The position numbers and the translations under genes were made by a program. Source: Tateyamaria sp. syn59 (GTDB lineage Bacteria; Pseudomonadota; Alphaproteobacteria; Rhodobacterales; Rhodobacteraceae). Taken from it: a stretch of 64,000 bases of DNA. The notes beneath the pieces were generated by a model, which saw nothing but the letters and a program-made list of their open reading frames with translations, had not been told where the DNA came from and did not search any database. Below, piece after piece: positions 1 to 64,000 of this stretch (its first letter is position 1; every line of letters starts with the position of its first letter). The DNA lies in contig NZ_VCBA01000002.1 in NCBI RefSeq assembly GCF_007995245.1, positions 124,001 through 188,000 of the forward strand. Reading direction: 5' to 3'.

Positions 1-235
1 CGACCGGCACGCCCGGATTGTCGCGCTTGACCGCCTTGAGGATGTCGATCCCGTCCATACGGCTGTCCTTGAGCCAGATGTCGAGGATGATCAGCGCCGG
101 TTCAGCCGTGTTGATGGCTGCCATCGCATCGTCTGAATTGCCCGCGAGCCGGGTCGCATAACCTTCGTCCTCAAGAATGTCCGAGATCAACTCCCGGATG
201 TCGCGCTCATCGTCCACGATCAAGATATCGCTCAT
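1..235 (-). CDS. ntrX: Nitrogen regulation response regulator NtrX (N-terminal part, truncated by window edge)
   Basis: Only the first 78 codons are inside the window; the rest lies beyond base 1. They form a response-regulator receiver domain with the acidic pair DD at residues 8-9 and the predicted phosphoacceptor Asp52 in the stretch LIILDIWLKDSRMDG, which is characteristic of NtrX. The ATG overlaps the TGA of ntrY by the ATGA arrangement, so the two are translationally coupled. NtrX is the cytoplasmic partner of the membrane kinase NtrY. The AAA+ and DNA-binding domains cannot be assessed here. Confidence 0.93.
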   Translation of the reverse strand, partial: MSDILIVDDERDIRELISDILEDEGYATRLAGNSDDAMAAINTAEPALIILDIWLKDSRMDGIDILKAVKRDNPGVPV

Positions 236-2472
236 ACCGCTTCCTCTTTCTCAACTGCTGGTGCCTGGGCCAGGACGGGCAAGGTGATGACCGCCATGGC
301 GCCGCTGTGGGTCTGGCCCGCAAAGGGGGCCGCGTCTTCGAGGGTCAGAGTGCCCCCGTGTTCTTCGATAATCTTCTTGACGATGGGCAGGCCAAGCCCT
401 GTGCCCTCATCGCGGGTGGTCACGTAGGGTTCGAACAGGCGCGCGCGGTCTTCGGGCAGGCCGATGCCGTTGTCCGAAATCGTGATCACAGCGCCTATCG
501 GGTTGGTCTCCATCCGCACCTCTATGCGCGGCGCATGTCCATCTGGAACACCTTTTTGTCGCAATGTTTCAATAGCTTCTCCGCCATTCTTCACTAGATT
601 TGTGAGAGCCTGGGAAATCATGGTGGCGTCCACCTCGGCATGGATGGCCATGTCCGGAAGGTCCGCAACGATCTGCACATCGGGTTGACCGGATTGCTGC
701 AACACAACCGCGTCCTGCACGATCTGGGTCAGGTCCTCGCTCTTGCGTTCGGGTTCGGGCATGCGCGCGAATTTCGAAAACTCATCGACGATGCGGCGCA
801 AGTCGCCGGTCTGACGCACGATCACGTCGGTCATCTGTTCGAGGCTATCGCTCTCTTCACCCAGCTTCGGGCTGAACTTGCGCTTGATCCGCTCCGCACT
901 CAGCTGGATGGGGGTCAGCGGATTCTTGATCTCGTGCGCGATGCGGCGGGCCACGTCACCCCAGGCGGCCATCCGCTGCGCCGACACAAGGTCTGTCACG
1001 TCGTCAAAGGCGATCACGTAGCCTTCAAGCGCGCCTTCGACGCTGCGACGTGTCGCCATACGGACCAGCAGGTTTTCCAAGCGACCATCGCGCGTCACCT
1101 TAACCTCGCCGGTGGCGACCTCTTGCGGCCCTGCCCTAAGCAGGGCGAAGAGGGCCGCGAATTCCGGCACCGCGACGGCGAGCGGCACGTCCTCCCGCCC
1201 CTCTTGCCAATGCAGGAGGCGCGCGCCGGAGCGGTTGACGAAGGTGACACGGCCCTTGGGGTCCACACCCACCACGCCAGACGTGACAGAACTGAGCACG
1301 GAATCGAACAGCCGCCGCCGGCGTTCGATCTGTTCGGTGTTCGCCAACAGGGTCTGGCGCTGGCCCTTGAGTTGCTTGGTCATCTGATTGAAGTAGCGGC
1401 CGAGCATGGCAATCTCGTCGTCGCCCTCCTCCTCGCGCACCTGCACGTCGAGGTCTCCGGCACCCACGCGCTGTGCTGCGCCTGTTAGCCGCCCGACCGG
1501 GCCGGACAGGCGTTCGGCAAACCAAAGGCCCAGCCAGATCGCGGCAAGGATCAGGATCACGGCGAAGCCAAGGTACAGCAGGCCAAACTGGAACAGCACC
1601 GTGCCCCGTTCACTTTCCAGCTGCTGATAGAGCCGCACGGTTTCCTTGGTTTCATCGAGCAGCGACAGGATTTCGCCATCCACATCGCGGCTGACATAGA
1701 CGAAACGGTCCACGTAGCTGGCCAACGGCACCAGCGCGCGGAATTCGTTGTTGTCCCAATCCTGGATCACGAGGCCGCCCGCATCCCTGGATTGTCTGAT
1801 CTCATCCTCAGAAGGTTGTTCAAAATCAAAGAGGTAGGAACGGTCGCCGCGCGCCCGTATGTCGCCGGTGCCGTCGATCAGGTAGGCTTCGCGCAGGCCG
1901 CGCTGCACTTGCAATTGCCCGTCGGTGAGCACTTCGCGGTCGCTGACGATCTGTGCGCCGCGCACCGTGTCGATATAGCGCGCGAGCGCGCGGGCGTCCG
2001 TCATCAGATCTTCGCGCTGTTCGGATTCGTAGGCTTCGGCAGCGGCGAGCGACGCGCCCACCACGCGGCTGACCCGCTCAGAGAACCAGCCCTCAAGCCC
2101 GATATTGACCGTGAGACCGGCAAAGACCGCGACGGTCACGGTTGGAAGCAGGGCCAGAAGCGCAAAGACGCCGGTGAGCCGCAGGTGCAGGCGTGAGCCC
2201 GCGGATTTGGCCCGTCGCGCTGCGATCAGCCGCGCGATCTGCGATAGGACAAGCGCGCCCACCAAAAGCACATAAACAAGGTCGGCCAGCAGAACGAGCC
2301 GCAGCGACAACGCGTTTGCACCCTGATCAACCGAGCCCAATACAAGGAAAGTTGCCAGCGCCAGCACCGGGCCCAATAGGACCAGCCCCAGCGTCGCAAA
2401 ATTGCGCACGCGCCTGCGTCTTCGCAATCGACCCAGTGTCAACCACCAGGTGGTGCGTGTTTCGGATGCCAC
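232..2472 (-). CDS. ntrY: Membrane sensor histidine kinase NtrY
   Basis: A 746-residue transmembrane histidine kinase that phosphorylates NtrX. Hydrophobic segments lie near residues 25-47, 58-80 and 99-122, followed by a periplasmic sensor region, a further membrane span near 295-318, a HAMP linker (about 320-370), a PAS domain (about 385-495), a HisKA domain with phosphoacceptor His513 in RRIAHEIKNPLTP, and a C-terminal ATPase domain with an N-box (NLVKNGGEA) and DNGIGLPE and GTGLGLPI motifs. The start codon is GTG. It lies about 100 bp after ntrC and overlaps ntrX by four bases. This two-component pair is linked in related bacteria to nitrogen and redox control. Confidence 0.95.
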   Translation of the reverse strand: MASETRTTWWLTLGRLRRRRRVRNFATLGLVLLGPVLALATFLVLGSVDQGANALSLRLVLLADLVYVLLVGALVLSQIARLIAARRAKSAGSRLHLRLTGVFALLALLPTVTVAVFAGLTVNIGLEGWFSERVSRVVGASLAAAEAYESEQREDLMTDARALARYIDTVRGAQIVSDREVLTDGQLQVQRGLREAYLIDGTGDIRARGDRSYLFDFEQPSEDEIRQSRDAGGLVIQDWDNNEFRALVPLASYVDRFVYVSRDVDGEILSLLDETKETVRLYQQLESERGTVLFQFGLLYLGFAVILILAAIWLGLWFAERLSGPVGRLTGAAQRVGAGDLDVQVREEEGDDEIAMLGRYFNQMTKQLKGQRQTLLANTEQIERRRRLFDSVLSSVTSGVVGVDPKGRVTFVNRSGARLLHWQEGREDVPLAVAVPEFAALFALLRAGPQEVATGEVKVTRDGRLENLLVRMATRRSVEGALEGYVIAFDDVTDLVSAQRMAAWGDVARRIAHEIKNPLTPIQLSAERIKRKFSPKLGEESDSLEQMTDVIVRQTGDLRRIVDEFSKFARMPEPERKSEDLTQIVQDAVVLQQSGQPDVQIVADLPDMAIHAEVDATMISQALTNLVKNGGEAIETLRQKGVPDGHAPRIEVRMETNPIGAVITISDNGIGLPEDRARLFEPYVTTRDEGTGLGLPIVKKIIEEHGGTLTLEDAAPFAGQTHSGAMAVITLPVLAQAPAVEKEEAV

Positions 2473-2573
2473 TTCGTGCGCCCTCGATGATGTGGCACCA
2501 ATAGTGCCTTACCGCCATATCCCGTGATCATCGCCACCAATGCGGCCCAGATGCCACGGGTTGTGTGGCAGTA

Positions 2574-3935
2574 TTACATCAATTTGCGACGGCGTGTCAC
2601 CTCAATATCCAGATCTGTAATTTTCTTGCGCAAAGTATTGCGATTGATGCCCAAGAGGTCCGCACATTTGGCCTGATTTCCGCCAGTGGCGTCGAGAGCG
2701 ATTTCGATCAGCGGCGCTTCAACCTCGCGCAGGATCCGCTGGTAGAGACCCGGTGGCGGCAGCATATTGCCGTGCAGGTCGAAATAGCGCTTGAGATGAC
2801 GGGCGACGGAGGCGCCCAGTTTTTCGGTGTCGCCCGCGCTGCGGATCGGTTCCAGTTCGGGCTGGCTGCCCAGAACCTGCTCGACCTCGGAAGCGGAGAT
2901 TTCGACCGCTCGGCTGGTGAGCCCAAGTCGGCGCACGGCATTTTCCAACTGTCGGACGTTGCCGGGCCAGGAATAGGTGCGGAAAATTTCCGCCGCTGCT
3001 TCGGACAGGGCGCGGCGGGGTTGGCCCGTCTTTTCACCGCGTATCAGGAAGTGTTCGGCCAGAAGCGGAATGTCGTCGACCCGTTCGCGCAAGGCGGGCA
3101 CGTTGAGCGTGGCCCCAGACAATCGGTAGTAGAGATCCTTGCGCACCTGCCCCGCCTCCATCGCGGCTGTCAGGTCGGTTTGCGAGGTGGCGAGGAAGCG
3201 CGGGACGTATTCACCCGGCGTGTCCATCATGCGGACGATGCGGGCCTGGATTTCCTCGGGGATGTCGCCAATTTCGTCAATCAGCAGCGTGCCGCCCTTG
3301 ACCCGCGCCAGCACCCGCGCGGGCCCTTCGAGGTCTTGGAGTTCGGACGCGGTGACCGTGACAAACGGGAGCGTCCGGCGGTCGGAGAAGTCGTGGATCG
3401 CACGGGCGATGAGGGATTTGCCAGTCCCGCTTTCGCCCCAGATCAGGACCGGCAGGTCGGTGTTCATCACCCGGGCGACAACGCGGTAGAGCGCCTGCAT
3501 GATCGCGGTGCGGCCCACCAGCGGCAGCTCGTCCGGGCGGTCGGTTTCCTCTTCGCGTGCGGGCGCATGGGCCTTTTGTTCGAGCGCCTTCGCGGTCCGC
3601 TTCATCAGGTCGGGCAGATCGAAGGGCTTGGGCAGGTAGTCGTAGGCCTCGGCCTCTGCCGCCTGGATTGCTGTCATGATGGTGTTCTGGGCGCTGATGA
3701 CGATCACAGGCAGCCCGGGGCGGTCTTCGGAGATCTTGGGCAGCATCTCGAGCCCATTGCCGTCGGGCATCATCACGTCCGAGATCACCACGTCGCCCTT
3801 GCCCTCGCCCACCCAGCGCATGAGCGTCGTGAGGCTGGAGGTCGCGTGCACCTTGCAGCCCGCGCGCGTGAGCGCCTGGGTCAGAACGGTGCGGATCGTG
3901 CGGTCGTCATCGGCAACAAGAACGGTGCCATCCAT
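2574..3935 (-). CDS. ntrC: Nitrogen regulator NtrC lacking the GAFTGA loop
   Basis: A 453-residue response regulator: receiver domain with predicted phosphoacceptor Asp53, AAA+ domain with Walker A GESGTGKS at 167-174 and Walker [12 protein letters not shown] at 214-224, and a Fis-type helix-turn-helix at the C terminus ([20 protein letters not shown]). The stretch between residues 198 and 214, which in enterobacterial NtrC carries the ESELFGHEKGAFTGA loop that touches sigma-54, is about 25 residues shorter and has no GAFTGA. A second shortening follows near 240. This is the architecture known for Rhodobacter capsulatus NtrC, which works with the housekeeping sigma factor. It follows ntrB by 3 bp in the dusB-ntrB-ntrC order. 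Confidence 0.95.
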
Positions 3936-3938
3936 GTG

Positions 3939-5030
3939 CTAGTCCTCTGGTTGTTCGGAATGAAGCTGCGCAGCCTTCGGCGCGCGGGGCAGTGACAGGC
4001 GAAACACGGTTTTGCCTGGGACGGAAGTGACGGAAATCCAGCCGCCATGGTCCGAGATGATCTTGGAAACCAGCGCGAGGCCAAGGCCCGTGCCGTTTTC
4101 TTTTCCCGACACGAACGGGTCGAAGATGTCGGCGGCGATGGCCTCGGGCAGGCCCGGACCATCGTCTATGATCTCGATCTGCAGGGGCAGTGACTGGCCG
4201 GACCCATCAGCGCGGCGCAGGCGGAAGGAATGTTCGAAAAAGCTGTGCAGACGGATGGTGCCGCCCGCATCGCCTGCCGCCTCTGAGGCGTTCTTGAGCA
4301 GGTTCAGCACAACCTGCAGCAGCTTGTCGGGATCGCCGTAGGCGAGAGGCAGAGACGGATCGTAATCCTCGACGATCCGCATTTGCGCGCCAAAGCCCAA
4401 GAGCGCGGAGCGGCGGGCGCGGTCCAGCACGTCATGGATGTTCACCGCCTTGAGATCCGGCGGCGACAGGTTGCCGAACTGTTCGACCTGTTCGAGCAAT
4501 TTGACGATGCGCCGCCCCTCTTCGACGATCAGGTCGGTCAGCTCCAGATCCTCGGGTTTGAGGTTCATGGACAAAAGCTGTGCCGCCCCAGTGATGCCCG
4601 CAAGCGGATTCTTGATCTCGTGCGCCAGCATCTCGGCCATGCCGATGGCGGACTTGGCGGCGGATTTGACGGAATGGTTCTGGGTCATGCGGCCGGACAA
4701 CTCACGCGGCGAGATCATCAGGACCATGTGATCGGGTGCCCCGATCAGCGGCGCGATCTGCAGCGCGCATTGTAGCGGCGCCCGGCGCCCATGGCCCACA
4801 TCCACGTCATTGACGAAAAGCGGCGTGCCATTCTTGCGTGCGCGCGCAAGGTTGTCTTCGAGCGGGGCATCAACCGCCAGCTCGTCCCAGAGCGGCAACC
4901 CCTTCATCGTCTTGACCGAAGAGTTGAAGAACCCTTCGGCCGCCGAATTGATGTCAACGATGTCATCCTGCGGCCCGATGATGATCACCGGCACCGGCAA
5001 CGAGGCCCAGAGATCCCCTGCCCCCGTCAT
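3939..5030 (-). CDS. ntrB: Nitrogen regulation sensor kinase NtrB
   Basis: A 363-residue soluble histidine kinase/phosphatase partner of NtrC. It has an N-terminal PAS domain (about 8-110), a dimerisation domain with His137 in MLAHEIKNPLAGI, and an ATPase domain with NLLKNASEA, DDGPGLPE and GTGLGLAL motifs. The open frame extends further upstream into dusB, but the ATG at 5030 overlaps the dusB stop as ATGA and begins the expected PAS domain, so that start is chosen. In the canonical pathway NtrB activity is set by a PII protein; no glnB or glnK is in this window. Confidence 0.95.
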   Translation of the reverse strand: MTGAGDLWASLPVPVIIIGPQDDIVDINSAAEGFFNSSVKTMKGLPLWDELAVDAPLEDNLARARKNGTPLFVNDVDVGHGRRAPLQCALQIAPLIGAPDHMVLMISPRELSGRMTQNHSVKSAAKSAIGMAEMLAHEIKNPLAGITGAAQLLSMNLKPEDLELTDLIVEEGRRIVKLLEQVEQFGNLSPPDLKAVNIHDVLDRARRSALLGFGAQMRIVEDYDPSLPLAYGDPDKLLQVVLNLLKNASEAAGDAGGTIRLHSFFEHSFRLRRADGSGQSLPLQIEIIDDGPGLPEAIAADIFDPFVSGKENGTGLGLALVSKIISDHGGWISVTSVPGKTVFRLSLPRAPKAAQLHSEQPED

Positions 5031-6007
5031 GCTGCCGCCATTCCAGTGTGCGGACACAAGGCGCGCGGCAACAGGTCCATCGTGGCCTTGGGCGTCTTGG
5101 CGGTCAGAACGGCGCGACGCAGATCGGCCGGTGTGCCCGCCGTGTCCATGAACCAGCCTAAATGCTTGCGCGCGACGCGCAGGCCCAGCAGGTCGCCATA
5201 AAACCCAAGCATCGCCTCGTAATGTTCCACCACCATGTCGGCAAAGGCGCTGCCACGCGGCACATCCGGTGCAGGCGTGCCGTAGAGCGCGTGCGCCACC
5301 TGCGCCAAGAGCCACGGCTTGCCCTGCGCGCCACGACCGATCATCACGCCATGCGCCCCCGACTGTTCAAGCGCCTCGCGCGCCGTCGCCGTATCCACGA
5401 TGTCGCCATTTGCGATCACCGGAATATCAACCGCGTCCACGACAGAGCGGATCGCGGCCCAGTCGGCCTGTCCCTTGTAAAACTGGCAGCGCGTACGCCC
5501 GTGAATGACAATCTGCCGGATGCCTGCCGCCTCGGCCCGCGCGGCAATATCCGGGGCGTTCATCAACGCATCATCCCAACCGAGCCGGGTTTTGAGCGTC
5601 ACCGGGATGTCAACGGCTTTCACGACCGCTTCGATCAATGTCAGCGCGTGGTCGGGGTCGCGCATCAGCGCCGAACCCGAATATCCATTTACAACCTTTT
5701 TGGCAGGGCAGCCCATATTGATGTCGATGACGCGCGCGCCCTGTCCTGCGACCATCTTCGCCGCCTCGGCCATCGGCGCGGCCTCCCGCCCGGCCAGCTG
5801 GACGGCGGTACCCTGCGCGCCTAGGCCCAGTTCCGCCTTTTCCCGGCTGCCGGGCCGGGCGTTCAGCATATCGTGGCTGGCCACCATCTCGGACACGACC
5901 ATACCTGCGCCGAACCGGGCCACAAGCGACCGGAACGGCAGGTCGGTGATTCCGGCCATAGGGGCCAGCATCACGGGGGCTGTCATGTCGAGGGGGCCTG
6001 CGGCCAT
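5027..6007 (-). CDS. dusB: tRNA-dihydrouridine synthase DusB (NifR3)
   Basis: A 326-residue flavoenzyme that reduces specific uridines in the tRNA D-loop. The FMN-binding TIM barrel starts with [12 protein letters not shown], and the catalytic Cys100 lies in [20 protein letters not shown]. It is the first gene of the dusB-ntrB-ntrC operon, as in R. capsulatus where the gene was named nifR3. It diverges from ispD; the gap to ispD is 182 bp and should hold both promoters. Confidence 0.95.
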
Positions 6008-6189
6008 GCCTGATGCCTAATCATTGTGCGTTTACCTTTGCTACTGCACCGTCCAGGTTTTCTCAATTCTCTCAGGCCTGTTTGCGCGTCACATGGCGAT
6101 CAACCGCCTATTTTTTGTGCAGCCTCATGAGCCATGGACAGGATGGCCGTCTGCGCCTAGAGATCGCACATGTCTGGGAAGGAACTGCG

Positions 6190-6855
6190 ATGAATGGTGC
6201 CGCTGCCGTGATCGTTGCAGCGGGCCGAGGGGTTCGCGCCGGGGGGGATGTGCCAAAGCAGTGGCAGATGCTGGGCGGCCGTCCGATCGTGGCCCATACG
6301 CTGGACGCATTTGCCCGCCACCCCGAGATTTCCGAGATCGTGCTGGTGATCAACCCGCAGGATCACGGCAGGCTGGATGGGCTGGAGACGGACACTGTGA
6401 CTATTGTTGAAGGTGGGGCCGAGCGGGCAGCTTCGGTGCGTCAGGGACTGGACGCCGTGCGCCGTTCAAATGTCGTATTGATTCACGATGTCGCGCGACC
6501 GCTGGTGACGGCAGACACCATTTCGAATGTGATTGCAGCGCTCGAAACCACATCGGGTGCTGCCCCCGCACTGTCCGTCACAGACGCGCTGTGGACCGGA
6601 ACGGATGGGCATGTGACCGGCACACAGGATCGCAACGGGCTTTACCGCGCGCAGACACCGCAGGGGTTTCACCTGGATGCGATCCGTGCGGCGCATACGG
6701 CCCATGCGGGCGGCGCGGCGGATGACGTGGAAGTTGCCCGAGCGCACGGCCTTGCGGTTGCCATTGTGCCGGGTGATGAAGACAATCTGAAAATTACCCT
6801 GCCCGCGGATTTTGCCCGGGCCGAGCGGATCTTGCGAGGGCGCGATGGACATTAG
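6190..6855 (+). CDS. ispD: 2-C-methyl-D-erythritol 4-phosphate cytidylyltransferase IspD
   Basis: A 221-residue cytidylyltransferase of the non-mevalonate (MEP) isoprenoid pathway, making CDP-methylerythritol from MEP and CTP. The N-terminal nucleotide-binding loop reads [21 protein letters not shown], with [11 protein letters not shown] in the middle and a C-terminal [17 protein letters not shown], all typical of IspD. The ATG at 6190 is chosen because it directly precedes the conserved N terminus. The gene overlaps ispF by 11 bp. Many alphaproteobacteria fuse IspD and IspF into one protein; here they are separate genes. Confidence 0.95.
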
Positions 6856-7324
6856 ACTGGGCAACGGATTTGACGTGCATGCCTTTGGCCCCGGCGATCA
6901 TGTCACGCTGTGCGGCGTGCAGGTGCCGCATGACGCTGGGCTTGTCGGACATTCGGATGCGGATGTTGGCATGCACACGGTGACCGACGCGATCTATGGC
7001 GCGCTGGCGCAGGGGGACATTGGCCAGCATTTTCCACCCAGTGATCCGCAATGGAAGGGGGCGGCAAGCGACATCTTTCTGCGCCATGCGGTGGCACTGG
7101 CGGCGGAAATGGGGTTTGAGATTTCCAACGTGGATTGCACGCTGATCTGCGAAGCGCCCAAGATCGGCCCCCATGCCGAACGCATGCGCACCGCGATGGC
7201 CGAGATCATGGGGCTTGAGCGTGACCGGGTGTCCGTCAAGGCGACCACGTCGGAGCGCCTGGGCTTCACCGGGCGCGGCGAAGGGATCGCCTGCATCGCC
7301 ACTGCCGCGTTGATCAAGCCATGA
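6845..7324 (+). CDS. ispF: 2-C-methyl-D-erythritol 2,4-cyclodiphosphate synthase IspF
   Basis: A 159-residue enzyme of normal family length that cyclises CDP-methylerythritol 2-phosphate. The metal-binding D-x-H pair is in GNGFDVHAF, with a further His in [15 protein letters not shown]. The [11 protein letters not shown] loop and the C-terminal [15 protein letters not shown] are diagnostic. The start overlaps ispD and the stop overlaps pgpA (ATGA), so ispD, ispF, pgpA and pncC look like one translationally coupled operon. Confidence 0.96.
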
Positions 7325-7815
7325 TGGCCCGCATTCTGGGCACGGCCTGTTTCGTCGGCTACTTGCGGCCCGCGCCGGGCACGTGGGGGTCGCTCTTTGC
7401 GTTGCCGCTGGCCTGGCTGTTGCACGTTATAGGGGGATTTCCGCTGCTTGCAGTTGCGGCGGCCGCGTATTTTGCGGCAGCCTTGTGGGCCACAGCACGG
7501 ATGACGGCAGGCGGCGCAGACCATGACCCGTCGGAGATTGTCGCAGATGAAGTGGTGGGCCAGTGGATCGCCCTGTTCCCCCTCAGCTATGCGGCCTGGG
7601 ATCGGGGTATCGACATTCTGGCGATGTGGCCGGGCTGGGTCGCGGCCTTTCTCCTGTTTCGGCTGTTCGACATCTGGAAGCCCTGGCTTGTCGGCTGGGC
7701 GGACCGGCGCGGCGATGCGTTGGGGGTGATGCTGGATGATGTGATCGCAGGCGTCTTTGCAGCGGTTGGTGTGCTCGCTCTGGCCGCCCTTGCACATGGG
7801 GTTTTGATGCGATGA
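7321..7815 (+). CDS. pgpA: Phosphatidylglycerophosphatase A
   Basis: A 164-residue inner-membrane phosphatase that converts phosphatidylglycerophosphate to phosphatidylglycerol. The family signature is visible: GTWGSL near the N terminus, then [14 protein letters not shown] and an [10 protein letters not shown] stretch, with several hydrophobic segments. It overlaps ispF and pncC by four bases on each side. Confidence 0.92.
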
Positions 7816-8285
7816 CGCTGGCCACAGACGTGCTTGATCTTGCAAAGGAACGGCAGGTCATGTTGGCGACGGCAGAAAGCTGTACCGGTGGACTGGTGGC
7901 GGCAGAGCTGACGGACGTGCCCGGCTCGTCCGCCGTCGTCGAACGCGGGTTTGTCACCTACACGAACCGCGCCAAGATCGAGATGCTGGGCGTTCGCGAG
8001 GACACGCTGGACGCACATGGTGCGGTCAGCGAAGAGGTGGCCGCAGAGATGGCGCGCGGCGCACTGGCGCACGCGCCCGTTCAGCTTGCCGTGTCGATCA
8101 CGGGCATCGCGGGGCCCGGCGGGTCAGAGTTCAAACCCGAGGGCCGGGTGTGCTTTGGTGTCGCCAATCGGAACGGCTTGCATGTCGAAACGGTAGAATT
8201 TGGCGCCTTGGGGCGCGACAAAGTACGCTTGGCGGCACGCGATCATGCGCTGATACTGCTCAAACAGGCCCTAGAAGGGATGTAG
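7812..8285 (+). CDS. pncC: CinA C-terminal family protein, nicotinamide-nucleotide amidase
   Basis: A 157-residue stand-alone version of the CinA C-terminal domain. Members deamidate nicotinamide mononucleotide to nicotinate mononucleotide in NAD recycling. Conserved segments are ATAESCTGGLVAAELTDVPGSS near the N terminus and SITGIAGPGGS in the middle. The N-terminal MoCF-like domain of full-length CinA is absent, which is common. It is the last gene of the ispD operon. The enzymatic name rests on family membership. Confidence 0.85.
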   Translation: MTLATDVLDLAKERQVMLATAESCTGGLVAAELTDVPGSSAVVERGFVTYTNRAKIEMLGVREDTLDAHGAVSEEVAAEMARGALAHAPVQLAVSITGIAGPGGSEFKPEGRVCFGVANRNGLHVETVEFGALGRDKVRLAARDHALILLKQALEGM

Positions 8286-8454
8286 CGATCTTTCCGCTTC
8301 GTTTACTATTTAACCACACAAGCGCCTTTTTCGCATAAATAATAATCAAAATGCAAAATGCCCTCGAAAAGGGCGGCCTTGACGTCACTTGCCTCTTTTT
8401 TCGACAACAGTCCTCCGTCAGAGGCGCCTGCACATAAAAAAACCGGAGGGGACA

Positions 8455-9636
8455 ATGAACGGAGCCGATACCGCCTGGATCATCGTGGCAACTGCACTGG
8501 TGCTGCTGATGACTTTGCCGGGCCTTGCGCTGTTTTACGGAGGGCTCGTACGCGCCCGCAACGTGCTGAGCGTTTTCATGCACTGCTATGCCATCGCCTG
8601 CCTGATGAGTGTGCTGTGGTTTGTCGTGGGCTACTCGATCGCTTTTGGCGGGGGCGACACAGGGCTTTGGGGTGGCCTCGACAAGCTGCTGCTGAGCGGT
8701 GTGGATGCGGACAGCCTGTCGGGCACGTTGCCCGAAGTGCTGTTCTTTGCCTTCCAGATGACCTTTGCGATCATCACGCCCGCGCTGATCGTTGGCGCCT
8801 ATGTGGAGCGGATCGGCTTTGGTTTTGTCCTGCTATTCTCGGGGCTCTGGATGCTCTTGTGCTATGCGCCTGTCGTGCATTGGGTGTGGGGCGGCGGGAT
8901 GCTGGCCGATGGCGGTATCTTTGGCGAGACGGGCGTGCGTGACTTTGCGGGCGGCATTGTCGTGCACGAAACCGCGGGCATTGCCGCGCTTATCCTCGCC
9001 GTGTTTCTGGGCGCCCGCAAGAACCAGACAACGCCACCTCATAATCCCGGCATGGTGATGATGGGCGCAGCTCTGCTGTGGGTCGGCTGGTTCGGCTTCA
9101 ACGGCGGATCGCAACTGGCGGCTGACGGCGGCGCCGCCATGGCGCTGACGGTCACGCACATCTCGGCCGCAACCGCGTCGCTGACTTGGGCGCTGTGGGA
9201 ACGGATCAAGTTCGGTAAGGCCTCACTTGTGGGTATGGTCACGGGCACAATCGCAGGCCTCGCGTCGATCACACCGGCCTCCGGTTTCGTGGGCCCGGTC
9301 GAGGCGCTGATCATCGGCGCAGTCGCAGGTGTCCTCTGTCAGGAGGCGGTGACGATGATCCGCAATGTGCTGAAAATCGACGACACGCTGGATGTCTTTG
9401 CCGTGCATGGCGTCGGTGGCATCTTCGGCACGATCATGATCGCGGCATTTGGCGCGGGCACATGGGCGGCACAGCTCGGCTCGCTTGTGATTGTCGGTGT
9501 CTTTACCACCGTTGTCACCGTGGTGCTGATCTTCGTGGTGCGGACCATCACACCGCTGCGCGTGGATGAAGAGACCGAAGTCAACGGCCTCGACCTCGCC
9601 GTCCACGGCGAGCGCGCCTACGACGTCAGCAGCTGA
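8455..9636 (+). CDS. amtB: Ammonium transporter AmtB
   Basis: A 393-residue inner-membrane ammonium channel with about eleven hydrophobic spans. The conducting twin histidines are visible at His171 (IVVHETAGIAAL) and His318 (DVFAVHGVGGIFGT), and a gate Phe in FQMTFAIITP. The ATG at 8455 follows a good ribosome site (GGAGGGG). The C-terminal tail TEVNGLDLAVHGERAYDVSS is the usual PII-interacting end. No glnK gene is next to it, so the PII partner must be elsewhere. The 168 bp upstream is AT-rich and carries a hairpin GCCCT..AGGGC. The last 19 bp overlap the convergent MmgE/PrpD gene. Confidence 0.94.
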   Translation: MNGADTAWIIVATALVLLMTLPGLALFYGGLVRARNVLSVFMHCYAIACLMSVLWFVVGYSIAFGGGDTGLWGGLDKLLLSGVDADSLSGTLPEVLFFAFQMTFAIITPALIVGAYVERIGFGFVLLFSGLWMLLCYAPVVHWVWGGGMLADGGIFGETGVRDFAGGIVVHETAGIAALILAVFLGARKNQTTPPHNPGMVMMGAALLWVGWFGFNGGSQLAADGGAAMALTVTHISAATASLTWALWERIKFGKASLVGMVTGTIAGLASITPASGFVGPVEALIIGAVAGVLCQEAVTMIRNVLKIDDTLDVFAVHGVGGIFGTIMIAAFGAGTWAAQLGSLVIVGVFTTVVTVVLIFVVRTITPLRVDEETEVNGLDLAVHGERAYDVSS

Positions 9637-10865
9637 GCAAAACGCGTCAGGTCGTCGTCTGCGATGGCCTGCGCAATCTCATCCGCCCGTGCGCCCACCA
9701 GCGCGCGGGCTTTTGCCGCGATCCGGGCCTGCCGCATGTCCAAAGGCAAGGGCGCATCAAGGTCATGCGCATGCACCACGCCATCCACGACAACGCGCGC
9801 CTGCATCTCGGTCAGGCTGTCATCCGCACTCACTAGTACCCGGTCGCGCCACGCAACAAGGGCGGGATCCGCCGCGCAGTCGTCCGAAAAGGCGGCGATG
9901 TTGCCGGTATCCTGGTCATGCGCCGCCATAGCCAGCACGTGACGGTACGAAAACTTGGCACCCAGTCCGGTGAACGGGGACATCTGGTTGCAGACGGACA
10001 TCCAGCGCGGGTGCGTGTGGACGACAACCGCGGTTGCTGCGCGCAGCTCCACATCCCGTACGGCTTCCAACGCCGCGTGCAAACCGTGGCAACAGGCATG
10101 GAACTTGTGACTGACCGCCCCCATGCGCCAGGCAAAGGGCACGTCAGCCCCCGCTCCGTGATGCGTCGCGCCAAAACCCAAAGGTTCGGCCAGACCGTCG
10201 GCGGCTGACGTCATCCCGGCCTGCGCCCACAGCGCCGCCTCAACACCGGTGCGCGCGGCCAACCCGGCGTTCAATGGCTTGCCCATGGTCCCGAACTGCG
10301 ACTTCAGCCCGGATGCCATCGTGCTGCACAGACCAAGCGCGTGCGCCGACTGATCATCCGACAATGCAAGCAGCCGACTGGCTGCGACCGTGGCACCAAA
10401 CGCCCCTGCTGTAGCCGTCTGGTGAAAGCCAATCTCGTAGTGGTCACGCCCGAGCCACAGACCGACGGCGATAGAAGCTTCGGCCCCGACGAGTGCGGCG
10501 TCGATCATGTGGGCAAGAGACGCGCCGGTCGCCTCGGCAATGGCCAGAGCCGCCGGAACCGCCGCGACCGATGGGTGGCCGATATGCGCAAAATGGGTGT
10601 CGTCGTAATCCAGTGCGTGCGACAGCGTGCCATTCACCAATGCCGCCTCTGCCACCATGGCCCCTGCACGATCAAAACGTGTCGCGGGCCCCTGCCCGGT
10701 CAGCGCATCGGCCCATGGGCGAAATGCCCCTTCTCGATGTCCGGCAATCCCGCACGCCGCCCAATCCAGCAAGGACAGCCGCATCACGGCCCGCACATCC
10801 TCCGGCGGATCGGCTTGCGCATAGGCAAGCAGCAGCGCGGTGATATCCAAACTTCCCTGTTTCAA
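9618..10865 (-). CDS. MmgE/PrpD family protein
   Basis: A 415-residue soluble protein of the MmgE/PrpD family, whose studied members include 2-methylcitrate dehydratase and cis-aconitate decarboxylase. Family stretches are NGTLSHALDYDDTHFAHIGHPS, a GKPLNAGLAARTGVEAA segment and KFHACCHGLHAALEA. The start appears to be TTG at 10865 preceded by a strong GGGGAGGA site. That start region coincides with a dispersed repeat core (10852-10872). No prp or itaconate genes are adjacent, so the substrate is unknown. It ends inside the 3' end of amtB (convergent). Confidence 0.85.
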   Translation of the reverse strand: MKQGSLDITALLLAYAQADPPEDVRAVMRLSLLDWAACGIAGHREGAFRPWADALTGQGPATRFDRAGAMVAEAALVNGTLSHALDYDDTHFAHIGHPSVAAVPAALAIAEATGASLAHMIDAALVGAEASIAVGLWLGRDHYEIGFHQTATAGAFGATVAASRLLALSDDQSAHALGLCSTMASGLKSQFGTMGKPLNAGLAARTGVEAALWAQAGMTSAADGLAEPLGFGATHHGAGADVPFAWRMGAVSHKFHACCHGLHAALEAVRDVELRAATAVVVHTHPRWMSVCNQMSPFTGLGAKFSYRHVLAMAAHDQDTGNIAAFSDDCAADPALVAWRDRVLVSADDSLTEMQARVVVDGVVHAHDLDAPLPLDMRQARIAAKARALVGARADEIAQAIADDDLTRFAQLLTS

Positions 10866-10906
10866 AAAATCCTCCCCGAAGGGCCGATCCGCAACCGGGC
10901 CGCAGC

Positions 10907-11350
10907 CTAGCGATAAAGCTCCGCCGCCCGCCGCTCGAACGCCCGCACGATGCGCTGCATGGCTTCGTTGAACACAACGCCGATGATGCCCTGAAGGATC
11001 GCATTCTTGAACTCGAAGTCCACGAAAAACGACACGTCGCAGCCACCATCCGCTTCGGCAAAGGCCCAGTTGGATTTCATATAGCGGAACGGACCATCAA
11101 GGTATTCGGTGTCGATCTTCTTTGCCTCCGGATACAGCACCACGCGCGAGCCGAAGCGTTCGCGAAACACCTTGAAACTGATGACCAGGTCGGCCTCCAT
11201 CACCTCACTGTCACCTTTTGGTGTGACAGTCCGCACGCGGGCGGCCGCGCACCAGGGCAGAAACTGCGGGTATTTGCCGACATCAGCGACCAGATCGTAC
11301 ATCTGCTGCGGGCTGTAGGGCAGGAAGCGGGTTTCGGAATGGGTGGGCAT
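10907..11350 (-). CDS. COQ10/RatA-like START-domain protein (coenzyme Q-binding)
   Basis: A 147-residue single-domain protein of the polyketide cyclase/START fold. Conserved elements are YSPQQMYDLVADVGKYPQFLPWC near the N terminus and a C-terminal helix ending NEAMQRIVRAFERRAAELY. Alphaproteobacterial members are annotated as type II toxin-antitoxin RatA or as a COQ10-type quinone chaperone. COQ10 proteins bind ubiquinone and support respiration; I favour that role because no antitoxin-like partner is adjacent. Confidence 0.85.
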   Translation of the reverse strand: MPTHSETRFLPYSPQQMYDLVADVGKYPQFLPWCAAARVRTVTPKGDSEVMEADLVISFKVFRERFGSRVVLYPEAKKIDTEYLDGPFRYMKSNWAFAEADGGCDVSFFVDFEFKNAILQGIIGVVFNEAMQRIVRAFERRAAELYR

Positions 11351-11424
11351 TGCGGTAAACAGGGCCTTGGAACGCGTGTGCGTGGCATGTGTCCCGAATG
11401 CCCAATGAAATCAAGGGGACACAG

Positions 11425-11961
11425 ATGTCAGAGCGGCCATATGTCATAGACCAGATGATCTCGGCCAAGGCCATCGCGGCCCGGATCGAGACGTTGTGCG
11501 ACGAAATCCAGGATGAATTTGCAGGCACTGACAAGCTGGTCGTCGTGGGTCTGTTGCGGGGCTCTTTCGTCTTCATCGCCGATCTGGTGCGCGAGCTGAA
11601 CCTGCCGATCGAGGTCGACTTCCTTGAGGCATCCTCCTACGGCGACGGCATGGAAAGCAGCCGGGAAGTGCGCATTCTCAAGGACTTGCGCGGCGCGATT
11701 GAAGGGCGCGATGTGCTGGTGGTCGAAGATATCGTCGACACCGGTTTTACCATGCAGCACGTGATCCGCCTGCTGAAAGGCCGCAAACCGTCCAAGTTGC
11801 GCACCATTGCGCTATTGGACAAGCCGAGCCGGCGCGAGGTCGAGGTAAAAGCGGATTGGACGGGCTTTGAGATCCCCGATGAATTTGTCGTGGGCTACGG
11901 GATCGACTACGCGCAACGCAACCGCAACCTCCCGTATATCGGGAAGGTGCGTTTCACTTGA
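11425..11961 (+). CDS. hpt: Hypoxanthine phosphoribosyltransferase
   Basis: A 178-residue type I phosphoribosyltransferase for purine salvage (hypoxanthine/guanine plus PRPP to IMP/GMP). The PRPP loop is [17 protein letters not shown]; the flexible loop has [10 protein letters not shown] and the base-binding region is [23 protein letters not shown]. The ATG at 11425 is preceded by AAGGGGAC and starts the conserved protein, so it is preferred over the upstream in-frame codon. Its last 8 bp overlap a convergent small gene. Confidence 0.94.
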
Positions 11962-12163
11962 AAAGGCGGACCTTACCCTTTTTCTTGACCCGCCCATCCA
12001 CGATATTGCCCGACTTTGCATAGCGGGTTTCATCGCCCTGAGACGTCGCATCAAGTGCGTCGATGGCATCCTGAAGATGCGCGATCGCCACCTCGTTTTT
12101 GCGGGGGTCTAGCTCTGCAATCAAGGCTTCGAGCAGGGTGACGGTTTCCGCAGGGTCTGTCAT
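11954..12163 (-). CDS. Small conserved hypothetical protein
   Basis: A 69-residue mostly helical, hydrophilic protein: an acidic N-terminal half ([28 protein letters not shown]) and a basic C terminus ending [11 protein letters not shown]. No signal peptide, membrane span or cofactor motif is visible. The ATG at 12163 has AGGGAG about ten bases upstream; an alternative GTG lies three codons earlier. The charge pattern and intact frame suggest a real gene, but I do not recognise its family. Confidence 0.6.
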
Positions 12164-12172
12164 GGGGCACAC

Positions 12173-12475
12173 TCCCTAGTGTAGGTCCCGCTCTTTCGCT
12201 ATGCGCCGCGGGCATCGACACTGTCAAGCGGAATTGCCTCACCTTTAGGTGGTATCCCATTGTAAAATCACACGAAAAACGGTACCGTGCGTGCGCCAAA
12301 CCAAGGGTCCGCGATGTAAGGGATCGCGATTTAAGTACTGAAAACAGCGCCTTTGGGAAGCCGCAGCGGGTACTGCAAGCACCCCTGCAGAGCAAAGATG
12401 CACTGCACATCTGACAGCGCATCAGCCGCTCTGCGTCGCAGATACGAACGTTAAAGTGGCTGTCGTGCGTATACC
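12173..12475. other. Intergenic region without a recognisable gene
   Basis: About 300 bp between the small gene and lipA. It holds several short inverted repeats, for example CGCGAT (12310-12315) with ATCGCG (12323-12328), and a cluster of GCAGTGC-type words at 12370-12440. No T-run follows any hairpin. The frame across it on the minus strand gives an unconvincing Cys/Arg-rich peptide. A small RNA or decayed DNA is possible; nothing can be named. Confidence 0.4.
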
Positions 12476-13423
12476 TTACCCGTATTTTGCCTGCCGCGCT
12501 GCACGCAAGCGAGCAAAATCATCACCCGCATGATAGGACGAGCGGGTTAACGGCGTCGCGGATACCATTAGGAACCCTTTTCCATAGGCCGCTTTCTCAT
12601 AAGACGCGAACTCGTCCGGATGGACGAACCGGTCCACGCGATGGTGTTTCGGCGTGGGTTGCAGGTATTGGCCAATGGTCAGGAAGTCGATGTCTGCCGC
12701 GCGCATGTCCTCCATCACCTGGATGACCGACTGCCGGTCTTCGCCCAAGCCGACCATAATACCAGACTTGGTGAACATCGTCGGATCCAGTTCCTTGACG
12801 CGCTGCAACAGGCGCAGGCTGTGGAAATACCGCGCGCCAGGCCGCACCTCGGGGTAGAGGCCCGGCACCGTCTCAAGGTTGTGGTTGAAGACGTCCGGAC
12901 GTGCTTCTACCACCACTTCCAGCACCGAAGGATCACAGCGGATGAAATCCGGCGTCAGGATTTCGATGGTCGTGCCCGGGCTACGGTGGCGAATGGCGCG
13001 GATGGTCTGGGCAAAATGCTCGGCGCCGCCGTCTTCGATATCGTCGCGGTCGACAGAAGTGACAACAACATGGTTCAGACCCAGTTTTTCCACGGCATGG
13101 GCAACGCGCCCTGGCTCGAACGCATCCAGTGCTTCGGGCGGTTTGCCGGTTGCGATATTGCAGAATGTACAGGCGCGGGTGCAGACCTCTCCCATGATCA
13201 TCATGGTGGCGTGGCCCTGGCTCCAGCACTCGCCCACGTTTGGGCAACCTGCTTCTTCACACACGGTGACAAGGCCGTTGTCACGCATGATCTTGTGAGT
13301 GTCTTTGTGCCCTTTGCTCACCGGGGCCTTGACCCGGATCCAGTCCGGTTTCTTGGGCTGCGGATTGTCGGGCCGCCGCGCCTTTTCAGGGTGTCTTTGC
13401 TCCGGGATCTTCAGGTCGCGCAT
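12476..13423 (-). CDS. lipA: Lipoyl synthase
   Basis: A 315-residue radical-SAM enzyme that inserts two sulfurs into octanoyl chains on the E2 and H proteins. Both iron-sulfur clusters are visible: the auxiliary cluster Cys55, Cys60, Cys66 in [12 protein letters not shown], and the radical-SAM CxxxCxxC at 81, 85 and 88 (CTRACTFC). The C-terminal RSSYHAG holds the serine ligand of the auxiliary cluster. Length is normal. No lipB is adjacent. Confidence 0.96.
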
Positions 13424-13555
13424 AGTTTTTGCCAGGTCGTTTTCGCGTTGATTTGATTGATAACATAAGTGACCTGCCGAAAAACACCACGTGGCGCATG
13501 GCCGCTATGCACATGCTTGGGCGGATCGCACCGTGGCAGACACGGTTGGTATGGC

Positions 13556-14140
13556 TCAAAAGCGCTTGCGCACTCCAATGACAAAACCGGTGGATCCTGC
13601 ATCCACTTCGAATACCCCATAGCCATCCGAACGGTGGTGCAAACGCACAAAGGACGTAAAAGCCGGATCGGGCAAGTCGAACTCGATCTCAGCCATCCAG
13701 TGGACAAACAGACGTTGCGATGCGCCGTTTCGGTCAATCTCAACCTCTGGGATGTCGGTGGCGTAAGACAGCCCGAGCCCGGCTGCCAAAGACTTCACGA
13801 CCGACTGGTTTTCGGGCTCGTAGCGCACGACCACCGGAACGCTCAGCTCAAAATGGTGTTGATGTCCAAAGTGGCCCAACAGTTGCACTTCGGCCCCAAA
13901 GCGAAAGCGGCTGTCCCCGATGGCCCTGTCCGCCCCGACCGCCACACCGACCATATGGGAGTCTGCGAACCGCAAACGATTGGGGTTGACGGTTTCGTGC
14001 CAGCTGCCTTCGGTCATCGTACCAGCGACGACAGAGCCGTGAGCCTCCCACTCCGCCAAAGCGGCGGAGGCTAAAGAAACAAACACACAGGCAGTTGCGC
14101 CGGCGCGTGCCAGCCGTCGGAAACACATCATCCTGCGCAA
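13556..14140 (-). CDS. Secreted outer-membrane beta-barrel-like protein
   Basis: A 194-residue protein with a signal peptide (cleavage predicted after ALA at about residue 29), alternating beta-strand-like segments and a C-terminal Phe (VIGVRKRF), as in outer-membrane barrels. A small barrel enzyme such as the lipid A 3-O-deacylase PagL is one possibility: an H-x-S motif occurs in LHHRSDGYGVFE near the C terminus, with a Glu soon after. The spacing differs from known PagL, so the enzymatic call is weak. It stands alone between lipA and the DUF6456 gene. Confidence 0.6.
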   Translation of the reverse strand: MRRMMCFRRLARAGATACVFVSLASAALAEWEAHGSVVAGTMTEGSWHETVNPNRLRFADSHMVGVAVGADRAIGDSRFRFGAEVQLLGHFGHQHHFELSVPVVVRYEPENQSVVKSLAAGLGLSYATDIPEVEIDRNGASQRLFVHWMAEIEFDLPDPAFTSFVRLHHRSDGYGVFEVDAGSTGFVIGVRKRF

Positions 14141-14242
14141 TGCCTCACTGAAAATGCATCATGGTCAAGATCACCTTATGCCGCGCGCCCGGTTTCGTGC
14201 CTTGACCGAGCGCAAAGAGCGGCGTTTTGTCGTCATCAACCC

Positions 14243-14278
14243 AAAAAATGGCGCCGCGGGAGGAGCGCGACGCCATTC
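14243..14278 (-). terminator. Rho-independent terminator after the DUF6456 gene
   Basis: On the minus strand an AATGGCG..CGCG stem pairs with CGCG..CGCCATT and is followed by a run of six T. It lies about 20 bp downstream of the DUF6456 stop codon and so probably ends that transcript. Confidence 0.7.
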
Positions 14279-14298
14279 TCAGTCACCGGGCGAAACGA

Positions 14299-15444
14299 TC
14301 AGCCGATCATGCCGCCGCCCGGTCCTGTTGTATCATCGTAGTGCTGCTTGAGCCGCATGAGCGCGATGCGGAGCACGATCTTGCCCGAGCGCGCTGACCA
14401 GCCGAGTGTCTTTTCGGCGCTTTCTAGCCCCTCAAGATAACAACAGCAGCGCAAAACAACGTCGGACAGCCCCGGTCCAAGATCACGCAAGGCTGCAGCA
14501 ACTCGGTTGCGCGCGCCCTCAGGCCCATTGCCCACGCCGCTGTCCATGGCAAAGCCGCCACGCCCGCCACCGGTCAGAAAACGGTCCCAATTCTGCGCCA
14601 CGCGCGGGCCCATCTGGGCCAGTTCGAAATCCTCGCGCAGACGCTCACCAGCCGTGACCAGGTCGTCCGACAGAAAGGGCTGTCCGCCTTTGTCACGCCG
14701 CCGTGCCAACGCGGTCAGTGGCGACTCCGCGAGATTGTAGCGGACCTTGCGCGGCTGGCCGGTTTCGGTGTCGCGTACGGTGCGTTCGCCCCACTGCCTG
14801 TGTTGGTCCGCAAATGGTGTTGCAGCCTCGGCAAATCCGGGCTGCTCCTGTTCAACCTCGCCCATCATGTCGGCCAAGGCGGTGCGACCGGCAGGCGTGA
14901 TTTTGTAGCGGGTGATACGACCTGTCTGCTCCGCTGCAATCCAGTCTTGCAGCGCCATCGCCTCGGCGACTTTGCGGTCGACAACGGCCGTCCGGGTGCT
15001 GGTGCCAGAGACACCATCGCGCACGACAACAGCCTTTTGCATGTCGACCGCAACGGCGAGCACCGCCCCGGTTTCGCACAGACGGCGCAAAATGCGCACA
15101 GCATCCTGTGTCATGGCTGCGGTTTCTGGGGGCGTGTCGTGGTCGAGTGCGCGAGCGGTTTGCATATCAGCGTCATCCTTCTTGGGCCGATGGTCAGCAG
15201 ACGAACAAGAACGACCAACGGTGGCACCCAGCTTACGCAACACGGCATCCACCAGTGGATCATCGCGTCGCGTCTCATACCGCCTGATTTGGCGCAGCAC
15301 GGTCGAGGCATGGCAGCCCGACTTGCGCGCCAATTCCCGAATCGGCAATCCCGCCTCAGTGTGAGCCAAATAGTGTACGGCCGCGTCCGGAACCCAGTTC
15401 GGCAGGTTCAGGTCCGTGGCGCAGAATGCATTGCTGTTGCGCAT
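14299..15444 (-). CDS. DUF6456 helix-turn-helix protein
   Basis: A 381-residue putative DNA-binding protein. An N-terminal helix-turn-helix (LPIRELARKSGCHASTVLRQIRRYE, about residues 33-57) resembles recombinase or sigma-region-4 type motifs. A middle region looks like a winged fold (DWIAAEQTGRITRYKITPAGRTAL). The C-terminal half (about 225-375) matches the DUF6456 pattern, with LSDVVLRCCCYLEGLESAEKTLGWSARSGK. The ATG at 15444 is used because the stretch upstream is not protein-like. Its promoter region carries two DnaA-box-like repeats and faces the divergent DUF6477 gene. Function unknown; a transcription factor is the simplest reading. Confidence 0.8.
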   Translation of the reverse strand: MRNSNAFCATDLNLPNWVPDAAVHYLAHTEAGLPIRELARKSGCHASTVLRQIRRYETRRDDPLVDAVLRKLGATVGRSCSSADHRPKKDDADMQTARALDHDTPPETAAMTQDAVRILRRLCETGAVLAVAVDMQKAVVVRDGVSGTSTRTAVVDRKVAEAMALQDWIAAEQTGRITRYKITPAGRTALADMMGEVEQEQPGFAEAATPFADQHRQWGERTVRDTETGQPRKVRYNLAESPLTALARRRDKGGQPFLSDDLVTAGERLREDFELAQMGPRVAQNWDRFLTGGGRGGFAMDSGVGNGPEGARNRVAAALRDLGPGLSDVVLRCCCYLEGLESAEKTLGWSARSGKIVLRIALMRLKQHYDDTTGPGGGMIG

Positions 15445-15501
15445 CACTAGTGTCCGTCCTTCTTCCCTTCGGGCCCCGTGTGTCACGAAGTTTGCACCGG
15501 G

Positions 15502-15522
15502 TTGTCCACAAGATTGTCCACA
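15502..15522 (+). promoter_or_regulatory. Two tandem DnaA-box-like 9-mers
   Basis: TTGTCCACA occurs at 15502-15510 and again at 15514-15522, a direct repeat with a 12-bp period. The 9-mer differs from the consensus DnaA box TTATCCACA at one base. Flanking GGTTGT (15500-15505) and ACAACC (15522-15527) add a partial inverted repeat. It lies between the divergent DUF6456 and DUF6477 genes, about 60 bp from the former's start. A regulatory site is more likely than an origin because no AT-rich melting region or further boxes are seen. Confidence 0.5.
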
Positions 15523-15715
15523 CAACCTAAAGCTGCATTGATTACTGGATCGTTAACATTCGTCCTGATGAGCAGCATTGTTTCTAAATGATAAACAGTT
15601 GCTAAACGAACGTGCGGGCGCAGTTCACGGCACGCAACACCCGTTCAGGTTGTGCAATGGTCATCGCAACGGCGCTTCGGGGGAAGGAGCGACGCACGGG
15701 AAAAGGAGACCGGAA

Positions 15716-16015
15716 ATGCAAGATATTCTGACGATGCTCAGCGCACTGCGCCGCCCTCGCCTGCTGATGCGCGCGGCACGAATCGGTGCCGAAGACTACC
15801 GCCGCAGTGCGCATCTGCCTCGTCTGCTCGGGTACGGGCAACTGCCGCGCCACGGTGCTGCCCTGATGCGCCTGATGGAGATCGAGGGCGATTTGAACGC
15901 CCAACGCATCTCTGACGATTCGTCCTACAGCCTGCTGCGCCACATCGACGTTCTGATTGCCATCGTCGGCGAAGCCCGCATCCTGCGCGCCGCCCAAAGC
16001 GAACTGGCGACCTGA
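15716..16015 (+). CDS. DUF6477 family protein
   Basis: A 99-residue helical protein beginning MQDILTMLSALRRPRLLMRAARIGAEDYRR, the pattern of the DUF6477 family. The ATG at 15716 follows AAAAGGAGACC, a strong ribosome site, and replaces a longer frame with no such signal. No catalytic motif or membrane span is visible. It is divergent from the DUF6456 gene and abuts the stop of the convergent MttB-family gene. Function unknown. Confidence 0.8.
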   Translation: MQDILTMLSALRRPRLLMRAARIGAEDYRRSAHLPRLLGYGQLPRHGAALMRLMEIEGDLNAQRISDDSSYSLLRHIDVLIAIVGEARILRAAQSELAT

Positions 16016-17560
16016 TCACATAAAACTGTCGGGCTCCGCCGCTTTCTTTTCAGCAACGTAAGCGTCCAGGGCCTCGCGTATGGCGGGGTCCATGGCGGGT
16101 TGCTGATAGTCGGCCAGCAGTTTCTTGACCCGGAGCGTTGCAAGCTGCGCTGTGTCACGCGCGCCCTCGTCTTCCCAAGTCTCGAACGGCTTGTAGTCGA
16201 GGACGTCCGACTTCCAGAACGCGTTCTTGAAATTCGCCTGCGTATGGGCGCACCCCAGGTAGTGCCCGCCCGGCCCCACCTCGCGGATGGCATCCATGGC
16301 TTGCGCATTCTCATCCACCTGAACACCCGCCGCCAGGTGGTGCAACGTGCCAAGCTGGTCGGCATCCATGACGAATTTCTCGTAGGAACTGACCAATCCG
16401 CCTTCGAGCCAGCCGCAGGCGTGCAACATGAAATTCACGCCAGCCAGCAGCCCCATGTTCAGCGAATTTGCCGTTTCATACGCGGCCTGCGCATCCGGCA
16501 GCTTCGAGCCACAGAACGATCCTGCCGACCGGAACGGCAAACCCAATCGCCGCGCCAGTTGACCCGCGCCATAGGTGATATGCGCCGCTTCTGGCGTGCC
16601 AAAGGTGGGCGCACCTGAATTCATGTCGATTGACGTCACGAACGCGCCCATGATCACGGGCGCACCTTCCCGGCAGAGCTGTGAATAGGCGATCCCGGCC
16701 AGAACCTCCGCCAGAACCTGCGTCAGGGTGCCTGCCACCGACACCGGAGCCATCGCCCCGCCCACGATGAAGGGCGAGATGATACAGGCTTGGTTCGATT
16801 GTGCATAGACCTCCAGCGCGCCCATCATCACATCGTCGAACGTCATCGGCGAGTTGATGTTGATCAGCGATGTCATCACGGTTTTCCGTGTGACGAAATC
16901 TTTGCCGAAGACAATCTCGGCCATCTCGACCGAATCGCGGGCGCGGCTGGGTTCTGTCACCGATCCCATGAAGGGTTTGTCTGACAGCGTCATGTGCGCA
17001 TGCAGCATGTCGAGATGACGCTTGTTCACCGCCACATCCGTGGGTTCGCACACGGTACCGCCGGAGTGGTGCAGCCACTTGGACATATAGCCCAACTTCA
17101 CGAAATTACGGAAATCCTCCATCGTCGCATAGCGACGGCCGCCGTCGGCATCACGGACAAAGGGTGGGCCATAGACCGGGGCCAGTACAAGGTTCTTGCC
17201 GCCCACTTCGACGGACCGCGCCGGGTTGCGGGCATGCTGGGTATACGAGGACGGTGCGGTCGCGCACAGCTTGCGCGCCAGGCCGCGCGGTATGCGCACC
17301 CGCTCGCCACTCACATCGGCGCCGGCCTCCCGCCAACGATCAAGTGCTGCGGGATTGTCGGGGAAATTCACCCCAATCTCCTCCAGCACCGTTTCAGCAT
17401 TGTGCTCGATGATCTCCAGCGCTTCCTCGGTCAGCACCTCAAAGTTGGGGATATTGCGCTCGATAAAGCGGGCCGTTTCGAACGACACGGCACTGCGCTC
17501 GGCCCGGCGGGCGGCACCGCCCCCACCACGTCCACGTCTGCGTGTCGCTGCTTCGACCAT
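16016..17560 (-). CDS. Trimethylamine methyltransferase (MttB) family protein, non-pyrrolysine
   Basis: A 514-residue member of the MttB superfamily of corrinoid-dependent methyltransferases. The frame is complete with no in-frame TAG, so it belongs to the pyrrolysine-free branch whose studied members act on quaternary amines such as glycine betaine. The start at 17560 has AAAAGGGGATGG upstream; the N terminus is Arg/Gly-rich (VEAATRRRGRGGGG). No corrinoid protein or methylcorrinoid:THF methyltransferase gene is adjacent, so its partner and substrate are not indicated by context. Confidence 0.88.
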   Translation of the reverse strand: MVEAATRRRGRGGGGAARRAERSAVSFETARFIERNIPNFEVLTEEALEIIEHNAETVLEEIGVNFPDNPAALDRWREAGADVSGERVRIPRGLARKLCATAPSSYTQHARNPARSVEVGGKNLVLAPVYGPPFVRDADGGRRYATMEDFRNFVKLGYMSKWLHHSGGTVCEPTDVAVNKRHLDMLHAHMTLSDKPFMGSVTEPSRARDSVEMAEIVFGKDFVTRKTVMTSLININSPMTFDDVMMGALEVYAQSNQACIISPFIVGGAMAPVSVAGTLTQVLAEVLAGIAYSQLCREGAPVIMGAFVTSIDMNSGAPTFGTPEAAHITYGAGQLARRLGLPFRSAGSFCGSKLPDAQAAYETANSLNMGLLAGVNFMLHACGWLEGGLVSSYEKFVMDADQLGTLHHLAAGVQVDENAQAMDAIREVGPGGHYLGCAHTQANFKNAFWKSDVLDYKPFETWEDEGARDTAQLATLRVKKLLADYQQPAMDPAIREALDAYVAEKKAAEPDSFM

Positions 17561-17663
17561 GATCCATCCCCTTTTCCACATGACCAGGTGCGCCCTTGCT
17601 TACCGCATCGCAGCATGACGCGCAGGCTCATAGCGCCCCCCGAGGGAAAAAAGCGACATGACC

Positions 17664-17710
17664 CTTCCCTGTTTCAAAAAAATCCCGGGGGTCTGGGGGC
17701 TGGCCCCCAG
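17664..17710. repeat. Dispersed repeat unit, copy 2 (full form)
   Basis: A 22-bp core (17664-17685; CTTCCCTGTTTCAAAAAAAT and two more bases) is followed at 17687-17710 by a G-rich hairpin block with arms CTGGGGGC and GCCCCCAG. The core recurs at 10852-10872 (one A shorter) and 39479-39500 (one mismatch); the hairpin block recurs exactly at 52817-52840. It lies in the gap before guaA, where it could act as a transcription-end or mRNA-stability element. Confidence 0.75.
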
Positions 17711-17753
17711 TCCAACGCTTGCCACCCCTCGCCCACAAGCCTATTGCAGCCCC

Positions 17754-19328
17754 ATGACCGATCAGAGCCACGACCGCCTTCTCATCATCGACTTCGGCAG
17801 CCAGGTGACGCAGCTGATTGCCCGCCGCCTACGGGAGCTGGATGTGTATTGCGAAATCCATCCCTATCAAAACGTCACGGACGCCAGCCTGCGCGACATG
17901 GCACCCAAGGCCGTCATCCTGTCCGGCGGGCCTGACAGCGTGACGCGCCCCGGCTCGCCCCGCGCGCCGGAAGCACTTTGGGACATGGGCGTCCCGGTTC
18001 TTGGTATCTGCTACGGCCAGCAAGCAATGATGCAGCAACTGGGTGGCCAGGTCGATGGCGGCAAAATCTCGGGCGGCGGCGGCACGGCCGAGTTTGGGCG
18101 CGCCTTCGTCACACCCGCCGGACAGCTTGATCTGCTCAAGGGCTGGTTTAACGACGGGCGCGAGCAGGTGTGGATGAGCCATGGCGACCACGTGTCGAAA
18201 CTGGCGCCCGGTTTTGAGGTTTACGGCACGTCCCCCAATGCGCCCTTTGCGATCACGGCGGACACATCGCGCCACTTCTACGCCGTGCAGTTTCATCCAG
18301 AGGTGCACCACACGCCCAAAGGCGCAACGCTTTACGAAAACTTCGTGAAGCTGGCGGGCTTTACTGGTGACTGGACCATGGGCGCCTACCGCGAGGAAGC
18401 GGTGCAGCGTATCCGTGACGAGGTCGGCGACAAGAAGGTCATCTGCGCCCTCTCCGGTGGTGTCGACAGTTCGGTTGCGGCCGCGCTGATCCATGAGGCA
18501 GTCGGCGATCAGCTCACATGCGTGTTCGTCGATCACGGTCTGCTCCGTAAGAACGAGGCAGACGAGGTCGTTGGCATGTTCCGCGACCACATGAACCTGC
18601 AAGTGATTCACGCGGACGAAACCGAATTGTTCCTCGGTGAACTTGACGGACAATCCGACCCCGAAACCAAGCGCAAGATCATCGGGCGCCTGTTCATCGA
18701 CGTGTTCCAGAAATATGCCGACCAGATCGAGGGTGCCGAGTTTCTGGCGCAAGGCACGCTCTACCCCGACGTCATCGAAAGCGTGTCGTTCAGCGGCGGG
18801 CCATCGGTCACGATCAAGTCACACCACAACGTCGGTGGTCTGCCGGAGAAGATGGGGCTCAAGCTTGTCGAACCCCTACGCGAGCTCTTCAAGGATGAGG
18901 TTCGCGCCTTGGGCCGCGAGTTGGGACTGCCCGACCACTTCATCGGACGTCACCCCTTCCCCGGCCCCGGTCTCGCCATCCGCTGTCCCGGAGAGATCAC
19001 GCGCGCCAAGCTCGAGATCCTGCGCGAAGCCGACGCTGTCTATATCGACCAGATCCGCAAGCACGGGCTCTATGACGACATCTGGCAGGCCTTCTGTGCA
19101 ATCCTTCCTGTTCGCACAGTGGGCGTGATGGGCGACGGACGCACTTATGATTACGCCTGCGCTCTGCGCGCCGTCACCTCCGTCGATGGCATGACAGCGG
19201 ATTACTATCCCTTCAGCCACGATTTTCTGGGTGAGACCGCGACGCGGATCATCAACGAGGTGCCGGGGATCAACCGGGTGACTTACGACATCACATCGAA
19301 ACCGCCGGGCACCATCGAATGGGAGTAA
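17754..19328 (+). CDS. guaA: GMP synthase (glutamine-hydrolysing)
   Basis: A 524-residue enzyme that aminates XMP to GMP. The N-terminal class I glutamine amidotransferase has nucleophile Cys86 in [13 protein letters not shown] and an FHPEVHHT site. The ATP pyrophosphatase domain has the loop [12 protein letters not shown]. The C terminus ends in [14 protein letters not shown], the invariant dimerisation end. The ATG at 17754 is chosen because upstream codons lie in the repeat. The stop overlaps the next gene by 10 bp. Confidence 0.97.
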
Positions 19329-19597
19329 CCCTTGACGGTCTCCTGCGCTGCGCGTCAGAGGATGAAGCCGCGCGTGTGCGTGCCGCCTTGCCCGAGCATA
19401 TTCGGCTGACCAAGGCCGAACCGGGCTGCATGCGCTTCGACGTCTTGGCAACGGACGACCCGCTGGTCTGGACCGTGTCAGAGGAATTCACCGACCCCGC
19501 CGCGTTCGAGGCGCATCAGGCCCGCGCCGCCGCATCAGACTGGGCACGCGAAACCGCCGGGATCGCGCGCGACTATAAGATCAAAGGCATGCCATGA
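19319..19597 (+). CDS. Antibiotic biosynthesis monooxygenase (ABM) domain protein
   Basis: A 92-residue single ABM-fold protein (dimeric alpha+beta barrel). Visible pattern: [13 protein letters not shown], then [26 protein letters not shown], typical of YgiN-like quinol monooxygenases and related small proteins. Its start lies inside the guaA 3' end and its stop overlaps the EamA gene as ATGA, so the three are probably co-transcribed. Substrate unknown. Confidence 0.8.
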
Positions 19598-20463
19598 GCC
19601 CCGTTCTCAGGGCCGCCCTGTGGATGTCAGGATCCATCGCATCGTTTTCGGCCATGGCTGTTGCCGGGCGCGAGGTGTCGGACAGCCTCGATACGTTCGA
19701 GATCATGATGTACCGCAGCTTTGTCGGTGTGATCGTGGTCTGCGCCCTCGTCGCAGCCACCGGTGCGTGGCGCAGCATCAGCACCGACCACCTCGGAACC
19801 CACCTTGTGCGGAACCTCGCGCATTTCACGGGTCAGAACCTTTGGTTCTATGCCGTTACCGTCATTCCGCTGGCGCAGGTCTTTGCGCTGGAGTTTACCT
19901 CCCCGATCTGGGTGATCGTGCTCAGCCCCCTCGTGCTGGGGGAACGGTTGACCGCGGTGCGGGCCATGGCAGCGATCATGGGGTTCATCGGCATTCTGAT
20001 CGTGGCGCGCCCGGACATGGCTGGCCTCAACGCTGGTGTCGTCACAGCAGCCTCCTCTGCCATATTCTTTGCACTGACCATAATGCTGACCAAACGGCTG
20101 ACACGGCACGAGGGCATCGCATCGATTCTGTTCTGGCTGACCAGCATGCAATTGGTTATGGGGATCGTGATGGCGGGCTATGACGGTGACATCGCACTGC
20201 CGGACATGCAAACAGGGCCCTGGGTCTTTCTGATCGGATGCGCCGGCCTGCTGGCGCATTATTGCCTGACGAACGCCCTGGCGATTGCGCCCGCAACGGT
20301 GGTTGTGCCAATAGATTTCATACGCTTGCCGACCATCGCCGTCATTGGAATGCTGGTCTACGGTGAAGCTGTCGATATCTGGGTTTTCCTGGGGGCCGCG
20401 ATCATTTTTGCTGGCAACTACGTGAACATTCTGGTCGAATCGCGGCAATCCAAACCGCTGTGA
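19594..20463 (+). CDS. DMT-superfamily (EamA) transporter
   Basis: A 289-residue inner-membrane protein with about ten hydrophobic helices arranged as two EamA repeats, for example the ALEFTSPIWVIVLSPLVLGERLT segment that marks the end of the first repeat. Members export amino acids or other small metabolites. It overlaps the ABM gene by four bases. Substrate not predictable. Confidence 0.88.
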   Translation: MSPVLRAALWMSGSIASFSAMAVAGREVSDSLDTFEIMMYRSFVGVIVVCALVAATGAWRSISTDHLGTHLVRNLAHFTGQNLWFYAVTVIPLAQVFALEFTSPIWVIVLSPLVLGERLTAVRAMAAIMGFIGILIVARPDMAGLNAGVVTAASSAIFFALTIMLTKRLTRHEGIASILFWLTSMQLVMGIVMAGYDGDIALPDMQTGPWVFLIGCAGLLAHYCLTNALAIAPATVVVPIDFIRLPTIAVIGMLVYGEAVDIWVFLGAAIIFAGNYVNILVESRQSKPL

Positions 20464-20470
20464 CCTGAAT

Positions 20471-20486
20471 GTCACAGACTTGTGAC
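20471..20486. promoter_or_regulatory. Perfect inverted repeat upstream of the FadL-like gene
   Basis: GTCACAGACTTGTGAC has six-base arms and a four-base centre. It begins seven bases after the EamA stop, is followed by another GTCACG half element, and lies about 125 bp before the FadL-like start. No T-run follows, so an operator is more likely than a terminator. Confidence 0.4.
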
Positions 20487-20611
20487 GCTCCGTCACGTGG
20501 CGCGGTCTGCCCTAGCGTCAATATTGACGCACCCCTCTTGAAACCGGCTTATACGGTCCCAACGCGCACTCACTCGACACCCACACTGCGCGGCTTTTGG
20601 GAGGAAACATC

Positions 20612-21931
20612 ATGAAAACCCGCGCCCTCGCGGCGACAGCGCTGCTGCTGTCATCCACGTCCGTTTACGCGGCTGGCCTTGACCGGTCGTTCCAGAATGT
20701 CTCGTCAATCTTTGCGCCTGACAACACGCTCAGCTTCACGTTTTCGCACGTGTCGCCCAGTGTAACTGGCACAGATGCGTTGGGCGCAAGCTATGACGTC
20801 GGCGAAAGCTATGAGCAGACGGTTCTGAGCTTCACCAAGGATTTCGGTGAAAACTTCACCCTGGGCTTCATTACGGATCAACCGTTCGGTGCGGATGTTT
20901 TCTATAATACCGATCCCACGGCCAGCACGCTGGGTGGAACCGCGGCAGACCTGTCGAGTGAGGCTTACAAGCTTGTCGGTAAGTATCAGTTCAGCCCACG
21001 TTTCAGCCTGTTCGGCGGCATCCAAGCCCAGACCGTGCGCGCGAGCGTCAACCTGAACGGCGTGGCGTACCGCAACGCTATTGCAGCTGGAGGGACTGCA
21101 CGCACTTTCAACAGCAGCCTCCCCCCGGGCGTACCCACCCTGTCGGGGGCCGAGATTGGATCTGCATTGTCCCGTGCCCAAGCCGCACAAGCAGCGGGTG
21201 ACCTTGTAGCCCTCGGCACCATTGTGGCCAGTATTGACAACGTGTATGGCGCCGGTACGTTCTCGAACCTGCAAGCGGGGTTCACTGGTGCGTCAAATGC
21301 TTTTTTAGGAGACAACGGCTATTCCTACAGTCAGGACGCGCAAACAGAATACGGTTGGTTGATCGGTGCGGCGTATGAGATCCCAGAGATCGCGTTGCGC
21401 CTAGCTCTCACTTACCATTCCTCCATCGACTACACTGCAAACACAACTGAGCAGATCCTTGGCAATCCAGTGCCCGGCGTCGTCAACTTCGAAACACCGG
21501 AATCCGTGAACATCGACTTTCAGACCGGTATCGCCAAGGATACGCTTCTGACGGCATCCTACCGCTGGACCGACTTCGACGCCGTTGACCTCATTCCGAC
21601 CGGTTTGCAATCCGACCTTGTGAACCTTGATGACGGCGAACGCTTCACCCTTGGCGTCGGGCGTCGCTTCACCGAGAACTTTTCGGGCTCGCTCACCTTT
21701 TCCTACGAGCCCGAAGGCGATGATGACCTCGTCTCACCGCTGGGCCCAACCGACGGTCTGTTCGGCATCTCAATCGGTGGTCGCTACACACAGGACAACA
21801 TGACGATCTCGGGCGGCATCAACTACTCGTGGCTGGGCGACGCCCGCCCCGAAGTTGGCGGCCAGCCGGTTGCTTCGTTCACCGACAACTCGTCGGTTGC
21901 GGTCGGGTTCAAGGTCGACTTCACATTCTAA
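20612..21931 (+). CDS. OmpP1/FadL/TodX family outer-membrane transporter
   Basis: A 439-residue outer-membrane barrel for uptake of hydrophobic compounds such as long-chain fatty acids. A signal peptide (KTRALAATALLLSSTSVYA, cleaved near residue 20) precedes AGLDRSFQNVSSIFA, equivalent to the FadL N-terminal hatch. Later strands end in an aromatic residue (VAVGFKVDFTF). The ATG at 20612 follows GGGAGGAA. A strong terminator follows, so it is likely monocistronic. Confidence 0.9.
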   Translation: MKTRALAATALLLSSTSVYAAGLDRSFQNVSSIFAPDNTLSFTFSHVSPSVTGTDALGASYDVGESYEQTVLSFTKDFGENFTLGFITDQPFGADVFYNTDPTASTLGGTAADLSSEAYKLVGKYQFSPRFSLFGGIQAQTVRASVNLNGVAYRNAIAAGGTARTFNSSLPPGVPTLSGAEIGSALSRAQAAQAAGDLVALGTIVASIDNVYGAGTFSNLQAGFTGASNAFLGDNGYSYSQDAQTEYGWLIGAAYEIPEIALRLALTYHSSIDYTANTTEQILGNPVPGVVNFETPESVNIDFQTGIAKDTLLTASYRWTDFDAVDLIPTGLQSDLVNLDDGERFTLGVGRRFTENFSGSLTFSYEPEGDDDLVSPLGPTDGLFGISIGGRYTQDNMTISGGINYSWLGDARPEVGGQPVASFTDNSSVAVGFKVDFTF

Positions 21932-21987
21932 ATCTGTCCCCGCGGGGACAGATCACGAGACCCCGCCCCTTTTCGGGCGGGGTTTTT
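21932..21987 (+). terminator. Palindrome plus Rho-independent terminator after the FadL-like gene
   Basis: A perfect 22-bp palindrome (21932-21953, core TGTCCCCGCGGGGACA) begins next to the stop codon. It is followed by a stem CCCCGCCC (21961-21968) with GGGCGGGG (21975-21982) and five T. The second hairpin is a textbook terminator. The 16-bp core palindrome recurs at 42381-42396 inside recG. Confidence 0.9.
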
Positions 21988-22040
21988 CTTTGCGCAGGTT
22001 CCGGGTGGCTTGGGCTGCACATCACTGACAGGGTGCGGGC

Positions 22041-22976
22041 ATGACACCGCAAAAGACACTCTCTGGCCGCGCCTGGGCAGAAATGATCCTTCTCGGGATA
22101 ATCTGGGGCGCATCCTTTCTGTCGATCCGCATCGCATTGGACGAGATCGACCCGCTGACCAGTGTGGCGCATCGCACTTTTTGGGCCATGTGCGTGCTGT
22201 GGATCATCGTTGCGGTATCCCGCCTGCCTGTGCCGCGCGATCCGCGCATTTGGGCGGCGTTCCTTGGCATGGGCCTTTTGAACAACGTCATCCCGTTCGG
22301 CCTCATGGCGTGGGGCCAACTGCATATCGAGACGGGGCTGACGTCGATCCTGAACGCAGCCACCGCCATCTTCGGCGTGATTGCTGCCGCACTGTTTTTC
22401 GCGGACGAGCGGATCACGGCCCGCAAGGCGGTGGGCGTCGCACTGGGCTTCTTTGGCGTGGCGACCGCGATTGGACTGGACAACTTCCGATCCTTCGACC
22501 TGCGAAGCGTCGCGCAACTGGCCATTATTGCTGGTACGGTCAGCTACGCGCTTGCCGGGGTCTGGGCGCGGCGGTTTCTGGGCGGCTTGGCCCCACAGGT
22601 GGCAGCAGCGGGCATGTTGACAGGCTCCACTTTGATCACTGTGCCGCTGGCCTGGGTGGTTGACGGCCCAATCACCCTTGATCTGCAGGGCGATACGATC
22701 CTAGCCATTGCCTACTACGCCATCATAGCCACCGCCGGGGCCTACCTGCTCTATTACCGGGTGCTGGGAATGGCCGGATCCAGCAATTTGATGCTGGTCA
22801 CGCTTGTCATCCCGCCCGTCGCTATTGTGCTGGGCGCCGTCGTCAGGAGCGAGGCGTTGTCGCCCAATGCCTTTGTCGGCTTTGCAGTGCTGGCCCTCGG
22901 ACTTGCGATCCTGGATGGTCGCATCCTGACCCTGCTGAGGCGCCCCGACGTTGACCGCCCCACGCCCCGCAGCTAG
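22041..22976 (+). CDS. DMT-superfamily (EamA) transporter
   Basis: A 311-residue inner-membrane protein with about ten hydrophobic segments in two EamA repeats (opening GIIWGASFLSIRIALDEIDPLT). It is a paralogue type distinct from the one at 19.6-20.5 kb. It starts 53 bp after the terminator, so it has its own promoter or depends on read-through. Substrate unknown. Confidence 0.88.
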   Translation: MTPQKTLSGRAWAEMILLGIIWGASFLSIRIALDEIDPLTSVAHRTFWAMCVLWIIVAVSRLPVPRDPRIWAAFLGMGLLNNVIPFGLMAWGQLHIETGLTSILNAATAIFGVIAAALFFADERITARKAVGVALGFFGVATAIGLDNFRSFDLRSVAQLAIIAGTVSYALAGVWARRFLGGLAPQVAAAGMLTGSTLITVPLAWVVDGPITLDLQGDTILAIAYYAIIATAGAYLLYYRVLGMAGSSNLMLVTLVIPPVAIVLGAVVRSEALSPNAFVGFAVLALGLAILDGRILTLLRRPDVDRPTPRS

Positions 22977-23006
22977 GACAACCCGAAAAACGGGGACCTG
23001 CGGAAC

Positions 23007-23885
23007 ATGAACTCTTTGCTTTATCGCGATGCCGATCATTGGCGGTCCGCGCCATCGAAGCGCGTGCTTGTCTTTGGCATGTCGGGCCTGGGCAAGACCC
23101 ACATGTCCACGACGGTGCGCGACAGCGGGTCGTGGTTCCACTACTCCATCGACTACCGCATTGGCACCCGCTACATGGGCGAGCGCATCACTGACAATGC
23201 CAAAGCCGAAGCGATGAAGGTGCCGTTTCTGCGCGACCTTTTGATGTCCGATAGCATCTATATCGGCTCGAACATCACCTTCCACAACCTCAGCCCCGTC
23301 TCGACTTATCTGGGCAAGCCCGGCGATCCGGCCAAGGGCGGGCTGCCCATCGCCGAGTACCGCAAGCGGCAGGAACAGTTCCGCCGGTCGGAGATCGCAG
23401 CGCTGGAAGACACCGGATACTTCGCCGAGCGTGCACAGCAGCTTTATGGCTATCCGAATTTCATCTGCGACACGGGCGGGTCGATCTGTGAATGGGTCAA
23501 TCCAGCCGATGACCACGACCCGTTGATGACGACGCTGAGCGTGGTCGCCCTGCCCATCTGGATCAAGGGGGATGATGCACACACAGCCGCCTTGATCGAA
23601 CGCTTCGACAAGGCGCCAAAGCCGATGGCCTATCAGCCTGAATTCCTGCTGTCGTGTTGGACCGACTATTTGGCCGAAACGGGTATGGCCGAGAACAAGG
23701 TCGATCCCGACGCCTTTGTGCGCTGGACATATGCCCGCGCGCTCGCCCATCGGCAGCCGCGTTACGAAGCCATGGCGCGTTGGGGTGTGACCGTCACCGC
23801 GGATGAGGTTGCCTCGCTCAAAGGTGAAGCGGATTTCATCGCACTGGTGGCAATGGCCCTTGAGCGTCGCGCGCACGCGGCGTAA
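23007..23885 (+). CDS. Uncharacterised P-loop ATPase
   Basis: A 292-residue soluble protein. Walker A GMSGLGKT is at residues 24-31 after a short beta strand (RVLVFGMS). Other stretches, such as SWFHYSIDYRIGTRYMGE, FICDTGGSICEWV and ALPIWIKGDDAHTAALIERF, give it the look of a nucleoside- or adenylate-kinase-like fold, but no lid or LID-Arg motif is evident. It lies 30 bp after the EamA gene and 33 bp before metA, so may be co-transcribed. I do not recognise a named family. Confidence 0.75.
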   Translation: MNSLLYRDADHWRSAPSKRVLVFGMSGLGKTHMSTTVRDSGSWFHYSIDYRIGTRYMGERITDNAKAEAMKVPFLRDLLMSDSIYIGSNITFHNLSPVSTYLGKPGDPAKGGLPIAEYRKRQEQFRRSEIAALEDTGYFAERAQQLYGYPNFICDTGGSICEWVNPADDHDPLMTTLSVVALPIWIKGDDAHTAALIERFDKAPKPMAYQPEFLLSCWTDYLAETGMAENKVDPDAFVRWTYARALAHRQPRYEAMARWGVTVTADEVASLKGEADFIALVAMALERRAHAA

Positions 23886-23918
23886 GTCCGGTCTTCACAC
23901 GTTTATCGGACCAGAGAC

Positions 23919-24866
23919 ATGCCCATCAAATTGCCCTCGACCCTGCCCGCCTACGACGTTCTCACGAACGAAGGCGTGATGGTTATGGACGAAGAGCTGG
24001 CGGCGCACCAGGACATACGCCCGCTCAAGATCGGGCTTCTGAATCTGATGCCCAAGAAGATCCAGACAGAGACGCAGTTTGCGCGGCTGATCGGGGCCAC
24101 ACCGCTGCAGATCGAACTGTCTCTGATCCGAATGTCCGAGCACGAGACCAAGAACACCGCCGCCGCGCATATGGAGAGCTTTTACCGCCCTTTCCAGGAC
24201 GTGAAGGGGGAGAAGTTCGACGGGCTGATCATCACCGGCGCGCCGATCGAGCATCTCGACTATGAGGATGTCGATTACTGGGACGAGTTGGAAGAGGTCA
24301 TGGAATGGACACAGACCAACGTGCATTCCACCTTTGGCGTCTGCTGGGGCGGCATGGCGATGCTGCACCATTTCCACAAGGTGCCCAAACACCTGCTGGG
24401 ATCGAAGCTGTTCGGCGCGTATCGCCACACCAACCTGTCTCCCGCCTCGCCCTACTTGCGCGGATTTTCAGACGATTGCGTTGTGCCTGTGTCCCGTTGG
24501 ACCGAGGTACGCGCACCGGAGGTTGAGGCGGCGGGTCTCCCGATCCTTTTGGGATCAGACGTCACCGGGCCCTGCCTGATCGAAGACCCGGCGCATCGCG
24601 CGCTCTATATCCTCAACCACTTTGAATATGACAGCGACACGTTGAAACAGGAATACGACCGCGATCTGGCCTCGGTCCAGGTCGAAGGGGCCGAGATTGC
24701 CCTACCCGTCGATTACTTTCCCGATGATGATCCGTCCCGGACGCCGATGAACCGCTGGCGCAGCCACGCCCATCTTCTCTATGGCAATTGGCTGTCCGAG
24801 ATTTATCTCACCACTCCGTACGACATGGAACGGATTGGACAGGACCGCACCGACCTGCGGGGGTAA
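23919..24866 (+). CDS. metA: Homoserine O-acyltransferase MetA, predicted acetyltransferase
   Basis: A 315-residue enzyme of the first committed step of methionine synthesis. The nucleophile is Cys142 in [11 protein letters not shown], with a His in [11 protein letters not shown]. The acyl-CoA selecting position reads GAPIE with Glu111. In Bacillus cereus MetA the same Glu gives acetyl-CoA use and its change to Gly gives succinyl-CoA use, so this enzyme is predicted to acetylate despite the common succinyltransferase name. No SAM riboswitch fits in the 33-bp upstream gap. Confidence 0.93.
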
Positions 24867-24870
24867 GGGA

Positions 24871-25842
24871 ATGAAAACAGTGTTTTACGTGGTGCTGGGC
24901 CTCGTGGTCCTGACAGTCGCGGTGGTGCAGGTGCTCGCGGTCAAGCGCGAACAGCAGGCTGAGGCGGACTTTCCACCGACCGGGCAGATCATCGACGTGG
25001 ATGGTATAGGTGTGCATGTCGAACAGATGGGAAGCGGACCGGATCTGGTCCTGATCCACGGGGCATCCGGCAACACGCGCGATTACACCTTTGCCTTTGC
25101 CGACCTGGTCAAGGATCGCTACCGCGTCACGATCCTTGATCGGCCGGGACTGGGCTGGACGGACCAACTCGCCCCGCAGCACAGATCTGCATGGACCACG
25201 GCCCATGCCAACCCCACCCAGCAGGCGCGACTGCTCAAGGCCGCGACCGACCGGTTGGGGGTCGAGCGACCCATCGTGTTGGGGCACTCTTTTGGTGGCA
25301 TCGTGGCACTCGCCTGGGCATTGGAGTTCGATGATCTTTCAGGGGTGGTGTCCGTGGCTGGTGTCGCGAACCCATGGCCGGGTGAGTTGGACTGGACATA
25401 TCAGGTCAACGGCTCGGCCTGGGGTGGCGGGCTGATGGTGCCGCTGCTGTCCGCCTTTGTTCCACAAAGCTATATCGACAGCGCTGTGTCCAGCATCTTT
25501 GCCCCGCAAACCGCGCCCGAGGGCTATACTGACCACGTCGGTCCCGCCTTGATCCTGCGCCGCGCGTCGATGCGGGCCAATGCGCGACAGGTGAACTGGT
25601 TGCGCCCGCATGTGGTCGAGATGTCGAAGAACTACGGCTCCATTACCGTGCCGGTCGAGGTGGTGCATGGCGACGCTGACACGATCGTGCCGCTCGACGT
25701 GCATTCGGCCAAGCTGCCAGGCCAGATCGAAGGGGCCAATGTCACCGTGTTGGCAGGTGTTGGACACATGCCACAACACACCCATCCCGAGGCTGTCATA
25801 GCCGCGATTGACCGCGTCGCCACACGTGCGGGTTTGCGTTAA
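24871..25842 (+). CDS. Membrane-anchored alpha/beta hydrolase
   Basis: A 323-residue alpha/beta hydrolase with one N-terminal membrane span (VFYVVLGLVVLTVAVVQVLA). The oxyanion motif HGASGN, nucleophile Ser140 in VLGHSFGGIVAL, acid in HGDADTIVP and a His in GVGHMPQHTHPE form a full catalytic triad. It starts 4 bp after metA, yet its fold is not that of the MetX acyltransferase, so a methionine role is not implied. Substrate unknown. Confidence 0.85.
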   Translation: MKTVFYVVLGLVVLTVAVVQVLAVKREQQAEADFPPTGQIIDVDGIGVHVEQMGSGPDLVLIHGASGNTRDYTFAFADLVKDRYRVTILDRPGLGWTDQLAPQHRSAWTTAHANPTQQARLLKAATDRLGVERPIVLGHSFGGIVALAWALEFDDLSGVVSVAGVANPWPGELDWTYQVNGSAWGGGLMVPLLSAFVPQSYIDSAVSSIFAPQTAPEGYTDHVGPALILRRASMRANARQVNWLRPHVVEMSKNYGSITVPVEVVHGDADTIVPLDVHSAKLPGQIEGANVTVLAGVGHMPQHTHPEAVIAAIDRVATRAGLR

Positions 25843-25895
25843 GCGTCACTCTGACCCATATTGGATGTTAAGAGCAGTAACTTAAGGCAAAAATC

Positions 25896-26765
25896 ATGGG
25901 CCTTCCCTTTGACGGCGCGATCACGGAGTTTTTCGAGACCGGCGCGCCGGATGACATTCGTGACAAGATCAGCAACGCGGACAAGGATGACATCCTGACC
26001 CCGACCTATCCTTACGCCGAACGGATGCGGCGCAAGAGTTACAAGCCCGAGATGGAGGCGCTGCAGGTCGAGTTGGTCAAGATGCAGAAATGGGTCGCGG
26101 AAAGCGGCGCGCGCATTGTCTGCGTCTTTGAAGGACGCGATGCCGCTGGCAAGGGCGGCACGATCAAGCGGTTCCGCGAAAACCTGAACCCGCGCGGCGC
26201 CCGCGTTGTTGCATTGTCGAAACCCACCGACAGGGAAGCTGCCGAATGGTATTTCCAACGCTACATCAGGCACTTGCCAACGGCCGGAGAGATCACGTTT
26301 TTTGACCGCAGCTGGTATAATCGCGGGGTGGTCGAGCATGTGTTCGGTTTTTGCACACCGGCGCAACGCGAACAGTTTTTCGTACAAGCCAAGCCGTTCG
26401 AATCCATGTTGGTCGATGATGGCGTACATGTTTTTAAATTCTGGCTGAATGTCTGCCGAGCCGAGCAATTGCGCCGCATTCTGGCCCGCGAGAACGATCC
26501 GCTGAAACAGTGGAAACTGTCGTGGATCGACGTTGAGGGGCTGAAGAAATGGGATGTCTACACGGATGCCATTCGCGAGACGCTGGAGCGTTCTCACTCC
26601 AGCCATGCGCCGTGGACAATCGTCCGCTCTGACGACAAGAAACGCGCGCGCCTGAACGCGATCCGCACGTTGCTTCACGGTCTGGATTACACGAACAAAG
26701 ACCCGCAAGCCATTGGTAAGATAAACAAAGACATCTGCGGCGGGCCGGATATCTGGGATGCCTAA
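25896..26765 (+). CDS. ppk2: Polyphosphate kinase 2 family protein
   Basis: A 289-residue PPK2 kinase that transfers phosphate between polyphosphate and nucleotides. Walker [10 protein letters not shown] is at 80-88, Walker [10 protein letters not shown] near 135-143 (Asp137), and a lid region follows ([23 protein letters not shown]). Single-domain length fits class I, members of which often phosphorylate nucleoside diphosphates. The stop overlaps the TetR gene by 8 bp, suggesting joint control. Confidence 0.93.
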
Positions 26766-27375
26766 ACGCGGTTATCACCACGGCAATCTGCGTCAGGCCC
26801 TGATCGAAGCAGCGCTTAGGCTGATTGAGGAGAAAGGTCCGACGGGCTTCACGCTGTCCGAGGCGGCGAAGCAGGCCGGCGTTACCCCTGCGGCCGTCTA
26901 TCGCCATTACGAAGGCCGCGAGGATCTGATCGCCGAATGTGCACGGCAGGGCTATGGCATCTTTGCCGATTTGATGGAGCATGCGTACGAATCCGGGCAA
27001 CCCTCGGCCCTGGCCGCGTTTGAAGCGACCGGGCGCGCCTATCTCGCCTTTGCCCGCCGGTTTCCCGGTCACTACATAGCGATGTTTGAAAGCGGGATTT
27101 CGACCAACCGTACGCCGGAACTGGCCGATGTGGTGAACCGCGCGAATACCGTGCTGGAAAAAGCCGCCGGAGATCTGTCGCAGCATATCCCCGCAGACAA
27201 ACGCCCACCTGCCTCGATGTTTTCCGCCCACATATGGGCCATGAGCCATGGGGTGGTCGAGCTGTTTGCGCGGAACTCACCGGGCAAGGCCTCTCCCTTT
27301 CCGCCCGAGGATCTGCTTGAAACCGGGATTGGTATCTATTTGCGGGGTCTGGGGCTTATTCCGGGCGACGGCTAG
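26758..27375 (+). CDS. TetR/AcrR family transcriptional regulator
   Basis: A 205-residue regulator with an N-terminal helix-turn-helix ([30 protein letters not shown], about residues 30-59) and a helical ligand-binding region with [11 protein letters not shown], typical of the TetR_C_33-like group. Its start lies inside ppk2 and its end overlaps the convergent cyclase gene by four bases. Targets unknown; autoregulation of the ppk2 operon is plausible. Confidence 0.88.
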
Positions 27376-28421
27376 CGCGCCACGCTCAGATTGCCTTCGA
27401 CATTCATCAGTTCGACCGAGCCCAGCCCCTTGATCGTGTAGCTGCCGATGTCGTCCACCTGAAAGCTGTCGATCAGATCAAACTTCATCGAAGTGGGCGC
27501 CACAATCTTCATCGGATGGGCAAAGACCTGAAGCCGCGCAGCCATGTTCACGGATGGGCCAAACACGTCATAGACATATTTCTGCACCCCAACGACCGAT
27601 CCGACCGCCGCCCCCGTCCCGAGGCCAATGCGCGCCTGCCATTTGTACTTGTGGCTTTGATTGCGCCGTTCGAGGTAGCGCAGGAACCGGACGGCACAAT
27701 TTGCAACAGCCGTCGCGTGATCCGAGGCGGGTTCGGGCATGCCCGACACGGCCAGATAGGCATCCCCGATGGTCTTGATCCGCTCCACCCCGAATTGTTC
27801 AGAGATCCGGTCAAAGGCGGTAAACACATCGTTCAACTCGCCCAAGGTCACGGTCGGGTCGTTTTCCTCTGCAAAATTCGTAAACCCGACAAAGTCGAGC
27901 ATCAGCACGGACACGTTGCGATAAAGCTGCGGTGTGACCACGCCAAAGGTCTTGTACTCTTCATAAACGGATCGCGGCATCAGGTTGAGAAGCAGCCGCT
28001 CAACACGCTCTTTTTCACGCTCCAGCGCGCGTGTGTTCCGCTCGACCATGTTCGAATAGCTTTCGATCATCTGCTCAAGCTCGCGCATGCGGGTGACGTT
28101 CTGGCACTCGGCCACGACCATCTTTTCGCCTTCGATCTCAGCCAGGGTCAGCGATACCGTGATCACCAGCGTACGCCGCTTGGGCTTGATCTGCACTTCA
28201 CCGTCAAAGCGTCCGGTGCTTTCCAGGGCATCGCGCGCAACATCTTTGAGGCTTGCAATGCTTTCGGCCACGCTGTCGCTGGTGGACGGGTCGCCGAACC
28301 ATTCTGCGATAGCGGCGTTGTGGAAATAGATGGTGAGGTCGGAGTACCGAAGAATGGCGATCCCCACGCCAATGGATTTGAGAAGGTGTTCGTTGATCGT
28401 GCTGAGCGCGGCAATGCTCAT
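27372..28421 (-). CDS. PAS-class III adenylate cyclase
   Basis: A 349-residue soluble cyclase: N-terminal PAS-like domain (about 8-112), a helical linker with LLLNLMPRSVYEEYKTFG (about 142-160), and a class III catalytic domain. Metal-binding Asp176 (VLMLDFVGFT) and Asp220 (IKTIGDAYLAVSG), substrate-selecting Lys216 and Asp285 (YVYDVFGPSVNMAARL), Asn292 and Arg296 are all present. The Lys/Asp pair predicts ATP rather than GTP as substrate. Its start overlaps the upstream truncated hemoglobin gene by four bases, so the globin is the likely input partner. Confidence 0.9.
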   Translation of the reverse strand: MSIAALSTINEHLLKSIGVGIAILRYSDLTIYFHNAAIAEWFGDPSTSDSVAESIASLKDVARDALESTGRFDGEVQIKPKRRTLVITVSLTLAEIEGEKMVVAECQNVTRMRELEQMIESYSNMVERNTRALEREKERVERLLLNLMPRSVYEEYKTFGVVTPQLYRNVSVLMLDFVGFTNFAEENDPTVTLGELNDVFTAFDRISEQFGVERIKTIGDAYLAVSGMPEPASDHATAVANCAVRFLRYLERRNQSHKYKWQARIGLGTGAAVGSVVGVQKYVYDVFGPSVNMAARLQVFAHPMKIVAPTSMKFDLIDSFQVDDIGSYTIKGLGSVELMNVEGNLSVAR

Positions 28422-28786
28422 GCGGTTGCCCTGTTCACGATCAGTGGTCGCTTGCTCTCGACCGATGCCACGACCTGGCTGATGTCGCCCTCTGACATAC
28501 CGTGTTTGGCCATCGCTTCCGCGAGAAGTTTGCCAATCTCGTCAAAGTCGGCGTCGGTGATCGGCACGGTCTGATGCACCGCTTTCAACCGGTCGTCCGA
28601 CATTGCCGATGGACCACCCATCAGGGACGAGATGAACTTGGTCTGATGGTCGATCAGGCGCGGCATGTCGATGTCGTCGAAATGATGGCCGACCTCATCG
28701 CTGTCGAGCACGAGTTCGTAAAAGGTCATCACCACACGGCTGACTGCGGAAAAGCCGCCATATCGCTCAAAAGTGCTGCTTGGCAT
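28418..28786 (-). CDS. Group 1-like truncated hemoglobin
   Basis: A 122-residue truncated globin. It opens with TFERYGGFSAVSRVVMTFYELVLDS, the usual first helices with a B10-type Tyr (residue 23). It continues with IDHQTKFISSLMGGP, the conserved E-helix/GGP turn, and has a proximal His71 in DDRLKAVHQTVPITDADF. These features fit an O2- or NO-binding heme protein. The stop overlaps the adenylate cyclase start (ATGA), so both are made from one transcript. About 170 bp separates it from the divergent acyltransferase. Confidence 0.85.
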   Translation of the reverse strand: MPSSTFERYGGFSAVSRVVMTFYELVLDSDEVGHHFDDIDMPRLIDHQTKFISSLMGGPSAMSDDRLKAVHQTVPITDADFDEIGKLLAEAMAKHGMSEGDISQVVASVESKRPLIVNRATA

Positions 28787-28954
28787 TCAAAATTACCTTC
28801 AAAATCACTCGTACGATAAGTGCCGTATGGTGCTGATTCAAGAAAAGCGAACCGTCTGAACGGACGATTCCGGTCATGTGTTGCGCAATGCAGCGTCTTT
28901 GAGGCTTTGCCGATCACACGTTTTGGGTGGGCGCGTGCTGTATCGCACAAGAAT

Positions 28955-29938
28955 ATGAAGCTACGCGCACGTGTCGGCGGGTGGGCGCGAAGGGCGCGTG
29001 TCAATATCGGCCAGCTTTTGCCTGACACATTAAGTTTGTACTTCTGTCATGCTTTTGTTGCGGATCCGGTGTCAAAGGCCCGCATGAAAGAGCGCCTGGA
29101 CCCGCTAGTCGCAGAACGCGCCCCGTGGCTTTTCCGCCCGGGCACCGTCAGTCGCTTTGCCCGCCGCACCTTCATGTCGCTGCTCAGCTACGATCAGACC
29201 ATCGACCTGGCCACCGTGCTCAAGGACCAGTCGGCGGGCAGCCTCATGCATCATGTGGGTGAACTACTAGCGCAGGATGTGCACGTGTCAGGCCTGCACC
29301 ATGTGCCGCGCAAAGGTCCGGCCATCGTTGTGGCCAACCACCCCACGGGCATTGCCGACGGGATCATGCTGCACCACCTGCTGGCGCCGATCCGGCCTGA
29401 TCTGTTCTTTTACGCCAATGCCGACATTCTGCGGGTGCTGCCGCAAATGTCGGACATGATCGCGCCGGTCGAATGGCGCCAGGACAAAAGGTGCCACGGC
29501 AAGACGCGTGAAACGATGTCCTACACCCGCGCAGCCGTGGCACAAGATCGGATTGGCGTAATCTTTCCATCGGGGCGTTTGGCAAAACGACGGGGATTGC
29601 GGCTGTATGAACGGCCCTGGATGGCGTCGGCGGCGATGATCGCACGGAAATTCGATATGCCGGTCATCCCAATCCATATCGAGGCCAGCAACTCTACGCT
29701 GTTTTATCTGCTAGACCTGATCCATCCGACCTTGCGGGACATCACGCTCTTTCATGAGACGTTGAACAAGAACACGCAGCCGTTTCGCATCCGCGTTGGC
29801 GCGCCTATCCCGGCTCAGAACTTGCCCAAAAACTCCGAAGACGGGATCGCCATGCTGCGGGACGCAACGCTCCGGCTGGGCCAGGATCCGCAAGGGCGCG
29901 TGGTGGTGCGACCCCGATGGGTGACCCAGCGGATCTAG
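28955..29938 (+). CDS. Lysophospholipid acyltransferase (PlsC-like) family protein
   Basis: A roughly 327-residue acyltransferase. The catalytic NHPTGIADG (NHx4D) is present, followed by the FPSGRLAKRRGLRL segment and VIPIHIEASNS. It probably acylates a glycerophospholipid or ornithine-lipid precursor at the inner membrane. The start is uncertain: ATG at 28955 is favoured over a GTG at 28820, and an ATG at 29084 is also possible. It is far from olsB (52.9 kb), so assignment as OlsA is not supported by context. Confidence 0.8.
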   Translation: MKLRARVGGWARRARVNIGQLLPDTLSLYFCHAFVADPVSKARMKERLDPLVAERAPWLFRPGTVSRFARRTFMSLLSYDQTIDLATVLKDQSAGSLMHHVGELLAQDVHVSGLHHVPRKGPAIVVANHPTGIADGIMLHHLLAPIRPDLFFYANADILRVLPQMSDMIAPVEWRQDKRCHGKTRETMSYTRAAVAQDRIGVIFPSGRLAKRRGLRLYERPWMASAAMIARKFDMPVIPIHIEASNSTLFYLLDLIHPTLRDITLFHETLNKNTQPFRIRVGAPIPAQNLPKNSEDGIAMLRDATLRLGQDPQGRVVVRPRWVTQRI

Positions 29939-30084
29939 GCACACCACGACGTATTGCCATTCTGCGACATGGTTTCCACCGCGTGGCCCTGTTTTTCCTG
30001 CCCTCTACCTCCCTACGCATCCGGTTGGCCGCTGCCTCCGTGCGCATGCAACAGCCAACGTGACCCAATGCAGGAGAAGAGACT

Positions 30085-30507
30085 ATGGCACTACTTGATA
30101 CCGCCGAAGCCTCGGCGCAACGCATCCCGACGATCCGCAGCGCAGACTGGTTTCTGCGTTTGCCGCTCGCGGCCATCATCATCGAACAAGGCACGTTCAA
30201 ACTGCCGGACCTGGCCGTGCAGGCCGAAGGGTATGGCCTGCCAACGGACCTGTTCGCCCTCGCCGCATTGGCGGAGATTGCGGGCGGGATCGCGATCCTG
30301 TTGGGCGGTTTGATCCGCAACAACTGGGCGACAGACCTGCTGACACGGCTGGGTGGCCTTGCCATCTCGATCGTGGTCGCAGGCGTGATCGTCATGCTCT
30401 ATTTCGGCTCCTTTGTGGGGTGGCAATTCCAGGGCATGTTGCTCGCCGGTGGCCTGTTCTTCCTGTTCCGAGGGAACGGAGACGTGAAAGGCCGCGCGCT
30501 GATCTGA
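30085..30507 (+). CDS. DoxX family membrane protein
   Basis: A 140-residue protein with about four membrane helices (WFLRLPLAAIIIEQGTFKL, ALAALAEIAGGIAILLGG, a third, and FQGMLLAGGLFFLF). This is the DoxX/SURF4-like layout. Members are linked to redox or quinone processes at the membrane, but no specific function can be assigned. It ends just before a bidirectional terminator. Confidence 0.8.
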   Translation: MALLDTAEASAQRIPTIRSADWFLRLPLAAIIIEQGTFKLPDLAVQAEGYGLPTDLFALAALAEIAGGIAILLGGLIRNNWATDLLTRLGGLAISIVVAGVIVMLYFGSFVGWQFQGMLLAGGLFFLFRGNGDVKGRALI

Positions 30508-30526
30508 TTGCGTTGACACCAACGAA

Positions 30527-30552
30527 AAAGGCCGCCCAAACGGGCGGCCTTT
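30527..30552. terminator. Bidirectional Rho-independent terminator between doxX and rpsI
   Basis: AAAGGCCGCCC (30527-30537) pairs with GGGCGGCCTTT (30542-30552) around a four-base loop; A-runs on one side and T on the other allow termination from both directions. It ends the DoxX gene and the rplM-rpsI operon. Confidence 0.85.
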
Positions 30553-30573
30553 GCATTTTGTTCGGTTGAAAGC

Positions 30574-31062
30574 TTAACGCTTGGAGAACTGGAAGCTCTT
30601 CCGCGCCTTGGCCTTACCGTATTTCTTACGCTCGACCACACGGCTGTCGCGGGTCAGGAAGCCTGCTGCTTTCAGTGCACCGCGCAGGGCGGGATCGTAG
30701 AGTTGCAGCGCTTTCGAGATGCCGTGCTTGACCGCACCGGCCTGACCGGACAGACCGCCACCTTTGACCGTCGCGGTCACGTCGAACTGGTCCTCGACAC
30801 CGGCCACCTGGAAGGGCTGGCGCAGGATCATCTGCAGCACGGGGCGTGCGAAGTAGGCGTTCATTTCCTTGCCGTTCACGGTGACCTTGCCCGAACCGGG
30901 CTTGATCCAGACGCGGGCAACCGCATCCTTCCGCTTGCCGGTCGCGTAGGACCGACCGAACTCGTCACGAACGGGCTCGCGGGGCGTCAGGTCAACCTCG
31001 GCCGGGGCGGCGTCGCCAGCCACAGCTTGCAGGTCTTCGAGTGTGTTGATTTCGTCAGCCAT
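30574..31062 (-). CDS. rpsI: 30S ribosomal protein S9
   Basis: A 162-residue S9 with the invariant basic C terminus [22 protein letters not shown] that reaches the P site. The N-terminal 35 or so residues are an acidic extension before the conserved core [22 protein letters not shown], as in other alphaproteobacteria. It follows rplM by 5 bp. Confidence 0.97.
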
Positions 31063-31067
31063 GTCTC

Positions 31068-31526
31068 TTAGCTCCGCGTGTTTTTCTTGTTCATGGACTT
31101 CACGTCCAGAACTTCGGGGCTTTGTGCCTCGTGCGGGTGCTCGGCCCCAGCATAGACACGCAGGTTGGTCATGATCTGGCGGCTCAGACGGTTGCCGGGC
31201 AGCATCCGCTTGACGGCCAGCGTTACCACGCGTTCGGGATGTGCGCCCTCAAGGATCTGTTCCTTGGTCCGCGACTTAATCCCGCCCGGGTGGCCGGTGT
31301 GCCAGTAGTGATGCTCCTGACGCTTGTTGCCCGTCAGTTGCACCTTGTCGGCGTTGATGATGATCACGTTGTCGCCACAATCCATGTGCGGTGTGAACGA
31401 CGGCTTGTGCTTGCCACGCAGACGCATGGCGACGATCGAGGCGAGACGGCCAAGAACAACGCCCTCGGCGTCGATCAGGATCCATTTCTTGTCGATGTCC
31501 GCAGGTGTTGCGGTGTAGGTTTTCAT
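31068..31526 (-). CDS. rplM: 50S ribosomal protein L13
   Basis: A 152-residue L13. The core [17 protein letters not shown] and the YWHTGHPGG segment are diagnostic. The ATG at 31526 gives the usual N terminus ([15 protein letters not shown]). It is the first gene of the rplM-rpsI pair and has a good promoter upstream. Confidence 0.97.
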
Positions 31527-31566
31527 TGCGCTTCGTCCCTTGAAGGGTGGAAATTCGGATTGCGCG

Positions 31567-31594
31567 GTTATACAGCAGGGCAAAGGCGCGTCAA
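31567..31594 (-). promoter_or_regulatory. Sigma-70-type promoter of rplM-rpsI
   Basis: On the minus strand TTGACG (31594-31589) and TATAAC (31572-31567) are separated by 16 bp, about 40 bp upstream of the rplM start. Both boxes are close to consensus, as expected for a ribosomal protein operon. Confidence 0.65.
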
Positions 31595-31684
31595 CTCCGA
31601 CATTTTGGTTTTTATGAAGCAAAAACAGATGCTTGAAAATACGGTATTATTTTACCCCAAAAATCAGCAGGGAATTTGGACCCG

Positions 31685-32002
31685 ATGCTGACCGGATTGG
31701 CCGCCCCTGCCCTCGCGACGCTGGCATTGCTGGTCATTGCCACCGCCATTGGGGTGCCGGCGATGCGCAAACTGATCGTCGTCTACGAGGCCAAGCATGA
31801 GCTCAAGCACGGCTCTGCCGGGTGGCTTCGGTCGCTGCGCGGCTGGTCGATGGTGGCCTTCTGGCTGATGACAACGTGGTTTATCGCAACGATATTTGGC
31901 GATTGGGCCGTTAATGGCGATCTTGACGCGGCGATTGACCGGGGGTGGTTGCGTCTGCGCATTCTACTAGAGATCGCGATGGCGATCATGGAGTCCGACT
32001 GA
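31685..32002 (+). CDS. Small two-span membrane protein
   Basis: A 105-residue protein with two hydrophobic helices (about 5-25 and 54-72) joined by a basic stretch (MRKLIVVYEAKHELKHG). The ATG at 31685 has AGGGAA upstream. The TGA overlaps the next gene's ATG (TGATG), implying translational coupling to the zinc-ribbon membrane protein. I do not recognise the family. Confidence 0.7.
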   Translation: MLTGLAAPALATLALLVIATAIGVPAMRKLIVVYEAKHELKHGSAGWLRSLRGWSMVAFWLMTTWFIATIFGDWAVNGDLDAAIDRGWLRLRILLEIAMAIMESD

Positions 32003-33048
32003 TGGACGACCTGAGCGCCGCCCAGTCCGAACTCCAGTGCACCAATTGCGCGGGCCAGTGTGTGTATGACCCCGCACAACAGGCGCTCGTTTGCACCAGT
32101 TGTGCCACCCGGTATGGGCTGGAAACCGACGATGACGCGCAGGCCGCGCGGGAATATGATTTTGATCCCGACGGACCGGACACAGACCCGCCTGTTCTCG
32201 AAGAAACCCGCGTGCATCATTGCCAGACCTGCGGCGGTGACGTGGTGTTTGTGGGCCAGGCACTGTCTGAACGCTGCGCCTATTGCGACGGGCCGGTGGT
32301 GCTGGCCACAAGCGATACCGGATACCGGACCAAGGCCCTGATCCCCTTTCGTGTGCCCGAACGCGACGCGCAGGTGGCCGCACTCGATTGGGTTGCACAG
32401 CGATGGGCCGCACCGTCGGACCTGAAGGCCGTCGTGTCAAAAGCGCGCGTTGCCGGTATCTATGTCCCGTTCTGGACCTTCGACAGCGAGGAGGCTGTTA
32501 GCTATTGGGCAAAGTACACCGTGCGGCGCAACAAACGCAGCGTGACACGTCGGACATCTGGCGCATTCCGCATCCAGTTTGACGATCTTTTGGTCCCAGC
32601 CTCGCCCCATGTCACACCGCTGATCCGCGACGGAATCCTGCATGACTTCGATCCACGGCGCCTGCGCCCTTACCGGCCCGGCTATCTGGCCGGGTTCGGC
32701 GCGGAACGCCACCACCAGTCGGTGGCCGAAGGGCTGGAAGCCAACGCCGACGACAAGGACTTGCTGATCCGCAACAGGATCAAGGGGCATGTGAACAAGA
32801 GCGGCGTGCATGATGTCCGTTATTCCTCGGACACGACCGGGATCCGGTACCGCCGCATCCTGTTGCCAGTGTGGATCCTGCACTACCAGTACAAGGGCGA
32901 AGCGATGAAGGTTGTGGTCTGCGGAATGCAGGGGCGCACCTATGGCGAGCGTCCGTTTTCTTGGGGGAAGCTAGCGGGTTACGCGGCTGTTTTGTCTGTT
33001 CTGACCATCGCGTTTGGCCTCGCTTGGGGCGCCGGTGGCTTGCTCTAG
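32002..33048 (+). CDS. Zinc-ribbon protein with C-terminal membrane anchor
   Basis: A 348-residue protein with two N-terminal zinc-binding knuckle pairs: Cys13/16 with Cys31/34, and Cys74/77 with Cys92/95 (CQTCGGD and CAYCDGP). A central beta-rich domain contains GIYVPFWTFDSEEAVSYWAKY, and one C-terminal membrane span lies at about 325-346. Such proteins are sometimes misnamed PriA-like from the zinc fingers, but there is no helicase motif here. It is coupled to the small membrane protein and convergent with the MocR gene. Function unknown. Confidence 0.75.
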   Translation: MDDLSAAQSELQCTNCAGQCVYDPAQQALVCTSCATRYGLETDDDAQAAREYDFDPDGPDTDPPVLEETRVHHCQTCGGDVVFVGQALSERCAYCDGPVVLATSDTGYRTKALIPFRVPERDAQVAALDWVAQRWAAPSDLKAVVSKARVAGIYVPFWTFDSEEAVSYWAKYTVRRNKRSVTRRTSGAFRIQFDDLLVPASPHVTPLIRDGILHDFDPRRLRPYRPGYLAGFGAERHHQSVAEGLEANADDKDLLIRNRIKGHVNKSGVHDVRYSSDTTGIRYRRILLPVWILHYQYKGEAMKVVVCGMQGRTYGERPFSWGKLAGYAAVLSVLTIAFGLAWGAGGLL

Positions 33049-34460
33049 ACGCCGATCTGGTCCGGCGGATTGTCCAGCAGATCACGCAGTCTTTCGATGG
33101 CCGCCTCAAAGGATTGAAGGCTAACGCCTGCGTTCACCGCAATGCGGACGGCATGCGGGGTGCGCGCATCGCGGCAGGCGTAATCCTCAGCCGCCCGGAT
33201 GCCGACCCCCTGTTGCGCGGCGGCCTGCACAAAGGCCCCGGCGCGCCAACCTTCGGGCAGATGCAACCACAAGAACGGCACATCCTTGCGCCAGATGATA
33301 TCGTAGCCGCCCAGGATGTTGACCGCCCGCTGGACATAGGTGCCGATACCCTTGCGCGCGTCTGCCATCAGATCCGGCAGGTCGCGGTGGACGAGCAGCG
33401 CTGCAAAAAGGTCCGTCATGGGTGTCGCGAGGCCAAAGAATGAATACTCCGCCGTCCGTCTGAGGACATTGGCCCGCCCCTTGGGCGTCACGGCAATACC
33501 AAGTCGCAGCGCTGGTGTAATGGATTTCGAGATCGAGGAAATGTACCAAGTGCGTTCTGGTACAATCATCCGGTAGCTGGGCGCCTGCGCCTGCCCCAAC
33601 CTGTAACAATCATCCTCAAGGATCTGCAGGTCTTGCCGTTTCGCAACTTCCGCCAATGCTTCGCGCCGGTCGACCGGGGTGAATCCACAGGTTGGATTGT
33701 GCACTTCGGGCGAGGTGCAGAAGATTTGTGCGTCATGCGCCTTGGCCGTGGCTTCCAGCGCGTCGGGAATGACGCCTTGGCTGTCCATCTCGACCGGGAT
33801 GACGTCGGCGCGCAGCAGTTCTGCCGCTCGTCGAAAGCCGGGATAGGCCAGGTCCTCGACCAGGATCGCCGGTCGACGCCCTTTGAGAAGTGCCTGAAAC
33901 ACCAACAAAATCGCATTCTGCCCGCCATTTGCGAGCACGATGTCATCAGGCCCGAACGACCCGATCGGAGCCCCGGCGATCCATGCCGCAGCCGCTGTGC
34001 GTGCGGGCCCGCTGCCCGCGCGCGTCGGGTAGTGCATCATGCCGGAAGGTGGGTCTTGGGCCACTTCCGCCAGCAACCTGCGGATCAGGGTCGCCTGACC
34101 AACACTCGGCAAATGCGGCGAAAACAGGTTCACATTCCAGGTTTGGGCTTCGGAATTGTGAGGGGTGCTGTCCACCTCAATCGGGATATCCGCGTAAAGC
34201 GGCCCCTTTTCATCGGGTTGCGCGACAAAGGTGCCGCGCCCGACCTCCGCCATCAACGTTCCGTCATCCGTCAGAAGCGTGTAAGCACGCGCCACCGTGC
34301 CGGGCGTGATCCCCAGGCTCCAGGCGAGATCACGCACCGGCGGCAGTTTGTCCCCCGGCGTCAGATCATGATCCGAGATGCGCTGGCGGATCGCCTGCAT
34401 CACCGCCTTGTACTTCGGCCCTTGCCCATCCAACAGCTCTGGCGACCAAATTGTATCCAT
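33045..34460 (-). CDS. MocR-type GntR/aminotransferase transcriptional regulator
   Basis: A 471-residue regulator with an N-terminal GntR winged helix (PPVRDLAWSLGITPGTVARAYTLLTDDGTL, about 40-70) and a large class I aminotransferase-like domain whose PLP Lys lies in YISSISKSITPALRLG. MocR proteins use PLP as a sensor cofactor and control a neighbouring gene. A perfect ATTGTA-N5-TACAAT palindrome overlaps its own ATG, which suggests autorepression. It is divergent from a DUF1127 gene. Confidence 0.92.
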   Translation of the reverse strand: MDTIWSPELLDGQGPKYKAVMQAIRQRISDHDLTPGDKLPPVRDLAWSLGITPGTVARAYTLLTDDGTLMAEVGRGTFVAQPDEKGPLYADIPIEVDSTPHNSEAQTWNVNLFSPHLPSVGQATLIRRLLAEVAQDPPSGMMHYPTRAGSGPARTAAAAWIAGAPIGSFGPDDIVLANGGQNAILLVFQALLKGRRPAILVEDLAYPGFRRAAELLRADVIPVEMDSQGVIPDALEATAKAHDAQIFCTSPEVHNPTCGFTPVDRREALAEVAKRQDLQILEDDCYRLGQAQAPSYRMIVPERTWYISSISKSITPALRLGIAVTPKGRANVLRRTAEYSFFGLATPMTDLFAALLVHRDLPDLMADARKGIGTYVQRAVNILGGYDIIWRKDVPFLWLHLPEGWRAGAFVQAAAQQGVGIRAAEDYACRDARTPHAVRIAVNAGVSLQSFEAAIERLRDLLDNPPDQIGV

Positions 34461-34466
34461 TACAAT
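34450..34466. promoter_or_regulatory. Palindromic operator overlapping the MocR start codon
   Basis: ATTGTA (34450-34455), five bases including the complement of the start codon, then TACAAT (34461-34466). A further ATTGTAT half site lies at 34493-34499 and a related palindrome at 34525-34540. Placement over its own start fits autoregulation. Confidence 0.6.
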
Positions 34467-34524
34467 GTTTCCGTAGCGTTATCTGAGTCCGCATTGTATC
34501 ACTTACTCATGGCAATGATGCCAT

Positions 34525-34540
34525 ATTGTGTCAATACAAT
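34525..34540. promoter_or_regulatory. Related palindrome before the DUF1127 gene
   Basis: ATTGTGTCAATACAAT has ATTGT/ACAAT arms and lies 13 bases before the DUF1127 ATG, close to its ribosome site (TTAGGAG). It shares its arms with the palindrome at the MocR start, so one protein probably binds both. Confidence 0.55.
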
Positions 34541-34553
34541 TTAGGAGATTCCC

Positions 34554-34787
34554 ATGGCACATCACATGCAATCGCCCGCTTCGCACCTGGCCTACCTGAC
34601 TGCGCAAAACCGCATTCCGGCTGCCTCGGTCCTTGCGCTCCGAATTGCCGTGGTGCTGTCGAAATGGGCCATGCGCCGCAGAACACGGTTGTCCTTGCGC
34701 AATCTGGACCCACACCTTCTGCGCGACATTGGGCTGACACAGGCCGACGCTGACTACGAAGCTCGGCGTGTGTTCTGGCGGATGTGA
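34554..34787 (+). CDS. DUF1127 family small protein
   Basis: A 77-residue protein whose C-terminal half (LSLRNLDPHLLRDIGLTQADADYEARRVFWR) is the DUF1127 motif of small Arg-rich proteins. In some alphaproteobacteria DUF1127 proteins act in RNA turnover and phosphate or stress responses. The N-terminal 45 residues are variable. It is divergent from the MocR gene with shared operator-like palindromes and ends at a strong terminator. Confidence 0.88.
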   Translation: MAHHMQSPASHLAYLTAQNRIPAASVLALRIAVVLSKWAMRRRTRLSLRNLDPHLLRDIGLTQADADYEARRVFWRM

Positions 34788-34819
34788 CATCCCCGTGGCG
34801 TCTGCCAGACCTCTTCCTA

Positions 34820-34858
34820 TGGCCGAGTTTAGGGGCGTCCCTGGCTCGGCCATTTTTT
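34820..34858 (+). terminator. Rho-independent terminator after the DUF1127 gene
   Basis: TGGCCGAG (34820-34827) pairs with CTCGGCCA (34845-34852) around a 17-base loop and is followed by six T. The T-run touches the stop codon of the convergent thioesterase gene. Confidence 0.85.
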
Positions 34859-35295
34859 CAGTCAGGTAAATCAACACCCTGCGGCGGGATGGCGTAAGTC
34901 AGGCTGGCGCGGGCCACCGGCTTGTCGTCACCTTCGGAAAACAGCAATGTGTCCGTGACCGACAATTGCTTGCCCAGCTTAAGCAAACGCCCATGCGCGA
35001 TCAGATCAACGCCGGACCTTGGTTTGCGCATGAAATCAATCGAACAGTTGGTTGTGACGGCCAGCGCGCGCGGCCCGATATGCGCCAGCGTCACCATATA
35101 GGCTGTCACGTCCGCCAGCGAAAACATCGCGGGACCAGAGATCGTGCCACCCGGTCGCAGATGCCGGTCCGAGACCAGGAGGCGGAGGACAACCCCCTCC
35201 TCCGTCACCTCGTCGACGTGAAATTCGCCAGCAACTTCCAGAAACACCTTCTGCAAAAACGCGTTCATCTCGGGCGCGGTCATTACAACGGCCAT
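34858..35295 (-). CDS. PaaI-family hotdog thioesterase
   Basis: A 145-residue hotdog-fold protein. HLRPGGTISGPAMFSLADVTAYMV is the long-helix region of PaaI-type acyl-CoA thioesterases, and TTNCSIDFMRKPRSG follows. It may start at 35295 or at an ATG four codons later. It is divergent from an enoyl-CoA hydratase-like gene 57 bp away, suggesting a shared CoA-ester function. Confidence 0.88.
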   Translation of the reverse strand: MAVVMTAPEMNAFLQKVFLEVAGEFHVDEVTEEGVVLRLLVSDRHLRPGGTISGPAMFSLADVTAYMVTLAHIGPRALAVTTNCSIDFMRKPRSGVDLIAHGRLLKLGKQLSVTDTLLFSEGDDKPVARASLTYAIPPQGVDLPD

Positions 35296-35352
35296 GCTTT
35301 TCCTTCCCCTGTCCCTGCCCTAGGGTGAGCCGCAAAGCGATGGGAGGGCAAG

Positions 35353-36138
35353 ATGGCAATTCTGGAACGTGAGGTCACGGGCGCAGTGGCGCATCTGCGC
35401 TTGAACGCGCCGGACCGGTTGAATGCGCTGTCGGACGAGATGATCGCAGAGCTGCACGGCGCACTCGATGACGTGGCACAAGACAACGCGGTGCGCGCGG
35501 TCATCCTGTCGGGCGCGGGCAAGGCATTCTGTGCGGGCCATGACCTCAAGCAGATGACAGCCGGCCGGCAGGCCGCTGATGGCGGTGCGGCTTACTTCAA
35601 GGACCTTTTTGACCGCTGTGCCGCGATGATGGCGCGCGTGCAGTCCATGCCCCAGCCTGTCATTGCCCAGGTCCACGGCATCGCAACGGCTGCCGGTTGC
35701 CAGCTTGTGGCCACCTGCGATCTTGCCGTCGCTGCCCATGGCACGCGGTTTGGCGTGAACGGTGTGAACATCGGCCTCTTCTGCTCGACCCCGATGGTGG
35801 CGCTCAGCCGGAACATCCCACGAAAGCAGGCTTTTGAAATGCTGACAACGGGCGATTTCATCGAAGCGAATCGTGCGGTCGAGCTTGGGCTTGTGAACCA
35901 TGCCGTGCCACAGGAGAAGCTGGCCAAATCAGCGCAAGATCTGGCCGATCGCATCGCGTCCAAGTTGGGCAGCGCGGTCAAGATCGGCAAACAGGCATTC
36001 TATGAACAACTGCAAATGCCGGTGGCGCAGGCCTACGCCTATACGGGTGAGGTGATGGTGACCAACATGCTGAACCCTGACACGGTCGAAGGCATCGACG
36101 CGTTCATTGAAAAACGCCCACCAGATTGGTCACAGTAG
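35353..36138 (+). CDS. Enoyl-CoA hydratase/isomerase family protein lacking both catalytic glutamates
   Basis: A 261-residue crotonase-fold protein. The oxyanion segment AFCAGHDLKQM and HGIATAAGCQLVATCD are clear. The two glutamates used by true enoyl-CoA hydratases are replaced: Gln117 at the first position and Gly137 at the second (FGVNGVNIG). It resembles the ECHDC3/YngF-like branch, so a hydratase reaction should not be assumed. It has its own promoter region opposite the thioesterase. Confidence 0.85.
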   Translation: MAILEREVTGAVAHLRLNAPDRLNALSDEMIAELHGALDDVAQDNAVRAVILSGAGKAFCAGHDLKQMTAGRQAADGGAAYFKDLFDRCAAMMARVQSMPQPVIAQVHGIATAAGCQLVATCDLAVAAHGTRFGVNGVNIGLFCSTPMVALSRNIPRKQAFEMLTTGDFIEANRAVELGLVNHAVPQEKLAKSAQDLADRIASKLGSAVKIGKQAFYEQLQMPVAQAYAYTGEVMVTNMLNPDTVEGIDAFIEKRPPDWSQ

Positions 36139-36262
36139 ATCGCTAAAATCCGAAGCGACTTTTGGTTGTTTCCAAAACGTCAACCGACTATTTCCGGATC
36201 AGCCCTAGGAATTTGGGCGCAAATAAGGCACAAATTGGACACGGTTAACACACCGATGACGA

Positions 36263-36341
36263 TTTTGGGTCGCCGTGTGCGGAAGGTCCCTCCAGGTCAG
36301 CCTCTCTCTGACCGACCATCCCCGCAGCGGCGACCCCAAAA
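36263..36341. ncRNA. Candidate structured RNA: long rod-shaped hairpin
   Basis: TTTTGGGTCGCCG (36263-36275) pairs with CGGCGACCCCAAAA (36328-36341) with one bulged base. Inside it TGCGG (36278-36282) pairs with CCGCA (36322-36326), GGTC (36285-36288) with GACC (36314-36317), and GGTCAG (36295-36300) with CTGACC (36308-36313). No T-run ends it on either strand, and no coding frame explains it. On the minus strand TATAAATAG lies just upstream. It does not match the SRP, RNase P or tmRNA motifs I know. Strand and function unknown. Confidence 0.5.
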
Positions 36342-36385
36342 GCCCCCCTATTTATACTCTCACTGCCCGAGCGTTGAGCGCGCAT

Positions 36386-36535
36386 TTACGGCGTTGGCGC
36401 GCACATATCCACTTGCAAGTCCTGAACCGGATCATCTGGTGAGCACGCCTGCCCGGAAATGGGATAGGTGTCAGGTTCGCCACATGCAGCCACACAGATC
36501 AGAGCCACAATCATCAGAGCAGTCTTCGCAGTCAT
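36386..36535 (-). CDS. Small predicted lipoprotein (49 residues)
   Basis: A short frame from ATG at 36535 to TAA at 36388-36386 encodes a 17-residue hydrophobic leader and a lipobox ICVAACG with Cys18. A 31-residue mature part follows, rich in Pro, Asp and Cys (PISGQACSPDDPVQDLQVDMCAPTP). AAGGA lies about 11 bases upstream. It is divergent from trmFO, and its 3' side leads into the rod-shaped hairpin. Function unknown; the signal pattern makes it more than a random frame. Confidence 0.6.
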   Translation of the reverse strand: MTAKTALMIVALICVAACGEPDTYPISGQACSPDDPVQDLQVDMCAPTP

Positions 36536-36652
36536 CGTCAGTCAGTCCTTGTTTGAATAATACTACGGAATTAGCAGCACCTGATGCGGTCGCGTTGATC
36601 CAGATCAGTTCATGCCATTGCGCGGACAAGCGGCTTGCCCTACATCCGCCGC

Positions 36653-38005
36653 ATGGCAGAAAAACTTCATATCGTGGGCGGCGGCATGGCCGGGTCCGAA
36701 GCCGCTTGGCAGGCCGCTCACATGGGTGTGCAGGTCGTGATTCACGAGATGCGGCCCAACGTCGGCACATTCGCGCATCAGACAGGTCTCTTGGGCGAGA
36801 TGGTCTGTTCGAATTCATTCCGGTCAGATGACAGCGAACAGAACGCCGTCGGCCTCCTGCACTGGGAAATGCGGCAGGCCAACGGCCTGATCATGCAGAC
36901 CGCTGACAAGCACCGTCTGCCAGCGGGTGGTGCGCTTGCCGTAGACCGAGACCCTTTTGCCCAATCGGTGACCGATGCCCTCATCGCGCATCCGAACATT
37001 TCCGTCGAATACGGCGAAATCACCGCCCTGCCCGAAGATGGCCAATGGATCATCGCGACGGGTCCATTGACGTCATCCGCTTTGGGGGCGGCCATTGCCG
37101 AGGAAACCGGAGCCGAAGCGCTCGCCTTTTTCGACGCCATCGCGCCTATCGTCTATTTCGACTCGATCAATATGGAAAAGGCCTGGATGCAGTCGCGCTA
37201 TGACAAGGGCGAGACACAAGAAGAGCGTACCGCCTACCTAAATTGCCCGATGAACAAAGCGCAATACGAGGTCTTCATCGACGCGCTGCTGGCTGCGGAC
37301 AAAACCGAATTTCACGAGGGTGAAACCGCGGGCTATTTCGATGGCTGCCTGCCCATTGAGGTGATGGCCGAGCGCGGCCGCGAAACCCTGCGTCACGGTC
37401 CGATGAAACCCGTTGGTCTGACCAACCCGCACCAACCTGACGTCAAGCCATACGCCGTCGTTCAATTGCGGCGCGACAACAAGCTGGGCACGCTCTACAA
37501 CATCGTCGGCTTCCAGACCAAGATGAAGTATGGCGCCCAAGCCGATGTTTTCAAATCCATTCCCGGACTTGAAGAGGCACGCTTTGCCCGGCTTGGCGGC
37601 ATTCACCGCAACACGTTCCTGAACGCTCCGACGTTGCTGACGGCGGACTTGCGGCTGAAATCGCGTCCGAATATTCGCTTTGCCGGGCAGATCACCGGGG
37701 TCGAGGGTTATGTTGAGTCCGCCGCCATGGGTCTATTGGCAGGACGTGCGGCAGCCGCTGAACTCCTGAACAGTCCGCTTGACATGCCACCCAACACCAC
37801 TGCGATGGGCGCCCTGATCACGCACATCACGGGCGGGGCCGAGGCCAAGACCTTTCAGCCGATGAACGTGAATTTCGGCCTGTTCCCCCCGGTCGAGGGG
37901 CTGCGAGGCGGGCGCCGGGGGCGCAAGGACCGCTACAAAGCGTATACCGACCGGGCGAAAGCAGATTGGCTCAGCTGGCTGGCCCCGCAGGCGGTTGCGG
38001 CCTAG
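36653..38005 (+). CDS. trmFO: tRNA (uracil-54-C5)-methyltransferase, folate/FAD-dependent
   Basis: A 450-residue flavoprotein that makes ribothymidine-54 in tRNA using methylenetetrahydrofolate and FADH2. The FAD site [14 protein letters not shown] opens the protein, and [25 protein letters not shown] and the C-terminal NVNFGLFPP are diagnostic. The ATG at 36653 begins the conserved FAD motif. It is followed by a methyltransferase gene and gluQ, giving a run of tRNA-related genes. Confidence 0.95.
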
Positions 38006-38038
38006 ACGCGCAGCCACCAGGCCCGCTACTGTTCTGGC

Positions 38039-38644
38039 ATGACTGGATTTCTGGACAAGGCCTACCGCGCCCGCGACGCATCATCGACCCGCACCCTCTA
38101 TGACGATTGGGCCGCAAGCTACGACGCCGAAGTGGCGGAAAACGGATACGCCACGCCCCTCCGATGCGCCGAAGCGCTCAAGGCGCATGTTGACGATCTG
38201 GCGGCGCCCGTGTTGGATTTTGGCTGCGGCACAGGGCTGTCAGGACTTGCCTTGAAACGCGTTGGGTTCGAGGTGATCGACGGTGTCGACCTGTCCAGCG
38301 AAATGCTGGAAGGCGCCGGAACCAAGGGCGTGTACCGCAAGCTGGACCGGATCGAAGCAGGCGGCGCCTTGCCGCGCACCGACTATGCCGCCATGGCCGC
38401 TATCGGCGTAATCGGCGCAGGCGCTGCGCCCATCGACGTCCTGCATCTGTTGATGCGGGCGCTGCCGCGGTCGGGCAAGCTGGTCTTTTCCTTCAACGAT
38501 CATGCGCTCGAAGACCCTGCAAACGAGGGCGGCATCGCCGAGTGGACGGATTGCGGTGCTGCGCGCCTTGTGTTCAAGGAACATGGCGATCATCTGCCGG
38601 GAATTGGTTTGAAATCAAACGTCTACGTTCTCGTGAAGGCATGA
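38039..38644 (+). CDS. Class I SAM-dependent methyltransferase
   Basis: A 201-residue Rossmann-fold methyltransferase. Motif I is VLDFGCGTGLSGLAL (about 58-72) and motif II is VIDGVDLSSEMLEGA. The N-terminal helix ASSTRTLYDDWAASYDAEV is typical of UbiE/WBSCR27-like methyltransferases. It overlaps gluQ as ATGA. Substrate unknown. Confidence 0.87.
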   Translation: MTGFLDKAYRARDASSTRTLYDDWAASYDAEVAENGYATPLRCAEALKAHVDDLAAPVLDFGCGTGLSGLALKRVGFEVIDGVDLSSEMLEGAGTKGVYRKLDRIEAGGALPRTDYAAMAAIGVIGAGAAPIDVLHLLMRALPRSGKLVFSFNDHALEDPANEGGIAEWTDCGAARLVFKEHGDHLPGIGLKSNVYVLVKA

Positions 38645-39546
38645 CTTTCGTCACGCGCTTTGCGCCGTCACCGACGGGGCCATTGCATCTGGGGCACGCC
38701 TACTCCGCACTCCTCGCCCACGATATGGCGCGGGATGCTCAGGGCACCTTCCTGCTGCGCATCGAAGACACGGACACCAGCCGGGCGCGCATGGCCTGGG
38801 AAGAACAGATTTACGACGATCTGAGGTGGCTCGGTTTGATTTGGGCGACGCCGGTGCTGCGCCAGTCCGAGCATCTGGCGCGTTACAACAGCGCGCTGAT
38901 GCAATTGGCGGCGGACGGTTTGGTCTACCCCTGTTCGTGTCGGCGCAGCGACATTCGCGCGGCGCTGTCTGCGCCGCAGGAAGGCGTGACAACGCCGCCC
39001 GTCTACCCTGGCATATGTCGCCACCGCGAGATGTCCTCTCGCAAGCCCGGTGATGCACTGCGACTGAACATGGCACGCGCGATCACACGTTTGGATGCGC
39101 CGCTGTCCTTTGAAGAGACGGGCCCGCTCCACAAGGGATCTGAAGTCATTGACCCCGATACGCTGCTGCACCTGACCGGCGATGCTGTGCTGGGACGCAA
39201 GGAAATCGAGACAGTGTCCTACGTCCTGGCCGCCGTGATCGACGATGCGGGCCAGGGCATCACCCATGTCATCCGCGGTGCGGATCTGTTCGACACCACG
39301 CCTTTGCAAGTCGTTCTTCAACGCCTGCTCGACCTGCCGACGCCTATCTATCACCATCACCGGCTGATCCGTGACGACGCGGGCAAACGCCTCGCCAAAC
39401 GCGATGACGCCCGCGCCATTGCGAAATACCGAGCAGACGGGGCGACACCCGAAGACATCCGGGCGATGGTCGGCCTGCCTTCCCTGTTTGAAAAAAATCC
39501 TCGGGGGGTGAGGCGCACCGCGCCGAGGGGGCCGACAGCCCCCTAA
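38641..39546 (+). CDS. gluQ: Glutamyl-Q tRNA(Asp) synthetase
   Basis: A 301-residue GluRS paralogue lacking the anticodon-binding domain, which glutamylates queuosine-34 of tRNA(Asp). The HIGH-like PSPTGPLHLGHAYSAL and KMSKS-like GKRLAKRDDA motifs are present, with zinc-type cysteines in VYPCSCRRSDI and PGICRHREM. The last 18 or so residues (EKNPRGVRRTAPRGPTAP) are encoded by a dispersed repeat, so the natural end has been extended. It overlaps the convergent hisI by four bases. Confidence 0.93.
   Translation: MTFVTRFAPSPTGPLHLGHAYSALLAHDMARDAQGTFLLRIEDTDTSRARMAWEEQIYDDLRWLGLIWATPVLRQSEHLARYNSALMQLAADGLVYPCSCRRSDIRAALSAPQEGVTTPPVYPGICRHREMSSRKPGDALRLNMARAITRLDAPLSFEETGPLHKGSEVIDPDTLLHLTGDAVLGRKEIETVSYVLAAVIDDAGQGITHVIRGADLFDTTPLQVVLQRLLDLPTPIYHHHRLIRDDAGKRLAKRDDARAIAKYRADGATPEDIRAMVGLPSLFEKNPRGVRRTAPRGPTAP
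39479..39545. repeat. Dispersed repeat unit, copy 3 (inside the gluQ 3' end)
   Basis: The 22-bp core (39479-39500) matches copies at 17664 and 10852 with one mismatch. It is followed by a G/C-rich inverted block (CTCGG..CCGAGG and GGGGGC). It encodes the last residues of gluQ and sits at the junction with the convergent hisI, where a bidirectional transcription-end element would be useful. Confidence 0.65.
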
Positions 39547-39905
39547 ACCATCGGCGCCATCAACTCGACTTCGGTCCCGTCTGTCACATCGGTGTAAAAG
39601 CAAGTCCGGCGCCCGGTGTGGCAGGCAGCCCCGGTTTGATGCACCAACATCAATATGCAGTCGCGATCGCAATCCACACGCAGTGACACGAGTTCCTGCA
39701 CATGGCCGGACGTGTCCCCCTTGACCCAAAACGCTTGGCGTGACCGCGACCAATAGGTCACACGGCCTGTCTGCAGTGTTCGGGCCAACGCTTCGGCGTT
39801 CATCCACGCCATCATCAGCACCTTGTTGCTGGTCGCATCCTGGGCGATCGCAGGGATCAAGCCCTGTTCGTTATACGTCAAGCTGCTGGGATCAAAGGCC
39901 GACAT
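39543..39905 (-). CDS. hisI: Phosphoribosyl-AMP cyclohydrolase
   Basis: A 120-residue enzyme of the third histidine step that opens the adenine ring of PR-AMP. Conserved stretches are MMAWMNAEALARTLQTGRVTYWSRSR, the metal-binding DCDRDC, and GAACHTGRRTCFY. The ATG at 39905 starts the normal protein; a longer upstream frame is not conserved. No other his gene is adjacent, and the ATP pyrophosphohydrolase domain (HisE) is not fused. Confidence 0.95.
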   Translation of the reverse strand: MSAFDPSSLTYNEQGLIPAIAQDATSNKVLMMAWMNAEALARTLQTGRVTYWSRSRQAFWVKGDTSGHVQELVSLRVDCDRDCILMLVHQTGAACHTGRRTCFYTDVTDGTEVELMAPMV

Positions 39906-39980
39906 GGCAAAACCTTTTGCATCTGAGATCAGGCCGATTAAGTATGTCGAAACGGAACGCAACACCAGTGCGGAGGGGAC

Positions 39981-40433
39981 ATGCCCGCCGATACGGACCT
40001 GATAAAACTCTATTCCAACCGCATCCTTGGACTTGCGGCAGACATCCCGCATCATGCGCGCCTCAATGCGCCGCATGCGACGGTCAAGAAACGTTCGCCC
40101 CTGTGCGGATCTACGGTGACCGTCGATGTGCAGGTTGAGAATGGCCGGATCACGAACTTTGGACAGGACGTCAAAGCCTGCGCCTTGGGTCAGGCGGCGG
40201 CGGCTGTGACGGGCGGGGCCGTGATTGGGCTGACCCTCGACGATGTGGAAAACGGGCGGGACGCGCTGCGTGCCATGCTCAAATCAAGCGGCCCGGTACC
40301 CCCTGCCCCGTTCGACGCGTTCGAAGTGCTCGAACCGGCGCGCGACTACAAAAACAGGCACGCCTCCATCCTGCTCAGCATCGAAGCGACGGCAGAGGCG
40401 ATGGAACAGGCCGAACGGTCCAACTGCGCCTGA
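39981..40433 (+). CDS. NifU/IscU-like iron-sulfur scaffold family protein with altered ligands
   Basis: A 150-residue protein of the IscU fold. Cys42 (SPLCGSTV) and Cys67 (KACALGQAAAAV) match two scaffold cysteines. The usual Asp after the first Cys is Ser44, and the third ligand position has His127 (NRHASILL) instead of Cys; an extra Cys lies at the very C terminus. The altered ligands suggest a modified or different role from a standard scaffold. It is divergent from hisI with 75 bp between. Confidence 0.8.
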   Translation: MPADTDLIKLYSNRILGLAADIPHHARLNAPHATVKKRSPLCGSTVTVDVQVENGRITNFGQDVKACALGQAAAAVTGGAVIGLTLDDVENGRDALRAMLKSSGPVPPAPFDAFEVLEPARDYKNRHASILLSIEATAEAMEQAERSNCA

Positions 40434-40510
40434 CAGGTCAGCTTAGGAAATTTTGAACGATTCGCGTTTAGCCCTGTGGCATTCTGTAATTGCCGCAGGT
40501 TCTGCCAGAC

Positions 40511-41905
40511 ATGACCGCTCAGCCAGATTTTCCTGAGGTGCCCCGATTAAACGACCTTGCGCGGTCTTCGTCGACCTTGGGCTACGAGATCGTGGACCTC
40601 GCCGGTTTTCTCGACATGATCGAACGGCAAGCGCAAGACCAGCGCACCGCGCTTGAGGTTCTGTCCGGGAGTGCCGCCGACATTGAAACGGCCAATGACG
40701 CCGTTGAGGCCGCGGCGACGGACCTGGTTCAAAGTGTTGCCCGCACACAAGCCGAGGTTGGTCAGTCCGTTGAAATGATGCGTGACTTAGGCAGCCGCTC
40801 GCGCGATGTCGCGGCCTGGGTGCAGGATCTGTCGGACCGCAGCGACACGGTTGGCAAAACTTTGGCTGCCGTCAAAACCAATAACAGCCAGATCGCCGCC
40901 ATTTCGATGCAGGTCAACACGTTGGCCATCAACGCGAAAATCGAAGCAGCCCGCGCCGGTGATGCAGGCCGTGGCTTTGCCGTCGTGGCCGAAGCCATAA
41001 ATGAGCTTTCGCAAAAAACCAAAAGTGCTGCCGCCGAAATCTCGGCCAATATCGAAACGCTGACGCATTGGATCGCGGCGCTTGGAACCGAAGCGACCGA
41101 TGTGGCCGAACAGGCCATGGATGTGATTGCGCAAAGCACGGAAACGGACCGCGCGCTCGCTCGGATGGAACAGTCAGTGAACGACACCAGGGGCGAGGCG
41201 GCGCGCATCGCCGAACATTCGGCACAAGTGCAACAGGCCATCGCGGCCTTCGGGCCCAACATGCACAATATCGGGCAGAGCGTGGCACAAACATCCGACG
41301 GAATTGTCGAGGCACATGGGCGGATTGAGCGCATGGTCGACACATCCGAAGAGATCGTGCAGTCAAGCGCAGCCCTCGGGGGCATGACAGAAGATGCGCC
41401 TTTCATTGAGGATGTACGGCGCCGTTCGGTTGCCGTGGCTGATGCCTTTGAACATCTCCTTGCAGAGGGTCATCTATCTGAAGCGTCGTTGTTCGACCGC
41501 ACCTATATCACCCTGCCCGGCACCCGGCCCCCGCAGGTCGCGACCTCTTACAATGACGCTCTGGACCGTATTCTGCCGCCAATCCAGGAACCCGCGCTCA
41601 ACTTTGACGAGAGGGTTGTGTTCTGTGCCGCAGTGGACATCAACGGATACTTGCCAACGCACAACAAAAAGTTTTCGCGCCCGCAGTCTGATGACGAAGT
41701 ATGGAATACCGCGAACTGCCGGAACAGACGCATCTTTGATGACCGCGTAGGATTAAAGGCCGGGCGCAATACGGCACCGTTTCTTTTGCAGGTCTATCGG
41801 AGGGACATGGGCGGCGGCACATTCAAGATGATGAAGGATTTGTCAGCGCCCATCTTTGTCCGTGGCCGCCACTGGGGCGGTTTGCGCCTCGCCTACACGT
41901 TCTAA
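40511..41905 (+). CDS. Soluble methyl-accepting chemotaxis-like protein
   Basis: A 464-residue protein with no membrane span. A long helical signalling domain (about 30-300) contains the receptor hairpin [34 protein letters not shown], which contacts CheA/CheW. The C-terminal domain (about 325-464; [15 protein letters not shown] to [13 protein letters not shown]) is a sensory domain of the PAS/Cache-like kind seen in other soluble receptors. The ATG at 40511 is preferred to a TTG seven codons upstream. No che gene is adjacent. Confidence 0.85.
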
Positions 41906-42083
41906 AAAAAGCGCCGCACATCCGGGCGGATGGCGGCGCGAGGAAAGCGTCTCTTGCGTGGGACAGATCCATGGACCCTGCGGCAAACAGGGGCGTCTCA
42001 TTCGGCAGGCAGAGCCGATGAACCGCATGTGAAAGCACCTGGGACGGGTGCGGTATGGGATCAAGCAAGATCGCAGGCAGAAC

Positions 42084-42212
42084 TCAGATCAAAGCGGGAA
42101 GGTGCAGACCAACCACCAGCATCACAGCCAGAGCAGCGACTCCTACGGCGTCCTGAAGCAAGGTGGCTTCGGCGCGGGTGGCGATGTCTTTGATGTGTCG
42201 CAGCGTGGTCAT
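42084..42212 (-). CDS. 42-residue single-span membrane peptide
   Basis: A short frame begins at ATG 42212 with GGAG eight bases upstream and encodes an amphipathic N terminus (TTLRHIKDIATRAEATLLQDA) and one membrane helix (VGVAALAVMLVVGLHLPAL). The frame stays open upstream to 42287, but the ribosome site favours the short form. TTAACCAT (42256-42263) lies about 45 bp upstream and resembles a CtrA half site. Function unknown. Confidence 0.6.
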   Translation of the reverse strand: MTTLRHIKDIATRAEATLLQDAVGVAALAVMLVVGLHLPALI

Positions 42213-42255
42213 GTCAGCATCTCCGTCTTCGAGTTGCTTCTTTGTTCTCACATTC

Positions 42256-42270
42256 TTAACCATTGGTAAA
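42256..42270. promoter_or_regulatory. CtrA-like site upstream of the 42-residue peptide gene
   Basis: TTAA-CCATTGG-TAAA matches the CtrA pattern TTAA-N7-TTAA at all but one position of the second half, and its first eight bases are the TTAACCAT half site. It lies between the recG stop and the peptide gene start. Confidence 0.4.
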
Positions 42271-42313
42271 GAACTTTTTAAGAACATTTGCGAACTTTTC
42301 GGAACAACCGCGA

Positions 42314-46728
<4,415 letters not shown>

Positions 46729-46738
46729 TCAAACGAAA

Positions 46739-46772
46739 AAAAGACCGACATGGCGAGCGCATGTCGGTCTTT
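46739..46772 (-). terminator. Rho-independent terminator after ctrA
   Basis: AAAGACCGACATG (46740-46752) pairs perfectly with CATGTCGGTCTTT (46760-46772) around seven bases. On the minus strand it is followed by a run of T, about 30 bp after the ctrA stop. It separates ctrA from ligA-recG. Confidence 0.9.
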
Positions 46773-46798
46773 CGTCCAATAGATGGATAAGGGGAGAT

Positions 46799-47518
46799 TT
46801 AGGCGCCTATGGCGATGGGGCGGTCTTCGGCCGCCTGCGCAGGTTCCGGATCCCGCAGAACATAGCCGCGGCCCCACACTGTCTCGATATAGTTTTGCCC
46901 GCCGGTTGCGTTGCTGAGTTTCTTGCGCAGCTTGCAAATGAACACGTCGATGATTTTCAGTTCCGGCTCGTCCATCCCGCCATATAGATGGTTGAGGAAC
47001 ATCTCCTTGGTCAGCGTTGTGCCCTTCCGCAGGCTCAGAAGTTCGAGCATCTGGTATTCCTTGCCCGTCAGATGCACCGTCTTGTTGTCAACGCTGACCG
47101 TCTTGGCATCAAGGTTGACGGAGATATCGCCGGTCTCGATCACCGACTGCGAATGTCCCTTAGACCGGCGAATGATGGCGTGGATGCGCGCCACCAGTTC
47201 CTCGCGGTGGAACGGTTTGGTCAGGTAATCGTCCGCACCAAACCCAAAGCCCTTGATCTTGTTTTCCGTGTCGTCTGCCCCCGACAGGATCAAAATGGGC
47301 GTTTCGACGCGCGCAAGCCGCAATTGCCGCAGCACTTCATGCCCGTTCATGTCCGGCAGATCGAGGTCCAAGAGGATCAGGTCATAGTCATACAGCTTGG
47401 CCAGGTCGATCCCTTCCTCACCCAGGTCCGTCGCATAGACGTTCAGGTTGGCATGGGTCAGCATCAGCTCGATGCTTTTGGAGGTCGTTGGATCGTCTTC
47501 TACAAGCAGCACACGCAT
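46799..47518 (-). CDS. ctrA: Cell-cycle/motility response regulator CtrA
   Basis: A 239-residue OmpR-type response regulator with predicted phosphoacceptor Asp51 in [13 protein letters not shown] and a winged-helix domain ([53 protein letters not shown]) that matches CtrA very closely. In Rhodobacteraceae CtrA is usually not essential and controls motility, gene transfer agents and quorum-related traits. The upstream region carries a CtrA-like site, and the inhibitor gene sciP lies next to it on the same strand. Confidence 0.96.
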
Positions 47519-47575
47519 TTTTTGGTCTCCACACAGAGGGTGTTCAGGTGTTGAACCAAACGTGAACCGAAAAGG

Positions 47576-47590
47576 TTAACCACACGTTAC
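47576..47590. promoter_or_regulatory. CtrA-like box upstream of ctrA
   Basis: TTAA-CCACACG-TTAC matches TTAA-N7-TTAA with one mismatch in the last base and contains TTAACCA. It lies about 60 bp upstream of the ctrA start, fitting autoregulation. Confidence 0.55.
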
Positions 47591-47616
47591 CCTTGATGCG
47601 TTCTTATCTTAACAAC

Positions 47617-47895
47617 TTAAAGTTGTCTATATTTTTGTAGGGTCGTTGCCTTCAGCGCGTCTTCACCGTGCGTGGAAACCGCCCGGACCCATTCGTGGAA
47701 TTCCTCTTCGCTCAGGCCATACCGCTCAAGCGCGGCGTCCTGCGATATCAATCCGTAGAGAACACCACGCACCACGGCCGCCTTGCGCGAAGCCACCCAG
47801 CGTCGGGTCGTATTTGGCGGCAGGTCCGCCTGTGTGAGGACCGTCCCATCAGGCAACGTCACCGCACGTGGTCCATCAACTTTTTTCAGATACAT
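47617..47895 (-). CDS. sciP: CtrA inhibitor SciP (DUF1153)
   Basis: A 92-residue helix-turn-helix protein (DUF1153). The sequence LPPNTTRRWVASRKAAVVRGVLYGLISQDAALERYGLSEEEFHEWV is that of SciP, which in Caulobacter binds CtrA or its target DNA and blocks activation. Immediately downstream lie ctrA and its CtrA-like site. A 15-bp palindrome (ACAACTTAAAGTTGT, 47612-47626) overlaps the stop codon. Confidence 0.93.
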   Translation of the reverse strand: MYLKKVDGPRAVTLPDGTVLTQADLPPNTTRRWVASRKAAVVRGVLYGLISQDAALERYGLSEEEFHEWVRAVSTHGEDALKATTLQKYRQL

Positions 47896-47940
47896 TGCAC
47901 TGCTCTTTCATCGCGTTGTCCGGACAGTGACGCGATGCAT

Positions 47941-47955
47941 TTAATGTGCAGTTAA
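47941..47955. promoter_or_regulatory. Perfect CtrA box between sciP and mnmA
   Basis: TTAATGTGCAGTTAA is an exact TTAA-N7-TTAA. It lies 46 bp upstream of the sciP start and 64 bp upstream of mnmA. It could place sciP, an inhibitor of CtrA, under CtrA control. Confidence 0.65.
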
Positions 47956-48018
47956 ACGGGGCCTTGTGACTATCTCGCATTTTCATATATATGCGTCCAA
48001 TTCCCTCGGAGAGATGCC

Positions 48019-49158
48019 ATGCTTGACCGCTCTGGTCCGCTCAATTCATTGGGCTTTGACAAAGCCCCCGCCGACACCCGTGTCGTCGTTGCCATGTCCG
48101 GCGGCGTCGACAGTTCCGTTGTGGCGGCCGAGTTGAAAAGCCAGGGATATGACGTGGTTGGCGTCACCTTGCAGCTGTATGATCACGGTGCAGCGCTGGC
48201 GAAAAAGGGCGCCTGTTGCGCAGGGCGTGATATTCATGACGCCCGCCGCGTGGCCGAGGAAATGGATTTTCCCCATTACGTTTTGGACTACGAAAACGTG
48301 TTCCGCGATGCCGTCATAGATGAGTTCGCCGACAGCTACCTGGGCGGTGCGACGCCCGTACCCTGCATACGGTGCAACGAGCGGGTGAAATTCAAGGATT
48401 TGCTTGAAACAGCCAAGGATCTCGAAGCGGACTGCATGGCAACAGGCCATTACATCCAGCGAAAAGTCGGCGTTCACGGCGCAGAATTGCACGCAGCTGC
48501 GGACGCCGGTCGCGATCAAAGCTACTTCCTGTTCTCGACGACTACCGAGCAGCTGGACTATTTGCGCTTTCCGTTGGGCCACCTGCCCTCGAAAGACGAC
48601 ACCCGTGCACTCGCCGCGAAATACGGGTTGAGCGTGGCGGACAAGCCCGACAGCCAGGACATCTGTTTCGTGCCCAATGGCGACTATGCAGCAGTCATCC
48701 GCAAATTGCGCCCCGAGGCGGCGGCGCCCGGCGACATCGTGGACCATACCGGCCGAGTGCTTGGGCAACATGACGGGGTGATCAACTATACCATCGGGCA
48801 ACGTCGAGGCCTTGGGATCGGCGGATTGGCTGATCCTTTGTATGTCGTGAAACTCGACGCAGAAAATCGTCAGGTGATCGTCGGACCAAGAGATATGTTG
48901 GCCACTCGGACCATTCCTGTGCGCGAAGTCAACTGGCTTGGCGACGACCGATTCGATAGCCGCGACGCCTGGCATGTGGCCGTCAAAGTCCGCTCGACCC
49001 GACCGCCGACCGACGCTGTGATCCGACCCATCAGTGCGACCGAAGCGACGGTCGAACTCGCCGCGGCCGAGGCGGGTGTGTCACCGGGCCAGGCCTGCGT
49101 CTTTTATGATCGTGACAGCAGCCGTATTTTTGGCGGCGGGTGGATTCACAAAGGCTAG
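48019..49158 (+). CDS. mnmA: tRNA-specific 2-thiouridylase MnmA
   Basis: A 379-residue enzyme that thiolates U34 of tRNAs for Lys, Glu and Gln. The ATP-pyrophosphatase loop [16 protein letters not shown] is near the N terminus. The catalytic cysteines are in [13 protein letters not shown] and [11 protein letters not shown], and the [11 protein letters not shown] and C-terminal [15 protein letters not shown] segments are diagnostic. It is divergent from sciP. Confidence 0.96.
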
Positions 49159-49229
49159 GGCGACCTTGTAAGCGCGCCTTCATTCCGCTTAAATGAACAC
49201 GCGTTCATATTCGGAAAGTGGAGGAGCCG

Positions 49230-49985
49230 ATGAAACTCGACACAACCATGGCGGTAGTAACCGGCGGCGCCTCTGGTTTGGGGGAAGCCACTGCGCGTCA
49301 TTTTGCGGCGCGCGGGGCACAGGTCACGTTGCTGGATCGCGATTCGAATCGCGGACAGCAGGTTGCACAAGAGATCGGCGGACATTTTGCAGAGACGGAT
49401 GTGACCGATGAAGGCTCTGTCGCGGCTGCCATTGATCTGGCACGATCCAAGATGGGTGGCATCACGGCTGCGATAAACTGCGCGGGTATCGCGCTTGGGA
49501 TCAAGACCGTGGGCCGCGACGGTCCGCACCCCCTGCCAGCCTTTCAAAAAACTGTCGACATCAATCTTGTTGGCAGCTTCAACGTCGCCCGTCTGGCGGC
49601 GGCAGCGATGGCCGACAATGTGCCAGACGCCGATGGCGGTCGCGGCGTGATTATCAACACCGCATCCATCGCCGCCTTTGACGGACAGAAGGGCCAAGCG
49701 GCATACGCCGCATCAAAGGGCGGCGTCGTCGGCATGACGCTGCCGATGGCGCGGGATCTGGCGTCGTCCGGCGTGCGGGTCATGACCATCGCGCCGGGCA
49801 TCTTCAAAACGCCTATGCTGGCCGGACTGCCCGAGGATGTGCAGGCAGCATTGGCCGCTGATGTGCCAAACCCTGCGCGACTGGGTGACCCCGACGAATA
49901 TGCGCGCCTTGCCGCGTTTATTGTCGAGATGGGGTATCTGAACGGCGAAGTGATCCGCCTCGATGGCGCGCTGCGGATGCGGTGA
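49230..49985 (+). CDS. SDR-family dehydrogenase, 3-hydroxyacyl-CoA dehydrogenase type 2-like
   Basis: A 251-residue short-chain dehydrogenase. The NAD-binding GGASGLG is at 12-18 and the catalytic triad is carried by [23 protein letters not shown]. The internal spacing and [17 protein letters not shown] tail resemble HSD17B10-type enzymes that oxidise 3-hydroxyacyl-CoA and related substrates. The ATG at 49230 follows GTGGAGGAG. Its stop is shared with the next gene's start (TGATG). Confidence 0.87.
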
Positions 49986-50530
49986 TGGGAACCGAACGAG
50001 AAAAGATGGAGGCGGGCGCGTGGTATTCGTGCCTTGATGACGAGCTTGAGGCGCTGCGCATGGTCGCGCTGAATGCTGTGCACGCGCACAACCAACTCCC
50101 TCCGTCCGAACGCCGCACGCTCAGCGCGCCGCTGCGCGGATTGTTCGCAGATCCCGGCACCAACTGCCTGGTTGAAGCCCCGTTCCACTGTTCTTACGGG
50201 CGCAATATACATTTGGGCACCGAGGTTTTCATCAACAGCGGCTGCGTCATCCTCGACAGTGCGCCAGTGCGGATCGGGGACGGCACCCTTATCGGAACGG
50301 GTGCGCAGATCATCTGTGCAGATCATCACCGTGACCCGGTACAGCGCCGTGCGGGAATAGAGATCGCGCATCCTGTCACCATTGGCGCCAATGTTTGGAT
50401 CGGTGCGGGTGCCCTTGTGATGCCGGGTGTGACGATTGAAGCCGAAGCGATCATTGGCGCGGGTGCTGTGGTGACGCGCGACGTGGCTGCAGGCACAACG
50501 GTCGTCGGCGTACCTGCAAAACCGCTCTAG
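49985..50530 (+). CDS. Hexapeptide-repeat O-acetyltransferase (maltose acetyltransferase type)
   Basis: A 181-residue left-handed beta-helix acetyltransferase. An N-terminal helical region is followed by hexapeptide repeats ([61 protein letters not shown]) and the catalytic His in CADHHRDP. The closest type is maltose/galactoside O-acetyltransferase. It is coupled to the SDR gene. Acceptor unknown. Confidence 0.88.
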
Positions 50531-50729
50531 AGCCTACGGGGCACATGCGGCACGCTCTGGCCACCGCATCATAGGCCGCTTGCAAAACCGCAAGCAGGAG
50601 CACAGCAGGGTCATGCGCTACAGCGACAACTTGGTACGGCAGCAGAAACTCAGCAAGGTCCTTGCTAGAATGCGCACCCTCCGGTCCCGCGAGCGCATCG
50701 GTAGATCCATCCGGCGCCGGATCCGGCAT
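50531..50729 (-). pseudogene. Remnant of a DUF5996-family gene
   Basis: On the minus strand the stretch SSKDLAEFLLPYQVVAVAHDP and VLLLAVLQAAYDAVAR resembles the conserved C-terminal end of DUF5996 proteins (EFLLPYE.V..A.DP...LL.FLQ.TYEAA). Only about 65 codons are recognisable, there is no N-terminal part, and the end diverges before any proper stop. This fits a decayed gene fragment rather than an active gene. Confidence 0.45.
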
Positions 50730-50884
50730 CCTGATGGAAAAACAGTGTTAATCGGTGAGCCCACTCACATGCGCCGGCACCGTCTTGAACGCCCGGTCAA
50801 ATGCCGTCACGGACATTGGCACCAGATCGAAACCGGTGGTCGAGCGTCGGCTAGGTCGCCGCCCGACCGAAGCAAGGCGCCCGG
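50730..50884. other. Gap between the DUF5996 remnant and the ABC-F gene
   Basis: No gene recognised. A short minus-strand frame (TGFDLVPMSVTAFDRAFKTV... ending at a TAA near 50746) looks protein-like but has no ribosome site or family match, and may be another fragment of the same decayed region. Confidence 0.35.
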
Positions 50885-52696
50885 TCAGGCTTCTGCTTTC
50901 TCCTCCAGGCGCAGCCATTCCTCTTCTGCGGCCGCCAGCTTGGCTTGCCGCTCCGCAAGCGCCTCGGTCGCCTTCTGGAACTTGACCGGTTCGCGAGAAT
51001 AAATATCGGGATCGGACAGCAACTCTTGCAGCTTTGCCATCTCCGCCTCAAGCCGCTCGATCTCGGCTGGCAAGGCGTCAAGCCGATGCTTTTCAGTGAA
51101 GGAGAGCCCATTTTTCCCGGCGCGCTTCGGTTTCGATGCCGGCGCAGCCGCTTTTTTCCTTGCGTCGGACACAGGCGGCACGTCCTGCGGTGCGCGCTGA
51201 GAGCGGTAATCGCTCCACCCGCCCGCATATACCGTGGCCTTGCCATCCCCTTCCATCGCGATGGTGGTCACCGCCACACGGTCCAGAAAGTCACGGTCGT
51301 GGCTGACCAACAGGACCGTGCCGTCATATTGACCCAGCAGATCCTGCAACAGATCGAGCGTTTCGACGTCGAGATCGTTTGTCGGTTCGTCAAGCACCAG
51401 CAGGTTTGACGGATGCGCCATGATCTTGGCCAGGAGAAGCCGCGCCTTTTCACCCCCCGAAAGTGACCGCACCGGGGCACGGGCTTGCGCCTCATCGAAC
51501 AGAAATTCCTTTAGATACCCAACGACATGCTTGGGCGTTCCCCGCACCATGACCTGATCCGCCTTGCCGCTCACGCGCATCTCCGGATCATCGGTCAGGC
51601 TGTCCCACAAACTTGCGTTGGGGTCGAGCTTGGACCGTGTCTGGTCGAACACCGCGACATCCAGATTGGTGCCGTGGATGACGGTTCCCGTATCCGGCGC
51701 AACGTCACCGATCAGCATCTTCAGAAGGGTTGTCTTGCCAACGCCGTTCGGCCCGACAAAGGCGATGCGGTCACCGCGTTGTACCTTGAGCGAGAATGGC
51801 GCAAGGATGGTCTTGCCATCATATGACTTGGAAATGTCGTTGGCTTCCAACACCTTGCGGCCCGACTTTGGCCCGGCTTCCAACGCCATGGCCGCTGTGC
51901 CCTGCCGTTTGATCTGGGCAGCGCGTTCGGCGCGCAGATCCTGCAAGGCGCGCACGCGACCCATGTTGCGCTTGCGGCGCGCGCTGATGCCCTCGACCGC
52001 CCATCGCGCTTCGACCTTGATCTTGCGGTTCAGCTTGTGGCGTGCGGTGTCTTCTTCCTCCCAAACGGTGTCGCGCCACGCTTCGAACGCTGCGAAACCT
52101 TTCTCCTGACGCCTTACCATTCCCCTGTCTATCCAGAGGGTTGCACGAGTAAGTTCACGCAAAAACGCTCGGTCGTGCGAGATCAGGACAAAGCCCGCGC
52201 GGGTGGCCTTCAGCTCAGCCTCAAGCCAGGCAATGGCCTCGATGTCAAGGTGGTTGGTCGGCTCGTCGAGCAACATCAGGTCAGGCGCTTCGGCCATCAG
52301 CCGCGCGAGCGCCGCGCGCCGTCGTTCACCGCCCGAGGCTGTCTCCACCGGGCGAGCAGGATCGAATTTCAGCCCTTCACCGGCGCGCTCAACCTTGTAA
52401 AGATCCGAGGGTTCGAGCCCGTGGATCGCAAAGTCACCCAGCGTGGAAAACCCTGTCATGTCAGGATCTTGTTCCATGTAGCCGACGCTGACCCCAGGGC
52501 CTGGCACGACCTGTCCTGTGTCGGGTTCGACCAGCCCGCCCATGACTTTCATCAGCGTCGACTTGCCGGAACCGTTGCGCCCGACAAGCGCCACACGGTC
52601 CCCCGGCTGAACCACCAGGGACAAGTCATCAAAGACGGGATCGCCGCCGAAGGTCAGCGAGATATCGGAGAGCTGGAGAAGTGGAACGCGCGCCAT
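50885..52696 (-). CDS. ABC-F family ATPase (Uup-like)
   Basis: A 603-residue soluble protein with two ABC ATPase domains: Walker A GRNGSGKSTLMK and GPNGVGKTTLLK, and ABC signatures ASGGERRRAALARLM and LSGGEKARLLLAKI, with a linker between them and a basic coiled-coil C terminus (about 530-603). This layout fits the Uup branch of ABC-F proteins, which act on ribosomes or branched DNA rather than as transporters. Confidence 0.92.
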   Translation of the reverse strand: MARVPLLQLSDISLTFGGDPVFDDLSLVVQPGDRVALVGRNGSGKSTLMKVMGGLVEPDTGQVVPGPGVSVGYMEQDPDMTGFSTLGDFAIHGLEPSDLYKVERAGEGLKFDPARPVETASGGERRRAALARLMAEAPDLMLLDEPTNHLDIEAIAWLEAELKATRAGFVLISHDRAFLRELTRATLWIDRGMVRRQEKGFAAFEAWRDTVWEEEDTARHKLNRKIKVEARWAVEGISARRKRNMGRVRALQDLRAERAAQIKRQGTAAMALEAGPKSGRKVLEANDISKSYDGKTILAPFSLKVQRGDRIAFVGPNGVGKTTLLKMLIGDVAPDTGTVIHGTNLDVAVFDQTRSKLDPNASLWDSLTDDPEMRVSGKADQVMVRGTPKHVVGYLKEFLFDEAQARAPVRSLSGGEKARLLLAKIMAHPSNLLVLDEPTNDLDVETLDLLQDLLGQYDGTVLLVSHDRDFLDRVAVTTIAMEGDGKATVYAGGWSDYRSQRAPQDVPPVSDARKKAAAPASKPKRAGKNGLSFTEKHRLDALPAEIERLEAEMAKLQELLSDPDIYSREPVKFQKATEALAERQAKLAAAEEEWLRLEEKAEA

Positions 52697-52816
52697 GAGG
52701 GCGAGCTAGGCCGTCCGGACCGGCACGTCAATCCGGGATACACATCCCGTGCACAGACAATGCACCGTTTTCGTGCGACCGCCCGACCCGCGTCTTCTTC
52801 TGACTAAAAATACGAC

Positions 52817-52840
52817 GGGGGTCTGGGGGCTGGCCCCCAG
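52817..52840. repeat. Dispersed G-rich hairpin, copy of the element at 17687
   Basis: Exactly repeats the 24-bp block at 17687-17710: GGGGGT followed by arms CTGGGGGC and GCCCCCAG. The AAAAATAC just before it differs from the 22-bp core of the other copies. It lies in the gap between the ABC-F gene and olsB. Confidence 0.75.
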
Positions 52841-52873
52841 CCGGTCGGATCGGAGCATCCCGATCCGAAATTC

Positions 52874-53596
52874 CTACTGCACGACCGCGCGCAACAAGCG
52901 CTTTCGCGCGGGCGGGATCGACCCGATCTCGACCCCGGTAAAAACATGCAGCGTGTTCATCTGGTCATCGACCACCGCGTGATCGCTGACCCACCCCCCC
53001 ATCATCAGATAGGTGCGCAAAAGCGGCGGCATCCGCAGCATGGCCTTTTTCGCATCTGGCTTGCGGCGCAACCGCGCGGCGTATTTGAACACTTTGGGCG
53101 CCTTGACCCGCGGCAGCCAGCGCTTGGGCGCAAGATGGCGCGCCTTGAGCATGGCGAACGCGTCCAGGTACTCTGCCGTCTCGGTGCCCGCAAAGGACGA
53201 ACAGCCAAAGAGCAGCTCAACCCCGGCTTCGTCCACATAAGACGTCATCGCGCCCCACGCGACACGCAGGATGTCGGGATCGGCAGCTTTGGGGTCGATA
53301 CAGAAGCGACCCATCTCGACCATCTTGCCGTCATAGGCTTCAAGCGCGCTGAGTTCATAATACTGCGCGGAATAGCTGTGCGTGATCGTGGCACCGGTCA
53401 GCGGCATCATGCGAAAACAACACACCAGCGCATCGTCCACCACGCGGTAGATCAGGATATGGGTGCACCTGTCGTCAAAATCATCGGCATCGGTTGGAAG
53501 GCCGAAGCATCGTGCGCGCAGGGCTTGCGCTGCTGCCACATCTCTTTCGGTCCTTGCCTGCCGGGCGCAATACCGCCCCTTTTTGAGCCCGATCAT
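52874..53596 (-). CDS. olsB: L-ornithine N(alpha)-acyltransferase OlsB
   Basis: A 240-residue GNAT-fold acyltransferase that joins a 3-hydroxyacyl chain to ornithine in the first step of ornithine-lipid synthesis. The characteristic stretches are YDGKMVEMGRFCIDP, LLFGCSSFAGTE and PPLLRTYLMMGGWVSDHAVVD. No olsA gene is adjacent, although an acyltransferase of that general type lies at 29 kb. Confidence 0.92.
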   Translation of the reverse strand: MIGLKKGRYCARQARTERDVAAAQALRARCFGLPTDADDFDDRCTHILIYRVVDDALVCCFRMMPLTGATITHSYSAQYYELSALEAYDGKMVEMGRFCIDPKAADPDILRVAWGAMTSYVDEAGVELLFGCSSFAGTETAEYLDAFAMLKARHLAPKRWLPRVKAPKVFKYAARLRRKPDAKKAMLRMPPLLRTYLMMGGWVSDHAVVDDQMNTLHVFTGVEIGSIPPARKRLLRAVVQ

Positions 53597-53687
53597 TGCG
53601 TCAGCCTCCTACCCGTGGTCTGCGGCACCCCGTTACCACGGGACGCGTGACAGACACATGAACAGCAGCACGTGAAGCCGGGACTGA

Positions 53688-54140
53688 TCAGAGAGGACCA
53701 CCCGGCGTGACCCGGCCAATATTGCCCAGAAGCTGGCGCAGGAAATTGACGTTCGTCACGCCGCTGTCGGTCACACGCCGCGACAACGCCACGACCCGTC
53801 CATCTTCGAGCCCGAAGCGTTCGATGTTCTGCAGCACGCCTTCTTGATCAAAGGTGACCGCCAGGACCTGCCGGTCGATCACCTGCGGTCTGCGCGGGCC
53901 AAATGTGCGCACCCGGCTGCGCACGTAGAAGAAATCGCCGCCTTCAAGCACGCCGCCCGCGGTCGGTGGCCCGATCAGATCCTCAACGGTCGAGCGAGTG
54001 TCGATCCCGACCGCCAATTCGGCAAGGTCCTCTTCGGGCGGCACGTAGCCGTGATTGCGGAACGTCGGGGAGCATCCCGCGACACCCAGAGTGACAATCA
54101 GGGCGAGGCCTGCTGCGGAAAGTGGTGTAAAGGTCCCCAT
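53688..54140 (-). CDS. bamE: Outer-membrane assembly lipoprotein BamE (SmpA/OmlA)
   Basis: A 150-residue lipoprotein: signal peptide with lipobox GVAGC (Cys23), then an SmpA/OmlA domain (about 45-115) with VGIDTRSTVEDLIGPPT and FFYVRSRVRTFGPRRPQVIDRQVLAVTFDQEGVL. It is a peripheral subunit of the BAM complex. It is divergent from yceD. Confidence 0.9.
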   Translation of the reverse strand: MGTFTPLSAAGLALIVTLGVAGCSPTFRNHGYVPPEEDLAELAVGIDTRSTVEDLIGPPTAGGVLEGGDFFYVRSRVRTFGPRRPQVIDRQVLAVTFDQEGVLQNIERFGLEDGRVVALSRRVTDSGVTNVNFLRQLLGNIGRVTPGGPL

Positions 54141-54243
54141 CTGACCCCCCTTGTTACGCGCAGCCCCTTGCTCAGGGGGCGTGGTGCTTTTATCTCGACT
54201 TACTCAAGTGTTGGCCTTGGTTCAAGAAACGAAAGTTTGCTGC

Positions 54244-54798
54244 ATGTCTCAGACGGCTCCATCGACATCGGCCCTACGGGTGAGCGGGCTGGCGCAGAAC
54301 GCGCCGACACCCTTTGCCATCATGCCCGACACGCAGACGATGGAGGGGCTGGCGCAGGAATTGGACCTGTCTGGTGTGCGCAAGCTGCGCTTTGAGGGGC
54401 AGATTGCTGCCCATGGTGCGAAGGACTGGCTTTTGACCGGCAAGCTGGGGGCCACCGTGACCCAGCCCTGTGCCGTGACCCTTGTCCCTGTCACCACCCG
54501 GATCGACGTGCCGGTCCGTCGGCTGTACCTGCGCGACTACGAGGAGATCGACGCGCCCGAGGCGGAGATGCCCGAAGACGACGAGGTCGAGCCGCTGGGG
54601 GCCTGGGTTGACCCGGAGGCTGTGATGGTGGAGGCGCTCAGCCTTGCCGTCCCGGATTTTCCGCGGGCTGACGGGGCTGAACTGGGTCAGGTCGTGTTGA
54701 CCGAACCGGGTGTTGCGCCACTGACCGACGAAGCGGCCAAACCCTTTGCCGGGCTGGCTGATCTGAAGTCCAGTCTGGACCGTGACACAGACGACTGA
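54244..54798 (+). CDS. yceD: DUF177/YceD family protein
   Basis: A 184-residue protein with the DUF177 pattern (LTGKLGATVTQPCAVTLVPVTTRIDVPVRRLYL, about 65-98) and an acidic C-terminal half. YceD genes are almost always next to rpmF, as here, and have been linked to 23S rRNA processing. The ATG at 54244 starts the conserved protein. Confidence 0.92.
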   Translation: MSQTAPSTSALRVSGLAQNAPTPFAIMPDTQTMEGLAQELDLSGVRKLRFEGQIAAHGAKDWLLTGKLGATVTQPCAVTLVPVTTRIDVPVRRLYLRDYEEIDAPEAEMPEDDEVEPLGAWVDPEAVMVEALSLAVPDFPRADGAELGQVVLTEPGVAPLTDEAAKPFAGLADLKSSLDRDTDD

Positions 54799-55017
54799 TG
54801 TACTGTCGATGGCCATGGCGATTTGCCCTTGCGTCTTGGACAAGGATGCGTATTTTGCCGCCCTCACGAGATTTTGGGTTGGACATGTCGCGGCGCTTTG
54901 CCTAAACGCTGCTCCAACCCGTACTTGGTTGACCCAAATGCCCCCTGCAGGGGCGAGATGAAAAACTCGCATCCGCGCTCCGTTGCGCGGCGCTGCCCGA
55001 ACCGAAGGCCCAATTCA

Positions 55018-55224
55018 ATGGCTGTGCAACAGAATAAAGTGTCGAAATCGCGCCGCAACAACCGCCGCGCGCACGACAGCTTGGTCGCGTTTAACCCAAA
55101 CGAGTGCCCGAACTGTGGCGAGCTGAAGCGCCCGCACCACATTTGCGCGGCATGCGGTCACTACGACGACAACGAGATCGTCGCGATGACCGAAGAGGTT
55201 GATCTGGAAGACGACGCGGCCTGA
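55018..55224 (+). CDS. rpmF: 50S ribosomal protein L32
   Basis: A 68-residue L32 with N terminus [20 protein letters not shown] and a zinc ribbon [18 protein letters not shown]. The 219-bp gap after yceD holds a 12-bp palindrome (CCCCTGCAGGGG, 54942-54953) and probably its promoter. It begins the rpmF-plsX-fabH group. Confidence 0.97.
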
Positions 55225-55259
55225 GCGGCGTCCCCAGCGACAAGGCACGACAGCGCGCA

Positions 55260-56351
55260 ATGACGGCCCCTTCCACCGATACGGCCGATGCCAGTGCGAA
55301 GCTTGCCTTTCCAATAATCGTATCCATTGACACGATGGGCGGGGACTTGGGGCCCGCTGCTGTCGTGTCTGGCTGTTCGACATCTGCGAACAAGAACCCC
55401 AAACTGGGGTTTATTCTGCATGGCCCGCAGGACGAGTTGGAGCGCTTGGTCGCCAAGCGCAAAAACCTCGCTGGGCGCTGTATAATCCGTAACGCCGATG
55501 GCGTTGTCACCATGGACGACAAGCCCAGCCATGTGGTCCGCAATGGCAAGGGCACGTCGATGTGGTCGGCCATCGAATCCGTGCGTGCGCGGGACGCCGA
55601 TGTGTGCGTCAGCTGCGGCAACACGGGCGCGCTGATGGCGCTGTCGATGATCCGTCTGCGCAAGCTGCCTGGTGTGAACCGCCCTGCCATTGCCGTGCTG
55701 TGGCCCAGCCGGAACCCCCAAGGGTTCAACGTGATGCTGGATGTGGGCGCCGACGTGCGCGCCGATGCTGACGACCTGCTGCGCTATGCGTTGATGGGCG
55801 CGTCCTATGCCCGCAACGGCATGGAGTTGCCCCGCCCGCGAATCGGTCTGCTGAATGTCGGCACCGAAGAGCACAAAGGCCGGTCAGAGCTGAAGGAAGC
55901 ATATGAGCTGATCGGCGCACAGGCGGACGCGGCCGAGTTCGACTTTGTCGGGTTTGTCGAGGGCGGCGATATTCAGGGCGATGTGGTCGACGTTGTGGTC
56001 ACAGACGGTTTCACCGGGAATGTCGCCATCAAGACCGGCGAAGGAACGGCCAGCCTGATCGGGGATCTTTTACGCGAGGCGTTCAAGTTTACGCCCTTGT
56101 CCCGGCTGGCCTCTATTCTGGCCTACACCTCGATGCGCCGCCTGAAAAAGCGGATCGATCCGCGCCGCGTGAACGGCGGTGTTTTTCTCGGGCTGAACGG
56201 CACGGTTGTCAAATCGCACGGCGGGGCCGATGCTACGGGGATCTCGGCGGCCATCAAACTGGCGGCCCAATTGTCCGAACAGGGCTTTAACGACAAGCTA
56301 GCTGCCCGCGTCGCGCGGGCCACTGCGCTGGCAGAGGAGAGCAAGCGATGA
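55260..56351 (+). CDS. plsX: Phosphate acyltransferase PlsX
   Basis: A 363-residue enzyme making acyl-phosphate from acyl-ACP for phospholipid synthesis. IVSIDTMGGDLGPAAVVSG opens the protein after a short extension, and SCGNTGALMALSMIRLRKLPGVNRPAI, LLNVGTEEHKG and TDGFTGNVAIKTGEG follow. It lies 35 bp after rpmF, and its stop overlaps the fabH start (ATGA). Confidence 0.96.
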   Translation: MTAPSTDTADASAKLAFPIIVSIDTMGGDLGPAAVVSGCSTSANKNPKLGFILHGPQDELERLVAKRKNLAGRCIIRNADGVVTMDDKPSHVVRNGKGTSMWSAIESVRARDADVCVSCGNTGALMALSMIRLRKLPGVNRPAIAVLWPSRNPQGFNVMLDVGADVRADADDLLRYALMGASYARNGMELPRPRIGLLNVGTEEHKGRSELKEAYELIGAQADAAEFDFVGFVEGGDIQGDVVDVVVTDGFTGNVAIKTGEGTASLIGDLLREAFKFTPLSRLASILAYTSMRRLKKRIDPRRVNGGVFLGLNGTVVKSHGGADATGISAAIKLAAQLSEQGFNDKLAARVARATALAEESKR

Positions 56352-57319
56352 CGCTTCGTGCTGTGGTGCGCGGTGTGGGTCATTACCTACCGTCACGGGT
56401 GGTCGAGAATGCCGAATTTGAGGCCACGCTCGACACCTCGGACGAATGGATTCGGTCGCGCTCGGGCATTGAGCGCCGGCATTTCGCGACGGAGGACGAC
56501 ACGACCTCGTCCATGGCGACCGCTGCGGCACAAGCGGCCTTGGATGAGGCTGGTCTGAGCGCTGACGACGTCGACGCCATCGTGCTGGCCACGTCGACTG
56601 CCGATCTGACCTTCCCCTCTGCGGCAACGATGGTGCAGGCCAAGCTGGGCATGACACACGGCTTTGCCTTTGACGTCCAAGCGGTGTGCGCGGGCTTTGT
56701 CTATGCCCTGGCCAATGCCAATGCGCTGATTGCCTCGGGACAGGCCAAGCGGGTCATCGTCATCGGGGCCGAGACGTTTTCCAAGATCATGGACTGGACC
56801 GACCGCAGCACATGTGTGCTGTTTGGCGATGGCGCGGGCGCGCTGGTGCTTGAGGCGCAGGAGAGCGCAGGCACTGCGGAAGACCGGGGCATTCTCGCGA
56901 CCGATCTCAATTCGGATGGGCGGCATCGCGACCTTCTGTATGTCGACGGCGGCGTCAGCACCGGCACCAGCGGTTACTTGCGGATGCAGGGCAACCAGGT
57001 ATTCCGCCACGCCGTTGAAAAGCTGGCCGCCACCGCCGAGACGGCGATGGAACGCGCTGGCGTAACAGCGGACGACGTCGACTGGGTCGTACCGCATCAG
57101 GCCAATATCCGCATCATTCAGGGCACCGCCAAGAAGATGGGCATAGGCATGGACAAGGTTGTCGTCACCGTTCAGGACCATGGCAACACATCTGCTGCTT
57201 CGATCCCACTCGCAATGTCAGTGGGCCGAAAGACCGGGCAGATCAAGGATGGCGACCTGCTGGTCACCGAAGCCATCGGTGGCGGACTGGCCTGGGGCTC
57301 AGTCGTCCTGCGCTGGTAG
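56348..57319 (+). CDS. fabH: 3-oxoacyl-ACP synthase III FabH
   Basis: A 323-residue condensing enzyme that starts fatty acid chains from acetyl-CoA and malonyl-ACP. The catalytic Cys114 is in DVQAVCAGFVYAL, the His in VVPHQANIRI and the Asn in DHGNTSAASIPLA. Length is normal. It is coupled to plsX. Confidence 0.97.
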   Translation: MTLRAVVRGVGHYLPSRVVENAEFEATLDTSDEWIRSRSGIERRHFATEDDTTSSMATAAAQAALDEAGLSADDVDAIVLATSTADLTFPSAATMVQAKLGMTHGFAFDVQAVCAGFVYALANANALIASGQAKRVIVIGAETFSKIMDWTDRSTCVLFGDGAGALVLEAQESAGTAEDRGILATDLNSDGRHRDLLYVDGGVSTGTSGYLRMQGNQVFRHAVEKLAATAETAMERAGVTADDVDWVVPHQANIRIIQGTAKKMGIGMDKVVVTVQDHGNTSAASIPLAMSVGRKTGQIKDGDLLVTEAIGGGLAWGSVVLRW

Positions 57320-57343
57320 CAAATCCGGTCTTCTGCGCCCTCT

Positions 57344-57799
57344 TCAGGCTACAGTCACCCGCAGCGCCTGCGGGCGCACGCCGAGCGTGCTGACAAAGGC
57401 CGCAACCAACCGCTTTTCCTGCTTGAACCCTGTCACAAAGGCGATCTCGCTCAGATCAAAGCGGGTGTCGATCAGCAACCGCACGGCCATGTCCACACGC
57501 AACCACGTGAGGTATCGCATCGGGGACATGCCCGCGCGGGCGGTAAAGGCGCGCCGGAAGGTCTCCTTTCCCAGCGGGCTGAGCGCGCACAGCGCATCTT
57601 CGGTGATGCGTTCGTCAATACGCGCATGCATCCAGGCGACGACATTCTGATATGATTTTGCAGTCAACAGATGGCTTTTCCTGTCGGGCGCCTGCCTGCC
57701 GCCAGCCGCTGAGATATGGCTGACAGTGGGTGAGATGACGGGAACGTTCTGCATGTCTTTCGATACGGCAGCGAAGTGCGGCACGGTGCGTCCTCCCAT
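57344..57799 (-). CDS. AraC-type DNA-binding domain protein
   Basis: A 151-residue protein with only the two helix-turn-helix halves of an AraC regulator (about 55-148: ITEDALCALSPLGKETFRRAFTARAGMSPMRYLTWLRVDMAVRLL, then LSEIAFVTGFKQEKRLVAAFVSTLGVRP). The N-terminal 45 residues are short and low in structure, so no ligand-binding domain is present. It is convergent with fabH, and about 250 bp separates it from ihfA. Confidence 0.85.
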   Translation of the reverse strand: MGGRTVPHFAAVSKDMQNVPVISPTVSHISAAGGRQAPDRKSHLLTAKSYQNVVAWMHARIDERITEDALCALSPLGKETFRRAFTARAGMSPMRYLTWLRVDMAVRLLIDTRFDLSEIAFVTGFKQEKRLVAAFVSTLGVRPQALRVTVA

Positions 57800-58048
57800 G
57801 ACATAATCACAGGTTGAACCTACAGCATTTGCCCGACGAGGTCTTTTGCGATCTGTCTGCTTTGCCGCATCTGCCGGGGATACCCGCGGATTTTCGCCGA
57901 TCGCACCGGACGGGCGCGTCTGTCGGTGCGATTTCGAAACATGACGGTCCGAAACCGGGCAGAAAGCCGACTTCCGCTCCCTTGCCCAAGCTCTTGATAT
58001 TGACTCGGAATTTCACCGCGCCCTATGGTTTGCCAAAGGGGAGATCGT

Positions 58049-58351
58049 ATGACTGACAAGACTTTGACGCGCATGGACCTGAGCGAAGCTGTATTTCGCG
58101 AGGTTGGATTGTCGCGGAACGAAAGTGCGCAACTGGTTGAAAGCGTGCTGGATCACATGTCCGACGCTCTCGTGCGGGGCGAACAGGTCAAGATTTCGTC
58201 CTTCGGCACATTCTCGGTGCGTGACAAGTCGGCGCGCGTGGGGCGCAATCCCAAAACCGGTGAAGAAGTGCCGATCAATCCACGCCGCGTGCTGACCTTT
58301 CGCCCTTCGCATTTGATGAAGGACCGCGTGGCCGCAGGCAACAAGTCTTGA
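58049..58351 (+). CDS. ihfA: Integration host factor alpha subunit
   Basis: A 100-residue HU/IHF-fold DNA-bending protein. The beta-arm region [36 protein letters not shown] is of the IhfA type. The ATG at 58049 follows GGGGAGATC. The standard alphaproteobacterial order plsX-fabH-ihfA-merR is kept, apart from the inserted AraC gene. Confidence 0.95.
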
Positions 58352-58355
58352 GCGC

Positions 58356-59624
58356 ATGACCAAATCCGCAGACGCCTTTCGCACAATTTCTGAAGTGGCA
58401 GAGTGGCTGGGGGTTCAGACCCACGTGCTGCGGTTTTGGGAAAGCAAGTTCACACAAGTAAAGCCCGTCAAGCGGGCTGGCGGGCGGCGGTATTACCGTC
58501 CTGCCGACATGTTACTGTTGGGGGGTATCCGCAAGCTGCTGCACGAGGATGGGCTGACCATCAAGGGCGTGCAGAAGATATTGCGCGAGGAAGGCATGGC
58601 GCATGTGGCCGACATGTCGCCGCCTCTGGATGCCGAAACCGACGCGCAGCTGGACGCCGATCTGACCGCGCGGATGGACGAGGATGTCGAACAGCCGCCC
58701 GTTGAGGCAGAGGTTGTGTCCTTTATGCCGCCGCCCAACGCGAAGACAGATGCGCCTGTTGCGGAAGCGACGCCTCCGGAGCCGGAGCCCGCATCGACCG
58801 AGCCGGAGGATATGTCGCCCGAGCCAGAGATCACACGGCCCGATCCAGCATCTGCTGGAGACATGGCGCCCCTGCCCTCGTTTCTGCGCACCCCGGCGCC
58901 ACCCGCCGGTGAAGCCGATATGGACACCGATGAGCAACAAGGGCTGCCCTACCCGCCCTTTGTTGAAGATGTGCCTGCCGCATCGACCGAGACCCCGGTT
59001 GAATATGCCGACGATCCAGCGCCAGTACTCGCCGAAGAGGATGTGTCAGAGCCGGTGGAGTTCGCGCCGACGGACACGCCGCCGGAACCGGTGGACACTC
59101 ACATCGAGGATCAGGCGGAACCGCCGACCCCGCTTGACGATTCAGAATCCAAGGCGCCTAATGCAGAACTGCCTTTGGAGCCGACACTGGACTTTGGCGC
59201 CGATGCCGAAGGTACAGCAGATGAAGCGGCCGAACCTGTAGTTGAAGAAGAAGCAGCCGAGGTCTCGCTTGAACCGTCGATGGAGTTGGACGAACCGGCT
59301 GCCGACGCACCGGTCGCGGACGCCGATGAGCCGGCCAAACCAGCGCGTACGGGTTTGCCATCGTTCCTGGCCGACTACGCGGCGCCTGCCGATGAGGTTG
59401 CGCCGGACCCTGAGCCGGAAGAGGCAGCGCCACCACGCCCGCGTGTCGTGGATGTGCCGGACGACCCAGCGCCCGAGACAATCGCTGTTGCGCCGTCAGC
59501 CCTGACCAAGGCCTCGCGCGCAACACATCTGACGGACGGGCAGCGCACCATGATCAAACCGCTTCTGGATCAACTCATCGCGTTGCGCGACCAGATGGCC
59601 GACACCCGGCACACGCCGCGCTAA
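58356..59624 (+). CDS. MerR-family regulator with long acidic, proline-rich tail
   Basis: A 422-residue protein. A MerR DNA-binding domain fills the first 85 residues ([42 protein letters not shown], then [14 protein letters not shown]). About 290 residues of Pro/Glu/Ala/Asp-rich low-complexity sequence follow, with no fold motif, then a final helical segment ([23 protein letters not shown]). MerR of this type is the usual gene after ihfA; the tail length varies between species. It starts 4 bp after the ihfA stop. Confidence 0.9.
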
Positions 59625-59654
59625 AAGAACCCGACGACCCGTGCCAATTCCCCC

Positions 59655-59682
59655 TTGCCCCCGGCCAGAAATCGGGTATGAC
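59655..59682 (+). promoter_or_regulatory. Promoter of tRNA-Pro
   Basis: TTGCCC (59655-59660) and TATGAC (59677-59682) with a 16-bp gap, 12 bases before the tRNA 5' end. Confidence 0.5.
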
Positions 59683-59693
59683 ACCCCTCACGT

Positions 59694-59770
59694 CGGGCTA
59701 TGGCGCAGCCTGGTAGCGCGTCCGTCTGGGGGACGGAAGGTCGCAGGTTCGAGTCCTGCTAGCCCGACCA
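59694..59770 (+). tRNA. tRNA-Pro (GGG)
   Basis: A complete 77-base cloverleaf. The acceptor stem CGGGCTA (59694-59700) pairs with TAGCCCG (59760-59766). The anticodon stem TCCGT/ACGGA encloses the loop CTGGGGG, giving anticodon GGG. The T arm is GCAGGTTCGAGTCCTGC, and the 3' CCA (59768-59770) is encoded. Confidence 0.97.
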
Positions 59771-59837
59771 CTACACACCGCCCCGGCGCTACGGGGTCGC
59801 TGACACGAAGCCTCGCACAGATGACAAAGGGGGCAAC

Positions 59838-60920
59838 ATGATCGGCGTTCTTCCAGATACAGAACTGCAGGCAATGATAGATCGTGACGAGATCACGGCA
59901 GAGCCCGCTGTCATGTCCGCACAGATCCAACCCGCCAGCCTTGATCTGCGTTTGGGCACCGTGGCCTACCGCGTGCGTGCGTCGTTCCTGGCGGGCCACG
60001 GGCAGCGCGTGGCCGACCGTCTGACCGAGTTCCAGATGCACGAGGTGGATCTGACCGGCGGTGCGGTGCTGGAAAAGGGCTGCGTCTATGTCGTGCCGCT
60101 GATGGAGGGCCTGAACCTGCCCGCCGATGTTCAGGCGGTGGCCAATGCCAAAAGCTCGACCGGGCGGCTGGATCTTCTGACCCGTACAATCACGGATGGC
60201 GGGACTGAGTTCGACCGTATCACGCCGGGCTATAGCGGCCCGCTTTTTGCTGAGATTTGCCCACGGTCGTTTTCTGTGCTCGTGCGGCCAGGCATGCGGC
60301 TGAACCAGATCCGGTTTCGCGCGGGTCAAGCCGTTCTGGATGACGCCACGCTTGCCATGCTGCATGCAGAAACACCGCTGGTCAACGAGGACGCTGTCAT
60401 TGACGACGGCCTGGGCTTTTCCGTCGACCTGCGCTTGCCCGATACAACGCTGGTCGGCTACCGGGCCAAACCGCATACCGGGGTCATCGATCTGGACAGT
60501 ATTGGCCACTATGACCCCGCCGAGTTCTGGGAAGAGGTGCACGCCCGCGATGGGCATATCATCCTGGACCCCGGTGCGTTCTACATCCTGGTGAGCCGCG
60601 AGGCCGTGCATATCCCGCCGGACTTTGCCGCCGAAATGGCACCATATCTGGCGATGGTCGGCGAGTTTCGCGTGCATTACGCGGGCTTTTTTGACCCGGG
60701 CTTTGGCCATGATGCGGCCGGGGGCACGGGCTCGCGGGGGGTGCTTGAGGTGCGGTGCCACGAGGCACCCTTCGTGCTGGAGCACGGGCAGATCGTGGGT
60801 CGGCTGATTTACGAGCGTATGGCGGCGCGGCCTGCACAGCTTTACGGCGCGGGCATCGCGTCGAACTACCAGGGTCAGGGTCTCAAGCTGTCCAAGCACT
60901 TTGCAGCACCACGACACTAG
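59838..60920 (+). CDS. dcd: 2'-Deoxycytidine 5'-triphosphate deaminase (long form)
   Basis: A 360-residue protein formed by two dUTPase-fold halves (IQPASLDLRLGTVAYRVR and GFSVDLRLPDTTLVGYRAKP), as in the alphaproteobacterial long-form Dcd. Catalytic-type stretches are ANAKSSTGRLDLL and RITPGYSGPLFAEI. It makes dUTP from dCTP for thymidylate synthesis. It starts 68 bp after the tRNA and overlaps the convergent membrane-protein gene by four bases. Confidence 0.9.
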   Translation: MIGVLPDTELQAMIDRDEITAEPAVMSAQIQPASLDLRLGTVAYRVRASFLAGHGQRVADRLTEFQMHEVDLTGGAVLEKGCVYVVPLMEGLNLPADVQAVANAKSSTGRLDLLTRTITDGGTEFDRITPGYSGPLFAEICPRSFSVLVRPGMRLNQIRFRAGQAVLDDATLAMLHAETPLVNEDAVIDDGLGFSVDLRLPDTTLVGYRAKPHTGVIDLDSIGHYDPAEFWEEVHARDGHIILDPGAFYILVSREAVHIPPDFAAEMAPYLAMVGEFRVHYAGFFDPGFGHDAAGGTGSRGVLEVRCHEAPFVLEHGQIVGRLIYERMAARPAQLYGAGIASNYQGQGLKLSKHFAAPRH

Positions 60921-62152
60921 GACGGGTCGGGCTGCGCTGTCGGTTCGACTGCCTTGTCCTTTGTTTCGGCGGGTGCATCGGGTTTGAAGATGCGCTTGCC
61001 CGCCGCCTGGATCGAGGCAAAGGCATCTTCGGCCATAAAGCCGGACAGAAAGGCGATGAACGCCACCGTATAGGGGCTGAGTTCGACGTCATTGGCGGGG
61101 CCGCTGCCTTGGGTCAGGGCCAACATCCCTGCCCCGGAGAACAGAAAGATGGCGATGGCCGCCGCGATCCCTTCTCCGACATTGACGAACAGGCGGGACA
61201 GGGTCAGTTCACTCGCGGTCTTGCTGGAGTAATACCTGCGCGAAAAGGCGACCACAGTGCCAAGGCCCCCGGCGGCAATGGTCACGATCAGCGTTAGAAA
61301 GATAGTGGGAAAGCTGACAAAGCGCATCAGGATGTCGGGGAAGATCGGAAAGTTCAGCGACAGTGCCGACAGCCGTGCGCGCGCCGGATCGCCCGGTCCA
61401 AGCGTGTTTTGCAATGCCTGGATCTGTTCATCATGGGCCGTCCAACGCAGGCGCAATTCGTCAATCTGGGCCTGAAGCGCCTCTTTCTCCGCTTTGATCG
61501 CAAGGGATGCAGTGTTGGCGCTGTCGACCTCTTTGGACAGGCTGTCCAACTTGATCAGGGTTTCTTCGTGAAATGCCGTGTAGCGATCTGTCGTGTCCAG
61601 ATCGACATCACTGGCCTCTAGCCCATCGCCCAGCGTGCGCAGCAGCGCCCGAAGTTGCAAGTCCGCGGTTGTCGCGCGCAGATTAACTGCTTCTTCGGCA
61701 ACGGCCTTGTGCAGATTTTCCAGTGTTGTGTCGTAGATCAGGCGTTGAGGACCGCCAAGATCGTATTGGTATTCGGAGAGCTTGCCCAGCGTGGCATCGA
61801 CCTCGGCCCGAAGCGCCCGTTTGGTGATTGCGATTGTGCCAAAGGACTTGCTGTGTCGGCTTTCAATGTCGGACATATCGGCAGCTTGAACCTGGATGTC
61901 CTCGGTGATCCGCGCCTTGGCCCGTTCCAGGTCCTGTTCACGCTTGATGATGAACAGCAGGTTGTCGATATCCGACACGAGAGCCTGATTTTCTGAAACG
62001 GTCGAGGTGATCGGCTCGGCCTTCCACGCGGTGCGGTAGATGTAGCTGCCGAACCCGATTGTGACGAAGAGAACAAAAACGACATATAACCCGATCACCG
62101 TCACACCAAGCGACACGGATGACACAAACAGGCCCGGTGTACGATCTGCCAT
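60917..62152 (-). CDS. Membrane protein with long coiled-coil domain
   Basis: A 411-residue protein. One N-terminal span (about 12-37) is followed by about 220 residues of helical coiled-coil (ITKRALRAEVDATLGKLSEYQY..., IKAEKEALQAQIDELRLRWTAHDEQIQAL). At least three C-terminal spans follow (FPTIFLTLIVTIAAGGLGTVV, GEGIAAAIAIFLFSGAGMLALTQ, YTVAFIAFLSGFMAEDAF). Repeats or enzymatic motifs are absent. The start at 62152 gives a clean membrane segment. I do not recognise a named family. Confidence 0.75.
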   Translation of the reverse strand: MADRTPGLFVSSVSLGVTVIGLYVVFVLFVTIGFGSYIYRTAWKAEPITSTVSENQALVSDIDNLLFIIKREQDLERAKARITEDIQVQAADMSDIESRHSKSFGTIAITKRALRAEVDATLGKLSEYQYDLGGPQRLIYDTTLENLHKAVAEEAVNLRATTADLQLRALLRTLGDGLEASDVDLDTTDRYTAFHEETLIKLDSLSKEVDSANTASLAIKAEKEALQAQIDELRLRWTAHDEQIQALQNTLGPGDPARARLSALSLNFPIFPDILMRFVSFPTIFLTLIVTIAAGGLGTVVAFSRRYYSSKTASELTLSRLFVNVGEGIAAAIAIFLFSGAGMLALTQGSGPANDVELSPYTVAFIAFLSGFMAEDAFASIQAAGKRIFKPDAPAETKDKAVEPTAQPDPS

Positions 62153-62249
62153 TGTCGAAATCCCCCAGTTTAACCAATGGGGTGACGCTACGGCAGCGTG
62201 CCCATGCAATCAACGGAGGTATTCCCGACCTGTTTGGTCGCGCGTCGCC

Positions 62250-62492
62250 CTATTCCTGCCCGTTCTTGGCAGCTTGGCGCGCCTGGCGGGCGGCACGGCG
62301 TGCGCGGCGCTGTTCGCGGACTTGCGCTTGCGTCGGCCCATCATTCGCCTGCGCCTCGGGCTGGGGTGGCGGCGCGGCCTTGGGCTGTCCCCGTCCGCGG
62401 CTTGCCCTGTTCACACCAGCGTCGATGCCTTTGTTGATCGCTTTGCGCATGACGATGCGCATGATCATATTGATGATCTGGTTCACATTCAT
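62250..62492 (-). CDS. Small basic hypothetical protein
   Basis: An 80-residue protein with a hydrophobic amphipathic N terminus (MNVNQIINMIMRIVMRKAINKGIDAGVN), a Pro/Ala-rich middle and an Arg/Ala-rich C terminus (REQRRARRAARQARQAAKNGQE). The ATG at 62492 follows AGGAG. It is 73 bp after scpB on the same strand, so may belong to the scpA-scpB operon. Function unknown. Confidence 0.7.
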   Translation of the reverse strand: MNVNQIINMIMRIVMRKAINKGIDAGVNRASRGRGQPKAAPPPQPEAQANDGPTQAQVREQRRARRAARQARQAAKNGQE

Positions 62493-62565
62493 CGGACTGC
62501 TCCTGCCATCTGGCTTGCGCGTAACATAGCAATGAATGTGACGTTTTTCAGGCCTTTTCGCCGGA

Positions 62566-63228
62566 TCAATCCTCGAAAAGCTCGGATTGCCCTTCTTCGC
62601 TTTCGTCTTCGGCCTCGGTTTCGGGGCCGGGCAGCGTGCCGGGCGGCGGACGGTTTTCCAGAAGCCCCGCAGCACGCAACTCCTTCAGGCCCGGCAGATC
62701 GCGGGCATTTTCCAACCCGAAATGATCAAGGAAAGACTGGGTGACTACGAAGGTCACAGGCCGACCAGGCGTCATCTTGCGGCGGCCAAAACGGATCCAT
62801 TCGAGTTCGAGAAGCTGGTCCACGGTGCCACGGCTGACGCTGACGCCGCGGATTTCCTCGATCTCAGCCCGTGTGACCGGTTGATGGTACGCGATGATGG
62901 CAAGCGTTTCGATGGCCGCCCGGCTCAGCTTGCGCGTCTCGACCGTTTCCTTTTGCATCAGGAACCCAAGGTCGGCAGCGGTGCGAATGGCCCAGGCGTC
63001 ACCCACTTTCATCACTTGCACGCCGCGCCCCTCGTAGCGTTTGCGGAGATACACAAGCGCCTCGGCCGCATCGCAGCCATGGGGCATGCGCGCCTCAAGT
63101 TCGCGCGTGGTGATGGGTTCGGCTGTGGCAAAGAGGATCGCTTCGACCATGCGCTCCTGTTCCGCCATGGGAGGGGCTTCGAACAGGCTTTCTTCTTGTT
63201 CATCAGGTTCTTCGGTCACGATGCTCAT
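62566..63228 (-). CDS. scpB: Chromosome segregation/condensation protein ScpB
   Basis: A 220-residue subunit of the SMC-ScpAB condensin. Two winged helices are visible: ERMVEAILFATAEPITTRELEARMP, and TRKLSRAAIETLAIIAYHQPVTRAEIEEIRGVSVSRGTVDQLLE with the usual RxTPGRP-like region KMTPGRPVTFVVT. The tail is acidic. It overlaps scpA by 26 bp. Confidence 0.95.
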   Translation of the reverse strand: MSIVTEEPDEQEESLFEAPPMAEQERMVEAILFATAEPITTRELEARMPHGCDAAEALVYLRKRYEGRGVQVMKVGDAWAIRTAADLGFLMQKETVETRKLSRAAIETLAIIAYHQPVTRAEIEEIRGVSVSRGTVDQLLELEWIRFGRRKMTPGRPVTFVVTQSFLDHFGLENARDLPGLKELRAAGLLENRPPPGTLPGPETEAEDESEEGQSELFED

Positions 63229-64000
63229 CTCTCTTGCGCAGTTGGATCGGCGCGAATGTCTCGGACTGGCGGATTTCGAGATGCCCTTCTTTCACCAGTT
63301 CCAAGCTGGCTGCAAAGGTGGCCGCAGTGGCAGAGCGGCGCTTGGCTGGGTCCATTTCCCAGCCTTCGGGCAGGTAAGACAAGATGTCGGTCCAGTCGCC
63401 TGCAAAGCCGATCAGCCCGCGCATCCGGTCGAGCGCCTGCTCCATCGTGAACACCGCGTCGCGGTCCATGACAAAGGGGCGGAATTCATCGCGGGTGCGG
63501 ATGCGGGCATAGCCCTGCATCAAATCGAGCAGGGTTGCAGAATAGGTGACCTTACGCACGCGTGTGACCATCTCGGACTGGCCACGGGCAAAGAAATCGC
63601 GGCCCAGCTGGTCACGCGCCATCAGGCGGGCGGCGGCGTCACGCATGGCTTGCAGACGTTCCAGTTGAAAGGCGAGATGTGCGGCCAATTCTTCGCCTGA
63701 AGGCCCTTCTTCTGCCGGATCGGGGGGTAATAGCAGGCGGGATTTGAGGAAGGCCAGCCAAGCGGCCATCACCAGATAATCGGCGGCCAATTCGAGACGC
63801 AGTTGCTTGGCCTTTTCTACAAAGGCGAGGTATTGGTGCGCCAGTTGCAGGACCGAGATTTTGCGCAGGTCGACCTTTTGCGTGCGGCTGAGCGTCAGAA
63901 GCAGGTCGAGCGGCCCCTCGAACCCATCGACATCTACGATCAGTGCCTCCGCCGCGAGGCGGTCGGCGACCGAAATCCGGTCTTCCTCGAATGTGTCTTC
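63203..64000 (-). CDS. scpA: Chromosome segregation/condensation protein ScpA (N terminus beyond window)
   Basis: About 265 codons of the kleisin subunit are present; the start lies beyond base 64000. Visible conserved parts are VDGFEGPLDLLLTLSRTQKVDLRKISVLQLAHQYLAFV at the N-terminal side (SMC neck binding), LRLELAADYLVMAAWLAFLKSRLLLPP, and the C-terminal winged helix. It bridges SMC heads and binds ScpB. Confidence 0.95.
   Translation of the reverse strand, partial: EDTFEEDRISVADRLAAEALIVDVDGFEGPLDLLLTLSRTQKVDLRKISVLQLAHQYLAFVEKAKQLRLELAADYLVMAAWLAFLKSRLLLPPDPAEEGPSGEELAAHLAFQLERLQAMRDAAARLMARDQLGRDFFARGQSEMVTRVRKVTYSATLLDLMQGYARIRTRDEFRPFVMDRDAVFTMEQALDRMRGLIGFAGDWTDILSYLPEGWEMDPAKRRSATAATFAASLELVKEGHLEIRQSETFAPIQLRKRDEHRDRRT

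Follow-up and report, generated by a model that had tools for sequence, protein, structure and literature searches.

A group 1 truncated hemoglobin gene overlapping a PAS-class III adenylate cyclase gene in Alphaproteobacteria: a candidate two-protein O2 or NO sensor

Soluble guanylate cyclase (sGC), the NO receptor of animals, is built as H-NOX, PAS, coiled coil and cyclase, the domain order of its beta chain, and truncated hemoglobins are widespread proteins whose role is mostly uncertain. H-NOX proteins, which are homologous to the heme domain of sGC, have diguanylate cyclases or histidine kinases as their targets (PMC8738867), and an O2-sensing adenylate cyclase made of one chain, HemAC-Lm of Leishmania, is named in PMC12755159. 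Globin is listed among the neighbors of the signaling helix in the accessible portion of PMC1592074, where truncated hemoglobin is mentioned in the title of a reference, and the truncated hemoglobin of Fe-oxidizing bacteria is treated with no link to a cyclase in the corresponding portion of PMC3770913. A gene pair made of a truncated hemoglobin and a cyclase is not described in the accessible portions of PMC8738867 or PMC12755159, and, in a search of open-licence PMC papers, a collection that leaves subscription journals mostly outside, no title or beginning of an abstract among the matches listed describes one; both terms occur in PMC5855569.

Such a pair lies in the window, by which is meant the whole stretch of DNA analyzed here, 64,000 nucleotides of Tateyamaria sp. 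syn59 (contig NZ_VCBA01000002.1, positions 124,001 to 188,000). Its features are the following, in window positions.

28418..28786, minus strand: gene for a group 1 truncated hemoglobin of 122 aa (Bac_globin match)
27372..28421, minus strand: gene for a PAS-coiled-coil-class III adenylate cyclase of 349 aa (Guanylate_cyc match)
28418..28421, minus strand: ATGA stop/start overlap of globin and cyclase, four bases common to both open reading frames
28098..28367, minus strand: PAS-type domain of the cyclase, residues ~19-108 (AlphaFold secondary structure; model residue 2 or 8 is the first one aligned with sGC)
27981..28097, minus strand: long helix of the cyclase (signaling helix/coiled coil), residues 109-147 (AlphaFold model; C-terminal HNOBA match below the cut-off)
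27393..27935, minus strand: class III catalytic domain of the cyclase, residues 163-343 (Pfam and AlphaFold model)

The minus-strand reading frames run from 28786 to 28418 and from 28421 to 27372, and the globin stop and cyclase start share ATGA, just as the preliminary description had it; its title spoke of a fusion, which is wrong, the genes being overlapping and encoding two separate proteins. A single-chain fusion was rejected more generally, as scanning all frames of the fetched loci gave none in which a globin match and an A2-type cyclase match occur together, and at the loci where the two genes share a reading frame, at least one stop lies between them. The four-base overlap is found in 81 of 110 pairs (counted as distinct globin sequences), and the remaining pairs range from -11 to wider gaps. 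The two genes probably encode a two-protein sensor of O2 or NO, with the globin acting in trans on cAMP synthesis.

The globin belongs to Pfam Bac_globin (PF01152; 59.7 bits, E 4.1e-16) and is the sole match to this family in its own genome; its closest solved relatives, taken as the best PDB matches, are group 1 truncated hemoglobins. Alignment with the Tetrahymena protein 3aq5 places Tyr23 at B10, Leu44 at E7, Gln48 at E11 and His71 at F8 (His47 being E10), confirming the proximal His71 and B10-type Tyr23 that had been noticed from the letters. Sequence family, proximal His, distal B10 Tyr and polar E11 are all those of group 1 truncated hemoglobins. All 110 paired globins have Tyr at B10, His at E10, Gln at E11 and His at F8, and 102 of them have Leu at E7. 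Judged from these residues, the globin is predicted to bind heme and O2 and/or NO. The distal combination of Tyr B10, Leu E7 and Gln E11 resembles that of the detoxifying NO dioxygenase HbN, an enzyme and not a sensor. This resemblance favors the main rival explanation, namely that the globin acts as an NO dioxygenase or scavenges O2/NO, that the cyclase senses some other signal through its PAS domain, and that the two are co-expressed for the same stress without contact.

The cyclase matches Pfam Guanylate_cyc (PF00211; 133.6 bits, E 8e-39) and has the residues of a class III adenylate cyclase, that is, two metal Asp, a substrate Lys/Asp pair and a transition-state Asn/Arg pair. Its catalytic set is full, with D176 and D220 (metal ligands), K216 and D285 (the ATP-type substrate pair), and N292 and R296 (for the transition state). 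Both metal Asp and the Lys216/Asp285 pair had been claimed for it before and are indeed present, as are Asn292 and Arg296. From K216 and D285, ATP and not GTP is predicted as the substrate. Across the 110 pairs, the set DKDDNR is complete in 101, two differ by K to R only, and seven are without the Asn/Arg pair. cAMP signaling is likely in the organism, since its genome has nine PF00211 matches (eight over the cut-off) and eight matches to the cNMP-binding family PF00027.

In an AlphaFold model of the cyclase from the window, built with 35 sequences (mean pLDDT 85.5, pTM 0.58), the chain opens with a helix, which is followed by a PAS-type fold, a helix of 39 residues, another helix at 150-159 and finally the cyclase domain. 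The PAS label of the preliminary description is supported by this model, whose strands and helices at residues ~19-108 succeed one another as in a PAS domain, but not by Pfam, in which no PAS match was obtained; the HNOBA family matches residues 99-154 under its cut-off. No H-NOX domain is present in the 349-aa chain, which starts at the PAS region and has Guanylate_cyc and the sub-threshold HNOBA as its Pfam matches. The top two Foldseek matches were the soluble domain of a bacterial adenylyl cyclase (5o5l and 5o5k), followed by many sGC chains aligned over >350 columns. With VIA-align 2, model residues 8-344 were aligned on residues 275-660 of sGC alpha (Z 23.0) and residues 2-346 on residues 205-609 of sGC beta (Z 22.8), both with large rmsd (9-14 A for the alpha/beta alignments). 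Because of this rmsd, and because matches to the catalytic domain only outrank the full-length sGC alignments (Z up to 26) and dominate the lists, the correspondence of the PAS region with that of sGC rests on long alignments.

Whether the two genes are paired in relatives, a check proposed in the preliminary description, was examined in family, order, class and named-genome samples, and the pairing holds in each of them. A globin match was found in 17 of the 198 genomes of the family sample and a close orthologue in 15, making 16 loci with that of the window, and the cyclase is directly downstream of the globin at 16/16; this count leaves out three remote globins (L017, L018 and L020; 24-27% identity). 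The order sample (244 genomes) gave 26 strong globin loci (E <=1e-39) in 23 genomes, with the cyclase at 24/26, the exceptions being G293, where a cyclase remnant is left, and the second globin of G382 (L249), which has no cyclase. In the class sample (337 genomes), a strong globin (E <=4.1e-32, a threshold that puts the second globin of G487, at 1e-26, outside the count) was detected in 16 genomes, and the cyclase adjoins it in 14/16, L141 and L144 being without. Reciprocally, an A2-type cyclase (E<=1e-60; weakest match 2.7e-107) is present in 15 of these 337 genomes, with the globin directly upstream in 15/15. The scan of named genomes found the cyclase at 77/80 loci, 80 having been taken of 267 confirmed. 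The cyclase is missing in Ruegeria meonggei (L062) and Ruegeria sp. EL01 (L072), and a cyclase remnant only is left in S. lacuscaerulensis (L086), while all three have an intact globin. Chance adjacency of the two genes was ruled out by these counts.

At least 12 alphaproteobacterial families contain the pair (f1, f2, f37, f41, f57, f67, f93, f95, f102, f148, f155 and f171 in the survey numbering), and the three matches found at E<=1e-40 in the phylum sample (299 genomes) are all within the same class. Its distribution is patchy, two genomes of the same genus in the order sample having no match. It also decays in places, as seen from stops inside two of the 15 class-sample cyclases (G421 and G601) and from the L019 cyclase, which is split over two frames; in G421 the globin frame is partial as well, so that the pair is broken. 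Among plasmid records, 28 had a globin match and two were inspected, of which Novosphingobium pLA3 has a cyclase adjoining the globin and that of Haladaptatus has none annotated within 4 kb. Trees of globin and cyclase (43 rows, with all eight degenerate rows kept and the others thinned at 80% identity) group the same distant loci, L218/L246, L091/L220, L221/L237 and L234/L257/L242. Pairwise distances in the two proteins are correlated (r=0.78, with 0 of 2000 shuffles as high), a value that related rows also favor. Tree agreement and distance correlation are as expected if the two genes are passed on, by descent or transfer, as one unit.

Since some globins stand without a cyclase (L062, L072 and L086; L141, L144 and L249), the globin may have a job of its own, and both the three strains that kept it and the three orphan globins speak for a scavenger co-expressed with an independent cyclase. 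However, the class-sample cyclase was never found without the globin, while other truncated globins without a cyclase are common in that sample; the four-base overlap of most pairs and the E-helix residues particular to paired globins, detailed below, also argue against it, and we hold this rival to be unlikely. The linkage data also fit a globin that is a structural or protective partner, stabilizing the cyclase or keeping NO or O2 away from it with no signal passed. An invariant ligand pocket and an sGC-like PAS/coiled-coil relay would, however, be needless for stabilization, and we find such a role improbable.

The residues Y9, F12, S16, D46, H47, T49 and K50 are found in 94-100% of the 110 paired globins versus 0-3% of 70 unpaired trHb1-type domains, and the window globin has Y9, F12, S16 and D46-H47-Q48-T49-K50. 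The side chains of E7 and E11 point to the heme, so residues 46, 47, 49 and 50 should sit on the outer side of the distal helix, and they are a possible read-out surface. The orphan globins differ at this E-helix motif, which reads DHQAQ in L141, SHQIE in L144 and EHQSK in L249. The signature of the paired globins fits a constraint exerted by the partner, but could be clade history. It is retained in the E helix of the three globins whose cyclase was lost, which is expected under partner constraint only if the losses are recent. Mutual information between globin and cyclase (Neff 45) singles out no domain.

A subset of the pairs has a cyclase that lost catalytic residues. Among 114 long-flank pairs, eight are without N292/R296, and in 6/8 a PAS histidine kinase gene is directly downstream on the same strand, compared with 0/106 of the other long-flank pairs. 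Three pairs of these loci have identical cyclase segments (two being the same place twice), leaving 111 distinct loci, eight degenerate and 103 intact, and the kinase is directly downstream in 0/103 of the latter. The association of kinase and degeneration has a p value of 1e-8, which ignores the relatedness of the loci; as the six kinase-followed loci are one clade (100/100 in the cyclase tree), the link is essentially that of one clade. L242, which has a kinase and a regulator close by on the opposite strand, and L243, in which no such kinase was found, look like separate degenerations, both with long rows in the tree. On plasmid pLA3 of Novosphingobium pentaromativorans, the trHb1 gene is followed by a cyclase gene with N changed to I and R to Q, and then by genes for a hybrid kinase and a response regulator. 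The heme-pocket residues are retained in 7/8 degenerate loci, and the eighth, L238, has by inspection DHQT and the proximal His, with Q at position 50. Upstream of the pair, two clade members have OsmC and FAD/NAD(P) oxidoreductases, and one has an alpha/beta hydrolase (Pfam). The loss of catalytic residues next to a kinase suggests, at the level of sequence, an output swap in this clade from cAMP to the histidine kinase.

It could also be that the globin-PAS complex acts mainly through a protein contact, for example with a histidine kinase, cAMP being secondary. The eight loci that keep the globin beside a degenerate cyclase, six of them with the kinase directly downstream, are in line with this, as are the kinase and regulator that follow the pair in pLA3 and the presence of a kinase of this type within the flank at 10/106 intact loci. 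Nevertheless, the catalytic set is complete in the great majority of pairs, including that of the window, and no such kinase was seen at 96/106 intact long-flank loci, which makes this explanation highly improbable. As a separate observation, the intact pairs L246, L247, L254, L255, L218, L234, L235 and L257 have an opposite-strand PAS histidine kinase (hybrid in L246) and a response regulator nearby.

Genes around the pair are less constant. In 33 chosen neighborhoods, the globin is present in 33 and the cyclase in 31, and any other gene in <=8, not counting frames that lie over the pair. Globin and cyclase being the only genes to recur broadly, a universal third member of the operon was ruled out. 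In the window, PPK2 polyphosphate kinase and TetR regulator genes lie convergent to the pair (25896-27375). Relatives of TetR/PPK2 are near the pair in 8/33 neighborhoods (seven distinct places, L031 being the same as L233), all of roseobacter type, and are absent from the other families examined. In the 110 upstream regions, scanned with FNR-, RegA- and CRP-like consensus patterns, FNR-like motifs (<=2 mismatches) numbered 16 versus ~8 in shuffles and RegA-like motifs (<=1 mismatch) 20 versus ~8, and the CRP-like consensus gave none. As these regions are related and the shuffles keep base composition only, nothing is drawn from this excess of up to about twofold.

Other arrangements of truncated globins were seen during the survey. 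In L146, L149 and L151, all whole ORFs, a truncated hemoglobin domain is inserted between the Hpt and kinase parts of alphaproteobacterial CheA-type chemotaxis kinases, for which Pfam gives Hpt, Bac_globin, H-kinase_dim, HATPase_c and CheW. L155, whose stretch begins inside the gene and in which no Hpt was seen, has two globin stretches, the second interrupting the CheW-like domain, and L148 and L157 resemble these kinases by eye. No paper on a truncated hemoglobin inside CheA was found by title among open-licence PMC papers, and the term is absent from a 2026 aerotaxis review (PMC13401364). At L231:6629-7560, an orphan globin relative (L144) is followed by an overlapping 149-aa ORF that looks PAS-plus-coiled-coil by eye, with no detectable similarity to cyclases. 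Two to three tandem group 1 truncated hemoglobin genes occur in other families of the phylum, mostly f177 (L175, L177-L182, L184-L192, L194, L196, L197, L199 and L200), and the fetched stretches of these loci contain no A2-type cyclase. At L127:1315-2862 (Pfam) and, by eye, in L018, a truncated-globin domain forms the C-terminal part of a ferredoxin-FAD-NAD reductase chain.

A sensor made of the two proteins might work as follows. The truncated hemoglobin would bind heme and O2 and/or NO, as its residues indicate, and dock on a dimeric cyclase at the PAS and coiled coil. Its ligand state would then change cAMP output through the coiled coil, as the sGC-like architecture leads one to expect. 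An AlphaFold model of globin and cyclase as a linked chain reached a pTM of 0.49, with a linker pLDDT of ~35-48, and so gave no docking that could be relied on. The pair would thus be a functional equivalent of sGC in which a truncated hemoglobin, separate but translationally coupled, takes the place of the covalent H-NOX domain and the substrate is ATP, and in one sublineage the catalytically degenerate cyclase would hand its output to the adjacent histidine kinase. That the pair is an alphaproteobacterial counterpart of sGC, with a separate truncated hemoglobin standing in for H-NOX and gating an adenylate cyclase, and that the dead cyclase of one lineage has become an adaptor to a histidine kinase, is an extended proposal that we put forward tentatively, as somewhat short of an even chance. 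A steadily linked partner enzyme makes a signaling role of a truncated hemoglobin directly testable. If the proposal is true, the sGC plan of heme sensor, PAS, coiled coil and cyclase has also been built without H-NOX, by recruiting another hemoglobin in trans, and it would offer both a gas-to-cAMP route for bacteria and a natural case of a cyclase become a kinase adaptor.

Among known systems, sGC and the partner systems of H-NOX are closer analogues than the globin-coupled sensors named in the preliminary description. In globin-coupled sensors and other one-chain globin-based sensors, among them HemAC-Lm (PMC12755159), a heme domain controls a signaling enzyme, as is proposed for the pair; however, sensor and enzyme are in one chain there, whereas the pair has a separate group 1 truncated globin. 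Other group 1 truncated hemoglobins (HbN, cyanoglobin and the Tetrahymena protein) share with the paired globins their fold family and GG motifs as well as F8 His, B10 Tyr and E11 Gln, and the paired globins differ from them by Y9/F12/S16, D46-H47-T49-K50 and a steady cyclase partner. Bacterial H-NOX proteins with a cognate histidine kinase or diguanylate cyclase are stand-alone heme sensors for another signaling enzyme, often encoded by a neighbor gene (PMC8738867), as the globin of the pair is predicted to be, but the heme protein of the pair is a Bac_globin, an unrelated fold, and its putative effector is a class III cyclase. The alignment with sGC extends through PAS, coiled coil and catalytic domain and so covers almost all of the cyclase model, and the globin gene precedes the PAS-coiled coil-cyclase gene just as H-NOX precedes these domains in sGC beta, heme sensor first. 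In contrast with sGC, the heme protein of the pair is a truncated hemoglobin on a separate polypeptide and not H-NOX, the predicted substrate is ATP, the residues not being of GTP type, and the cyclase is presumably a homodimer.
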